Source: an uncultured Olsenella sp. (GTDB lineage: Bacteria > Actinomycetota > Coriobacteriia > Coriobacteriales > Atopobiaceae). Taken from it: a stretch of DNA of 40,959 nt. Below, piece by piece: positions 1 to 40,959 of this stretch (position 1 is the stretch's first letter; the number at the start of each line of letters is the position of its first letter). The notes beneath the pieces are model-generated. The model saw only the letters and a program-made list of their open reading frames with translations. It was not told the origin of the DNA and did not search any database. The position numbers were made by a program, and so were the translations under genes. The DNA lies in assembly GCA_900314575.1 (NCBI GenBank), contig OMVS01000008.1, forward strand, positions 1-40,959, in the 5' to 3' direction.

Positions 1-633
1 CGTGGCAGGCATCCGGGACGGCTCCACGCCCCGGGCGTCCCTGGCGGACAAGGTCCGCTCGCTGCTCCCCTTCGACCTCCCGGGCGCGGACGCGGGCGGC
101 CTCGCCCCCGGCACCGGAGCCCGCGCCCACGACGCCGGCTCCGACGCGCACGCCGCACACGCCGCTCACGCCGCAGGCGAGAAGAGCCTCGGATTGCGCC
201 GCGCCGCGACCGCCACAGAGGCCCCTGGTCGCTCCGACGGCGGCTTCTTCACCCGCGGCTCGTTCTCGCTCGACGCCCTTCTGCACGGCGAGGCCGGCAG
301 CGACGACTCCCGCCGCGTCCGCTCCCGCGTGGGCAAGGTCTCCCCCGGAGACACCCTCGCCTACCCCCGCATCCGCCCGCGCGCCGACGGCGCGGCCGCA
401 GCCTGCGCAGACGCGTCCGTGCAGGCCGCCGGCGCAATCAGCGACCCTGTGGGCGCACCGACGGCGGCATCGCAGCAGCCGGCCTCCCCGGCCGACATGC
501 GTGCCCAGGCCGCGCTGGGCGCGCCGAGCTCGCAAGGCACCCCTGCGCCCGCCCCGTTCGCGGTCGACAAGACCGTCGCCATGCCCCGCGTAGTGGCGGC
601 GCCAACGGACACCCCAGCGCTGCGCGCTCGGGC

Positions 634-679
634 GGTTCGCGTGCAGGCCGCAGACCGGTTCGCGTGCAGGCCGCAGACC
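634..679. repeat. 23-bp perfect tandem duplication
   Basis: Two identical, abutting 23-bp units (634-656 and 657-679), each beginning GGTTCGCGTGCAGG. Because 23 is not a multiple of three, the extra copy shifts the frame of the surrounding gene. Confidence 0.9.
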
Positions 680-1191
680 AGGTGCGCCCCATGATCCCCG
701 CCATCGAGGCCCAGCACATGGCCTCCCAGCAGCGCCTCCAGCACGAGCGGCAGGCGGCCGCCGAGGAGGTCGTCCGCATCGGGCGCTTCGTCGGCGAAGG
801 CGCGCACGCCGCCAGCAGGGGCTTGGCGCAGGCTGGCAACGCTGCCGCGCAGGCCCTCGGGCGCGCTCGTGCCGCCTCGGCTGACGAGCTCGAGCGCAGG
901 CGCACCCTAGAGCGCAGGAGGGCCTCTGCCGCCGCGCGCGACGACTCCTTGACCCAGCGGCCCTCCGCAGAGGGGCGCGGTCGCGGGCCCCGTACTCCCC
1001 CAAGCCGCCCGCGCCCGGCGCAGGGCCAGGGCACGCGGCCGGGCCAGGCCACGCGCGCGACGCGCTCGCAGCGCCCGCAGGTGGGGCGTGGCCCCGTCCG
1101 CGACGCCCGTCCCTCCCGGGCCCCTCGCGCGCCGCAGCCCACGACGGAACGCACGCGACCGAAGCACGCCCAGCACCTCGGGCAAGGTCGG

Positions 1192-1227
1192 GGTCCGCAG
1201 GGTCCGCAGGGTCCGCAGGGTCCGCAG
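1192..1227. repeat. 9-bp tandem repeat, four units
   Basis: Four consecutive copies of GGTCCGCAG inside the 3' part of the broken gene. They encode a QGP repeat. The unit length keeps the frame, so copy-number change here would alter length only. Confidence 0.85.
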
Positions 1228-1341
1228 GACGCCCGACACCCGCAGCGGCACGAGGCGCATCAGGCGCACGTCTCGCGCCACCGTTCGTAGCATGACCGGC
1301 GGCGCCGGTCGCGCCGCCGGTGCGACCGCTCCGGGATTCCG

Positions 1342-1415
1342 AATTACGCACGATAGAGTTTAGGTTTGTGGATTTGCAGGCATTTCAGCTACCTTAAGCA
1401 CAATCGTGCGTAGTT
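1342..1415 (+). repeat. 74-nt hairpin-forming repeat, copy 1
   Basis: The 13-nt end arms (1342-1354, AATTACGCACGAT, and 1403-1415, ATCGTGCGTAGTT) are complementary apart from one G-T pair. The stem can extend inward with some mismatches. It matches copy 2 (2858-2931) at 58 of 74 positions without gaps. The stretch 1356-1381 is identical in both. It ends 73 bp before the start of the nuclease-fold gene, so it may lie in its leader. Family unknown to me. Confidence 0.8.
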
Positions 1416-1488
1416 CCACCTCGGGCCATCGCCTGAAAGAACCGGTGCGACCGCATCGCGCCCCATCCTCCCCGACGAAGGAGGCCCT

Positions 1489-2727
1489 ATGAGCAAGCGC
1501 AGGTCGGACGACCCCGTGGCGACAAGTGGACCCACGGCGTCGGACGAGCCCGCGGCGCCAGGCAGTCCCACGGCACCGAACAGCTCCGCGGCGCCGACTC
1601 CCCGCGAGGAGGCGCACCGAATCGCCTACCTGAGCCACGACACCGCGCGCCGCGCGCTCTTCTCCCTCGCGGACAGTGGGATCGAGAGGGTGCCAGAGCG
1701 GCCGTTCCTCCTCATGTTCGCAGCGCCCTGCGTCTCCACGCAGGGCCAGGCGAAGGCGGCCATGGCGAGCGGAGCCCTGGACTTCCTCAAGCCGTTCGAC
1801 AAGCCCCTCGACCTTCTCGTGCCCACCGCGGAGGCCCGGTCGCGGGGCAGCCAGGCGAACCTGCACGTCTGGTCCTACGGAATCCTGGAGAGGTCGCTCT
1901 GGAAGGCCAACGACAGCGTGCTGGTGAGCGACCCCGGCTTCGTGGTGCTGCAGCTCGCGTGCTCCCGACGGCCGACCAAGCTCTCGAGGGGCGCCGCGGC
2001 GCGGGAGTCCCGCGAGGAGAGCCGGATCCGCGCCGAGCTTGGCCTCCCGGAGCAGGACTTCGCGGAGAGGGACCTGCTCGCCTGGGTCGGCATATCCCAG
2101 CAGGTAGACGCAGTCGTCGCTGCGTGCGAGTTCTCCTCGACCTATCGGCCGCCCCACCCCGGCAGCCCGACGACCGCCTTCGGGAGGGAGCCACTCGCGT
2201 CCAGGGCGGAGATGCGGGGGTTCCTGCGGCGCATGCCCGCGTCGGCGGGCATCACGCGCGCCCGGCGCGCGCTCGACCTGGCCTACGACCGCTCTGGCTC
2301 GCCCATGGAGACCGCGCTGGCGCTCATCCTGACGCTGCCCGTCGACATGGGCGGATACGGGGTCCCCCGCCCCAGCCTCAACCGGCCGATCAGCCTCCTG
2401 CCAGGCCAGCGCGAGCTTTCGAGCATGTCCGAGATCACGCCCGACCTCTGCTGGGAGGAGGCGAAGGTCGCAATCGAGTACGACGGCGACGACTTCCATC
2501 CCGCCGGCTCCCCCGAGAGGCTGGCCGCCGACAACGAGCGGCAGAACGCCCTCACGAGCCTTGGCTACAGGGTCCTCCGCGTGCGCTATCCGCAGGTGGC
2601 GAGCCCCCAGCGCATGGACCTTCTCGCCCGGCAGCTCGCGAGCCTGCTTGGGATTCCGCTCGATCGGCCGAGCGACCTGCAGCTCATCCGCCGTCAGAAG
2701 CTCATCCTCAAACTGACGCGCCCATAG
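1489..2727 (+). CDS. DUF559/Vsr-like nuclease-fold protein (AbiEi-like architecture)
   Basis: 412-residue protein starting at ATG 1489 behind AAGGAGG at about 1475. The C-terminal third has the pattern of DUF559, a Vsr-related restriction-endonuclease fold: Glu274 in SPMETALA, Asp319 in TPDLCW, then VAIEYDGDDFH (Glu330, Asp332), RLAADNERQNAL and YRVLRVRYPQV (about 360-370). The middle (LHVWSY, then SDPGFVVLQLACS near 125-158) resembles the domain preceding DUF559 in proteins often annotated as AbiEi-like type IV toxin-antitoxin members. Residues 1-40 are Pro/Ala/Ser-rich and probably disordered. No cognate toxin or antitoxin gene is adjacent. It is a lone gene between two copies of a 74-nt hairpin repeat, which suggests an accessory module. 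Nuclease activity is inferred from the fold; target and biological role are unknown. Confidence 0.7.
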   Translation: MSKRRSDDPVATSGPTASDEPAAPGSPTAPNSSAAPTPREEAHRIAYLSHDTARRALFSLADSGIERVPERPFLLMFAAPCVSTQGQAKAAMASGALDFLKPFDKPLDLLVPTAEARSRGSQANLHVWSYGILERSLWKANDSVLVSDPGFVVLQLACSRRPTKLSRGAAARESREESRIRAELGLPEQDFAERDLLAWVGISQQVDAVVAACEFSSTYRPPHPGSPTTAFGREPLASRAEMRGFLRRMPASAGITRARRALDLAYDRSGSPMETALALILTLPVDMGGYGVPRPSLNRPISLLPGQRELSSMSEITPDLCWEEAKVAIEYDGDDFHPAGSPERLAADNERQNALTSLGYRVLRVRYPQVASPQRMDLLARQLASLLGIPLDRPSDLQLIRRQKLILKLTRP

Positions 2728-2756
2728 CCGGCGCCCCCAGCTGGCACGCGCTCCCC

Positions 2757-2812
2757 GGCCGGCACGCCCCCGGCCAGCACGCCCCCGGCCGGCACGCCCC
2801 CGGCCAGCCCTC
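2757..2812. repeat. 15-bp GC-rich tandem repeat
   Basis: Three 15-bp units alternating GGCCGGCACGCCCCC and GGCCAGCACGCCCCC, plus a partial fourth, just after the nuclease-fold gene. This non-coding stretch, 2728-3051, otherwise holds only repeat copy 2 and the 3' flank of the HAD gene. Confidence 0.85.
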
Positions 2813-2857
2813 ATAACCGGGGCGGGCGACTGCCCAGCAGAGGTGCCACCGTGGCGC

Positions 2858-2931
2858 AGTTACGCACGGTTGAGTTTAGGTTTGTGGATTTGCAGGCCTT
2901 TTGTCTTCAGCAGGTGCAGTCGTGCGTAATT
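2858..2931 (+). repeat. 74-nt hairpin-forming repeat, copy 2
   Basis: Same length and orientation as copy 1. End arms 2858-2870 (AGTTACGCACGGT) and 2919-2931 (GTCGTGCGTAATT) pair in plus-strand RNA when G-U pairs are allowed. Inner stretch 2872-2897 is identical to 1356-1381. Positions 41-59 of the element, the distal loop and its 3' side, are the most divergent between the copies. Confidence 0.8.
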
Positions 2932-3051
2932 CGAGAAGGACGCGGCGTGGCGGCGCAGGTGCGCCCTCCGGGCGGCGTGGTCGCGGCGGCCCTCCGGGCG
3001 GCGGCGGGTCCGCTCGCCGGGCCGCGTGCCGGACCGCACGCCCTCGGCGCG

Positions 3052-3945
3052 CTACGCCTCCTCGAGAGCGGCGTCCACAGGCGTCCAGGTAGCCGCGAGG
3101 TTCTCCCGCTCCGGGCTCATGAAGGCCGGCAGGCCGCCCGTCTCGGCCGCCCGCGCGATGTCGAAGAGCGCGTCGGCCACCGCGTCGTCCGCGCTCGCGC
3201 CGATGTGCCAGCGCGCGCTGGCGGCGACCTTGGGGTCGGCGTTCGAGACCGCGACGCTGTTGGGGAGGCTGCCGAGGACCGAGAGGTCGTTCTCCGCGTC
3301 GCCGAAGGCCACGACCTCCTCCGGAGCGAGGCCCAGCTCCCTGCGCAGGTAGTCCACGCCGCGGTGCTTGCCCCACCCCTTGGGCAGCACGTCGACCAGG
3401 GGCGCCTTGGGGTTGGGGAAGACGAAATCGAAGGCGTCGAACTCGCGGCTGAGGAGCCGGCGCACGTCCTCGCGGCGGCGGGGGTTGCCGACCACGTGCA
3501 CGTTCGCCTTCACGATCTTCTTGTCGGGCACGCGGGTGCGCACCGAGCCTATCCGGTCGAAGCTCCCGTGGAAGCGATGGATCTCGTCGGCGGTAACGCC
3601 CACGGCGAAGCGGTCGCCGTAGTCGTCGACCATGAGGGCCACGCCCGGGATGCTCTTGAGGAGCTCCCCCATTCGCGCGAGCTCCTGCGTGTCGAGGACC
3701 TTCTCCAGCACGAGCTCGCCGTCGATGTAGACGAGCTGGCCGTTGATGAGCGTGCCCGTGGCGAAGCAGCGCGCGTCGCCGTCGAACATCCACCCCAGGT
3801 CCCACGGGACGCGGCCGGAGGCGGGGCCGAAGTGGAGCCCCGCGTCGAGCATGGCGTGGATGCCCTCGATCGCGTGGCGCGTGGCGCAGGGCCGCCCCAC
3901 CGCGATGAGTGTGTCGTCCAGGTCCGAGACCGCAAGCTTGATCAT
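3052..3945 (-). CDS. HAD-superfamily Cof-type phosphatase (downstream paralogue)
   Basis: 297-residue Cof/YidA-type hydrolase, expected to dephosphorylate small phosphorylated metabolites in the cytoplasm; substrate not predictable. Motif I is SDLDDTLI near the N-terminus (nucleophile Asp8, acid/base Asp10). The C-terminal motif IV is FGDAENDL, preceded by a KHRGVDYL segment carrying the conserved Lys. I chose the ATG at 3943-3945 because it has AGGAGG in front and gives a standard motif I position. It overlaps the stop of the upstream HAD gene in an ATGA arrangement, implying translational coupling. The two are clear paralogues, probably a tandem duplication. Confidence 0.85.
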   Translation of the reverse strand: MIKLAVSDLDDTLIAVGRPCATRHAIEGIHAMLDAGLHFGPASGRVPWDLGWMFDGDARCFATGTLINGQLVYIDGELVLEKVLDTQELARMGELLKSIPGVALMVDDYGDRFAVGVTADEIHRFHGSFDRIGSVRTRVPDKKIVKANVHVVGNPRRREDVRRLLSREFDAFDFVFPNPKAPLVDVLPKGWGKHRGVDYLRRELGLAPEEVVAFGDAENDLSVLGSLPNSVAVSNADPKVAASARWHIGASADDAVADALFDIARAAETGGLPAFMSPERENLAATWTPVDAALEEA

Positions 3946-4850
3946 CGGGTCACCCCTCCTCCTTGGCTTTCGGACGCCACCGCCCGGCCTGCGTCCGCCC
4001 GGCCGGCCTCCCGCATGAACGCAGGCCGCTCCCCCCGCTGGGCCGCGAGCGCGATGTCGACCATCGCGACCGCGACGCCGTCGTCCGCGCAGGCGCCCAC
4101 GTGCCAGCGGGCTGCCCGTGCCGCCGCGGGCATGGCGTTGGCGACCGCCACGGAGTTCTCGACCTCCGCGATGGCCTCGAGGTCGTTCTCGGCGTCGCCG
4201 AAGAAGACGACTTCGTCCGGGGAGACGCCGAGCTCTCGCGCCAGCACCCTGATGCCCGAGGCCTTGTTGACGCCGCGCGGCAGCACGTCGCACCAGCCGG
4301 GGAAGGTCTCCACCAGCTCCAGGGCGAGCCCCTCGACGCGCACGGCGTCGCGCACGGCGCCGACGACCCCCGCGCCGCCCCTGGTCGCCACCGTGACGGA
4401 GATGTAGGGGACCTCCGGCGCCTCGTCCACGACGTGCGGCGTGAAGCGGTAGCGCCTGCCATAGGCGGCCGCCTCCTCCGGCGAGGCCCCCACGCAGTAC
4501 GCGGGATTGGTTTCGTCGGTCTCCTGCGGATAGTAGAAGAGGCAGGTCCCGGGGTAAGCGAGCGCCGCCTCCTGAAGGCGGCGGAGGTCACCCGGAGCGC
4601 AGAGGCTCTCGGAGACGAGCTCGCCGTCCACGTAGACCATCTGGCCGTTGAAGAGCACGCCCGTCTGGAAGTAGTCCGCGTCGTGCAGGAAGAACGGCGC
4701 CAGCTCGACCGGCCCGCGGCCGGTGCACGGGCCGAACTCGATGCCGGCCGCGCGCAGCGCCTGGATCGCGACGAGCGTGCGGGCCGAGACGTGCGAGCGC
4801 CCTATGGGGATCAGGGTGTTGTCCATGTCGGACAGGACGAGCTTGAACAA
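3942..4850 (-). CDS. HAD-superfamily Cof-type phosphatase (upstream paralogue)
   Basis: 302-residue Cof-type HAD hydrolase: motif I SDMDNTLI near residue 7, a C2-type cap in the middle, NKASGIRVL with the conserved Lys, and FGDAENDLEAI as motif IV. The start is a TTG at 4848-4850 with GAGAGG upstream. The first in-frame ATG falls inside motif I (MDNT) and would remove the first beta strand, so TTG is the better start. It is the first gene of a two-gene unit, with the second HAD gene coupled through ATGA. Substrate unknown. About 66 bp separates it from the membrane-protein gene upstream on the same strand. Confidence 0.85.
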   Translation of the reverse strand: MFKLVLSDMDNTLIPIGRSHVSARTLVAIQALRAAGIEFGPCTGRGPVELAPFFLHDADYFQTGVLFNGQMVYVDGELVSESLCAPGDLRRLQEAALAYPGTCLFYYPQETDETNPAYCVGASPEEAAAYGRRYRFTPHVVDEAPEVPYISVTVATRGGAGVVGAVRDAVRVEGLALELVETFPGWCDVLPRGVNKASGIRVLARELGVSPDEVVFFGDAENDLEAIAEVENSVAVANAMPAAARAARWHVGACADDGVAVAMVDIALAAQRGERPAFMREAGRADAGRAVASESQGGGVTR

Positions 4851-4871
4851 GGGGACGCCTCTCTGGGAGCG

Positions 4872-4925
4872 GTGGGATAGACGTCGGACGCACAGGTACG
4901 CGCCCGAAGACCCATCCTATCCCAC
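4872..4925 (-). terminator. Possible hairpin between membrane-protein gene and HAD genes
   Basis: A perfect 9-bp inverted repeat, GTGGGATAG (4872-4880) and CTATCCCAC (4917-4925), spans the stop codon of the upstream gene and the HAD leader, with 36 nt between arms. There is no clear T tract, so it may be a weak terminator, an mRNA stability element or chance. Confidence 0.3.
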
Positions 4926-5447
4926 GAGGGCGTCGAAGCGGTCGATGCGCATGAGAATCTGCTCCACGTCCACCATGGACCAGATCGTCGCCACGCGCCG
5001 GCCGTCCGACCACACGCCCACGCTCGCGCCGCCGCCGACGGGCGGTGGGCCCATCCTCCTGATAGAGGTGATGTCGCGATACCTCACCTCGGCCGTGGGG
5101 CCGACGAGGGGCGTCACGGCCATGCGGTCGTCGTAGGTGACCACGCGGTAGCGGCGCATCATCACCCACATGCAGAAGGAGGCGACGAGGAAACTCAGGA
5201 AGAACCCCGGGACAATATCCTCTGCAACGTCGAAGACGCCGATGCCGCACAGCCAGCTGAGGACGATTCCCATGATCGCGGCGAAGGCCATCGACGCGAC
5301 GACCGATCGCGAGAGCGCACCGGAGACCATGTAGGTGTCATGGTGGCTGTGGTGCCTCTCCGACATGCCCGCGTCGTCGAAGTGCTCCATCAGGGCTGCC
5401 ACTATGGGCAGGCTCATGCTGACGGTAGCGAAGAGCATCGGCTCCAT
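4917..5447 (-). CDS. Small membrane protein with bacterial PH-like C-terminal domain
   Basis: 176-residue protein, start ATG 5445-5447 with GAGGG upstream. Two hydrophobic segments (about 48-70 and 80-97) form a hairpin-like membrane anchor. The rest (RYRVVTYDDRMAVTPL, then AEVRYRDITSIRRM) has the beta-strand rhythm of bacterial PH-like domains, in which a short strand pair is followed by a Y-x-D-I-x-x-I turn. The N-terminal 40 residues include a His-rich stretch (ERHHSHHD). No catalytic residues are evident. A sensory or scaffolding role is only inference. It lies upstream of the HAD pair on the same strand, but a functional link is not shown. Confidence 0.6.
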   Translation of the reverse strand: MEPMLFATVSMSLPIVAALMEHFDDAGMSERHHSHHDTYMVSGALSRSVVASMAFAAIMGIVLSWLCGIGVFDVAEDIVPGFFLSFLVASFCMWVMMRRYRVVTYDDRMAVTPLVGPTAEVRYRDITSIRRMGPPPVGGGASVGVWSDGRRVATIWSMVDVEQILMRIDRFDALVG

Positions 5448-5781
5448 CAGCCCTCACCCGACCTTTCAACGTACGTGCCGGCTCATCTGGCCAACCGGCT
5501 CCAACGGCTTGGTAGCGCGCCAGCGCTTGGTTTCGATCTAGCGGGTCACTCGCGCTCGGACCCGTTGTCTGGGTTTCGCTCTCTTGGGGCCCATCGCGCC
5601 CGGGCCCGATGTGGTGACAGGCAGTCGTCTGCGGTCGCGTAGCGTCGTCGAAGGTGTGGGCGAGCGGATCCACTGGCGTGGCCAGCTCATCGGTAGGAGA
5701 AAGGCCGGCTGCAGGCCGGCCCTTCTCGCCTCGTCGCGCATATTGTAGTACGCTGGTAGGTTTTTCGGCACCGTGCGCCGT
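5448..5781. other. 334-bp stretch without a convincing gene
   Basis: Between the PH-like gene and pepT. It contains one hairpin (5696-5726). Short open frames here lack ribosome sites and recognisable composition. I find no tRNA-like cloverleaf. Confidence 0.6.
5696..5726 (-). terminator. Hairpin downstream of pepT
   Basis: GAGAAAGGCCGGC pairs with GCCGGCCCTTCTC at 12 of 13 positions around a 5-nt loop. On the minus strand the descending arm ends CCTTTCTCCT, so it is a plausible terminator for the peptidase gene, although it lacks a long U tract. Confidence 0.55.
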
Positions 5782-7077
5782 CTAGGGTTCCAGAACCCCC
5801 GTCTGCGGGACCGCGAACTTGGCTACGAGGCGCTCCAGCACGTCGACCGTGATCTCGAGGCTGCGCACGGGGACGAACTCACGGACCGAGTGAGCGTTGT
5901 AGCCACCCGTCGCTAGGTTGGGGCACGGCAGGCCGCGCAGGCTGAGCTGCGAGCCGTCGGTGCCCCCGCGGACCGCCACGCAGCGCGCGTCCAGGCCGAC
6001 CTCGCGGTTGGCGTCGAGGGCGTTGGTGATGAGGAACGGGCAGTCGTCGAAGCACTCGGCCATGTTGCGGTACTCCTCGCGGACCTCGACCTCCACGGTG
6101 CCCTCGCCGTAGCGGCCGTTCATGAAGGCCGCGATCTGGCGCAGGACCTCGGCGCGGTGGGCGAAGGCGCCCGCGTCGTGGTCGCGCACGATCAGCTGCA
6201 GCCTCGCCTCGGCGGCCGTGCCCGAGACCTGCGTGGGGTGGTAGAAGCCCTCGTAGCCCTCGGTGTACTCGGGTCGCTCCGCGGCCGGGACGAGGTCGAG
6301 GAACTCGCCCGCGAGCGTGATGGCGTTGACCATGACGCCCTTGGCGGAACCGGGGTGGATCATCACGCCGTGGATAAGGACGTTCGCCTCGGCGGCGTTG
6401 AACGTCTCGTAGTTGACCTCGCCCAGGGTCTCGCCGTCCACGGTGTAGCACCAGCGCGCGCCGAAGCGCTCGAGGTCGAGGAGGGACGCGCCGTGGCCGA
6501 TCTCCTCGTCGGGGACGAAGGCGACCCTGAGCTCCGGGTGGGGCAGCGTGCGGTCGTCGTGAAGGCGGGCGATGAGGGAGCAGACCTCGGCGACGCCAGC
6601 CTTGTCGTCGGCGCCGAGCAGGGTGGTGCCGTCCGAGCAGATGATGTCCTGGCCCACGAACTGCTCGAGGTCGGGCACCTGCGCGGGGGAGGTGGCGACG
6701 GGCTCGCCCGCGACCACGCCGGCCACGAGGTCGCCGCCCTCGTAGTGGACCACGTGCGGGGACACGCCCTCGCCCGGCGCGTCGGGCGCCGTGTCGATGT
6801 GGGCGCACAGCCCGAGCGCGGGCAGCCCCTCGGCGCCGGGCGACGCGGGGAGGGTGCCGAGCACGTAGGCGTGCTCGTCCACGCTCACGTCCTCGCAGCC
6901 GACCGAGCGCAGCTCCTCGCCGAGAACCTCCGCCATGTGGTGCTGTCGTTCGGTGGAGGGGGTGCGGTCGGCGCGCTCCGGGTCGGACTGCGAGCCCACG
7001 CGGACGAGGCGCATGAAGCGCTCGGCCACGTCGCTCAGCCGGGGCTCCCCCGGCTCGGGGATGGGATCCTCTGCCAT
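5782..7077 (-). CDS. pepT: Peptidase T (tripeptide aminopeptidase)
   Basis: 431-residue M20-family zinc peptidase that removes N-terminal residues from tripeptides in the cytoplasm. Metal-site motifs appear in order: CAHIDTAPD (His93, Asp95), LLGADDKAG (bridging Asp), PDEEIGHG (general-base Glu and metal Glu), YTVDGE (metal Asp) and GGYNAHSVREF (last metal His). RGGTDGSQLS is also typical of PepT. I start at the ATG 7075-7077, which has GGAG six nucleotides upstream. A TTG four codons earlier keeps the frame but would bury that ribosome site. The gene is 122 bp downstream of the activase gene on the same strand, with no obvious promoter between, so cotranscription is possible. Confidence 0.93.
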   Translation of the reverse strand: MAEDPIPEPGEPRLSDVAERFMRLVRVGSQSDPERADRTPSTERQHHMAEVLGEELRSVGCEDVSVDEHAYVLGTLPASPGAEGLPALGLCAHIDTAPDAPGEGVSPHVVHYEGGDLVAGVVAGEPVATSPAQVPDLEQFVGQDIICSDGTTLLGADDKAGVAEVCSLIARLHDDRTLPHPELRVAFVPDEEIGHGASLLDLERFGARWCYTVDGETLGEVNYETFNAAEANVLIHGVMIHPGSAKGVMVNAITLAGEFLDLVPAAERPEYTEGYEGFYHPTQVSGTAAEARLQLIVRDHDAGAFAHRAEVLRQIAAFMNGRYGEGTVEVEVREEYRNMAECFDDCPFLITNALDANREVGLDARCVAVRGGTDGSQLSLRGLPCPNLATGGYNAHSVREFVPVRSLEITVDVLERLVAKFAVPQTGVLEP

Positions 7078-7172
7078 GTTCTTCTCCAATCCTGAAAGGG
7101 GCGCCGCGGCCTGGCGCGACGCCCCGGGTTGCCACCCTGCGCTCTGCGACCCGTCTCGTGGGCCCCTGGCGC

Positions 7173-7222
7173 GGCTACCTTACTCCTGCCTTGCTGAGGC
7201 TACCTTACTCCTGCCTTGCGCT
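7173..7222. repeat. 25-bp tandem duplication at the 3' end of the activase gene
   Basis: Two 25-bp units (7173-7197, 7198-7222) share their first 22 bases, starting GGCTACCTTACTCCTGCC. The right-hand unit contains the stop codon of the minus-strand gene. The left-hand unit lies just downstream, so the coding sequence is not altered. Confidence 0.85.
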
Positions 7223-10200
7223 CCGCCTCCTCGATCCGGGCGAGCTGCTCGGCGGAGAGGTGGATGCGACCCTCGCCGCGTCCGTAGGTCCGGCCGCCGT
7301 CGGAGGTGCCGTCGGCGGCCGTCGGGACCTCGCCGTAGCCCGCGTAGGCGCCGCCGGCGCTGCCCCCCTCGTTGACGATCGAGTCCTCGAGCTCTCCGGC
7401 GCGACGGTAGTGGCGCAGCGGTGCGGGCATCTCGCGCTCGGTCGGGTCGTCGGCGTTGGAGAGCCTGAAGGCGGGCGCGCCATCGCCTGCGGCCTGGGCG
7501 GACCTGAAGCTCTCCTTGGCCACGGAGATCATGAGCTTGATGCGGTTGAGCTGGTTGACCTCCGAGGCGCCCGGGTCGTAGTCGACGGCCACTATGTTGC
7601 TCTCGGAGTGCATCTGGCGCAGACGCTTGATGACGCTCTTGCCGACCACGTGGTTGGGCAGGCAGGCGAAGGGCGAGCACACGATGATGTTGGGCGTCCC
7701 AGACTCGATGAGGTCCACCATCTCGGCCGTGAGCAGCCAGCCTTCGCCCATGGTGTTGCACAGGGAGAGGACCTGCTTGGCCTCCTCGGCCAGATGGTAG
7801 ATGGAGCCGTAGGGCTCGAAGCGCGCGCTCTTCTCGAGCATGTCGTTGATCGGCTTGCGCAGCCCCTCGACGTAGGAGATGCCGAGGCCGTGGGTCAGGC
7901 GGTTCACCGCCTTGGTCGGCAGCTCGTCGTTCATGTTGATCTGGTTGGACATGCCGAAGAGGAAGAAGTCCACGAGCCCCGGCACGTTCGCCTCGCAACC
8001 CTCGGCCTCGATCACGCGCACGACCTGGTTGTTGGCCGTCGGGTGGAACTTGACCAGGATCTCGCCGACGACGCCGACGCGCGGCTTGGAGCGGTCGTTC
8101 ACGAGCGGCAGCGCGTCGAAGCGGTCGATGGTGTCCTGGCACAGCTCGTAGAAGCTGCGGCGCGTGGCGCGACAGATCTCGACCTTTGCGCGGCGCATCA
8201 CGTCCTCGTAGAGCCCGTCGGCGGAGCCCGCCTCGGCCTCGTAGGGGCGCACGCGGTAGAGCAGCTGCATGACGAGGTCGCCGAAGAGCAGCGCGTAGAC
8301 GGCGCGGTTGAGAAGGACCGGGTTCTTGAGCGGCTGGAAGCCGGGGTTGCTCTCGTCGAGGTTGAGCGCCGCGGTGAGCGAGATCACCGGGACGTCGGCG
8401 TGGCCGGAGTCCTTGAGCGCCTTGCGGATGAGGGCGATGTAGTTGGTGGCGCGGCAGCCGCCGCCGGTCTGGGTGATGAGGACCGCGGTGCGGCTGAGGT
8501 CGTACTTGCCGGACAGGACCGCCTCCATCAGCTGGCCGGTCACGAGGATCGACGGGTAGCAGATGTCGTTGTTCACGTACTTGAGGCCGGTGTCGACGGC
8601 CGCGTGGTCCACGGAGGGGAGAAGGACCACGTTGTAGCCGACGCTCCTGAGCAGGGGCTCCACCAGCTCGAAGTGGATGGGCGCCATCTGCGGGCACAGG
8701 ATGGTGTAGCCCTCCTCCTGCATCTGCTTGGTGTAGCGCACCTTCTTGAAGGCGGCGCTGGCGGCCTCGCGGTAGACGGGCGTGCGGCGGGAGAGGTCGG
8801 TCTCGCGGGCGCGCTCGAGGGTGCCGTCCGCCAGGTGGACGCCGGTCGGGGCGACCTCGCCGACGAGCCCGGCCCTGGTCTCGCGCTCGAGCTCGGCGCG
8901 CTCCTCCTTGAGGGCGGCCATCAGCGAGCGCACGCGGATGCGGGCGGCGCCGAGGTTGGAGACCTCGTCGATCTTGAGGACGGTGTAGATCTTGCCGGAG
9001 GCCTCGAGGATCTCCTGGACCTCGTCGGTCGTGAGGGCGTCCAGGCCGCAGCCGAAGGACTGCAGCTGGATGAGGTCGAGGTCGTTGCGGGTGGCGACGA
9101 AGCGCGCCGCGCGGTAGAGGCGGCTGTGGTACATCCACTGGTCGATGACGCGGATCGGGCGCTCGGGCTCCATCTTGTGCGCCACGGAGTCCTCGGTCAG
9201 CACCGCGAAGCCGAAGCCGTGCAGCATCTCCGGGATGGCGTGGTTGATCTCGCCGTCGTTGTGGTAGGGGCGCCCCGCCAGCACGATGCCGTGGGCGTCG
9301 TTGTCCTCGATCCACTTGAGGCACTCGTCGCCGGCGCGGTGCATGGCGTCCTTGAAGGCGACGTCGGCCTCCCAGGCGGCGTTCACGGCCTGGTCGACCT
9401 CGTGGCGGGTGAGGTCGGGACCCTTGAAGCGGCCGTGACCGGCTTCGGCGTCGCTCTTGCGCTGGACCTGGAGGATCTCGTACAGGCGGTGCTTGAGGTC
9501 GTCCTTCTTATCGTAGGGGATGAAGGGATCGAGGTACTCGACGTCGGGGGCGGCGAGCTCGTCCACGTTGAGCTCGAGCGCCTGCGGGTAGCTCATGACG
9601 ATCGGGCAGTTGTAGTGGTTGGTGGCGCCGTCGTCCTCCTGGCGCTCCCAACGGATGCACGGCATCCAGATGAAGTCCGGGTCCTTCTCGAGCAGGTTCA
9701 TGATGTGGCCGTGGCTGAGCTTGGCCGGGTAGCACACGGACTCGGAGGGCATCGACTCGGTGCCCGCCTCGTAGGTCTTGCGCGTGGTCCTGTCGGAGAG
9801 CACGACCGAGAAGCCCAGCTTGGTGAAGAAGGTGTGCCAGAACGGGTAGTTCTCGTACATGTTGAGCGCGCGCGGGATGCCCACGGTGCCGCGCGGGGCC
9901 TCGTCGGCCGGCAGGCTCTCGCGGTCGAAGAGCAGCTTGTTCTTGAACTCGAAGAGGTTCGGCGCCTTGCTTCGCTCGGCCGCCGGCTTGCCCGAGCCCT
10001 TCTCGCAGCGGTTGCCCGTGATGAAGCGGCGGCCGTTGCCGAAGGAGTTGATGGTGAGCAGGCAGTTGTTGGAGCAACGGCCGCAGTGCGCGTTGGTGTG
10101 CTTGACCGTGAGGGCGTCAATCGCCTCGCGCGAGAGGACCGTGGAGGTCCCGTCCGCCCCGGCGCGGTCGCGCGCGAGGAGGGCGGCACCGTAGGCGCCC

Positions 10201-12005
10201 ATGGTGCCGGCGATGTCCGGGCGGATCACGTCGCGGCCGGTCAGGAGCTCGAAGGCCCTGAGCGTGGCGTCGCTCATGAAGGTGCCGCCCTGGACCACGA
10301 CGTACTTGCCGATCTCGTCGTAGTCGCGCAGCTTGATGACCTTGAACAGGGCGTTCTTGATGACGGAGTAGGACAGGCCCGCCGCAACGTCGCCGATGGT
10401 CGCGCCCTCCTTCTGCGCCTGCTTGACGCGGGAGTTCATGAAGACGGTGCAGCGGCTGCCGAGGTCGACGGGGTGCTCGCCGCGCACGGCGGCGGCGGCG
10501 AACTCCTGCACGCTCATGCCCATGGAGTCGGCGAAGTTTGCCACGAACGAACCGCAGCCCGAGGAGCACGCCTCGTTGAGGGCGATGTGCTCGATGATGC
10601 CGTTCTTGACCTGCAGGCACTTCATGTCCTGTCCGCCGATGTCCAGGATGAAGTTGACGTCGGGGACGAAGGCCTTGGCACCCCTCAGGTGCGCCACGGT
10701 CTCGATCTCGCCGGAGTCCGCCTGCAGGGCCTCGATCAGGATGCCCTCGCCGTAGCCCGTGGTGGTCACGTGGCCGATGGTGCAGTCGGAGGGCAGGTGG
10801 TCGTAGATGTCGTCCATGATCTTGCGGGCGGTGCCCAGGACGTCGCCGTTGTTGTTGTCGTACCAGGTGTAGAGCAGCTCGCCCCCCTCGCCGACGACGG
10901 CCGCCTTCATGGTGGTGGAGCCGGCGTCGAGGCCGATGAACACGCGGCCGTGGTAGTCGTCGAGGCTGCCCTTGGCGACCACCTGCGCGTCGTGGCGGCG
11001 CTTGAAGGCGCGGTAGTCCTCCTCGGTCGCGAACAGCGGGTCGAGACGCGCGACCTCGGAGCCCTGGGTGTCGCGCAGGTTGTCGAGCTGGTCGATGACG
11101 TCCGCGAAGGTCACGTACTTGTCGGACTCGCCGGCCAGGGCCGCGCCGGTCGCCACGAACAGGTGCGCGTTCTCGGGGATGACGCGGTGCTCCTCGTCGA
11201 GCTTGAGCGTGACGTAGAAGCGCTTGCGCAGCTCGGAGAGGTACTGCAGCGGGCCGCCGAGGAAGGCGACGTAGCCGCGGATGGGATGCCCGCAGGCCAG
11301 GCCCGAGACGGTCTGGTTGGCGACCGCCTGGAAGATGGAGGCGGCCACGTCCTCGCGCGCGGCGCCCTCGTTGAGCAGCGGCTGCACGTCGGACTTCGCG
11401 AAGACGCCGCAGCGGCTCGCGATGGGGTAGATGTGGCGGGCGCCCTTGGCGAGCTCGTTCAGGCCGAGGGCGTCGGTCTCCATGAGGGAGGCCATCTGGT
11501 CGATGAAGGCGCCCGTGCCGCCCGCGCAGGTGCCGTTCATGCGCTGCTCGATGCCGTTGTCGAAGTAGATGATCTTGGCGTCCTCGCCGCCGAGCTCGAT
11601 GGCGACGTCGGTCTGGGGGATGAGCGTCTCGACGGCGCGCTTGGAGGCGATGACCTCCTGCACGAACTCGACGTCGAGCCACTTGGCGAGCAGCATGCCG
11701 CCCGAGCCGGTGATGGAGACGCGCATGCGGGCGCCGCCGAGGACCTTCCGGGCCTTCTCGAAGACCTCGCGGGCGGTCGCCTTGACGTCGGTGTGGTGGC
11801 GCTCGTAGTTGGCGTAGACCAGGTGGTCGTTGTCGTCGATGACGGCGAGCTTGACCGTGGTCGAGCCCACGTCGATGCCCAGGCGCAGGTGCGCGTGGGA
11901 GAAGTCGGCCTTCTCGGCCGGCATGAGCTCGGCGCCGACCTGCCTGAGCTCGAGCGGATGCTTGGCGGCCTTCTGCGCCGTCGGGTCGTTCACGTAGTTA
12001 GTCAT
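7200..12005 (-). CDS. Giant 2-hydroxyacyl-CoA dehydratase activase-related protein
   Basis: 1601 residues. Two BadF/BcrA/HgdC-type ASKHA ATPase domains lie in tandem: the first from about 41 (LGIDVGSTTVK, IELGGEDAK, GTCAGGTGAFIDQM), the second from about 357 (IGLDAGSTTMKAA, LDIGGQDMK, NEACSSGCGSF). A Cys motif, CGRCSNNC, follows near 643. Then comes a DUF2229 region (GIPRALNMYENYPFW, SESVCYPAK), and a C-terminal part (about 950-1490) resembling dehydratase subunits (LAGRPYHNDGEINH, NNDICYP, TQTGGGCRATNY). HgdC-type activators use ATP and a [4Fe-4S] cluster to inject an electron into a dehydratase. Here both activator-like and dehydratase-like parts are in one chain, as in other anaerobes; the substrate is not known. 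Start ATG 12003-12005 follows AAGGAG and lies inside the 3' end of the TetR gene (8-bp overlap). Confidence 0.85.
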   Translation of the reverse strand: MTNYVNDPTAQKAAKHPLELRQVGAELMPAEKADFSHAHLRLGIDVGSTTVKLAVIDDNDHLVYANYERHHTDVKATAREVFEKARKVLGGARMRVSITGSGGMLLAKWLDVEFVQEVIASKRAVETLIPQTDVAIELGGEDAKIIYFDNGIEQRMNGTCAGGTGAFIDQMASLMETDALGLNELAKGARHIYPIASRCGVFAKSDVQPLLNEGAAREDVAASIFQAVANQTVSGLACGHPIRGYVAFLGGPLQYLSELRKRFYVTLKLDEEHRVIPENAHLFVATGAALAGESDKYVTFADVIDQLDNLRDTQGSEVARLDPLFATEEDYRAFKRRHDAQVVAKGSLDDYHGRVFIGLDAGSTTMKAAVVGEGGELLYTWYDNNNGDVLGTARKIMDDIYDHLPSDCTIGHVTTTGYGEGILIEALQADSGEIETVAHLRGAKAFVPDVNFILDIGGQDMKCLQVKNGIIEHIALNEACSSGCGSFVANFADSMGMSVQEFAAAAVRGEHPVDLGSRCTVFMNSRVKQAQKEGATIGDVAAGLSYSVIKNALFKVIKLRDYDEIGKYVVVQGGTFMSDATLRAFELLTGRDVIRPDIAGTMGAYGAALLARDRAGADGTSTVLSREAIDALTVKHTNAHCGRCSNNCLLTINSFGNGRRFITGNRCEKGSGKPAAERSKAPNLFEFKNKLLFDRESLPADEAPRGTVGIPRALNMYENYPFWHTFFTKLGFSVVLSDRTTRKTYEAGTESMPSESVCYPAKLSHGHIMNLLEKDPDFIWMPCIRWERQEDDGATNHYNCPIVMSYPQALELNVDELAAPDVEYLDPFIPYDKKDDLKHRLYEILQVQRKSDAEAGHGRFKGPDLTRHEVDQAVNAAWEADVAFKDAMHRAGDECLKWIEDNDAHGIVLAGRPYHNDGEINHAIPEMLHGFGFAVLTEDSVAHKMEPERPIRVIDQWMYHSRLYRAARFVATRNDLDLIQLQSFGCGLDALTTDEVQEILEASGKIYTVLKIDEVSNLGAARIRVRSLMAALKEERAELERETRAGLVGEVAPTGVHLADGTLERARETDLSRRTPVYREAASAAFKKVRYTKQMQEEGYTILCPQMAPIHFELVEPLLRSVGYNVVLLPSVDHAAVDTGLKYVNNDICYPSILVTGQLMEAVLSGKYDLSRTAVLITQTGGGCRATNYIALIRKALKDSGHADVPVISLTAALNLDESNPGFQPLKNPVLLNRAVYALLFGDLVMQLLYRVRPYEAEAGSADGLYEDVMRRAKVEICRATRRSFYELCQDTIDRFDALPLVNDRSKPRVGVVGEILVKFHPTANNQVVRVIEAEGCEANVPGLVDFFLFGMSNQINMNDELPTKAVNRLTHGLGISYVEGLRKPINDMLEKSARFEPYGSIYHLAEEAKQVLSLCNTMGEGWLLTAEMVDLIESGTPNIIVCSPFACLPNHVVGKSVIKRLRQMHSESNIVAVDYDPGASEVNQLNRIKLMISVAKESFRSAQAAGDGAPAFRLSNADDPTEREMPAPLRHYRRAGELEDSIVNEGGSAGGAYAGYGEVPTAADGTSDGGRTYGRGEGRIHLSAEQLARIEEAERKAGVR

Positions 12006-12714
12006 CTTCTTCTCCTTGGAGCTGCGATAGGCCGAGAAGCGTCATCCCGAACGAGGGGACGTCGAAGTCGATCGCCTTGCCGTACAGGTCGCCGGGGCGC
12101 ACGAACATGAGGCCCGTCATCAGCCGGGCCATGAGGCCGATGCTCTCGCGCATCCCCGTGGTGAGCCACTGGACGAGGACCCCCACCTCGGCCGATATGG
12201 CGAAGGCGAGGTAGTAGTCGAGGAAGGTGCCCAGCGCGCCCAGGGGCAGGCCCTCGGCCGCGCGGTCGCGCACGACCTCGCGGACCATGCCCTTGACCTT
12301 CTCCACGAAGGCGGGGTCGCCCCCGTCGCCGAGAAGGGCCGGCAGGTAGCTGGCGCGGTCCTTGAAGAACCGCAGGACGTCCTCCGCGCCGGGACAGGGC
12401 TCGCAGTCTGCGAGCGCGGAGGCGAGCTCGTCGAGGTCGGTGCGGGCGAGGGCGGCCACGAGCGGCCTCAGCTCGTCGATGGCCTCCGCCTCGAGCTGGC
12501 CGACGAGGTCGGGGATGTCGCGGAAGTGCGAGTAGAACGTCCGGCGGGTGACGCCCGCGCGGTCCGTCACCGCGGTGACGGTGACCTGCCCGAGGTCGCC
12601 CGTCGCGGCTATCTCCTCCGCGAGCGCGTCGCGCAGGGCGCGCCGCGTCCTCAGGGTGCGGCGGTCGCACGCCTCCGTCGGGCAGGACTCCTCCTCGCGC
12701 ACGGCTTGGCGCAT
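11998..12714 (-). CDS. TetR-family transcriptional regulator
   Basis: 238-residue regulator. The N-terminal helix-turn-helix (about 18-65) has the TetR pattern RRALRDAL, then VTVTAVTDRAGVTRRTFYSHFRDI. The ligand-binding half ends in a hydrophobic segment (about 170-215) with no recognised ligand signature. I start at ATG 12712-12714, behind GGAGGAGGGGAG; an in-frame ATG 22 codons earlier lies over the operator palindromes and is less likely. The stop codon is overlapped by the start of the giant activase gene, so the two are almost certainly one coupled transcript. Abutting palindromes upstream suggest autoregulation and thereby control of the activase. Confidence 0.85.
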   Translation of the reverse strand: MRQAVREEESCPTEACDRRTLRTRRALRDALAEEIAATGDLGQVTVTAVTDRAGVTRRTFYSHFRDIPDLVGQLEAEAIDELRPLVAALARTDLDELASALADCEPCPGAEDVLRFFKDRASYLPALLGDGGDPAFVEKVKGMVREVVRDRAAEGLPLGALGTFLDYYLAFAISAEVGVLVQWLTTGMRESIGLMARLMTGLMFVRPGDLYGKAIDFDVPSFGMTLLGLSQLQGEEDD

Positions 12715-12743
12715 CTCCCCTCCTCCCTGGACAGGTGCCTGAT

Positions 12744-12762
12744 ATTGCACGCTGCGTGAAGT
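12744..12762. promoter_or_regulatory. Operator-like imperfect palindrome 1
   Basis: ATTGCACGCTGCGTGAAGT: 7 of 9 positions pair around a central T. It directly abuts palindrome 2 and lies 30 bp upstream of the TetR start. Likely a second, weaker site for the same regulator (inference). Confidence 0.5.
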
Positions 12763-12781
12763 ATTGCACACGGTGTGCAAT
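12763..12781. promoter_or_regulatory. Operator-like perfect palindrome 2
   Basis: ATTGCACACGGTGTGCAAT: a perfect 9+1+9 inverted repeat in the TetR leader, the expected form of a TetR-dimer site. Its minus-strand TTGCAC could also serve as a -35 element. Binding by the adjacent TetR is inferred from position. Confidence 0.65.
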
Positions 12782-12882
12782 TTGCTCGCACGGGGTTGGG
12801 AGGAGGCGCAGTCTGCACCTGGCTTTCACATTTCTGCACGACGGACGGGGCGCCAGCCTGGGCCGCCGCCGTCGCGAAGCGA

Positions 12883-13917
12883 CTAGAGCCTGCCCGCCTC
12901 GAGGTCGCGCAGGACGCCCTCCGGGAGCTGCATCGCCTGGGTGAAGGGGTCGAGCACGACCCCGGCGAGCCCGCCGCCGTTGAGCGCCATGCCCACCGCG
13001 GTCGCCATCGGCAGGTTGACGAAGGAGAAGCCCGCGAGGGACTTGGCGTCGAGCTCGCCCGCGTCGGTGAACGCCGCCAGCCAGCGCTCGCCGGCGCCGT
13101 CGCCCAGGACGCACGGCTCTATCTGGGTGCCCTCGCGCAGCGGCAGGGACTCCCCGACCCCGAGCGCGGATATCGCGGCACGGTAGTCCTCCGGCGCGTC
13201 GACCACCTGCACCGGCACGACCACCATCGCGCCGTCGAGCGCGTGGAGAAGGTCGCGCACCCCGGACTCCGCGCCGCCGATGGCGGCGAGCTTCAGCTCG
13301 AGCAGCGAGCGGGCCTGTGCCGGAGCGGGCGCGGCGCCGCCCGAGGCGGGCTCCGTCCCCGCGACGGAAGCGGGCCGCGCGCCCTCGGGGGTGCCTGCCG
13401 CCGCAGGATCCGGGAGCCCCGCGCGCACCTCCTCCAGCAGGCGTCCCAGCAGGTTCCTGCCGGACCACGCCAGGGGCATCGCGGCGTCAGGGGAGCCCGC
13501 GGCCACGCCCGTGCCCCAGAGGGCGTCGTCGCCCAGGCACGCGCCGATCGTGGCGTCACCGGTCGCCCGCAGGAAGGCCGCGAGCCCGTCGTCCTGCTCG
13601 AACTTGGCCCTGAGGGCCTCGCGCGCGAGGCCGACGCGGGCGCCCGCCCAGCGCCCCTCGTCGAAGGGCGTCACCTGACGGGAGAGGTTCCTGAGGTAGG
13701 AGGGGTCGTCCAGGGCGAAGACGCGCATGGCCGTCGCCTCGTCGCCGAAGGTCATGGCCTTTGCGTGAACGAGGTACTGCCCGACGCTCGCGAACCGGTG
13801 CCCGTGCAGCTCGATCGGCGAGGGCGCCCAGACGCTGAGGCAGCCGTTGCTCCCCCCTGGCGCCCCGAACAGGACCAGCCGGGCTTCGCCGACCTGCGAG
13901 AAAACCGGACCTTCCAT
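12883..13917 (-). CDS. NADAR (YbiA/DUF1768-like) and SseB two-domain fusion protein
   Basis: 344 residues. Residues about 12-165 follow the NADAR layout: NGCLSVWAPSPIELHG, FASVGQYLVHAKA, FDEGRWAGARVGLAREALRAKF, TGDATIGACLGDDALWGTG and WSGRNLLGRLLEEVR. NADAR proteins act on NAD/ADP-ribose-linked or riboflavin-precursor N-glycosidic bonds. A Pro/Ala linker (168-203) leads to an SseB-like domain (205-344; LLHALDGAMVVVPVQVV, LAAFTDAGEL). The usual Glu of the S-x-E-x-Y motif is Gly46 here, and the usual Glu before the WG-x-G motif is also absent, so the chemistry may be altered or lost. Start ATG 13915-13917 is preferred because GGAGGT lies six bases upstream; another ATG two codons earlier abuts that site. 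Confidence 0.7.
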   Translation of the reverse strand: MEGPVFSQVGEARLVLFGAPGGSNGCLSVWAPSPIELHGHRFASVGQYLVHAKAMTFGDEATAMRVFALDDPSYLRNLSRQVTPFDEGRWAGARVGLAREALRAKFEQDDGLAAFLRATGDATIGACLGDDALWGTGVAAGSPDAAMPLAWSGRNLLGRLLEEVRAGLPDPAAAGTPEGARPASVAGTEPASGGAAPAPAQARSLLELKLAAIGGAESGVRDLLHALDGAMVVVPVQVVDAPEDYRAAISALGVGESLPLREGTQIEPCVLGDGAGERWLAAFTDAGELDAKSLAGFSFVNLPMATAVGMALNGGGLAGVVLDPFTQAMQLPEGVLRDLEAGRL

Positions 13918-14029
13918 GCGCATACCTCCGTAGACTCCCCGGTAGCAGGGCCGTCCCGGTAGCGTAGCACGCGGGGCGCTGGCGGCGCCCCGCGGCGACC
14001 GCGCCCGGCGAGCGCGCCGCCCGGCTCCG

Positions 14030-14455
14030 CTACAGGTCCGCGACGACCCTGCAGGCGACCCTGCAGGACCCCTTGAGCGTGTTGCCCACCGGACAGTTGT
14101 GCTCGACCACGGCCGCCAGCTCGTCGAGCTTCTCCTGCGGGGCACAGGACTTCACGTGGAGGGTGGAGCGGATCTCCTGGTAGCCGTTGTAGGGGTTCTG
14201 GCCGGAGAGGTCCATGTCGCCCTCGAGCTCGGCGCGGCAGCCCGAAAGCTCGATTCCGAGCTTCGGGGCGTTCATGCACGCGACCAGGGTCTGGCAGCCG
14301 CCCAGGGCGCACAGCAGCATCTCGACGGGGTTCATCCCCTTGTCGGTGCCGCCGGCGTCGACGGGCTCGTCGATCATGAGCTTGAAACCGCGCGACGCGG
14401 CCTCGACCTGGCAGCTCTCGGGAAGCTTCGTGGTGGTTGCAGAAAACGTGTTCAT
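14030..14455 (-). CDS. OsmC/YhfA-family peroxiredoxin-like protein
   Basis: 141 residues, the usual length of the family. OsmC proteins reduce organic hydroperoxides in the cytoplasm using two cysteines. Both appear present: Cys54 in ALGGCQTLVAC and Cys121 in HNCPVGNTL. The body pattern (DEPVDAGGTDKGMNPVEMLL) is typical of the YhfA-like branch, for which peroxidase function is less certain. Start ATG 14453-14455 follows GGAG with six-base spacing. Single-gene unit; about 110 bp separates it from the NADAR-SseB gene downstream. Confidence 0.85.
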   Translation of the reverse strand: MNTFSATTTKLPESCQVEAASRGFKLMIDEPVDAGGTDKGMNPVEMLLCALGGCQTLVACMNAPKLGIELSGCRAELEGDMDLSGQNPYNGYQEIRSTLHVKSCAPQEKLDELAAVVEHNCPVGNTLKGSCRVACRVVADL

Positions 14456-14663
14456 GCTCTTCTCCCTCTGCGTTGCTTGCCTCCCCGCGCGGGCGCGGGG
14501 CCAGGGCAGATGGTACGTGCGCCTTTTTGGTCACCGCCCGGGCGTCCGCTCGGCCGGCGCCAGCAGCCGCCCGGCTCCGCGCGGCCCACGTGCGAGGGGT
14601 AGCATCTCTGGCAGCGGCGGCCGAGGCCCCGCGACCCCGCTCTGCAGTCGCAAGGAGGATGCC

Positions 14664-15746
14664 ATGCCCGTGACGACCCTGCCCTTCGGGACGGCCCCCG
14701 ACGGGCGTCCCGCCCACCTCTACCTGCTCTCGAACGGCCGCGGCATGGTCGTGGGCGCGACCGACCTCGGCGCCTGCCTCGTCTCGTGCCGCGTGCCGGA
14801 CCGCGAGGGGCGCCTGCCCGACGTCCTTCTCGGCTACGACTCGGCGACCGGCTACGCGGACAACCTCATGGCGTTCGGCGGGACCGTCGGGCGCGTGGCC
14901 AACCGCATCGGCGGCGCCAGCTTCGAGCTTGGCGGCACCACCTACGAGCTCAGCGCCAACCTGGCCGGCAGCTGCCTGCACGGCGGACGCGAGATGTGGT
15001 TCCAGCGCCGGTGGGAGGCGAGCGTCGGGGACTCCTCCGTGACCTTCTCGCTCCTCTCGCCCGACGGCGACCAGGGCTTCCCCGGCGACCTCGACGTGCG
15101 CGTGACCTACGCGCTCGCGGGCGACGGCTGCCTCGGCCTGCGCTACCGGGCCGTCCCCTCCGCCCCGACCCTGGTCAACCTCTGCTGCCACGCGTACTGG
15201 AACCTGAACGGCCACGCCGCGGGCGACGTCTGCGGCCACAGCCTCCAGGTCGCCGCGAGCCGCTACACCGTGACCGACAAGGACCTGGTGCCCACGGGGG
15301 AGCTCGCATCCGTGGAGGGCACCCCGCTCGACCTGAGGCGCCCCCGGCGGATCGGCGACTGCCTCGCCGCGGTGCCCGGCGGGCTCGACCACAACTTCGC
15401 GCTCGACGCCCGCTGCGGGGCGGGTCCGTCCTGCGTCGGGCCCGACGCCGCGGGCGACGCGGGCCCGACGCTCGCCGCGACCCTCGTCGGCGATAGGTCC
15501 CACATCCGCCTGCGCGTCCTGACCACGGCCCCCGGCCTGCAGGTCTTCACGGCGGGCGGCCTCTCGGAGCCGCACGGCAAGGACGGCGCCCACTACGGCC
15601 CGAGCGCGGGCGTCGCCCTCGAGACGCAGCTCTTCCCCGACGCCATCCACCACCCGGGCTTCCCCGCCGCGACCGACCCGGTCTTCGGCCCCGAGCGCCC
15701 CTTCGAGGGCGAGACGCTCCTCTGCTTCGACGTGGCCGAGGACTGA
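14664..15746 (+). CDS. galM: Aldose 1-epimerase (galactose mutarotase)
   Basis: 360 residues. Interconverts alpha and beta anomers of galactose and related aldoses, feeding the Leloir pathway. Visible motifs are [12 protein letters not shown] (sugar binding), SCLHGG, the catalytic-His segment [20 protein letters not shown] and the catalytic-Glu segment [10 protein letters not shown] near the C-terminus. Start ATG 14664 follows CAAGGAGG; an ATG five bases upstream is out of frame. A TAGCAT -10-like sequence lies about 65 bp upstream. Read from its own region, divergent from the OsmC-like gene. galE sits 24 kb away, so this is not a gal operon. Confidence 0.92.
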
Positions 15747-15954
15747 GCCCCGCGCCGGCGGCCCCCGCACACGCGGGTCGCTCTCGCGGGCCCTGAGAGG
15801 CTCGCCCGCCCCGGCGCCTCGCGCCAAAGACGTGCGAGGCGTCAACCAGATAGAAACCGGCGGGGCGCATAATCGTTGTCACGAAAAGCCCCTGGCGCCC
15901 GCCGGCACTCCGAGCCGGCGCCGGGCGCCGGCCGAACCACCGGAGGGAAGTCCC

Positions 15955-17319
15955 ATGGCAATCACGCCCGAAGAGGTAAAAGAGACGCTCAACATGGTCG
16001 AGCAGCAGAACCTCGACCTGCGCACCATCACGATGGGCGTGTCGCTCTACGGCTGTGCGGACGAGGACATGGGTCGCCTGTGCGACAAGGTCTACGACCG
16101 CATCACGAGCAGGGCCGAGAACCTCGTCTCCGTCGCGGAGCAGCTCGAGCGCGAGTACGGCATCCCCATCGCCAACAAGCGCGTGTCCGTCACCCCCGTG
16201 GCGCAGATCGCGGCGGGCTGCCCCGACCAGGACCTCACCCCCATCGCCCAGTCGATGAACCGCGCGGCGGAGACGCTCGGCATCGACTTCATGGGAGGCT
16301 TCTCCGCCCTCGTGCAGAAGGGCATGGGCGCGACGGACCGCAAGCTCATCGCCTCCATCCCCCACGCGCTCTCCTCCACCGAGCGCGTCTGCTCGAGCGT
16401 CAACGTCGCCTCGCTGCGCGCCGGCATCAACATGGACGCGGTCCTGCTCATGGCCCAGACGATGGTCGAGGCTGCCAAGGCGACGGTCGACATCGACTGC
16501 TACGGCGCCGCCAAGCTCGTGGTCTTCTCCAACATGGTCGAGGACTCGCCCTTCATGGCGGGCGCCATCCACGGCCCCGGCGAGGGCGACGCGGTCATCA
16601 ACGTCGGCGTCTCCGGCCCCGGCGTCATGGCGGCGGCGCTCTCGACGCTTCCCGACGACGCCAACCTCACGCAGGTCGCCGAGATGATCAAGCAGACTGC
16701 CTTCAAGATAACGCGCGCCGGCGAGCTCATCGGCCGCGAGGCCTCCGCACGCCTCGGCGTCGAGAAGGGCATCGTGGACCTCTCGCTCGCGCCGACCCCG
16801 GCCGCCGGCGACTCCGTCGCCAGGATCCTCGAGATCATCGGCGTGGGAGAGTGCGGCGGCCCCGGCACGACGTGCGCGCTCGCGCTGCTCAACGACGCCG
16901 TCAAGAAGGGCGGCGTCATGGCGAGCTCGAGCGTCGGCGGCCTCTCCGGCGCCTTCATCCCCGTCTCCGAGGACGCGGGCATGATCCGCGCCGCGCGCGA
17001 CGGGTCCCTCTCCATCGAGAAGCTCGAGGCCATGACCTGCGTCTGCTCGGTCGGCCTCGACATGATCGCCATCCCCGGCGACACCCCCGTCGAGACGATC
17101 GCCGGCATCATCGCCGACGAGATGGCGATCGGCGTCATCAACGCCAAGACCACGGCCGTCCGCCTCATCCCCGCCATCGGCAAGCGCGAGGGCGACCTGC
17201 TCGAGTTCGGCGGGCTCTTCGGCAGCGCACCGGTCATGGGAGTGAACCGGTTCGCGGGCACCACCCTGGCCCACCGCGGCGGGCAGTTCCCCGCCCCGCT
17301 CAACTCGCTCAAGAACTAG
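15955..17319 (+). CDS. UPF0210 (DUF711, PFL-family) protein
   Basis: 454 residues, the full length of the UPF0210 family. Molecular function is not established; the fold is related to glycyl-radical-enzyme-like barrels, but no glycyl-radical motif is evident to me. Recognisable segments are [15 protein letters not shown] near the start, [52 protein letters not shown] and the C-terminal [14 protein letters not shown] with [14 protein letters not shown]. The start ATG 15955 follows CGGAGGGAAG. Related genomes often place an ACT-domain (UPF0237) gene directly upstream; there is none here. A strong terminator follows, so the unit is monocistronic. Confidence 0.9.
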
Positions 17320-17358
17320 GCCCGCCAGGCCCCGACCGCCAGAGGCAAGACCAAGCCA

Positions 17359-17398
17359 GCCGCCGGCAGACGAGAAGCCCGTCTGCCGGCGGCTTCTC
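17359..17398 (+). terminator. Rho-independent terminator after UPF0210 gene
   Basis: Perfect 14-bp stem GCCGCCGGCAGACG (17359-17372) with CGTCTGCCGGCGGC (17380-17393), 7-nt loop, followed by TTCTCTC. Confidence 0.85.
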
Positions 17399-17423
17399 TC
17401 TGGTCGCAGACGCCCGCCGCGCA

Positions 17424-17453
17424 TTGGACCTTCTCAACCATTGCATTTATTAT
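17424..17453 (+). promoter_or_regulatory. Promoter of the subtilase lipoprotein gene
   Basis: TTGGAC (17424-17429) and TATTAT (17448-17453), with an 18-bp spacer, in a locally A+T-rich patch between a terminator and the protease start. A sigma-70-type match in an otherwise very GC-rich region. Confidence 0.65.
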
Positions 17454-17513
17454 AGTATGTGCCGAGGGGTCGAGGGGCCCCTCCACGCACCGCCGACCCA
17501 AGGAGGCCCGGAG

Positions 17514-19484
17514 ATGAGAAGAGCGTGGCTCGCCGCACTGGCGCTGGTCCCCATGGCCCTGTGCGCCCTCCTCCTCGCCGGATGCGGCTCCACGGGCGCC
17601 GCGGCGGAGAGCTCCGCCCGGAGCGAGCCCTCCCAGGGAGGCCCGTCCGATGGCGGCTCACCGGAGGCGGCGATGTCCTACAAGGAGCCGGAGCCAGGGA
17701 GCATCGTCCAGGATGGCGCGGACACCTACTACGTGAACGACGTCATCGACGTGACCGTCGTCTCCGGCACCTCACGCGAGCAGGTCGACGACCTCGCCTC
17801 CCGGATCGGCGGCAAGGTCGTCGGCGAGATAGGCCTGACCGGTGACTACCAGATACAGCTCGACGAGCCCAAGACGCTCGACGAGATGGAGAGGCTCGCG
17901 GAGAGCCTCGCCGAAGACCCCATCGTGGAGGTCGCCATGCCGGAGGAGCTGTTCGAGACGGACGCCAGCTACGTCCCGAACGACGGTGTCTGGCGGCAGG
18001 AGGGCTGGGACACGGACGACCCGGAGGGCTCCAACTGGGGCGTCGAGGCCATCGACGCCCCAGACGCGTGGGACCTCGTGGACGAGATGCAGCCGGTGGC
18101 CGTCGGCGTCATCGACAGCATGTTCGACGCCTCGCACGAGGACCTGTCGTTCGCGAGGGTCATTAACAACCCGAGCCATCCAGACGATAAGCATGGCACG
18201 CACGTGTCAGGCACGATAGCCGCAGGCTTCGACAACGGAAGGGGCATCGCGGGAATCGCTCCGACCGCCGACCTCTACGGCTTCTCCACCATGGGCGAAG
18301 ACAGCGACCCCACGGTCCTGAACGGCCACTACGACGGCTACATGAAGTGGAAGTACGGCCTGGCCGAGCTGGTCTCCAGCGGCTGTCGGGTGATCAACGT
18401 CAGCATGGGACTCACCTTTAGGGGCCACGAGGAGGCGCGGAGGGCCTCCGAGCTCGACGCCCAGGTCTACACCCCCTTCCTCGGGAAGCTGCTGGACAGG
18501 GGCTATGACTTCGTGATCGTGCAGGCCGCCGGCAACGACGGCGAACAGGGCTGCGACGCCGTCGAGACCGGCATCTTCGCGGGCATCACCGACGAGCGGC
18601 TCAAGGATAGGATCATCGTCGTTGGCGCGGCCGAGAACGCCGGCGACGGGCGCTACCGGCTCGCGGCCTTCAGCAACACCGGGAACCGCGTCGACGTGGC
18701 CGCTCCGGGCGTAGACATCTGCAGCACGGTCCCCGGGGGCTACGAGGGCGGCTGGAGCGGCACCTCGATGGCCGCGCCACACGTGTCAGGAATCGCCGCG
18801 CTGTGCTACGCGCTCGACCCCGGCCTCACCGGGGACCAGGTGAAGCGGGCCATCGTGGACACCGCCGACAGGGGCGCGAGCAGCGCCTCCGGGACGTACG
18901 CGATGCCCGACGCGTCGGCCGCCGTCGCCTCCGTGCGCCCCGACCTCGGGCGCACGGGCAACGACGAGGCCCACGAGGCCTACGAGCGCTTCGTGGAGGA
19001 CGGGGATTGGTCCGGGTACGTCCTGGACTTCCTCGCACAGGAGGCCGCGGGTACGTCGGCAGAGTACCTGGGGTCGCGACAGGACCTCATAGGCCTCATG
19101 AAGACCAACGGCTCGTCCAACTGGGTCCGCCTGTGGGACATCGACTCCGACGGCGTGGACGAGCTGTTCGTCAGCTCCGGCGGGGTCGCCAACCTCTCCA
19201 TCTCCGCGTTCTCCTACGACACGGCCGCCCACGAGGTCACATACCAGGGAAGCGCCCTCTACGGCACGATGTTCTTCGACTTCCAGGGCTCGGACTTCCT
19301 CGTCAGCGAGGCCGAGCCGAACACCGTGGCCGTACGCGCGAACGGCACGGACCCGACGGGGAGCGCCTTCACGAGCTGGGCGACCGTGACGTTCGACGGC
19401 GGCTTCGCGTTCGACTCCCGTCCCGACATGGACGACGCCAGCCTGGCGAGCTGGCACGACGGGAAAACGCTGGACCTGGACTAG
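17514..19484 (+). CDS. Secreted subtilisin-like (S8) serine protease lipoprotein
   Basis: 656 residues. The N-terminal signal ends in a lipobox, LLLAGC (Cys24), so the mature protein should be lipid-anchored outside the cell membrane. Residues about 65-150 look like an I9-type prodomain (DVTVVSGTSREQVDDLASRIGG). The catalytic triad is intact: Asp201 in VGVIDSMFD, His227 in KHGTHVSG and Ser418 in SGTSMAAPHVSG, with oxyanion Asn341 in AAGNDG. After about 450 comes a C-terminal domain with a Ca-binding-like loop, DIDSDGVDELFV, resembling FG-GAP/VCBS repeats. Start ATG 17514 follows AGGAGG. It has its own promoter and no dedicated partner nearby. Substrate unknown; cell-wall or secreted-protein processing is possible. 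Confidence 0.88.
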   Translation: MRRAWLAALALVPMALCALLLAGCGSTGAAAESSARSEPSQGGPSDGGSPEAAMSYKEPEPGSIVQDGADTYYVNDVIDVTVVSGTSREQVDDLASRIGGKVVGEIGLTGDYQIQLDEPKTLDEMERLAESLAEDPIVEVAMPEELFETDASYVPNDGVWRQEGWDTDDPEGSNWGVEAIDAPDAWDLVDEMQPVAVGVIDSMFDASHEDLSFARVINNPSHPDDKHGTHVSGTIAAGFDNGRGIAGIAPTADLYGFSTMGEDSDPTVLNGHYDGYMKWKYGLAELVSSGCRVINVSMGLTFRGHEEARRASELDAQVYTPFLGKLLDRGYDFVIVQAAGNDGEQGCDAVETGIFAGITDERLKDRIIVVGAAENAGDGRYRLAAFSNTGNRVDVAAPGVDICSTVPGGYEGGWSGTSMAAPHVSGIAALCYALDPGLTGDQVKRAIVDTADRGASSASGTYAMPDASAAVASVRPDLGRTGNDEAHEAYERFVEDGDWSGYVLDFLAQEAAGTSAEYLGSRQDLIGLMKTNGSSNWVRLWDIDSDGVDELFVSSGGVANLSISAFSYDTAAHEVTYQGSALYGTMFFDFQGSDFLVSEAEPNTVAVRANGTDPTGSAFTSWATVTFDGGFAFDSRPDMDDASLASWHDGKTLDLD

Positions 19485-19492
19485 CCAGAGCC

Positions 19493-20188
19493 CTACAGCG
19501 CGCAGGACCAGCGCACGTTCTCGTTGTCGAGGTCCTCGGGAGAGGGCACCACGGTGAGGTGGGGGGTGTCCCAGCAGCGGTGGTCCCGCACGATGGTCGC
19601 GGGCACGCCCGCCACGGTGACGTTGGAGGGCACGTCGTGCACCACGACGGCGCCTGCGCCCACCTTCACGTTGTCGCCGATGCGGATGTTGCCCAGGATC
19701 GTGGCGTTGGCGCCCACCATCACGTTGTCGCCGAGCGTCGGGTGGCGCTTGCCGCCGTGGTGGCCGGTCATGCCGAGCGTGACACCCTGGTAGAGCAGGC
19801 AGTCGTCACCGATGACGGCGGTCTGGCCGATCACGATGCCCATGCCGTGGTCTATCAGGAAGCGCCGGCCGATGGTGGCGGCGGGGTGAATCTCTATGCC
19901 GTAGCGCTTGCGCGAGCGGCGCGCCAGGAACAGGGCGAGCTCGTGCAGGCCGTGCTCCCACAGCCAGTGCTGACGCCTGAACGCCCAGATGGCGTGCAGC
20001 CCCGTGGAGTTGCGGCGCACGTCGCCGTGGCTCGTGGCGCTCGGGTCGCGCGCGAGCATAGCCTCCACGTCCTCGCGCCGGCGCTGCCGCCACGAGACCC
20101 TCTCCTGCATACGGGCACCCTCCCCGAGGCCGCTCCCGGCCCCCAGGCCCTTCTCGCCCTGCGCGTCCAGCGCACCTGCCAGGCTCAT
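19493..20188 (-). CDS. cysE: Serine O-acetyltransferase
   Basis: 231 residues. Transfers acetyl from acetyl-CoA to L-serine, giving O-acetylserine for the cysteine synthase encoded just upstream. The C-terminal half is a left-handed beta-helix of hexapeptide repeats (IGRRFLIDHGMGIVIGQTAVIGDDCLL, continuing to NVKVGAGAVVVHDV) with the active-site signature YQGVTLGMTG and a GGKRHPT loop. The N-terminal 30 residues are an unusual Gly/Ala-rich extension; a second Met (residue 27) could be the real start, although the ATG at 20186-20188 has GAGGGG upstream. Second gene of a cysK-cysE unit, separated by an 81-bp gap containing a strong hairpin. Confidence 0.92.
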   Translation of the reverse strand: MSLAGALDAQGEKGLGAGSGLGEGARMQERVSWRQRRREDVEAMLARDPSATSHGDVRRNSTGLHAIWAFRRQHWLWEHGLHELALFLARRSRKRYGIEIHPAATIGRRFLIDHGMGIVIGQTAVIGDDCLLYQGVTLGMTGHHGGKRHPTLGDNVMVGANATILGNIRIGDNVKVGAGAVVVHDVPSNVTVAGVPATIVRDHRCWDTPHLTVVPSPEDLDNENVRWSCAL

Positions 20189-20205
20189 CGCCGTCCCCTC
20201 TCGTG

Positions 20206-20233
20206 CGGCCGGCCCTCCCCCGAGGGCCGGCCG
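20206..20233 (-). terminator. Strong hairpin between cysK and cysE
   Basis: Perfect 12-bp stem CGGCCGGCCCTC (20206-20217) with its complement (20222-20233) and a CCCC loop on the plus strand. There is no U tract on the minus strand. It could be a partial terminator, a processing site setting cysK:cysE stoichiometry, or an attenuator in the cysE leader. Confidence 0.5.
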
Positions 20234-20269
20234 GTTACGCCAGCTTTGCGATAGGTTGCAGCCAGCCGG

Positions 20270-21181
20270 CTACAGGTCCATCGAGAGGTAGCGCTCGCCC
20301 GTGTCGGGCAGGATCGCCACGATCGTCTTACCGGCGAACTCGGGACGCTTCGCCAGCTCGACGGCGGCCGCGACGGCGGCGCCGGAGGAGATGCCCACGA
20401 GCAGGCCAAGCTCGGCCGCGAGGCGCTTCTTCGTCTGGATTGCGTCGTCGGACGCGACGGGGAACACCTCGTCGACGACGGAGGCGTCGTAGGTCTTGGG
20501 GACGAAGCCGGCGCCGATGCCCTGGATGCGGTGGGCACCGGAGGGCTTCCCAGCGAGCACCTGGGACTCCGCCGGCTCGACGGCCACGGCGTAGACGCCG
20601 GGCTTCTGCTCCTTGAGGAAGCGGGCGGTGCCGGAGATGGTGCCGCCGGTGCCGACGCCGGCGACGACGGCGTCCACGGTGCCCTCGGTGTCGCGCCAGA
20701 TCTCGGGGCCGGTGGTCTTGTAGTGGGCCTCGGGGTTGGCGGGGTTCACGAACTGGCCGGCCACGATGGCGCCGGGCGTCTCGGCCTTGAGCTGGTCGGC
20801 CTTGGCGACGGCGCCCTTCATCCCCTCGGCGCCGGGGGTGAGGACGATCGTGGCTCCATAGGAGGCCGCGAGCTTGCGGCGCTCGATCGACATGGTCTCG
20901 GGCATCACGAGGATCATCTTGTAGCCGCGCTCGGCCGCGATCATGGCCAGGCCGACGCCGGTGTTGCCGCTAGTGGGCTCGATGATGGTGCCGCCGGGCT
21001 TGAGCGAGCCGTCGCGCTCCGCCGCATCCACCATCGCCTTCGCGATGCGGTCCTTCACCGACCCTCCGGGGTTGGTGGCCTCGTACTTGCCGAGGACCCT
21101 GGCAGCGCCACCCGCGAGTGGCGAGAGGTCTACGAGGGGGGTCTGGCCGATGAGTGACTCCGTGCGCATTGCGAACTTCAT
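20270..21181 (-). CDS. cysK: Cysteine synthase A (O-acetylserine sulfhydrylase)
   Basis: 303 residues, full length. PLP enzyme making cysteine from O-acetylserine and sulfide. The PLP lysine is Lys43 in NPGGSVKDR. The substrate loop is PTSGNTGVG, the phosphate-binding loop is GVGTGGTISG, and the C-terminal GISSGAA motif is present. The last residues, LSMDL, differ somewhat from typical CysK ends. First gene of the unit; cysE follows. Start ATG 21179-21181 has AGGAGG upstream. A promoter and an overlapping palindrome lie about 90-125 bp upstream, indicating regulation, probably by sulfur supply. Confidence 0.95.
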   Translation of the reverse strand: MKFAMRTESLIGQTPLVDLSPLAGGAARVLGKYEATNPGGSVKDRIAKAMVDAAERDGSLKPGGTIIEPTSGNTGVGLAMIAAERGYKMILVMPETMSIERRKLAASYGATIVLTPGAEGMKGAVAKADQLKAETPGAIVAGQFVNPANPEAHYKTTGPEIWRDTEGTVDAVVAGVGTGGTISGTARFLKEQKPGVYAVAVEPAESQVLAGKPSGAHRIQGIGAGFVPKTYDASVVDEVFPVASDDAIQTKKRLAAELGLLVGISSGAAVAAAVELAKRPEFAGKTIVAILPDTGERYLSMDL

Positions 21182-21267
21182 GATGCTCCTCCTATAGATG
21201 ACGTTCCGCTAGCCGCGAGGTAAGAAGGACGGTCCCTTTTCGCCCGCCCGTTAACTCGCTGGGACAA

Positions 21268-21296
21268 AGAATGGCACTCATATTCCTAGTTTGCAA
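21268..21296 (-). promoter_or_regulatory. cysK: cysK promoter
   Basis: On the minus strand, -35 TTGCAA (21291-21296) and -10 CATTCT (21268-21273) are 17 bp apart. The -35 lies in the centre of a palindrome, the classic position for repression. Confidence 0.6.
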
Positions 21297-21307
21297 GTAG
21301 GAATATG
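21279..21307. promoter_or_regulatory. Operator-like palindrome over the cysK promoter
   Basis: CATATTCCTA (21279-21288) and TAGGAATATG (21298-21307) form a perfect 10-bp inverted repeat with a 9-bp spacer containing the -35 element. The arms resemble sites of Rrf2-family regulators such as CymR or IscR; this assignment is inference, and no such regulator gene is in the window. Confidence 0.65.
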
Positions 21308-21405
21308 TAAGCAGCAGGTTTCGTGCGGCGCAGCCCGGGGCGAGAAGGACCTCAGGGCCGAGAAGGTCCTCGGAGTCGCGCCGGCCGGGACGCAGAGGCG
21401 CACGA

Positions 21406-21441
21406 GAGGGGCGGCGCAGGCTGAAGCCCGCGCCGCCCCTC
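21406..21441 (-). terminator. Terminator-like hairpin after murB
   Basis: Perfect 12-bp stem GAGGGGCGGCGC (21406-21417) with its complement (21430-21441) and a 12-nt loop, 39 bp past the murB stop. On the minus strand the descending arm is followed by CTCGTGCG. Confidence 0.6.
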
Positions 21442-21479
21442 CCCCAGGCTTGCCCGGCCCCGCCGGCCGCCCGCGCCCG

Positions 21480-22403
21480 CTATCCGAGCGAGATGACCTC
21501 GCACTCCAGCCTCACGCCGAACTGGCGCTCGACCTCCTCCTGCACGTGCTCGATCACGGCGTGCACGTCGGCGGCGGTAGCGTGGCCGAGGTTCACCACG
21601 AAGCCCGCGTGCTTGGTCGAGACCTGTGCGTCGCCCACGCGGTAGCCCTTGCACCCCGCGTCCGTGATGAGCTTGCCGGCGAAGTGCCCCTCCGGCCGCT
21701 TGAAGGTAGAGCCGGCGCTGCCGAACTCGAGCGGCTGCTTCTCCTCGCGGCGCCTCGTCAGGTCCTGCATGGTCGCAGAGATCTCGGCGGGGTCGCGCGG
21801 CTCGAGGCGCACCGTTGCGGAGACGACCACCAGCCCGGCGGTCCTGATCAGGCTCGTGCGGTACCCGAGCTCGAGCTCGTCGGCGGGCACGTCCGCGACC
21901 GAGCCGTCCGGCATGACCGCTCGCACGCGCACGAGGACGTCGGCCATCTGGCCGCCGTAGGCGCCCGCGTTCATGTAGCACGCGCCGCCGACGGACCCCG
22001 GGATGCCGCAGGCGAACTCCAGGCCGCCGAGCCCCAGCTCGAGGGCCTTGTCGGTCGCGTCCTTGAGCGAGACGCCCGCGCCGAAGGTGAGCTCGTCGCC
22101 CTCGCGCGAGAAGCCCTTGAGCCCGTCGCCGGCGGCGACGATGACGCCGCGGTAGCCCGCGTCGGAGACGAGCAGGTCCGACCCCTTGCCGAGCAGGAAA
22201 TACGGCACGTCGCGCTCCCGCAGCCAGGCGAGGGCCCGCACCAGCCCGTCGGCGCTCTCCGGGACGGCGTAGAGGTCGGCGGGGCCGCCGACCCGGAAGG
22301 TGGTGTGCTCGCTCATCGGCTCGTCCTCGAGCACCCGCCCGCTCCCAAGGATGGCGGCAAGCCCGCGGGCAGCGGCCCGCCTGTCGAACGTCTCCCCTGA
22401 CAT
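21480..22403 (-). CDS. murB: UDP-N-acetylenolpyruvoylglucosamine reductase
   Basis: 307 residues. FAD/NADPH enzyme reducing UDP-GlcNAc-enolpyruvate to UDP-MurNAc in peptidoglycan synthesis. The FAD-binding domain shows TTFRVGGPADLYAVP, LLGKGSDLLVSD and GIPGSVGGACYMNAGAYG. The catalytic serine is Ser232 in FGSAGSTFKRP. GCKGYRVGDAQVSTKHAGFVVN is the type II signature, matching the shorter type II length. The start at 22401-22403 follows GAGGAGGGG. Monocistronic here, with a terminator-like hairpin downstream and an FMN-riboswitch locus divergently upstream. Confidence 0.95.
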   Translation of the reverse strand: MSGETFDRRAAARGLAAILGSGRVLEDEPMSEHTTFRVGGPADLYAVPESADGLVRALAWLRERDVPYFLLGKGSDLLVSDAGYRGVIVAAGDGLKGFSREGDELTFGAGVSLKDATDKALELGLGGLEFACGIPGSVGGACYMNAGAYGGQMADVLVRVRAVMPDGSVADVPADELELGYRTSLIRTAGLVVVSATVRLEPRDPAEISATMQDLTRRREEKQPLEFGSAGSTFKRPEGHFAGKLITDAGCKGYRVGDAQVSTKHAGFVVNLGHATAADVHAVIEHVQEEVERQFGVRLECEVISLG

Positions 22404-22604
22404 CGCCCCTCCTCACGGCCTGCACCCCGGCGGCGCGCAGGCCCGCATCGGCCTCGTGCATACATCTATCAAGCATACTCGTACCCGCAGTCTATCCCAG
22501 CAGGCGCCCCTCCCGCCCGGGGCCGCGCGCCCCTCTCGCCCACACGTCCTTCTCGGCCGCGCGCCCTTCCTTTCGCGCTTGTAACAACCCGGGGAGCGTA
22601 TCCG
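22404..22604. other. Upstream part of the murB/ribU divergent region
   Basis: The intergenic region between the divergent murB and ribU genes is 389 bp long. Its right half is a promoter and riboswitch. In this left 200 bp I see no gene, only Pro/Arg-coding-like GC-rich sequence and a possible murB leader. Confidence 0.5.
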
Positions 22605-22632
22605 TTGACGCGCGGAGCGTTCGTGCTATGCT
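22605..22632 (+). promoter_or_regulatory. Promoter of the FMN riboswitch-ribU transcript
   Basis: TTGACG (22605-22610) and TATGCT (22627-22632) with a 16-bp spacer, placing the transcription start just before the riboswitch. Confidence 0.7.
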
Positions 22633-22645
22633 CCTGCCCGTCAGT

Positions 22646-22780
22646 TTCAGGGCGGGGTGAGATTCCCCACTGGCGGTAACGACCGGGAAGCACAGGGCTC
22701 CCGGCGGAGTCCGCGACCCGCGAGAGCGGTTGACCTGGTGAGAGTCCAGGACCAACGGTCAGAGTCCGGATAGAAGAAAC
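22646..22780 (+). ncRNA. FMN riboswitch (RFN element)
   Basis: Conserved FMN-aptamer blocks appear in order: CAGGGCGGGGTGAGATTCCC, ACTGGCGGTAA, a variable GC-rich hairpin, CCGCGACCCGCGAGAGCGG, TGACCTGGTGAGAGTCCAGG, ACCAACGGTCAGAGTCCGGA and TAGAAGAA. It ends 12 nt before the ribU ATG, and the GGAG ribosome site starts right at its 3' edge. This favours control of translation initiation by FMN: flavin excess should shut down uptake. Confidence 0.95.
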
Positions 22781-22792
22781 GGAGACGCCACC

Positions 22793-23362
22793 ATGGCACA
22801 ACCATCCCTCGACAAGCACGCGACCACCGACCAGAACGGCGGCTGGTCCACCCGGCGCATCGCGGTGTGCGCCCTGTTCTGCGCCATCTCGGCGGTCTGC
22901 ACGCTGTTCATCGAGTTCCCGATCATCCCCGGCATCGAGTGGCTGCGCTACGACCCGTCCGGGATCGTCGCGCTCCTCGCGGGCTTCTCGTTCGGCCCGG
23001 CGGTCGGCGCGGTCGTGTCCGTCCTGCCCTACCTCGTGCACCTCGGCACCTCGGGCGGCATCTACGGGACCATCATGGCGATTCTCGTAACCTTCGCCAT
23101 GACCGTGCCCGCCTCGCTGATCTTTCGCACCAAGCCCTCGCCCAGCCGCGCGGTCGTGGGCATGGTGGCGGGCGGCGTCATCTGCGTAGCCGCCGCCATC
23201 CTCGGCAACCTGGTCTTCACGCCGCTGTACGCCGGCATGCCCGTCGAGGCCGTCAAGGCCCTGATCGTCCCCGCGCTGCTGCCGTTCAACGTCCTCAAGG
23301 CCGCGATCAACGGCGTCGTCGCGGGGCTGCTGCTGAGGCCCGTCTCCAAGGCGATAAGGTAG
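22793..23362 (+). CDS. ribU: Riboflavin ECF transporter substrate-binding subunit
   Basis: 189 residues with about six hydrophobic segments, the size of an ECF S component. It binds riboflavin in the membrane and works with EcfA and EcfT encoded downstream. Segments include RRIAVCALFCAISAVCTLF with the small-residue helix typical of S-component docking, IEFPIIPGIEWLRYDPSG (a common RibU loop) and FSFGPAVGAVVS. Specificity for riboflavin is supported by the FMN riboswitch directly upstream. The N-terminal 20 residues are hydrophilic. Start ATG 22793 follows GGAG. A 137-bp gap leads to ecfA with no clear terminator. Confidence 0.92.
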   Translation: MAQPSLDKHATTDQNGGWSTRRIAVCALFCAISAVCTLFIEFPIIPGIEWLRYDPSGIVALLAGFSFGPAVGAVVSVLPYLVHLGTSGGIYGTIMAILVTFAMTVPASLIFRTKPSPSRAVVGMVAGGVICVAAAILGNLVFTPLYAGMPVEAVKALIVPALLPFNVLKAAINGVVAGLLLRPVSKAIR

Positions 23363-23499
23363 CCGGGGCCACCCCCACTTGGCGGCCGAACAGAGATTCA
23401 GCACGTCCCGGGGACGGTGGGCGCACGCCCGCCGTCCCCTCTCCGATCCGCCGGCGCCGGGTGCGCCGGCGGCACCCCCAAAGAAAGGCAGGTGAGCGC

Positions 23500-25425
23500 G
23501 TGGGCACGTCCCCCAGCCAAGTCCGCACGGCCCCGTGCGCCGCAGACAGGAGGCCCGCCCCCCGGAAGGGCGAGGAGCCCCTGCTGTCGCTTCGCGGCGT
23601 CACCCTGCGCTACGACAACGGCGTCCGCGCCCTGGACGGCGTCGACCTCGACGTCTTCCCCGCGGAGCGCCTCTGCGTCCTGGGCGCCAACGGCTCCGGC
23701 AAGTCCACGCTGGGCTCCGTGCTCTGCGGCCTCCTCGCCCCGGACGAGGGCGAGGTCACGCTCCTCGGCGAACGCGTACTCGCGGACGGCAGGGTGGACT
23801 TCGACGCCTACCGCCGCGCGCGCCGCGGCATCGGCCTCGTCTTCCAGAACCCGGACGACCAGATCGTCACGACCGTCGTCGAGGAGGACGTGGCCTTCGG
23901 GCCGGAGAACCTCGGCCTCGACCCGGAGGAGATCGGCCGCCGGGTGCGCCGCGAGATCCGGCGCGTCGCCCTCGACGACTACGCGAAGGCCGACCCCACG
24001 CTGCTCTCCGGCGGGCAGAAGCAGCGGCTCGCCATCGCCGGCGCGCTGGCCATGGAGCCGCGCGCGATCGTGTTCGACGAACCCGCCGCCCTTCTCGACG
24101 TCCGCGGGCGCCGCTCGATCCTCGAGGTCATGGGCGAGCTGCGGGAGTCCGGCATCGGCATGGTCCACATCACCCACTACATGGACGAGGCCCTCTCGGC
24201 CGACCGCGTCGTCGTGCTCGACCACGGCCGTGTCCGCCTCGAGGGCACGCCCGAGGAGGTCTTCGCGCACGCCGACCACATCCGCGACCTGGGGCTCGAG
24301 GAGCCCTTCCCGGCGCGGCTCTCCGGACGTCTCGCCGAGCTGGGCGTCGGTGTGGGCTGGACCTGCGACCCCCAGGAGCTCGCCGCCTCCGTCGCGGCCG
24401 TCTGCGCCCACGCCCCGGCCCCGGGCGAGAAGGACGCGGGCCCCGCGACGGCCGCCGGGGAGGGCGGTCGCCAGGCCGCGCCCGCAGAGGGCCTGTGCCC
24501 CACGCCCGCGCCCGCGCGCGGTGCAGGCGCCGAGGAGCCCGCGGTCCTTGTCGACCACGTGTCCTACGGCTACGCCGACGGCATCGCGGGCACGCCCGCG
24601 GGGTCGGCCCTCGACGACGTCTCGCTCGAGGCGCTGCGCGGCGAGAGCGTCGCGATTGTCGGCCAGACCGGGTCGGGCAAGTCGACCCTGCTCAGGCTCG
24701 TCTGCGCGCTCGACACGCCGGACGCCGGCACCATCAGGGTCGACGGGCTCGACACGGCCGACAAGCGCTCGCGCAGCCTCATCCACGGGCGCATCGGCTA
24801 CGTGATGCAGTTCCCCGAGCGCCAGCTCTTCGCGGAGACGGTCGCCCAGGACGTGGCCTACGGCCCCACCAACCTGGGCCTCGCCGCCGGCGAGGTCTCC
24901 CGGCGCGTGGCCGAGGCCCTCGCGCTGGTGGGCCTCGCCGACAAGGCCGACGACTCGCCCTTCGAGCTCTCCGGCGGCCAGCAGCGCCTCTGCGCGCTCG
25001 CGGGTATCCTCGCCATGCGGCCCGAGACGATCGTGCTCGACGAGCCGAGCGCCGGGCTCGACCCGCGCGGCCGCATCGAGCTGGAGTCCATCCTCGACGA
25101 CGTCCACGCGCGTGGCGCCACCGTCATCAGGGTCACGCACTCGATGGAGGAGGCCGCCGAGGCCGAGCGCGTCGTGGTCCTCGACCGGTCGCGGGTCCTG
25201 ATGCGGGGCACGCCCGCCGAGGTCTTCTCGCCCGAGAACGGCCGCGCGCTCGCTGAGGCCGGCCTGGGGCTGCCCCTCCCGCTGCGCTGGGCGCTTCTCC
25301 TCGGCGAGCTTGGCGTGGACGGGCTGGGACGGCCGCTCACGACGGAGGCGCTGGCGCGCGCCGTCGCCCGGCGCGCGGGCGCGGCTCGCACCGGCAGCGG
25401 GGCCGCGAAGGGGGGCGAGGCGTAG
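23500..25425 (+). CDS. ecfA: Energy-coupling factor ATPase, fused EcfA1-EcfA2
   Basis: 641 residues: two complete ABC ATPase domains in one chain that power ECF vitamin import. Domain 1 has Walker A GANGSGKS (62-69), Q-loop FQNPDDQIV, signature LLSGGQKQR and Walker B IVFDEP. Domain 2 has Walker A GQTGSGKS (about 388), Q-loop MQFPERQLF, signature ELSGGQQR and Walker B IVLDEPSAGLD. The two are joined by an Ala/Pro-rich linker (about 305-345). I start at the GTG 23500-23502, with AAAGGCAGG upstream; the frame stays open further upstream through ribU but without support. The stop is two bases before ecfT, so the genes are coupled. Other S components elsewhere may share it. Confidence 0.9.
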   Translation: MGTSPSQVRTAPCAADRRPAPRKGEEPLLSLRGVTLRYDNGVRALDGVDLDVFPAERLCVLGANGSGKSTLGSVLCGLLAPDEGEVTLLGERVLADGRVDFDAYRRARRGIGLVFQNPDDQIVTTVVEEDVAFGPENLGLDPEEIGRRVRREIRRVALDDYAKADPTLLSGGQKQRLAIAGALAMEPRAIVFDEPAALLDVRGRRSILEVMGELRESGIGMVHITHYMDEALSADRVVVLDHGRVRLEGTPEEVFAHADHIRDLGLEEPFPARLSGRLAELGVGVGWTCDPQELAASVAAVCAHAPAPGEKDAGPATAAGEGGRQAAPAEGLCPTPAPARGAGAEEPAVLVDHVSYGYADGIAGTPAGSALDDVSLEALRGESVAIVGQTGSGKSTLLRLVCALDTPDAGTIRVDGLDTADKRSRSLIHGRIGYVMQFPERQLFAETVAQDVAYGPTNLGLAAGEVSRRVAEALALVGLADKADDSPFELSGGQQRLCALAGILAMRPETIVLDEPSAGLDPRGRIELESILDDVHARGATVIRVTHSMEEAAEAERVVVLDRSRVLMRGTPAEVFSPENGRALAEAGLGLPLPLRWALLLGELGVDGLGRPLTTEALARAVARRAGAARTGSGAAKGGEA

Positions 25426-25427
25426 CC

Positions 25428-26228
25428 ATGGCTCTCCGGATCACGCTGGGGCAGTACTACCCCGCCCAGTCGCCGCTGCACCGGATGGACCCGCGTGCCA
25501 AGCTCGTGTGCATCCTCGTGCTGGTGGTGACCTGCTTCTTCATCAACTCCCCGCTGCAGCTCGCCTACGGCTACGCGGCGCTGGTCGCCCTCGTGGCCTC
25601 CTCGCGCGTGCCGCTCGGCAAGGTCCTCGCCTCCACGCGGGCGCTGATCGCGACCTTCGCCATCCTGAGCCTGTTCAACCTGCTCGTGCGGCCCACGGGC
25701 ACGCCCTTGGCACAGCTGGGCCCCATCCTCATCACCACCGACGGCGCCTGGGCGGCCGTCCTCTATACGTTGAGGCTCGTCATCGCGGTCGTGGCCTGTG
25801 CCCTGCTGCTGCTCACGACCACGCCGACCTCGCTCACCGACGCCCTCGACTCGCTGCTCTCGCCGCTGGCGCGCCTGGGCCTGCCCGCCCACGAGATCGC
25901 CATGATCTTCTCGCTGATGCTGCGCTTCATCCCGACGCTGGCCGACGAGGCCTCCGCCGTCATCGACGCGCAGACCGCGCGCGGCGGCGCCTTCGGCCAG
26001 GGCTCGCCCGTCCACCGCGTCAAGGCCGTGGGCCCCGTGATCGTGGCCCTCCTGGCGAGCTCCATGCGCCACGCCAACGGGCTCTCGCGCGCGCTCGGCG
26101 CCCGCTGCTACGAGGGCGCCCAGACGCGCAGCCGCTGGCACCCGCTCGCGATGCGCCCGTCCGACTGGGGCTTCGTCGCCCTCGCGGCGGCCTACGTGGC
26201 GGGCCTGCTCCTGCTGGGGGGCGTCTAG
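25428..26228 (+). CDS. ecfT: Energy-coupling factor transmembrane subunit EcfT
   Basis: 266 residues with about five or six hydrophobic segments. EcfT couples the two ATPase domains to the substrate-binding S subunit. The cytoplasmic coupling motifs are present: an Ala-Arg-Gly type motif in DAQTARGGAF and a second in RALGARCYEGA. The opening HRMDPRAKLVCIL is typical. Start ATG 25428 lies two bases after the ecfA stop. It closes the ribU-ecfA-ecfT unit, and a long GC-rich hairpin follows. Confidence 0.93.
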   Translation: MALRITLGQYYPAQSPLHRMDPRAKLVCILVLVVTCFFINSPLQLAYGYAALVALVASSRVPLGKVLASTRALIATFAILSLFNLLVRPTGTPLAQLGPILITTDGAWAAVLYTLRLVIAVVACALLLLTTTPTSLTDALDSLLSPLARLGLPAHEIAMIFSLMLRFIPTLADEASAVIDAQTARGGAFGQGSPVHRVKAVGPVIVALLASSMRHANGLSRALGARCYEGAQTRSRWHPLAMRPSDWGFVALAAAYVAGLLLLGGV

Positions 26229-26235
26229 GCGCCCG

Positions 26236-26295
26236 GCGGGCGGGGCGCCCGTCCGGCGCTCGCGGGTGCCGGCCGGGCGCGGGCGCCCCGCCCGC
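26236..26295. terminator. Long convergent terminator hairpin
   Basis: Perfect 16-bp stem (26236-26251 with 26280-26295, beginning GCGGGCGGGGCGCCCG) in the 78 bp between the convergent ecfT and transglutaminase-like genes. It may serve both strands, though neither side has a U tract. Confidence 0.65.
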
Positions 26296-26306
26296 GCCCG
26301 GCCTCC

Positions 26307-27815
26307 CTAGGCCTCCTCGAAGTCCACGACCTCGACGGAGCGCTCCATCTCGGAGCCGGCGAGGCCGACGCCTCCCACGCTCATCTCGCCGCGCTGGTTG
26401 TCGAAGGGGTCCTCGCGCAGGGCGTCGTCGGGCGGCGTGAGCGGCTCGTAGAAGTCCGTGCAGGCGATCATCCGGAGCGGGTCGAGGTTGCCGAAGTAGT
26501 GGGTGCGGCGCAGCTCGTCGCCCGAGCGGTAGGCGCTCGCGCCGAACGAGCAGTCCACCCAGCGCCAGCCGTAGGGCCCGGCGTAGAACTGCGCCCAGTC
26601 GTGCGGGCGGGCGCCCTGCGGTCGCACGTAGAGGCCGCTCTGCCAGCGCGCGGGCACGCCGGCGATCCTGCAGAGGGTGATGAAGAGCAGGGACATGCAG
26701 CCGCAGTCGCCCGTGAGGGTGCGCGCCGTGGTGTCGGCGATGCTGCCGAGGGCCACGTAGGCCGGCTGGTAGTGGTACTTGACGCTGCTCGTCACGTAGT
26801 CGTAGATCGCGCGGGCGCGCGAGAGCGCGTCGCGCCGCTCGCCCACCACCCTGCGCGCGAGCGCGCGCAGGAAGGGCGTGAAGACGATGTGCGGGGCCTT
26901 CTCGCCCAGGTAGGGCGCGAGGTCCGCCGGCGCGTCCGCGGGGCCGGGGTAGGTGGGCACGCCCTGGCGCCGCCTGGAGCCCGCCTCGTCCGCGGCCTGA
27001 TAGAGGGCGACGTAGGGAACCTGGATGGTGTAGCGGTAGAGCACCTGGAAGCTCGCGCGGCCCTCCACGAGGGGAAGCTCGGCCCCCCTGCCCTCCCAGA
27101 AGACCGTCCGCTGCGCGGAGTCGACCGGCGAGACCACGCCGCCGGGCGTGGACTCGTAGAAGACCTCGACGCCGCGCTGCTCGCCGCACTCGACCGGCAG
27201 CGGGAGCCAGGCCCTGACGACGTCTTCCGGCGCCACCGGCGCCCTCGAGGCGACGGTCGCGCGCAGGGTGATGCGGCGCGCCTGCGAGCAGGTCTCGCGC
27301 ATGGAGACGAGGGTGCGGACCAGCCCCTTGGCGTCCGGGTCCCGACTCGCCTCCAGACCGGGGACCTCGCCGGCGTGGCGCTCGAGGGTCTCCAGGTAGC
27401 GCGGCAGGAAGCGGCGCTCGCCGTCTATCTCGCGCCAGTCCACCAGGCGGCGCTCCATCAGCTCGTCGAGCAGGGCGTCGGCGTCGCCCGAGGCGACCTT
27501 CAGCCTCCCCCTGAGGCCTCCCAGCACGTCCTCCCTGCTGAGGCGGTACTCCTGGCACACGCGCCTGAGCCGGTAGAGCTCCACGCGCAGCCGCGCCGCG
27601 CGCTCCGGCTCGAGGTCGCCGGCCGCGAGCTCCCCCTCGATCCTGCGCATAGCCTCGCTCGTCCGCCCGGAGCGCTCGAGGCGCTCGAGGCCGGGGTCGA
27701 GCGGCCTGGACACGAGCGCGAAGTCCTCGTTCCTGACGGACGCGCGCAGGCGCGCGTCCTTCTCGGCCGCCCACGTCGAAGACGGCGCCCCGACAGCTGA
27801 AGCCTCACCGGACAT
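26307..27815 (-). CDS. Transglutaminase-like domain protein
   Basis: 502 residues. The transglutaminase-like (papain-fold) core lies near 345-425, with an apparent intact triad: Cys371 in LTGDCGCMSLLF, His405 in RPHDWAQFY and Asp421 in WVDCSFG. Before it come a helical, Arg/Glu-rich N-terminal region (about 20-165) and a beta-rich segment (210-290; VVRAWLPLPVE, FQVLYRYTIQVPYVALY) like those preceding transglutaminase cores in bacterial hypothetical proteins. No signal peptide or membrane segment, so a cytoplasmic location is likely. It could be a protease or an amide-hydrolysing enzyme; the substrate is unknown. Start ATG 27813-27815 is chosen for its GGAGG; an earlier in-frame start lacks one. 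Confidence 0.75.
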   Translation of the reverse strand: MSGEASAVGAPSSTWAAEKDARLRASVRNEDFALVSRPLDPGLERLERSGRTSEAMRRIEGELAAGDLEPERAARLRVELYRLRRVCQEYRLSREDVLGGLRGRLKVASGDADALLDELMERRLVDWREIDGERRFLPRYLETLERHAGEVPGLEASRDPDAKGLVRTLVSMRETCSQARRITLRATVASRAPVAPEDVVRAWLPLPVECGEQRGVEVFYESTPGGVVSPVDSAQRTVFWEGRGAELPLVEGRASFQVLYRYTIQVPYVALYQAADEAGSRRRQGVPTYPGPADAPADLAPYLGEKAPHIVFTPFLRALARRVVGERRDALSRARAIYDYVTSSVKYHYQPAYVALGSIADTTARTLTGDCGCMSLLFITLCRIAGVPARWQSGLYVRPQGARPHDWAQFYAGPYGWRWVDCSFGASAYRSGDELRRTHYFGNLDPLRMIACTDFYEPLTPPDDALREDPFDNQRGEMSVGGVGLAGSEMERSVEVVDFEEA

Positions 27816-27990
27816 GGCTGAACCTCCGTTCCGTCGCGGGATGCGGAAATGATAGCCAAGCCCGCCGCCGGCGGGCCGCCGTGGTCCGTGGACGCTGCGC
27901 AAACCTCCGTAAACTGCCCCGCCCGGCCGTGCGGGCGAACTATCATGGACGGGTACCCTCCGGCAACGACAACCAGGGAAGGCAGGACCT

Positions 27991-30900
27991 ATGGTCTCTC
28001 GCGTCTACGTAGAGAAGAAGCCTGGATTCGACGTGGAGGCGAGCCAGCTCCGGCACGAGCTGCGCCACACGCTCGGTATCTCGGCCATCACCGACCTCAG
28101 ACTCATCAACCGCTACGACGTCGAGGGGATCTCCGACGAGCTGTTCGAGCAGTGCATCCCCACCGTCTTCAGCGAGCCCCAGAGCGACGTTGCCTCCCGC
28201 GACCTGCCCGACCTCTCCGGCCTGCGCGTGTTCGCCGTCGAGTCCCTCCCCGGCCAGTTCGACCAGCGCGCGGCCTCCGCGAGCGAGTGCGTGCAGCTCA
28301 TCTCCCAGGGCGAGCGCCCCGAGGTGCGCTGCGCCAAGCTCTACGCCATCGGCGGCGACGTGACCGACGCCGACCTCGAGGCCGTCAAGCGCTACGTGAT
28401 CAACCCGGTCGAGTCGCGCGAGGCCTCCCTCGAGGAGCGCGAGACGCTCCGCGTGGCCTACCCCGAGCCCGCGGACGTCGAGGTCCTGGACGGCTTCCTC
28501 GACCTCACGGACGACGAGCTCGCGGCCTTCATCGACGAGCGCGGCCTGGCCATGGACCTCGCCGACATCCAGTTCTGCCAGAGGTACTTCTCCGACGAGG
28601 GCCGCGTGCCGACCATCACGGAGATCCGCATGATCGACACCTACTGGTCCGACCACTGCCGCCACACCACCTTCGGCACCCAGCTCGACCAGGTGAGGAT
28701 CGACGACGAGGTCGTCTGGGAGGCCTTCAACCGCTACCTCGCGATGCGCGAGGAGCTCGGCCGCGCCGAGCGCCCCGTCTGCCTCATGGACATGGGCACC
28801 ATCGGCGCCAAGTGGCTCGAGCACGAGGGCAAGCTCACAAACCTCGACAAGTCCGAGGAGATCAACGCCTGCACGGTGAAGGTCAAGGTGGACGTCGACG
28901 GCACCGACGAGGACTGGCTCTTCCTCTTCAAGAACGAGACCCACAACCACCCGACCGAAATCGAGCCCTTCGGCGGCGCGGCCACCTGCATCGGCGGCGC
29001 CATCCGCGACCCGCTGTCCGGCCGCAGCTACGTCTACCAGGCCATGCGCGTGACCGGTGCGGGCGACCCGAGGGTCCCGGTCTCCGAGACCCTGCCCGGC
29101 AAGCTCCCTCAGCGCAAGATCTGCCGCACCGCGGCGGCCGGCTACTCCTCCTACGGCAACCAGATCGGCCTGGCCACCGGCAAGGTCGACGAGGTCTACG
29201 ACCCCGGCTACGTGGCCAAGCGCATGGAGATCGGCGCCGTCGTGGGCGCCACCCCGGCCGACCACGTGCGCCGCGAGTGCCCGGCGCCGGGCGACAAGAT
29301 CGTCCTGCTCGGCGGGCGCACCGGCCGCGACGGCATCGGCGGCGCCACCGGCTCCTCCAAGGCCCACAACGTCGAGTCGCTCGAGAAGGACGGCGCCGAG
29401 GTCCAGAAGGGCAACGCCCCGACCGAGCGCAAGCTGCAGCGCCTCTTCCGCCGCGGCGACGCCTGCCGCCTGATCAAGCGCTGCAACGACTTCGGCGCGG
29501 GCGGCGTCTCCGTCGCCATCGGCGAGCTGGCCGACGGCCTCTACATCGACCTCGATCGCGTCCCCAAGAAGTACGAGGGCCTCGACGGCACCGAGCTCGC
29601 CATCTCCGAGTCCCAGGAACGCATGGCCGTGGCCCTTGCGCCCGAGGACGTGGACGAGTTCCTCGGCTACGCGGCCGAGGAGAACCTCGAGGCCACGGTC
29701 GTGGCCCGCGTCACCGAGTCCCCGCGCCTGGTCATGACCTGGCGCGGCAAGACCATCGTCGACGTGAGCCGCGCGTTCCTCTCCTCCAACGGCGCCCCCA
29801 AGCACCAGGTGGTCCACATCGAGCACCAGGAGCCCTGGCAGCCCACCTGGGAGGGCGACGACCTCGCCGACAGGCTCGACGCGGTCCTCTCCGACCTCAA
29901 CGTCGCCTGCAACAAGGGCCTCTCCGAGCGCTTCGACTCCACGATCGGCGCGGCCACGGTCCTCATGCCCTTCGGCGGCAGGCGCCAGCTCACCCCGTCG
30001 ATGGCGATGGCGGCCAAGCTCCCCGTCGAGGGCGAGACCACGACCTGCTCCGGCATGGCCTGGGGCTTCAACCCGCGCCTGATGGAGCACGACCAGTTCC
30101 GCGGCGCGTACCTGTCCGTCGTCGAGTCGCTCTCCAAGCTCGTGGCCGCGGGCTTCGAGCACAGGAAGGCCTACCTCACCTTCCAGGAGTACTTCGAGAA
30201 GCTCCGCGACGTCCCCGAGCGCTGGGGCAAGCCCGCGGCGGCCGTCCTCGGCGCCCTCATGGCCCAGGCGGACCTCGGCGTCGCGTCGATCGGCGGCAAG
30301 GACTCCATGTCCGGCTCCTTCGAGGACCTCGACGTGCCGCCGACCCTGGTCTCGTTCGCCACGGCCGTCGGCAACGTCGGGCGCGTGTGCTCCCCCGAGC
30401 TCAAGCGCGCCGGCGACCGCCTGTGGGCGATCCTGCCCGCCTACGGCGAGTGCAACCTGCGTCCGACGCCGGAGTCGCTGCTCGCGACCTTCGACGCCGT
30501 CGAGGGGCTCGTCGGCCGCGGCGAGGCGCGCGCGGTGGCGACGCCCGGCTACGGCGGCTGGGCCGAGGGCCTCTTCAAGATGTGCGTCGGCAACGAGCTC
30601 GGCATCCGCTTCGACGAGGGCTTCGACACCGACCGCCTCTTCAACCTCGCCTACGGCAGCTTCGTGGTCGAGCTCGCGCCCGGCGTGAGCCCCGAGGCGC
30701 CAGCCGGCGTCTTCGTGGAGCCCTTCGGCACCGTGGTCGAGGACTACCTCTGGATCGTGGGCGACAAGGGCCTCGACCTCGCCGACGCCGAGGAGGCCTG
30801 GAAGGAGCCCCTGGCCGAGGTCTACCCGTGGGAGCAGGCGGGCAAGCGCGTGGAGACCGTCTCGCACACCACCGGCGGCGGCATGTCCGCCCCCGCCGTC

Positions 30901-31710
30901 AAGCTCGCGCGCCCGCACGTCGTGATCCCGGTCTTCCCGGGCAACAACTGCGAGTACGACAGCGCCGCCGCCTTCGAGCGCGCCGGCGCCGACGTCACGA
31001 CCCTCGTGGTCAACAACCTCACGCCCGAGCGCGTCGCCGAGAGCGCGCGTGCCCTCGTCGACGAGATCCGCCGCTCGCAGATCGTCATGATCCCCGGCGG
31101 CTTCTCCGGCGGCGACGAGCCCGACGGCTCCGCCAAGTTCATCACGAGCTTCTTCCGCAACCCCGCGGTCACCGAGGCCGTCCGCGACCTCCTCAACGCC
31201 CGCGACGGCCTGATGCTCGGCATCTGCAACGGCTTCCAGGCCTTGGTCAAGCTCGGCCTCGTGCCCTATGGCGACATCGTGGACATGAGCGACGAGTGCG
31301 CCACCCTCACCTTCAACACCATCGGCCGCCACCAGAGCCGCCTCGTGCGCACCCGCGTCGCGAGCGACCTCTCGCCCTGGCTCTCCAAGTGCGCGGTCGG
31401 CGACGTCCACACCATCGCCATCAGCCACGGCGAGGGCCGCTTCGTGGCGCCCCAGGCCCTTCTCGACGAGCTCGTCGCCAAGGGCCAGGTGGCGACCCAG
31501 TACGTGGACGAGGACGGCGTGCCGTCCCTCGACCTCGACGTCAACCCCAACGGCTCCATGCTCGCCATCGAGGGCATCACGAGCCTGGACGGGCGCGTCC
31601 TCGGCAAGATGGGCCACACGGAGCGCTACACCTCCGGAACCTACAAGAACGTCGACGGCAACCCCTACCAGCCCCTCTTCGAGGGCGGCGTGGCGTACTT
31701 CGCAGACTAG
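27991..31710 (+). CDS. purL: Phosphoribosylformylglycinamidine synthase, single-chain PurL-PurQ
   Basis: 1239 residues. Converts FGAR, ATP and glutamine to FGAM in purine synthesis. The synthetase part has YWSDHCRHTTF (about 213), NETHNHPTEIEPFGGAATCIGG (ATP/FGAR site, about 314) and CNDFGAGGVSVAIGELADG. The C-terminal class-I glutaminase has Cys1079 in GICNGFQALVKLGL and His1146 in ISHGEGRF. The N-terminal part (MVSRVYVEKKPGFDVEA) looks like a PurS-like domain. This is the shorter single-chain clade also found in Firmicutes, distinct from the ~1300-residue proteobacterial enzyme. Start ATG follows AGGCAGGACCT. No other pur gene is next to it; a strong terminator follows. Confidence 0.95.
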   Translation: MVSRVYVEKKPGFDVEASQLRHELRHTLGISAITDLRLINRYDVEGISDELFEQCIPTVFSEPQSDVASRDLPDLSGLRVFAVESLPGQFDQRAASASECVQLISQGERPEVRCAKLYAIGGDVTDADLEAVKRYVINPVESREASLEERETLRVAYPEPADVEVLDGFLDLTDDELAAFIDERGLAMDLADIQFCQRYFSDEGRVPTITEIRMIDTYWSDHCRHTTFGTQLDQVRIDDEVVWEAFNRYLAMREELGRAERPVCLMDMGTIGAKWLEHEGKLTNLDKSEEINACTVKVKVDVDGTDEDWLFLFKNETHNHPTEIEPFGGAATCIGGAIRDPLSGRSYVYQAMRVTGAGDPRVPVSETLPGKLPQRKICRTAAAGYSSYGNQIGLATGKVDEVYDPGYVAKRMEIGAVVGATPADHVRRECPAPGDKIVLLGGRTGRDGIGGATGSSKAHNVESLEKDGAEVQKGNAPTERKLQRLFRRGDACRLIKRCNDFGAGGVSVAIGELADGLYIDLDRVPKKYEGLDGTELAISESQERMAVALAPEDVDEFLGYAAEENLEATVVARVTESPRLVMTWRGKTIVDVSRAFLSSNGAPKHQVVHIEHQEPWQPTWEGDDLADRLDAVLSDLNVACNKGLSERFDSTIGAATVLMPFGGRRQLTPSMAMAAKLPVEGETTTCSGMAWGFNPRLMEHDQFRGAYLSVVESLSKLVAAGFEHRKAYLTFQEYFEKLRDVPERWGKPAAAVLGALMAQADLGVASIGGKDSMSGSFEDLDVPPTLVSFATAVGNVGRVCSPELKRAGDRLWAILPAYGECNLRPTPESLLATFDAVEGLVGRGEARAVATPGYGGWAEGLFKMCVGNELGIRFDEGFDTDRLFNLAYGSFVVELAPGVSPEAPAGVFVEPFGTVVEDYLWIVGDKGLDLADAEEAWKEPLAEVYPWEQAGKRVETVSHTTGGGMSAPAVKLARPHVVIPVFPGNNCEYDSAAAFERAGADVTTLVVNNLTPERVAESARALVDEIRRSQIVMIPGGFSGGDEPDGSAKFITSFFRNPAVTEAVRDLLNARDGLMLGICNGFQALVKLGLVPYGDIVDMSDECATLTFNTIGRHQSRLVRTRVASDLSPWLSKCAVGDVHTIAISHGEGRFVAPQALLDELVAKGQVATQYVDEDGVPSLDLDVNPNGSMLAIEGITSLDGRVLGKMGHTERYTSGTYKNVDGNPYQPLFEGGVAYFAD

Positions 31711-31741
31711 CGACCACGCCCGCACGGAGGGACCCGAGCCT

Positions 31742-31784
31742 GGGGCCCGCGCGACCGGTACGAGCCGGCCGCGCGGGCCCCTTT
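31742..31784 (+). terminator. Rho-independent terminator after purL
   Basis: 12-bp perfect stem GGGGCCCGCGCG (31742-31753) with CGCGCGGGCCCC (31770-31781), followed by TTTCCC. It separates purL from the TerB cassette. Confidence 0.8.
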
Positions 31785-31857
31785 CCCATGCGGCGGGCCG
31801 CCGCGCGGGGCGCGCACGGCTAGAATTGGTCGCGTACCCCAGACGCGAAGGAGGAAC

Positions 31858-34011
31858 GTGTCCGACGTAGACCCCACCGAGGGCGGGCCCGGCGGCCGGG
31901 ACCGCATCCAAGAGATCGTCGACTCCGTCCTCGAGGCCATGGGCGACAAGGGCGACGCGAGCATCACGACGCGCACCTACTCCGACGAGCCGATCCTGCG
32001 CACCGGCGCCGACTTCAGGCGCGAGCGGGAGTCGCGCGACGCCAGCCGCCCGAACGACGCCCCCTCCAAACGCACCCCGACCCAGGCGGACGGGACCCCG
32101 CCCCGCACGGGCGAGGCCCAGGTGCGCCGGAGCCGGAGCAGCCAGGAGTACCAGGAGATCATCCGCCGGTCCTACGAGCGCTCGACCGCCCGCGCGGAAC
32201 GCGCCTGGAGGCCGGCGACGATCGGCACCTCCTCCCTGCCGGAGACGCTCCGGCAGCTGCGCGCGCTCGAGCACGAGCTGCCCCACTCCGGCAGGAGGCA
32301 GGAGGCGGAGCTGTTCGTGCGCCAGGCCCGCCTCGCCGAGGACTACGCGGACGACACGTCCTTCTCCGCCATCTACGTCTACCAGCAGCTGCCGACCTAC
32401 CGAGCGCTGGGCAACCTCGAGCTGCGCGGCTACTTCGCCTGGAGGGCCGAGTGGAGGCGTGGCGTGGCGTCCACGATCCCCTATGCCTACGCGCGCCTCC
32501 TCGCCGCCGAGCTCGTCAACGGAGTCGGGTGCGGGCGCCGGCGGGACGAGAAGGACCCGGGGTCCGAGGGCCCCGCCGAGCCCGAGGGGAGCGGGCGGCC
32601 CCGCAAGGACGCCGCGCCCGCCTGGGGCGACGCCTGCGCGCGCGAGCTCCTGCGCCTCAGGGACGCCGCCCCCGAGCTCTGCACGTCCGGCATGGGCCCC
32701 AACCTCGTCCGCGAGCTCTCGGGTTGGCTCGACGACTGCGTCGTCTGCCTCGGCGCGGACCCCGCGCTCGCGGTCTCCGAGTGGGAGCGGACCTTCGGCG
32801 CGGCGGTCAGGGTGCTGCGCATCGCCGAGGGACGCGCCGTCTCGGACGCGGCGGCGGCGCGCAGGGCCGCGCGGACCGCCGCCGGGCCGGGAGGAGCCCT
32901 CGCCCGGGAGGACGCCCGGAGGGAGTACGCCCGCGTCACGGGCGACGCGCGCTCGGCCTTCGCGCGCGACCCGATGGAATGCATCGCCGACAAGGACGCG
33001 CCGATCACGGACGAGCAGGTCTTCCGCGCCATGCTCGACCTCTCCTCGCGCAAGCCCAACCACTCGCCCTTCTTCCGCACGCACCCCGAGGCCGCCGCGC
33101 GGGTCTCCGCCAGGGTCTTCGCCGCCATGTGCGAGCACTGCGCGCGAAGGCGCAAGGTCGGCTTCGTCGACGGCCTCTTCGGTCCCCCCTGGGCCACGGG
33201 CTACACCCCGTTCCGCGGCCTCCCCTACGTCGAGCCCGAGGGGCTGCCGGACGTCGAGGTGCGCCTCAGCGACGTCGAGCTCGTCATCCGCTCCGAGGGA
33301 CGCCTCAGCGAGCTCAAGGGCTACGACCGCTGCGTCCCCTCGCGCGAGCTCGCGCTCGTCCTGCACGAGATCGACCGCCAGATGAGGGCCGCCTGGCAGG
33401 AGGGCCACCAGCTCAAGCCGAAGGGCCTGCCCAAGTACCTCGTGCGCATCGTCGAGGGGGCCGCGAGCGAGGTCTGGCAGGAGGAGCAGGAGCGCGAGGC
33501 CCGCCGCGTGAGGATCGACTTCTCCCAGCTGGCGCACATCCGCTCCGCCGCCGCGACGACCCGCGAGGCGCTCCTCGTGGACGAGGAGCGCGAGGGCTAC
33601 GTGCCGCCCTCGGAGGCCACGGCCGACGAGGCCCCCCAGCCGGGGACCGCGCCCTCGGGCGCCTCGCCGGCCGCGGGCGTCGTCGCACCAGCAGGCCCCA
33701 CGCAGGCAGCCAGCGACACCGCTCCCGCGCAGGCCGCCGGCGGCGACGTGCCCGAGGGCGGCGCGGGGGAGGAGGGCGCGGAGACGCTCGGCCTCACGCC
33801 GCTCGAACTCGCCGCGCTCGAGCGGATCCTCGACGCCAGGCCGATCGACGACCTCCTCGGCCCGGGCGCGCCCCTGCCCTCCGTCCTCGTCGACTCCATC
33901 AACGAGAAGCTCTTCGACGAGGTCGGCGATGCCGTCGTCGAGGAGACCGACGACGGCTGGCGAGCCGTCGAGGACTACGCGGACGACGTGCGGGAGCTCA
34001 TCGGGGCCTAG
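31858..34011 (+). CDS. TerB-N/TerB-C domain protein
   Basis: 717 residues, GTG start behind AAGGAGG. Residues about 145-320 match the TerB-N pattern: AELFVRQARLAEDYADDTSF, LPTYRALGNLELRGYFAWR, PYAYARLLAAELVNGVG. Residues about 549-715 match TerB-C: RRVRIDFSQLAHIR, TREALLVDEE, then LTPLELAALERILD, DSINEKLFDEVGD and VEDYADDVREL. The N-terminal 110 residues are charged and disordered, and an Ala/Pro linker (585-640) interrupts TerB-C. A classical acidic TerB core between the two is not obvious to me. Such proteins are known beside SF2 helicases and P-loop ATPases, as here, in predicted DNA-processing or stress systems. Expressed separately from the next gene, which has its own promoter 145 bp downstream. 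Confidence 0.75.
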   Translation: MSDVDPTEGGPGGRDRIQEIVDSVLEAMGDKGDASITTRTYSDEPILRTGADFRRERESRDASRPNDAPSKRTPTQADGTPPRTGEAQVRRSRSSQEYQEIIRRSYERSTARAERAWRPATIGTSSLPETLRQLRALEHELPHSGRRQEAELFVRQARLAEDYADDTSFSAIYVYQQLPTYRALGNLELRGYFAWRAEWRRGVASTIPYAYARLLAAELVNGVGCGRRRDEKDPGSEGPAEPEGSGRPRKDAAPAWGDACARELLRLRDAAPELCTSGMGPNLVRELSGWLDDCVVCLGADPALAVSEWERTFGAAVRVLRIAEGRAVSDAAAARRAARTAAGPGGALAREDARREYARVTGDARSAFARDPMECIADKDAPITDEQVFRAMLDLSSRKPNHSPFFRTHPEAAARVSARVFAAMCEHCARRRKVGFVDGLFGPPWATGYTPFRGLPYVEPEGLPDVEVRLSDVELVIRSEGRLSELKGYDRCVPSRELALVLHEIDRQMRAAWQEGHQLKPKGLPKYLVRIVEGAASEVWQEEQEREARRVRIDFSQLAHIRSAAATTREALLVDEEREGYVPPSEATADEAPQPGTAPSGASPAAGVVAPAGPTQAASDTAPAQAAGGDVPEGGAGEEGAETLGLTPLELAALERILDARPIDDLLGPGAPLPSVLVDSINEKLFDEVGDAVVEETDDGWRAVEDYADDVRELIGA

Positions 34012-34056
34012 GCCTCGCGGCGCGCCGGTCGCGAGGACCTGTGAGAACTTTATTTA

Positions 34057-34068
34057 GAACAACTGTTC
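34057..34068. promoter_or_regulatory. LexA (SOS) box-like palindrome
   Basis: GAACAACTGTTC: the GAAC-N4-GTTC core of Gram-positive LexA sites, perfect in both half-sites. It overlaps the -35 region of the promoter for the ATPase-helicase pair. Regulation by LexA is inferred, because no lexA gene is in the window. Confidence 0.6.
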
Positions 34069-34094
34069 CCCTCCCCCGTCCTGTAGTGTACAAT
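34066..34094 (+). promoter_or_regulatory. Promoter of the ATPase-helicase unit
   Basis: A good -10 element, TACAAT (34089-34094), 17 bp after a weak -35, TTCCCC (34066-34071), in an A+T-richer gap between the TerB-N gene and the ATPase gene. Confidence 0.55.
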
Positions 34095-34156
34095 CAGGCT
34101 TCAGCCCAAGGTCACGAGCAACCGGGCCATCGTGCGCTTCGGGGAATCGAGGGAAC

Positions 34157-35509
34157 ATGTCAGCAGCCACGGGCAACAAGCGCGTCCCCAAGCGCATCGC
34201 GTCGGTCATCGTCAACTCGCTCAAGGGCGGTGTCGTGCCGCGCGTGGGCCTGCCCTACATCACCGTGGGCCGCGAGCGCGAGATAGGCGCCCTCCTGCAC
34301 GACCTCGACCTCGTGGCGGACGGCGGGGCGAGCTTCCGCTTCCTCGTCGGCAGGTACGGCAGCGGCAAGAGCTTCCTGCTCCAGACCATCCGCAACCACG
34401 CCATGGGCAAGGACTTCGTCGTCTGCGACGCGGACCTCTCGCCCGAGCGGCGCCTGCAGGGCGGCTCCGGCCAGGGCCTCGCCACCTACCGCGAGCTCGT
34501 CCGCAACCTCTCGACCAAGACCCGTCCCGAGGGCGGCGCCCTGAACCTCATCCTCGACCGCTGGATCTCCAACGTGGAGGGCCAGGTCACCGTGGGGGAG
34601 GGCCTCCACCCCGAGGACGACGGCTTCGCCGAGGCCGTCGAGCGCAAGATCCTCGAGTGCGTCCGCTCGCTCGAGGAGCTCGTCCACGGCTACGACTTCG
34701 CGCGCCTCCTCACCCGCTACTGGCGCGCCCACCTCGAGGGCGATGACGAGACCAAGTCCCTCGTCACCAAGTGGTTCAGGGGCGAGTACCGCACCAAGAG
34801 CGAGGCTAGGCGCGAGCTGGGCGTCAACATCGTGATCGGCGACGACGACTGGTACGACTACCTCAAGATCTTCGCCGCGTTCTTCCGCGGCGCCGGCTAC
34901 AAGGGGCTCATCGTCCTCATCGACGAGCTGGTCAACCTGTACAAGATCCCCAACGCCATCAGCCGCCAGTACAACTACGAGAAGATCCTCACGATGTACA
35001 ACGACACCCTGCAGGGCAAGGCCCACTACCTGGGCATCATCATGGGCGGCACGCCCCAGTCGATCGAGGACCGCCGCCGCGGGCTCTACTCCTACGAGGC
35101 CCTGCGCTCCCGCCTCACGCAGGGGCGCTTCGCGTCCGACGGCCTCGTCGACCTGCTCGCCCCGGTGATCCACCTGCAGCCCCTGACCTACGAGGAGCTC
35201 CTCGTCCTCACGGAGAAGCTCGCGGACATCCACGCCGGACTCTTCGGCTACCAGCGGACCATCACCGAGGACGAGCTCGTCCAGTTCCTGCAGGCCGAGT
35301 ACGGCCGCGTCGGCGCGGACACCCACCTCACGCCCCGCGAGGTCATCAGGGACTTCGTGGAGATGCTCGACATCCTCTCGCAGAACCCCAAGCTCTCCCC
35401 CGCCGACCTCCTCAAGGACCAGCTCCTCTCAGGCCCCGTGGCCTCCCCCGCCTCCGTCGCGGACGGCTCGAGCGCGCGCGAGGACGACTTCACCGAGTTC
35501 GAGATCTAG
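34157..35509 (+). CDS. BrxC/BrxD-like P-loop ATPase (DUF2791 type)
   Basis: 450 residues. Walker A is GRYGSGKS (65-72) and Walker B is LIVLIDELVNLY (about 251-262); IIMGGTPQ follows as a sensor-like strand. YRELVRNLSTK, YDFARLLTRYW and LTPREVIRDFVEMLDIL are typical of the P-loop family that includes the BREX ATPases BrxC and BrxD. BrxD is a smaller ATPase found with a helicase, BrxHI, in some BREX types. No PglX, PglZ, BrxA or BrxB genes are present, so this is not a BREX locus; it fits the TerB-ATPase-helicase cassette. Start ATG follows GAGGGA. Eight bases separate it from the helicase, so the two are one operon. DNA-loading of the helicase is an inference. Confidence 0.8.
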   Translation: MSAATGNKRVPKRIASVIVNSLKGGVVPRVGLPYITVGREREIGALLHDLDLVADGGASFRFLVGRYGSGKSFLLQTIRNHAMGKDFVVCDADLSPERRLQGGSGQGLATYRELVRNLSTKTRPEGGALNLILDRWISNVEGQVTVGEGLHPEDDGFAEAVERKILECVRSLEELVHGYDFARLLTRYWRAHLEGDDETKSLVTKWFRGEYRTKSEARRELGVNIVIGDDDWYDYLKIFAAFFRGAGYKGLIVLIDELVNLYKIPNAISRQYNYEKILTMYNDTLQGKAHYLGIIMGGTPQSIEDRRRGLYSYEALRSRLTQGRFASDGLVDLLAPVIHLQPLTYEELLVLTEKLADIHAGLFGYQRTITEDELVQFLQAEYGRVGADTHLTPREVIRDFVEMLDILSQNPKLSPADLLKDQLLSGPVASPASVADGSSAREDDFTEFEI

Positions 35510-35517
35510 GCCGCACC

Positions 35518-37929
35518 ATGGGCGCCTTCGACCGCTACGCACCCTTCGTCCAGGACTTCATCTACGACCACAACTGGGAGAGCCTCCGTTCCGTGCAGGT
35601 CGCGGCCGCCGACGCCATCTTCAACACGGACGACAACGTCCTTCTCACCGCGTCGACCGCCTCGGGCAAGACCGAGGCGGCCTTCTTCCCCATCCTCACC
35701 GAGCTCTGGGAGGACCCTCCCGCCTCGGTCGGCTGCATCTACATCGGCCCCCTGAAGGCGCTGATTAACGACCAGTTCCTCCGCCTGGAGGACCTCTGCG
35801 CCGAGGGCGACATACCCGTGTGGCACTGGCACGGGGACGTCTCGCAGTCCCACAAGGCCAAGATGCTCAAGCACCCCTCCGGGATCCTCCAGATAACCCC
35901 GGAGTCGCTCGAATCCATGCTCCTGCACCGCCACGCCGCGATCGGGAGGATCTTCTCGGACCTGCGCTTCGTCGTGATCGACGAGGTCCACTCCCTGCTC
36001 CGTGGGGACCGCGGGGACCAGACCCTATGCTGCATCGAGCGGCTCTCGCGCCTCGCGGGCGTGAACCCCAGGAGGATCGGCCTCTCTGCCACCATCGGCG
36101 ACCCCACCGCCGCCGGCGCCTACCTCTCCGCCGGCACGGGGCGGCGCTGCGTCATCCCCAGGCTCGACGCCCCCAAGGATCGCTGGCGCATCTCGATGGA
36201 GCACTTCTACGTCACCGGCCCCCAGGCGCCCGAGCGCGGCGAGGACGGCCTCGGACGAGGGGAGGCCGCAAGCGAGCCCTCCTACGAGGTACCGCTCGCC
36301 GAGCCCAGCTGCGAGCGCGTGCCCCCGAGGGCCGAGCGGGCGCAGGACGCGCCCGAGGTGTCGGGAGGCGCAGAGCCCGAGCAGCCCGACCACGAGGAGC
36401 CCAGCGACAGCGCGCCCGTCTTCGCGGACCCGGGGCTCGCCTACGTGTTCGAGCACACCAAGGGCCACAAGTGCCTCGTCTTCGCCAACTCCCGAGAGGA
36501 GGCGGAGTCCGTCACGACCTCGCTCAGGCAGTACTGCGAGGCCTGCGGCGAGCCCGACCGCTTCCTGATCCACCACGGCAACCTCTCGGCCAGCCTGAGG
36601 GAGACCGCCGAGGACCTCATGCGCGAGGAGGACAGCTGCCTCACCACGGTCACCACCTCCACGCTCGAGCTAGGCATAGACATCGGCCGCCTCGAGCGCG
36701 CCTTCCAGATCGACGCCCCCTTCACCGTGAGCTCCTTCCTGCAGCGCATGGGCCGCACCGGCAGGCGTGGCCAGCCCCCCGAGATGTGGTTCCTCATGCG
36801 CGAGGAGGAGCCGGAGGCCCGGGCGCTCCTCCCGGAGACGATCCCCTGGAAGCTCCTGCAGGGCATCGCCCTCGTCCAGCTCTACGTCGAGGACCGCTGG
36901 GTCGAGCCGCCCCGCCTGGACGGGCTGCCCTTCAGCCTGCTCTACCACCAGACCATGGCGACGCTCGCCTCGTCCGGCGAGCTCACGGCCCCAGAGCTCG
37001 CGAGGCGCGTGCTCACCCTCACGCCCTTCCACCGCATCTCCCTGGACGACTACGCCGTTCTCCTGCGCCACCTGCTGGAGATCGACCACCTCGAGCGCAC
37101 CGACGAGGGCGGCCTCGTCGTCGGCCTCGCCGGCGAGCGCGTCTGCAACGACTTCCGCTTCTACGCCGTCTTCGCGGAGGACGAGGAGTACACCGTCCGC
37201 AGCGAGTCCGAGGAGCTCGGCACGATCGTGCAGCCTCCCCCGGTGGGCGAGCGCATCGCGATAGCGGGCGCCGTCTGGGTCATCGAGGAGATCGACTACA
37301 AGCGCCACCTCATCCAGTGCACCAAGGTCAAGGGGAAGGTACCCGCCTACTTCGGCATGGTCGCGGGAGACATAGACACCCACGTTCTCGAGCGCATGCG
37401 CGGCGTCCTCGAGGAGGGGCGCAGCTACCCCTACCTCAAGCGCAACGCCCGCGCCCGGCTCGCCCAGGCGCGCCACGTCGCCTCGTTCGCCCGCGTGGCG
37501 AGCGAGCCGCTCGTCTGCCTCGGCGGCACCATGTGGTGCCTCTTCCCCTGGCTCGGCAGCTACGCCTTCCTCGCCCTCGAGCGCTTCCTCAAGATCCGGT
37601 GCGGCGAGCGCCTCGGCCTCAAGGGGCTCGACTCGTCGCGCCCCTACTTCATGCAGTTCGTGATGAGGGCGGACGCCCGCACCTTCTACCGCGTCGTGAA
37701 GGAGGAGGCCGCCAAGCCGCTCGACCCGATGGAGCTGCTCTACCCCACCGAGGTCCCCTACTTCGACAAGTACGACGAGTTCGTGCCCGAGGAGCTCGTG
37801 CGCAAGGGCTTCGCCCTCGGCGTGCTCGACGTGGAGGGCATGCTCGAGCGCGTGCGCTCCTGGCCGGACGAGCCGGCCGCGGCCAGGCTCGCGACCCGCG
37901 CCCAGCTCCCGCCACAGTCCCGCGGGTAG
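35518..37929 (+). CDS. DEVH-box superfamily 2 helicase (BrxHI/Lhr-like)
   Basis: 803 residues. Motor motifs in order: TASGKT (47-52, motif I), IGPLKALINDQ (Ia), ITPESLE, VVIDEVHSLLRGDRGDQ (DEVH at 155-158, motif II), LSATIGDP (III), VFANSREEAESV (IV), TSTLELGIDIG (V) and QRMGRTGRRGQ (409-418, VI). The RGDRGDQ after motif II is typical of Lhr-type and BREX-associated helicases. An acidic Pro/Glu insert (about 240-300) separates the two RecA lobes. The C-terminal 370 residues include a winged-helix-like part and a domain I do not recognise. It should unwind or translocate on nucleic acid. Cotranscribed with the ATPase; partner of the TerB-N protein by context. Confidence 0.87.
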   Translation: MGAFDRYAPFVQDFIYDHNWESLRSVQVAAADAIFNTDDNVLLTASTASGKTEAAFFPILTELWEDPPASVGCIYIGPLKALINDQFLRLEDLCAEGDIPVWHWHGDVSQSHKAKMLKHPSGILQITPESLESMLLHRHAAIGRIFSDLRFVVIDEVHSLLRGDRGDQTLCCIERLSRLAGVNPRRIGLSATIGDPTAAGAYLSAGTGRRCVIPRLDAPKDRWRISMEHFYVTGPQAPERGEDGLGRGEAASEPSYEVPLAEPSCERVPPRAERAQDAPEVSGGAEPEQPDHEEPSDSAPVFADPGLAYVFEHTKGHKCLVFANSREEAESVTTSLRQYCEACGEPDRFLIHHGNLSASLRETAEDLMREEDSCLTTVTTSTLELGIDIGRLERAFQIDAPFTVSSFLQRMGRTGRRGQPPEMWFLMREEEPEARALLPETIPWKLLQGIALVQLYVEDRWVEPPRLDGLPFSLLYHQTMATLASSGELTAPELARRVLTLTPFHRISLDDYAVLLRHLLEIDHLERTDEGGLVVGLAGERVCNDFRFYAVFAEDEEYTVRSESEELGTIVQPPPVGERIAIAGAVWVIEEIDYKRHLIQCTKVKGKVPAYFGMVAGDIDTHVLERMRGVLEEGRSYPYLKRNARARLAQARHVASFARVASEPLVCLGGTMWCLFPWLGSYAFLALERFLKIRCGERLGLKGLDSSRPYFMQFVMRADARTFYRVVKEEAAKPLDPMELLYPTEVPYFDKYDEFVPEELVRKGFALGVLDVEGMLERVRSWPDEPAAARLATRAQLPPQSRG

Positions 37930-37985
37930 GCGCCTGCGCCCGCGCCCCGTCGCCGCCCGTCGCGGCGCCGGGGCGCGCAGGCGCC
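37929..37985. terminator. Convergent terminator between helicase and U32 gene
   Basis: GGCGCCTGCG (37929-37938) pairs with CGCAGGCGCC (37976-37985), and inner GC-rich arms extend it. The helicase and U32 genes converge here. Confidence 0.55.
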
Positions 37986-37988
37986 GGG

Positions 37989-39230
37989 CTACCTGCGGAG
38001 CACGTCCAGGGGCCGCAGGGGGAAGGGCGAGAGGAGCCGGTAGCGCTCCATCGCCCGCGAGAGCTCGCCCGCCCGCTCCCAGCCGGCGAGCGCGTCGTGG
38101 TGCTCGAGCCCCTCGAGGCGCAGCGTACGCACGGGCTCGCCCGCGCAGACCGCCTCGAGCTCGTCGCCCGCCCGCGCCTTGTTGCGGCACACGACTTCGA
38201 CCGCAAAGCGCGCCCGCCCCTCCGGGCCCGGCGCGGCGGGCGCGCACGAGACGACCGTGGCCACCATGACCTTCTCGCGCAGGTAGTCGACGTCGCCCGG
38301 GTTCTGGGTGGGGTCGCCGTAGAAGAACCCCGTCGAGAAGGGCCGGTGGCTCGTCGCGTCGAGCTCGCCCATCCAGCGGGAGGCGGGCTCGCCGTCGAGC
38401 ACGTGCCGGTAGGCGTTGGTCACCGTCGCCGTGTAGTAGGCGCCCTTCGCGCGACCCTCGAGCTTGATGGCGCTGACCCCGGCGCGATCGAGGTCGTCCA
38501 GGTGGTCCAGCATCTCGAGGTCGTTGCTCGACAGGACGTAGCTCCACCTGCCGTCGTCCTCGACCGGCATCCTGCGCTCCTCGGGGCGGCGCTCCTCGAC
38601 GAGCTGGTAGCCCCAGCGGCACGGCTGGGCGCACGCGCCGAAGCTGGCGCCCCGCGAGCGGCCCACCATCTCGCTCGAGAGGAGGCAACGGCCCGAGACG
38701 GCCATGCACATGGAGCCGTGGGCGAAGACCTCGAGCTCGAGGCCCGGGAAGCCGTCCGCGTCGAGTCTGCGCCTGACGCCCGCGACCTCCTCCAAGGCGA
38801 GCTCGCGCGCAAGCACGACGCGCCGGGCGCCGAGGCGCGCGTACTCCTCCGCGGCGCGGGCGTTCATCACGGAGGCCTGCGTGCTCACGTGGACCTCGAC
38901 GTGGGGCGCGCACTCCCGCACGAGCGCGATGGCCCCCAGGTCCGCAACGATCGCCGCGTCCACGCCGATCGAGTCGGCGAAGCGGAGGTAGTCGGGCAGG
39001 CGCTCGATGTCGGAGTCGAGCATGAGCGTGTTGACCGCGAGGTGGACGGCGACGCCCGCCGCATGCGCCCGCTCGACCGCGCGGGCGAGCTGGGGGCGGT
39101 CGAAGTTGTCGCTCCGGGAGCGCATCCCCCACTCCCTGCCGGCGAGGTAGACCTCGTCCGCCCCGAAGTGGATGGCCATGTCGAGCTGCTCCGGCCCTCC
39201 GGCCGGGGCGAGCAGCCTCATCGTCCCCAT
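37989..39230 (-). CDS. U32-family protein (TrhP/RlhA-like, annotated as peptidase U32)
   Basis: 413 residues. U32 members include TrhP, which with prephenate-derived chemistry hydroxylates tRNA wobble uridine, and RlhA, acting on 23S rRNA; protease activity is an older assignment. Four conserved-type cysteines are visible: Cys175 and Cys182 in GSMCMAVSGRCLLS, Cys200 and Cys204 in GACAQPCRWGY, consistent with an iron-sulfur site. The barrel signature LLAPAGGPEQLDMAIHFGADEVYLAG opens the protein, and SSNDLEMLDHL and IKLEGRAKGAYY follow. Start ATG 39228-39230 follows GGAGG; a second ATG three codons on is possible. Likely an RNA-modification enzyme; exact substrate not assigned. Confidence 0.83.
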   Translation of the reverse strand: MGTMRLLAPAGGPEQLDMAIHFGADEVYLAGREWGMRSRSDNFDRPQLARAVERAHAAGVAVHLAVNTLMLDSDIERLPDYLRFADSIGVDAAIVADLGAIALVRECAPHVEVHVSTQASVMNARAAEEYARLGARRVVLARELALEEVAGVRRRLDADGFPGLELEVFAHGSMCMAVSGRCLLSSEMVGRSRGASFGACAQPCRWGYQLVEERRPEERRMPVEDDGRWSYVLSSNDLEMLDHLDDLDRAGVSAIKLEGRAKGAYYTATVTNAYRHVLDGEPASRWMGELDATSHRPFSTGFFYGDPTQNPGDVDYLREKVMVATVVSCAPAAPGPEGRARFAVEVVCRNKARAGDELEAVCAGEPVRTLRLEGLEHHDALAGWERAGELSRAMERYRLLSPFPLRPLDVLRR

Positions 39231-39509
39231 GCGACCCCCTCCCGGACGCCGACCCGGCGTCCGATACGGCATCGTAGCATGCGCCGCCCCCGCCCCTCCG
39301 TCCGTCCGCCCCCCTCGCATATATGTCACTTGTGTCGTTTCATTTTCTCGGCCGCGAGGCGCCCGGCCGGTCGGCCGTCGGGTATAACGGTTGGAGGGGG
39401 AGTCACAGGGGCCCAGGGGTTGCGCCTCCGGGGCCGGCCGCAAGGCCGGGCCCCGGGAGCGCCGCCCCAACCGCAGTCCTGGCCCCGACACCCCGGGGAG
39501 GCGGGAGCC

Positions 39510-39764
39510 ATGGGCAGGAGCGTGCTGATCAAGGACACGACGCGCGAGGAGCGCATCCGCATCGTCAACAAGGCCCTCTCGTGGTGCGACGACTCGAGCT
39601 GCGAGAACTGCAGCGGATGCAGCATGGGCGTCGGCAGCGTGGAGGCGATGTACGCCCCCTACATCGACGGCAGGCTGGAGCTGCGCGAGATCAACTACCT
39701 CCACGCCGCGCGCCACTTCACCCTCGGCGGCGGCTACGCGCCCGACCCGCTCGAGAGGACGTAG
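39510..39764 (+). CDS. 84-residue Cys-rich small protein
   Basis: I do not recognise a family. ATG at 39510 with GGGAGGCGGGAG upstream. The protein has an N-terminal charged helix (LIKDTTREERIRIVNKAL), then a cluster of four cysteines, WCDDSSCENCSGCSMG, spaced C-x4-C-x2-C-x2-C. A calmer tail follows (YIDGRLELREINYLHAARHF). The cluster suits a metal or Fe-S site. No signal peptide. It sits alone between the divergent U32 gene and galE. Its codon use, ribosome site and structured composition favour a real gene over a chance frame. Confidence 0.65.
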   Translation: MGRSVLIKDTTREERIRIVNKALSWCDDSSCENCSGCSMGVGSVEAMYAPYIDGRLELREINYLHAARHFTLGGGYAPDPLERT

Positions 39765-39927
39765 GGGCGCCCCTGGGATAATCGTGGCCGTTTCGCTTGC
39801 CGCCGTCGGCGAATGGTGTGCGACTTATACTCTACTCACGTTGGCAGGAAGCTGGCCCGGGCACGCGCCCGCGCGCCGCCCCGCCTCGCCTTCGCACCCC
39901 GTCTGCACCTGTCACTCCGGAGGTAGC

Positions 39928-40959
39928 ATGAGCGAACAGAGGAATCCCCAGGACACCTGCGTGCTCGTCACCGGTGGCGCCGGCTTCATCGGCAGCCACA
40001 CCGTGGTCGAGCTGCTGCAGGACGGCTACAACGTCGTCATCGTCGACGACCTCTCCAACGCGAGCCCCAAGGTGGTCGGCCGCATCGAGACCATCGTAGG
40101 CCCCGAGGCCGCACGCAACCTCGCCTTCGTGCAGGCCGACGTGAACGACCGCGCCGCCCTCGAGCGCGTCTTCGAGGAGCACCGCATCGACCGCGTCATC
40201 CACTTCGCCGGCTTCAAGGCCGTCGGCGAGTCCGTGAGCAAGCCGATCGAGTACTACTCCAACAACCTCGGCAACACGCTCACCCTCGTGGACGTGATGC
40301 GCAACCACGGCTGCAAGGACATCATCTTCTCCAGCTCCGCCACCGTCTACGGCGACCCGGACAAGCTCCCGCTCACCGAGGAGAGCCCCAAGAAGCCGGC
40401 GACCAACCCCTACGGCTGGACCAAGTGGATGATCGAGCAGATCCTCACCGACCTCCACACAGCCGACCCCGAGTGGAACGTCGTCCTCCTTCGCTACTTC
40501 AACCCCATCGGCGCCCACCCCTCGGGCCTCATGGGCGAGGACCCCAAGGGCATCCCCAACAACCTGCTGCCCTACGTGGCGCAGGTCGCCATCGGCAAGC
40601 GCGCGTGCGTCCACGTCTTCGGCGACGACTACGACACGCCCGACGGCACGGGCGTGCGCGACTACATCCACGTGTGCGACCTCGCGACCGGCCACGCCGC
40701 GGCGCTCAACTGGATGAACGGCCGCACCGGCGTCGAGATCTTCAACCTGGGCACCGGACGCGGCACCAGCGTGCTCGAGATCGTGAAGGCCTTCGGCAAG
40801 GCCTGCGGCAAGGACCTCCCCTACCAGATCGACCCGCGCCGCCCGGGCGACGTGGACGCCAACTACGCCGACTGCTCCAAGGCAAAGCGCGAGATGGGCT
40901 GGGAGGCCAAGTACACCATCGACGACATGTGCCGCGACTCCTGGAACTGGCAGTCCAAG
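39928..40959 (+). CDS. galE: UDP-glucose 4-epimerase (3' end cut by window)
   Basis: 344 codons to the window edge without a stop. Interconverts UDP-glucose and UDP-galactose in the Leloir pathway and supplies UDP-galactose for cell-surface sugars. Short-chain dehydrogenase features: NAD-binding VTGGAGFIGSHTVVELL at the N-terminus, catalytic Ser/Thr in FSSSATVYGDP, Tyr-x3-Lys in YGWTKWM, LLRYFNPIGAH, and the substrate loop in GTGVRDYIHVCDLA. The end, MCRDSWNWQSK, is where GalE proteins usually have only a few residues left, so it is nearly complete. Start ATG 39928 follows GGAGGT. A TATACT -10-like box lies about 90 bp upstream, without a convincing -35. Confidence 0.95.
   Translation, partial: MSEQRNPQDTCVLVTGGAGFIGSHTVVELLQDGYNVVIVDDLSNASPKVVGRIETIVGPEAARNLAFVQADVNDRAALERVFEEHRIDRVIHFAGFKAVGESVSKPIEYYSNNLGNTLTLVDVMRNHGCKDIIFSSSATVYGDPDKLPLTEESPKKPATNPYGWTKWMIEQILTDLHTADPEWNVVLLRYFNPIGAHPSGLMGEDPKGIPNNLLPYVAQVAIGKRACVHVFGDDYDTPDGTGVRDYIHVCDLATGHAAALNWMNGRTGVEIFNLGTGRGTSVLEIVKAFGKACGKDLPYQIDPRRPGDVDANYADCSKAKREMGWEAKYTIDDMCRDSWNWQSK

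What the first reader, a model, noticed from the sequence alone, without database searches (positions are those of the whole stretch)
34057..34094. LexA-like box over the ATPase-helicase promoter
GAACAACTGTTC is a perfect GAAC-N4-GTTC palindrome placed across the -35 element, 17 bp before a good TACAAT -10. If real, the motor genes are induced by DNA damage while the TerB-N gene is expressed separately. That would tie the cassette to DNA repair or to sensing of damaged or foreign DNA.
Basis: partly seen in the sequence, partly recalled or inferred. Interest (0 to 1): 0.65.

Follow-up and report, generated by a model that had tools for sequence, protein, structure and literature searches.

The report
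DNA-damage switch on a phage-defence operon
The palindrome is almost certainly a binding site for LexA, the DNA-damage (SOS) repressor, in front of the motor genes of a known phage-defence system called Shango; nearly all related gut bacteria keep such a site on this system even after its genes have been rearranged, so here a phage-defence system appears to be part of the DNA-damage response.

Summary
The observation and its main interpretation hold up. GAACAACTGTTC (34057-34068) is intergenic, 100 bp upstream of a BrxC/D-like ATPase gene. The cassette is Shango (PADLOC SngA 31858-34011, SngB 34157-35509, SngC 35518-37929). This genome's LexA motif is GAAC-N4-GTTC: recA, dinB, uvrA, ruvC and a repair radical-SAM gene carry perfect boxes, lexA three near-perfect ones. 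A matrix built only from those genes gives the site 18.7 bits; the next best in the window scores 10.2. A similar box was found in 54 of 58 Coriobacteriia Shango loci (about 1 expected). It moves with the operon: before sngB where sngA and sngB are separated, before sngA where they overlap, and again before sngC in most genomes where sngC is detached. A -10 follows within 30 bp in 54 of 65 cases (5.6% at random). The box also occurs in Limosilactobacillus and many Ruminococcus, is patchy in other Bacillota, and was not seen in the proteobacterial and haloarchaeal Shango sampled. No paper found links Shango to LexA. The cassette occurs in 106 of 140 family genomes, beside purL in close relatives: near-core here rather than in a mobile defence island. 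Induction itself is inferred, not measured.

The parts
31858..34011 (+). sngA: TerB_N / TerB_C protein, 717 aa, GTG start; no LexA box upstream
   Evidence: PADLOC SngA 5e-49; Pfam TerB_C 2.9e-17, TerB_N 1.5e-12; box scan
31821..31826 (+). TAGAAT, possible -10 of a separate sngA promoter (consensus match only, weak)
   Evidence: sequence printed; no functional evidence
34057..34068 (+). LexA operator (SOS box) GAACAACTGTTC
   Evidence: own-genome LexA matrix 18.68 bits; conservation in orthologues
34089..34094 (+). TACAAT, -10 element of the sngBC promoter; TACAAT lies 18 bp after the box in L019 and L040
34157..35509 (+). sngB: BrxC/BrxD-like AAA ATPase, 450 aa
   Evidence: PADLOC SngB 1.7e-188; Pfam BrxC_BrxD 4.4e-168
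35518..37929 (+). sngC: SF2 DEAD/DEAH helicase related to Lhr / MrfA, 803 aa
   Evidence: PADLOC SngC 3.3e-271; solved relatives Lhr 5v9x and 7lhl, MrfA/YprA 6znp

Best explanation
The palindrome is a LexA operator. In undamaged cells the single LexA of this genome binds it and blocks the sngBC promoter. When RecA filaments form on single-stranded DNA (chromosomal damage, or phage or plasmid replication intermediates), LexA cleaves itself and the SngB ATPase and SngC helicase are made. SngA, read here from its own promoter without a box, would already be present, so derepression would complete the Shango complex. Shown: the motif, its match to this genome's SOS promoters, its position over a promoter, its conservation, and its relocation with the operon start and to detached sngC genes. 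Inferred: LexA binding, damage induction, basal SngA supply, and the purpose (arming a DNA-directed defence or genome-integrity machine when abnormal DNA is sensed).
For: LexA and motif: one LexA_DNA_bind protein in the genome; its sequence has the Ala-Gly cleavage site and the GQSM / TVKTF catalytic region (read by eye). Perfect boxes lie at recA, dinB, uvrA, ruvC and a radical-SAM repair gene, three near-perfect ones at lexA, and a GTACN4GTTC box at a Y-family-polymerase-like gene. Score 18.68 bits; next best in window 10.25. Conservation: matrix trained without Shango; 54 of 58 Coriobacteriia loci exceed a threshold met at 5e-5 per control base (about 0.9 expected), and L184 and L185 have boxes just outside the scanned stretch. 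Composition-matched palindromes: GAAC-N4-GTTC in 36 of 79 loci against 4-17 of 79 for 11 permutations. Relocation: before sngB in loci with a gap, before sngA when sngA and sngB overlap. Detached sngC has its own box at -41 to -48 in five genomes, and at -35 to -40 in two where it is only separated from sngB. A -10 (at most one mismatch) lies within 30 bp in 54 of 65, against 5.6% of random 30-mers. The lexA promoters of nine related Coriobacteriia show the same variant half-sites (GTAC, GTTT).
Against: No binding or expression data. The -35 in this window is poor. In one genus (L205-L208) detached sngC has no box. In a broader Bacillota sample only about five of 19 loci have a convincing box near sngA and about 10-13 of 30 Ruminococcus/Oscillospiraceae loci have one; of the 14 plasmid loci from other lineages only one (Paenibacillus) shows it. 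So SOS control is a feature of lineages, not of Shango in general.
Confidence: 0.9

Rival explanations
1. On function rather than regulation: in Coriobacteriales this cassette is mainly a DNA-repair / genome-integrity machine of the SOS regulon, and anti-phage activity is a secondary or derived use (the Shango found on plasmids and in defence islands elsewhere).
For: SngB present in 106 of 140 family genomes, nearly always single copy; purL neighbourhood shared with the closest relatives, flanks purL and U32 peptidase, no defence genes recognised beside it; SngC's nearest solved relatives include Lhr and MrfA/YprA and the NCBIfam model for a ligase-associated DNA-damage-response helicase (below its cut-off); co-regulation with recA, uvrA, ruvC and dinB.
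Against: All three PADLOC Shango models match strongly; P. aeruginosa Shango blocks phages (PMC10250203); helicase phylogeny puts SngC in a clade with BrxHI, DruE and DpdJ defined by antiphage functions (PMC12278908); SngA diverges much faster than SngB/SngC, as an arms race might produce.
Confidence: 0.33
2. The box belongs to another repressor with a LexA-like recognition sequence (for example a phage-type or cassette-specific regulator) rather than to LexA.
For: Some phage repressors bind sites overlapping the LexA motif (established knowledge); binding was not tested.
Against: Only one LexA-type DNA-binding protein in the genome; no regulator gene in or beside the cassette; the site matches a matrix built from lexA/recA/uvrA/ruvC/dinB promoters, including the variant half-sites of lexA's own promoter.
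Confidence: 0.05
3. Chance palindrome.
For: Only 12 bp; perfect matches do occur elsewhere in the window (27820).
Against: About 1e-4 expected in this 145-bp intergenic stretch; recurring placement over promoters in dozens of orthologues and at detached sngC genes.
Confidence: 0.02

Closest known systems
Shango anti-phage system (SngA-SngB-SngC; PMC10250203, and the E. coli system cited there)
   Same: Same three protein families in the same order, strong hits to all three PADLOC models
   Different: SngB only about 40-45% identical to proteobacterial plasmid Shango and in a separate clade; near-core chromosomal gene by purL rather than in a defence island; under a LexA box, which was not seen at the sampled proteobacterial loci
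SOS (LexA) regulon of Gram-positive bacteria
   Same: GAAC-N4-GTTC operator over the core promoter, shared with recA, lexA, uvrA, ruvC and dinB of this genome
   Different: Contains an anti-phage system; no paper found in the held library reports Shango in a LexA regulon
Other defence systems with DNA-damage-linked or WYL regulators (CapW/CapH-CapP on CBASS, BrxR on BREX; described in PMC10693628)
   Same: Defence genes held by a repressor; for CapH-CapP the signal is ssDNA
   Different: Those regulators are encoded with the system; here the host's global LexA appears to be used, with no dedicated regulator
Lhr and MrfA/YprA repair helicases (5v9x, 7lhl, 6znp)
   Same: SF2 helicase cores related to SngC
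   Different: Related only through the helicase core; SngC works with SngA and SngB

Membership tests
LexA (SOS) regulon | Operator matches the LexA motif of the same genome | tested here: met
   18.68 bits with a matrix from 8 boxes of recA, lexA, dinB, uvrA, ruvC and rSAM; training range 13.8-21.9
LexA (SOS) regulon | Operator overlaps or adjoins the promoter of the target gene | tested here: met
   Box 20 bp before TACAAT, 88 bp before the ATG; a -10 within 30 bp in 54 of 65 relatives; -35 weak in this window
LexA (SOS) regulon | Operator conserved at orthologues | tested here: met
   54 of 58 Coriobacteriia above threshold; patchy in Bacillota
LexA (SOS) regulon | A cleavable LexA and a RecA are present | tested here: met
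   LexA at C67:14602 with Ala-Gly and Ser/Lys motifs (by eye); RecA C67:4549
LexA (SOS) regulon | LexA binds the site; transcript rises after DNA damage, dependent on RecA | not testable with these tools
   needs gel shift and RNA after mitomycin C
Shango | TerB-like SngA, BrxC/D-like ATPase SngB and SF2 helicase SngC encoded together | tested here: met
   PADLOC SngA 5e-49, SngB 1.7e-188, SngC 3.3e-271
Shango | Anti-phage activity | not testable with these tools
   shown for P. aeruginosa Shango (PMC10250203); not for this clade
Shango | Carried in variable defence islands or mobile elements (usual, not strictly defining) | tested here: not met
   neighbours are purL and U32 peptidase; purL shared with the closest relatives; 106 of 140 family genomes
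BREX | BrxC/BrxD at equivalog level with PglX/BrxX methyltransferase and PglZ | tested here: not met
   BrxD NCBIfam score 183 against a cut-off of 350; no methyltransferase or PglZ among the neighbouring genes scanned

The most novel reading that the evidence does not exclude
In Coriobacteriales the TerB-ATPase-helicase cassette is a core component of the SOS DNA-damage response (a genome-integrity machine), kept under LexA even when its genes are scattered over the chromosome, and the mobile Shango defence systems of other bacteria are offshoots of it that have lost this control.
Probability: 0.3. Interest if true: 0.78.

Novelty: new variant of a known kind. Interest (0 to 1): 0.62.

Why it matters
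Shango's mechanism and trigger are not established in the papers read here. A LexA operator retained at the transcription units of the system across a bacterial class says its activity is useful when RecA filaments accumulate, which points to damaged or replicating DNA as the relevant state and makes the question directly testable with mitomycin C, RecA and LexA mutants. It would also be an example of a defence system run by the host's global damage repressor rather than by its own regulator, and it blurs the line between DNA repair and phage defence in common gut bacteria (Olsenella, Collinsella).

Tried and rejected
Chance palindrome: rejected. The second perfect match, 27820-27831, as another operator: rejected (8.9 bits; holds the RBS of the reverse-strand gene). 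A cassette-specific or second LexA-type regulator: none found. That every Shango lineage carries its host's LexA motif: not supported; no CTGT-N8-ACAG or GTTC-N7-GTTC box at the proteobacterial or haloarchaeal loci scanned beyond one-mismatch strays. BREX membership: rejected. Column-permuted matrices gave a mean of 0.44 of 58 loci, but at a stricter threshold at which the true matrix itself gives only 4 of 58, because control flanks hold probable boxes of neighbouring genes; that test is therefore weak, and the control and the 5e-5 expectation carry the argument. My first control was contaminated by the boxes themselves and was discarded. SngA structure: AlphaFold model with mean pLDDT 80 but no match in the PDB at E <= 0.001, so no catalytic role is proposed. 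No phage record matched SngB.

Full report
WHAT IS THERE. The 12-mer GAACAACTGTTC lies at 34057-34068 on the + strand, in the 145-bp gap between the stop of a TerB-domain gene (34011) and the ATG (34157) of a BrxC/D-like ATPase gene. TACAAT follows at 34089-34094. The three genes are Shango: PADLOC SngA 5e-49, SngB 1.7e-188, SngC 3.3e-271. The neighbours are housekeeping genes, purL upstream and a U32 peptidase downstream.

IS GAAC-N4-GTTC THE LEXA MOTIF OF THIS GENOME? Yes. The whole 2.13-Mb genome holds 11 perfect sites. They include the promoters of recA (between TTGACA and the -10), dinB, uvrA, ruvC and a DNA-repair radical-SAM gene. lexA carries three one-mismatch boxes: GTACAGAAGTTC, GAACCTCTGTAC and GAACATTCGTTT. 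A GTACN4GTTC box precedes a Y-family-polymerase-like gene. Only one LexA-type DNA-binding protein exists, and its sequence shows the Ala-Gly cleavage site and Ser/Lys motifs by eye. A matrix built from eight boxes of these genes, without the window site, scores it 18.68 bits (training sites 13.8-21.9; next best in the window 10.25; about 0.7 random hits per Mb, or 1e-4 in this gap).

IS IT CONSERVED? SngB was sought in 84,980 genomes and in whole genomes of the family, class and phylum, and the regulatory stretches were scanned. Counting GAAC-N4-GTTC with at most one mismatch gave 36 of 79 loci, against 4-17 for the 11 other arrangements of the same letters. With a matrix from the lexA promoters of Coriobacteriia plus own recA, dinB, uvrA and ruvC (no Shango sequence), 54 of 58 Coriobacteriia loci exceed 11.3 bits in the first-gene regulatory stretch, at a rate where about one is expected; L184 and L185 have strong boxes just outside the scanned stretch. 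The lexA promoters of nine related Coriobacteriia contain the same variant half-sites, GTAC and GTTT, as many of the Shango boxes.

THE BOX FOLLOWS THE OPERON. Where sngA and sngB are separated the box sits before sngB (this window, L018, L019, L040, L042-L044, L047, L049, L051, L053, L055, L057, L084, L191-L193), and where the upstream stretch could be scanned sngA had none. Where sngA and sngB overlap it sits before sngA (for example L016, L017, L020-L023, L025-L032). Where sngC is separated from sngB, it has its own box at -35 to -40 (L199, L203). Where sngC is not within the flanks of the sngAB locus, it has a box at -41 to -48 in five genomes (L197, L198, L200-L202) but none in four genomes of one genus (L205-L208). 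In 54 of 65 cases a -10 with at most one mismatch lies within 30 bp of the box, against 5.6% of random 30-mers. In seven or more Ruminococcus loci the box runs into a TTGACA -35 with a TATAAT about 17 bp further on; in Limosilactobacillus it lies just after the -10.

LIMITS OF THE PATTERN. Box or near-box in about 10-13 of 30 Ruminococcus/Oscillospiraceae loci and 3-5 of 5 Limosilactobacillus, about five of 19 in a wider Bacillota sample, one of two Paenibacillus plasmids, and no clade-specific LexA motif at the proteobacterial or haloarchaeal plasmid loci scanned. The SngB tree separates the Gram-positive clade from the proteobacterial and archaeal one with full support, though on long branches. 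The Coriobacteriales cassette is near-core (106 of 140 family genomes), rare in the rest of the phylum and patchy in Bacillota (23 of 398). purL is a neighbour in the closest relatives with purL in range (L016-L019, L030) and, in the opposite orientation, in L031 and L033-L039.

HOW IT PROBABLY WORKS. LexA represses sngBC; RecA filaments on ssDNA trigger LexA cleavage; the ATPase and helicase are made and join SngA. SngC's closest solved relatives are Lhr and MrfA/YprA; published phylogeny groups SngC with BrxHI, DruE and DpdJ (PMC12278908). Shango is anti-phage in P. aeruginosa (PMC10250203). Whether the main task in Coriobacteriales is phage defence or genome upkeep cannot be settled by sequence.

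KNOWN OR NEW. Searches of the held library for Shango with LexA, SOS or DNA damage, and for LexA regulons with TerB or BREX genes or in Coriobacteria, found no report of LexA control of Shango; subscription papers and most preprints are not held. Shango and the SOS regulon are both known; their union, and its retention across a class with rearranged genes, is the new part.

Noticed in passing
L197, L198, L200, L201, L202 (detached sngC), L205-L208: In several Atopobiaceae-type genomes sngC lies away from sngAB; five such sngC genes have their own LexA box, while four of one genus follow other genes (in L205 and L208 a small phosphatase-like ORF) and have none.
   Followed up: partly
L022 9807 (also L021, L023, L025-L028, L032 at about +3800 from sngB): A perfect LexA box (GAACAAATGTTC or similar) directly after sngC precedes an ORF (up to 265 aa in L022) without Pfam match: a probable further SOS gene linked to the cassette in the Tractidigestivibacter/Olsenella group.
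   Followed up: partly
window 31858-34011 and orthologues: SngA is only 23-43% identical between relatives whose SngB and SngC are 61-84% identical; it evolves far faster than its partners. Its AlphaFold model (mean pLDDT 80) has no match in the PDB.
   Followed up: partly
L009 3017 and 3048 (C53:56316, 56347): Two LexA-like boxes in front of a 142-aa gene (MGGYPQEHKGYTLLEVDDGDE...) without family match: possible new SOS gene.
   Followed up: partly
L012 3009 and L010 3022 (C96:5808, C85:30021): Two similar genes (346 and 369 aa, no Pfam match) each carry a perfect box about 90-110 bp upstream of the start.
   Followed up: partly
L006 19469 (C67:19469): One of the best-scoring boxes of the stretches read (GAACAAATGTAC, 21.7 bits) with no clear gene start downstream on the same strand.
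   Followed up: no
L183 (G303, about 805-840 bp upstream of sngB): Three tandem LexA-like boxes spaced 16 bp apart near a Shango locus of another family of the order.
   Followed up: no
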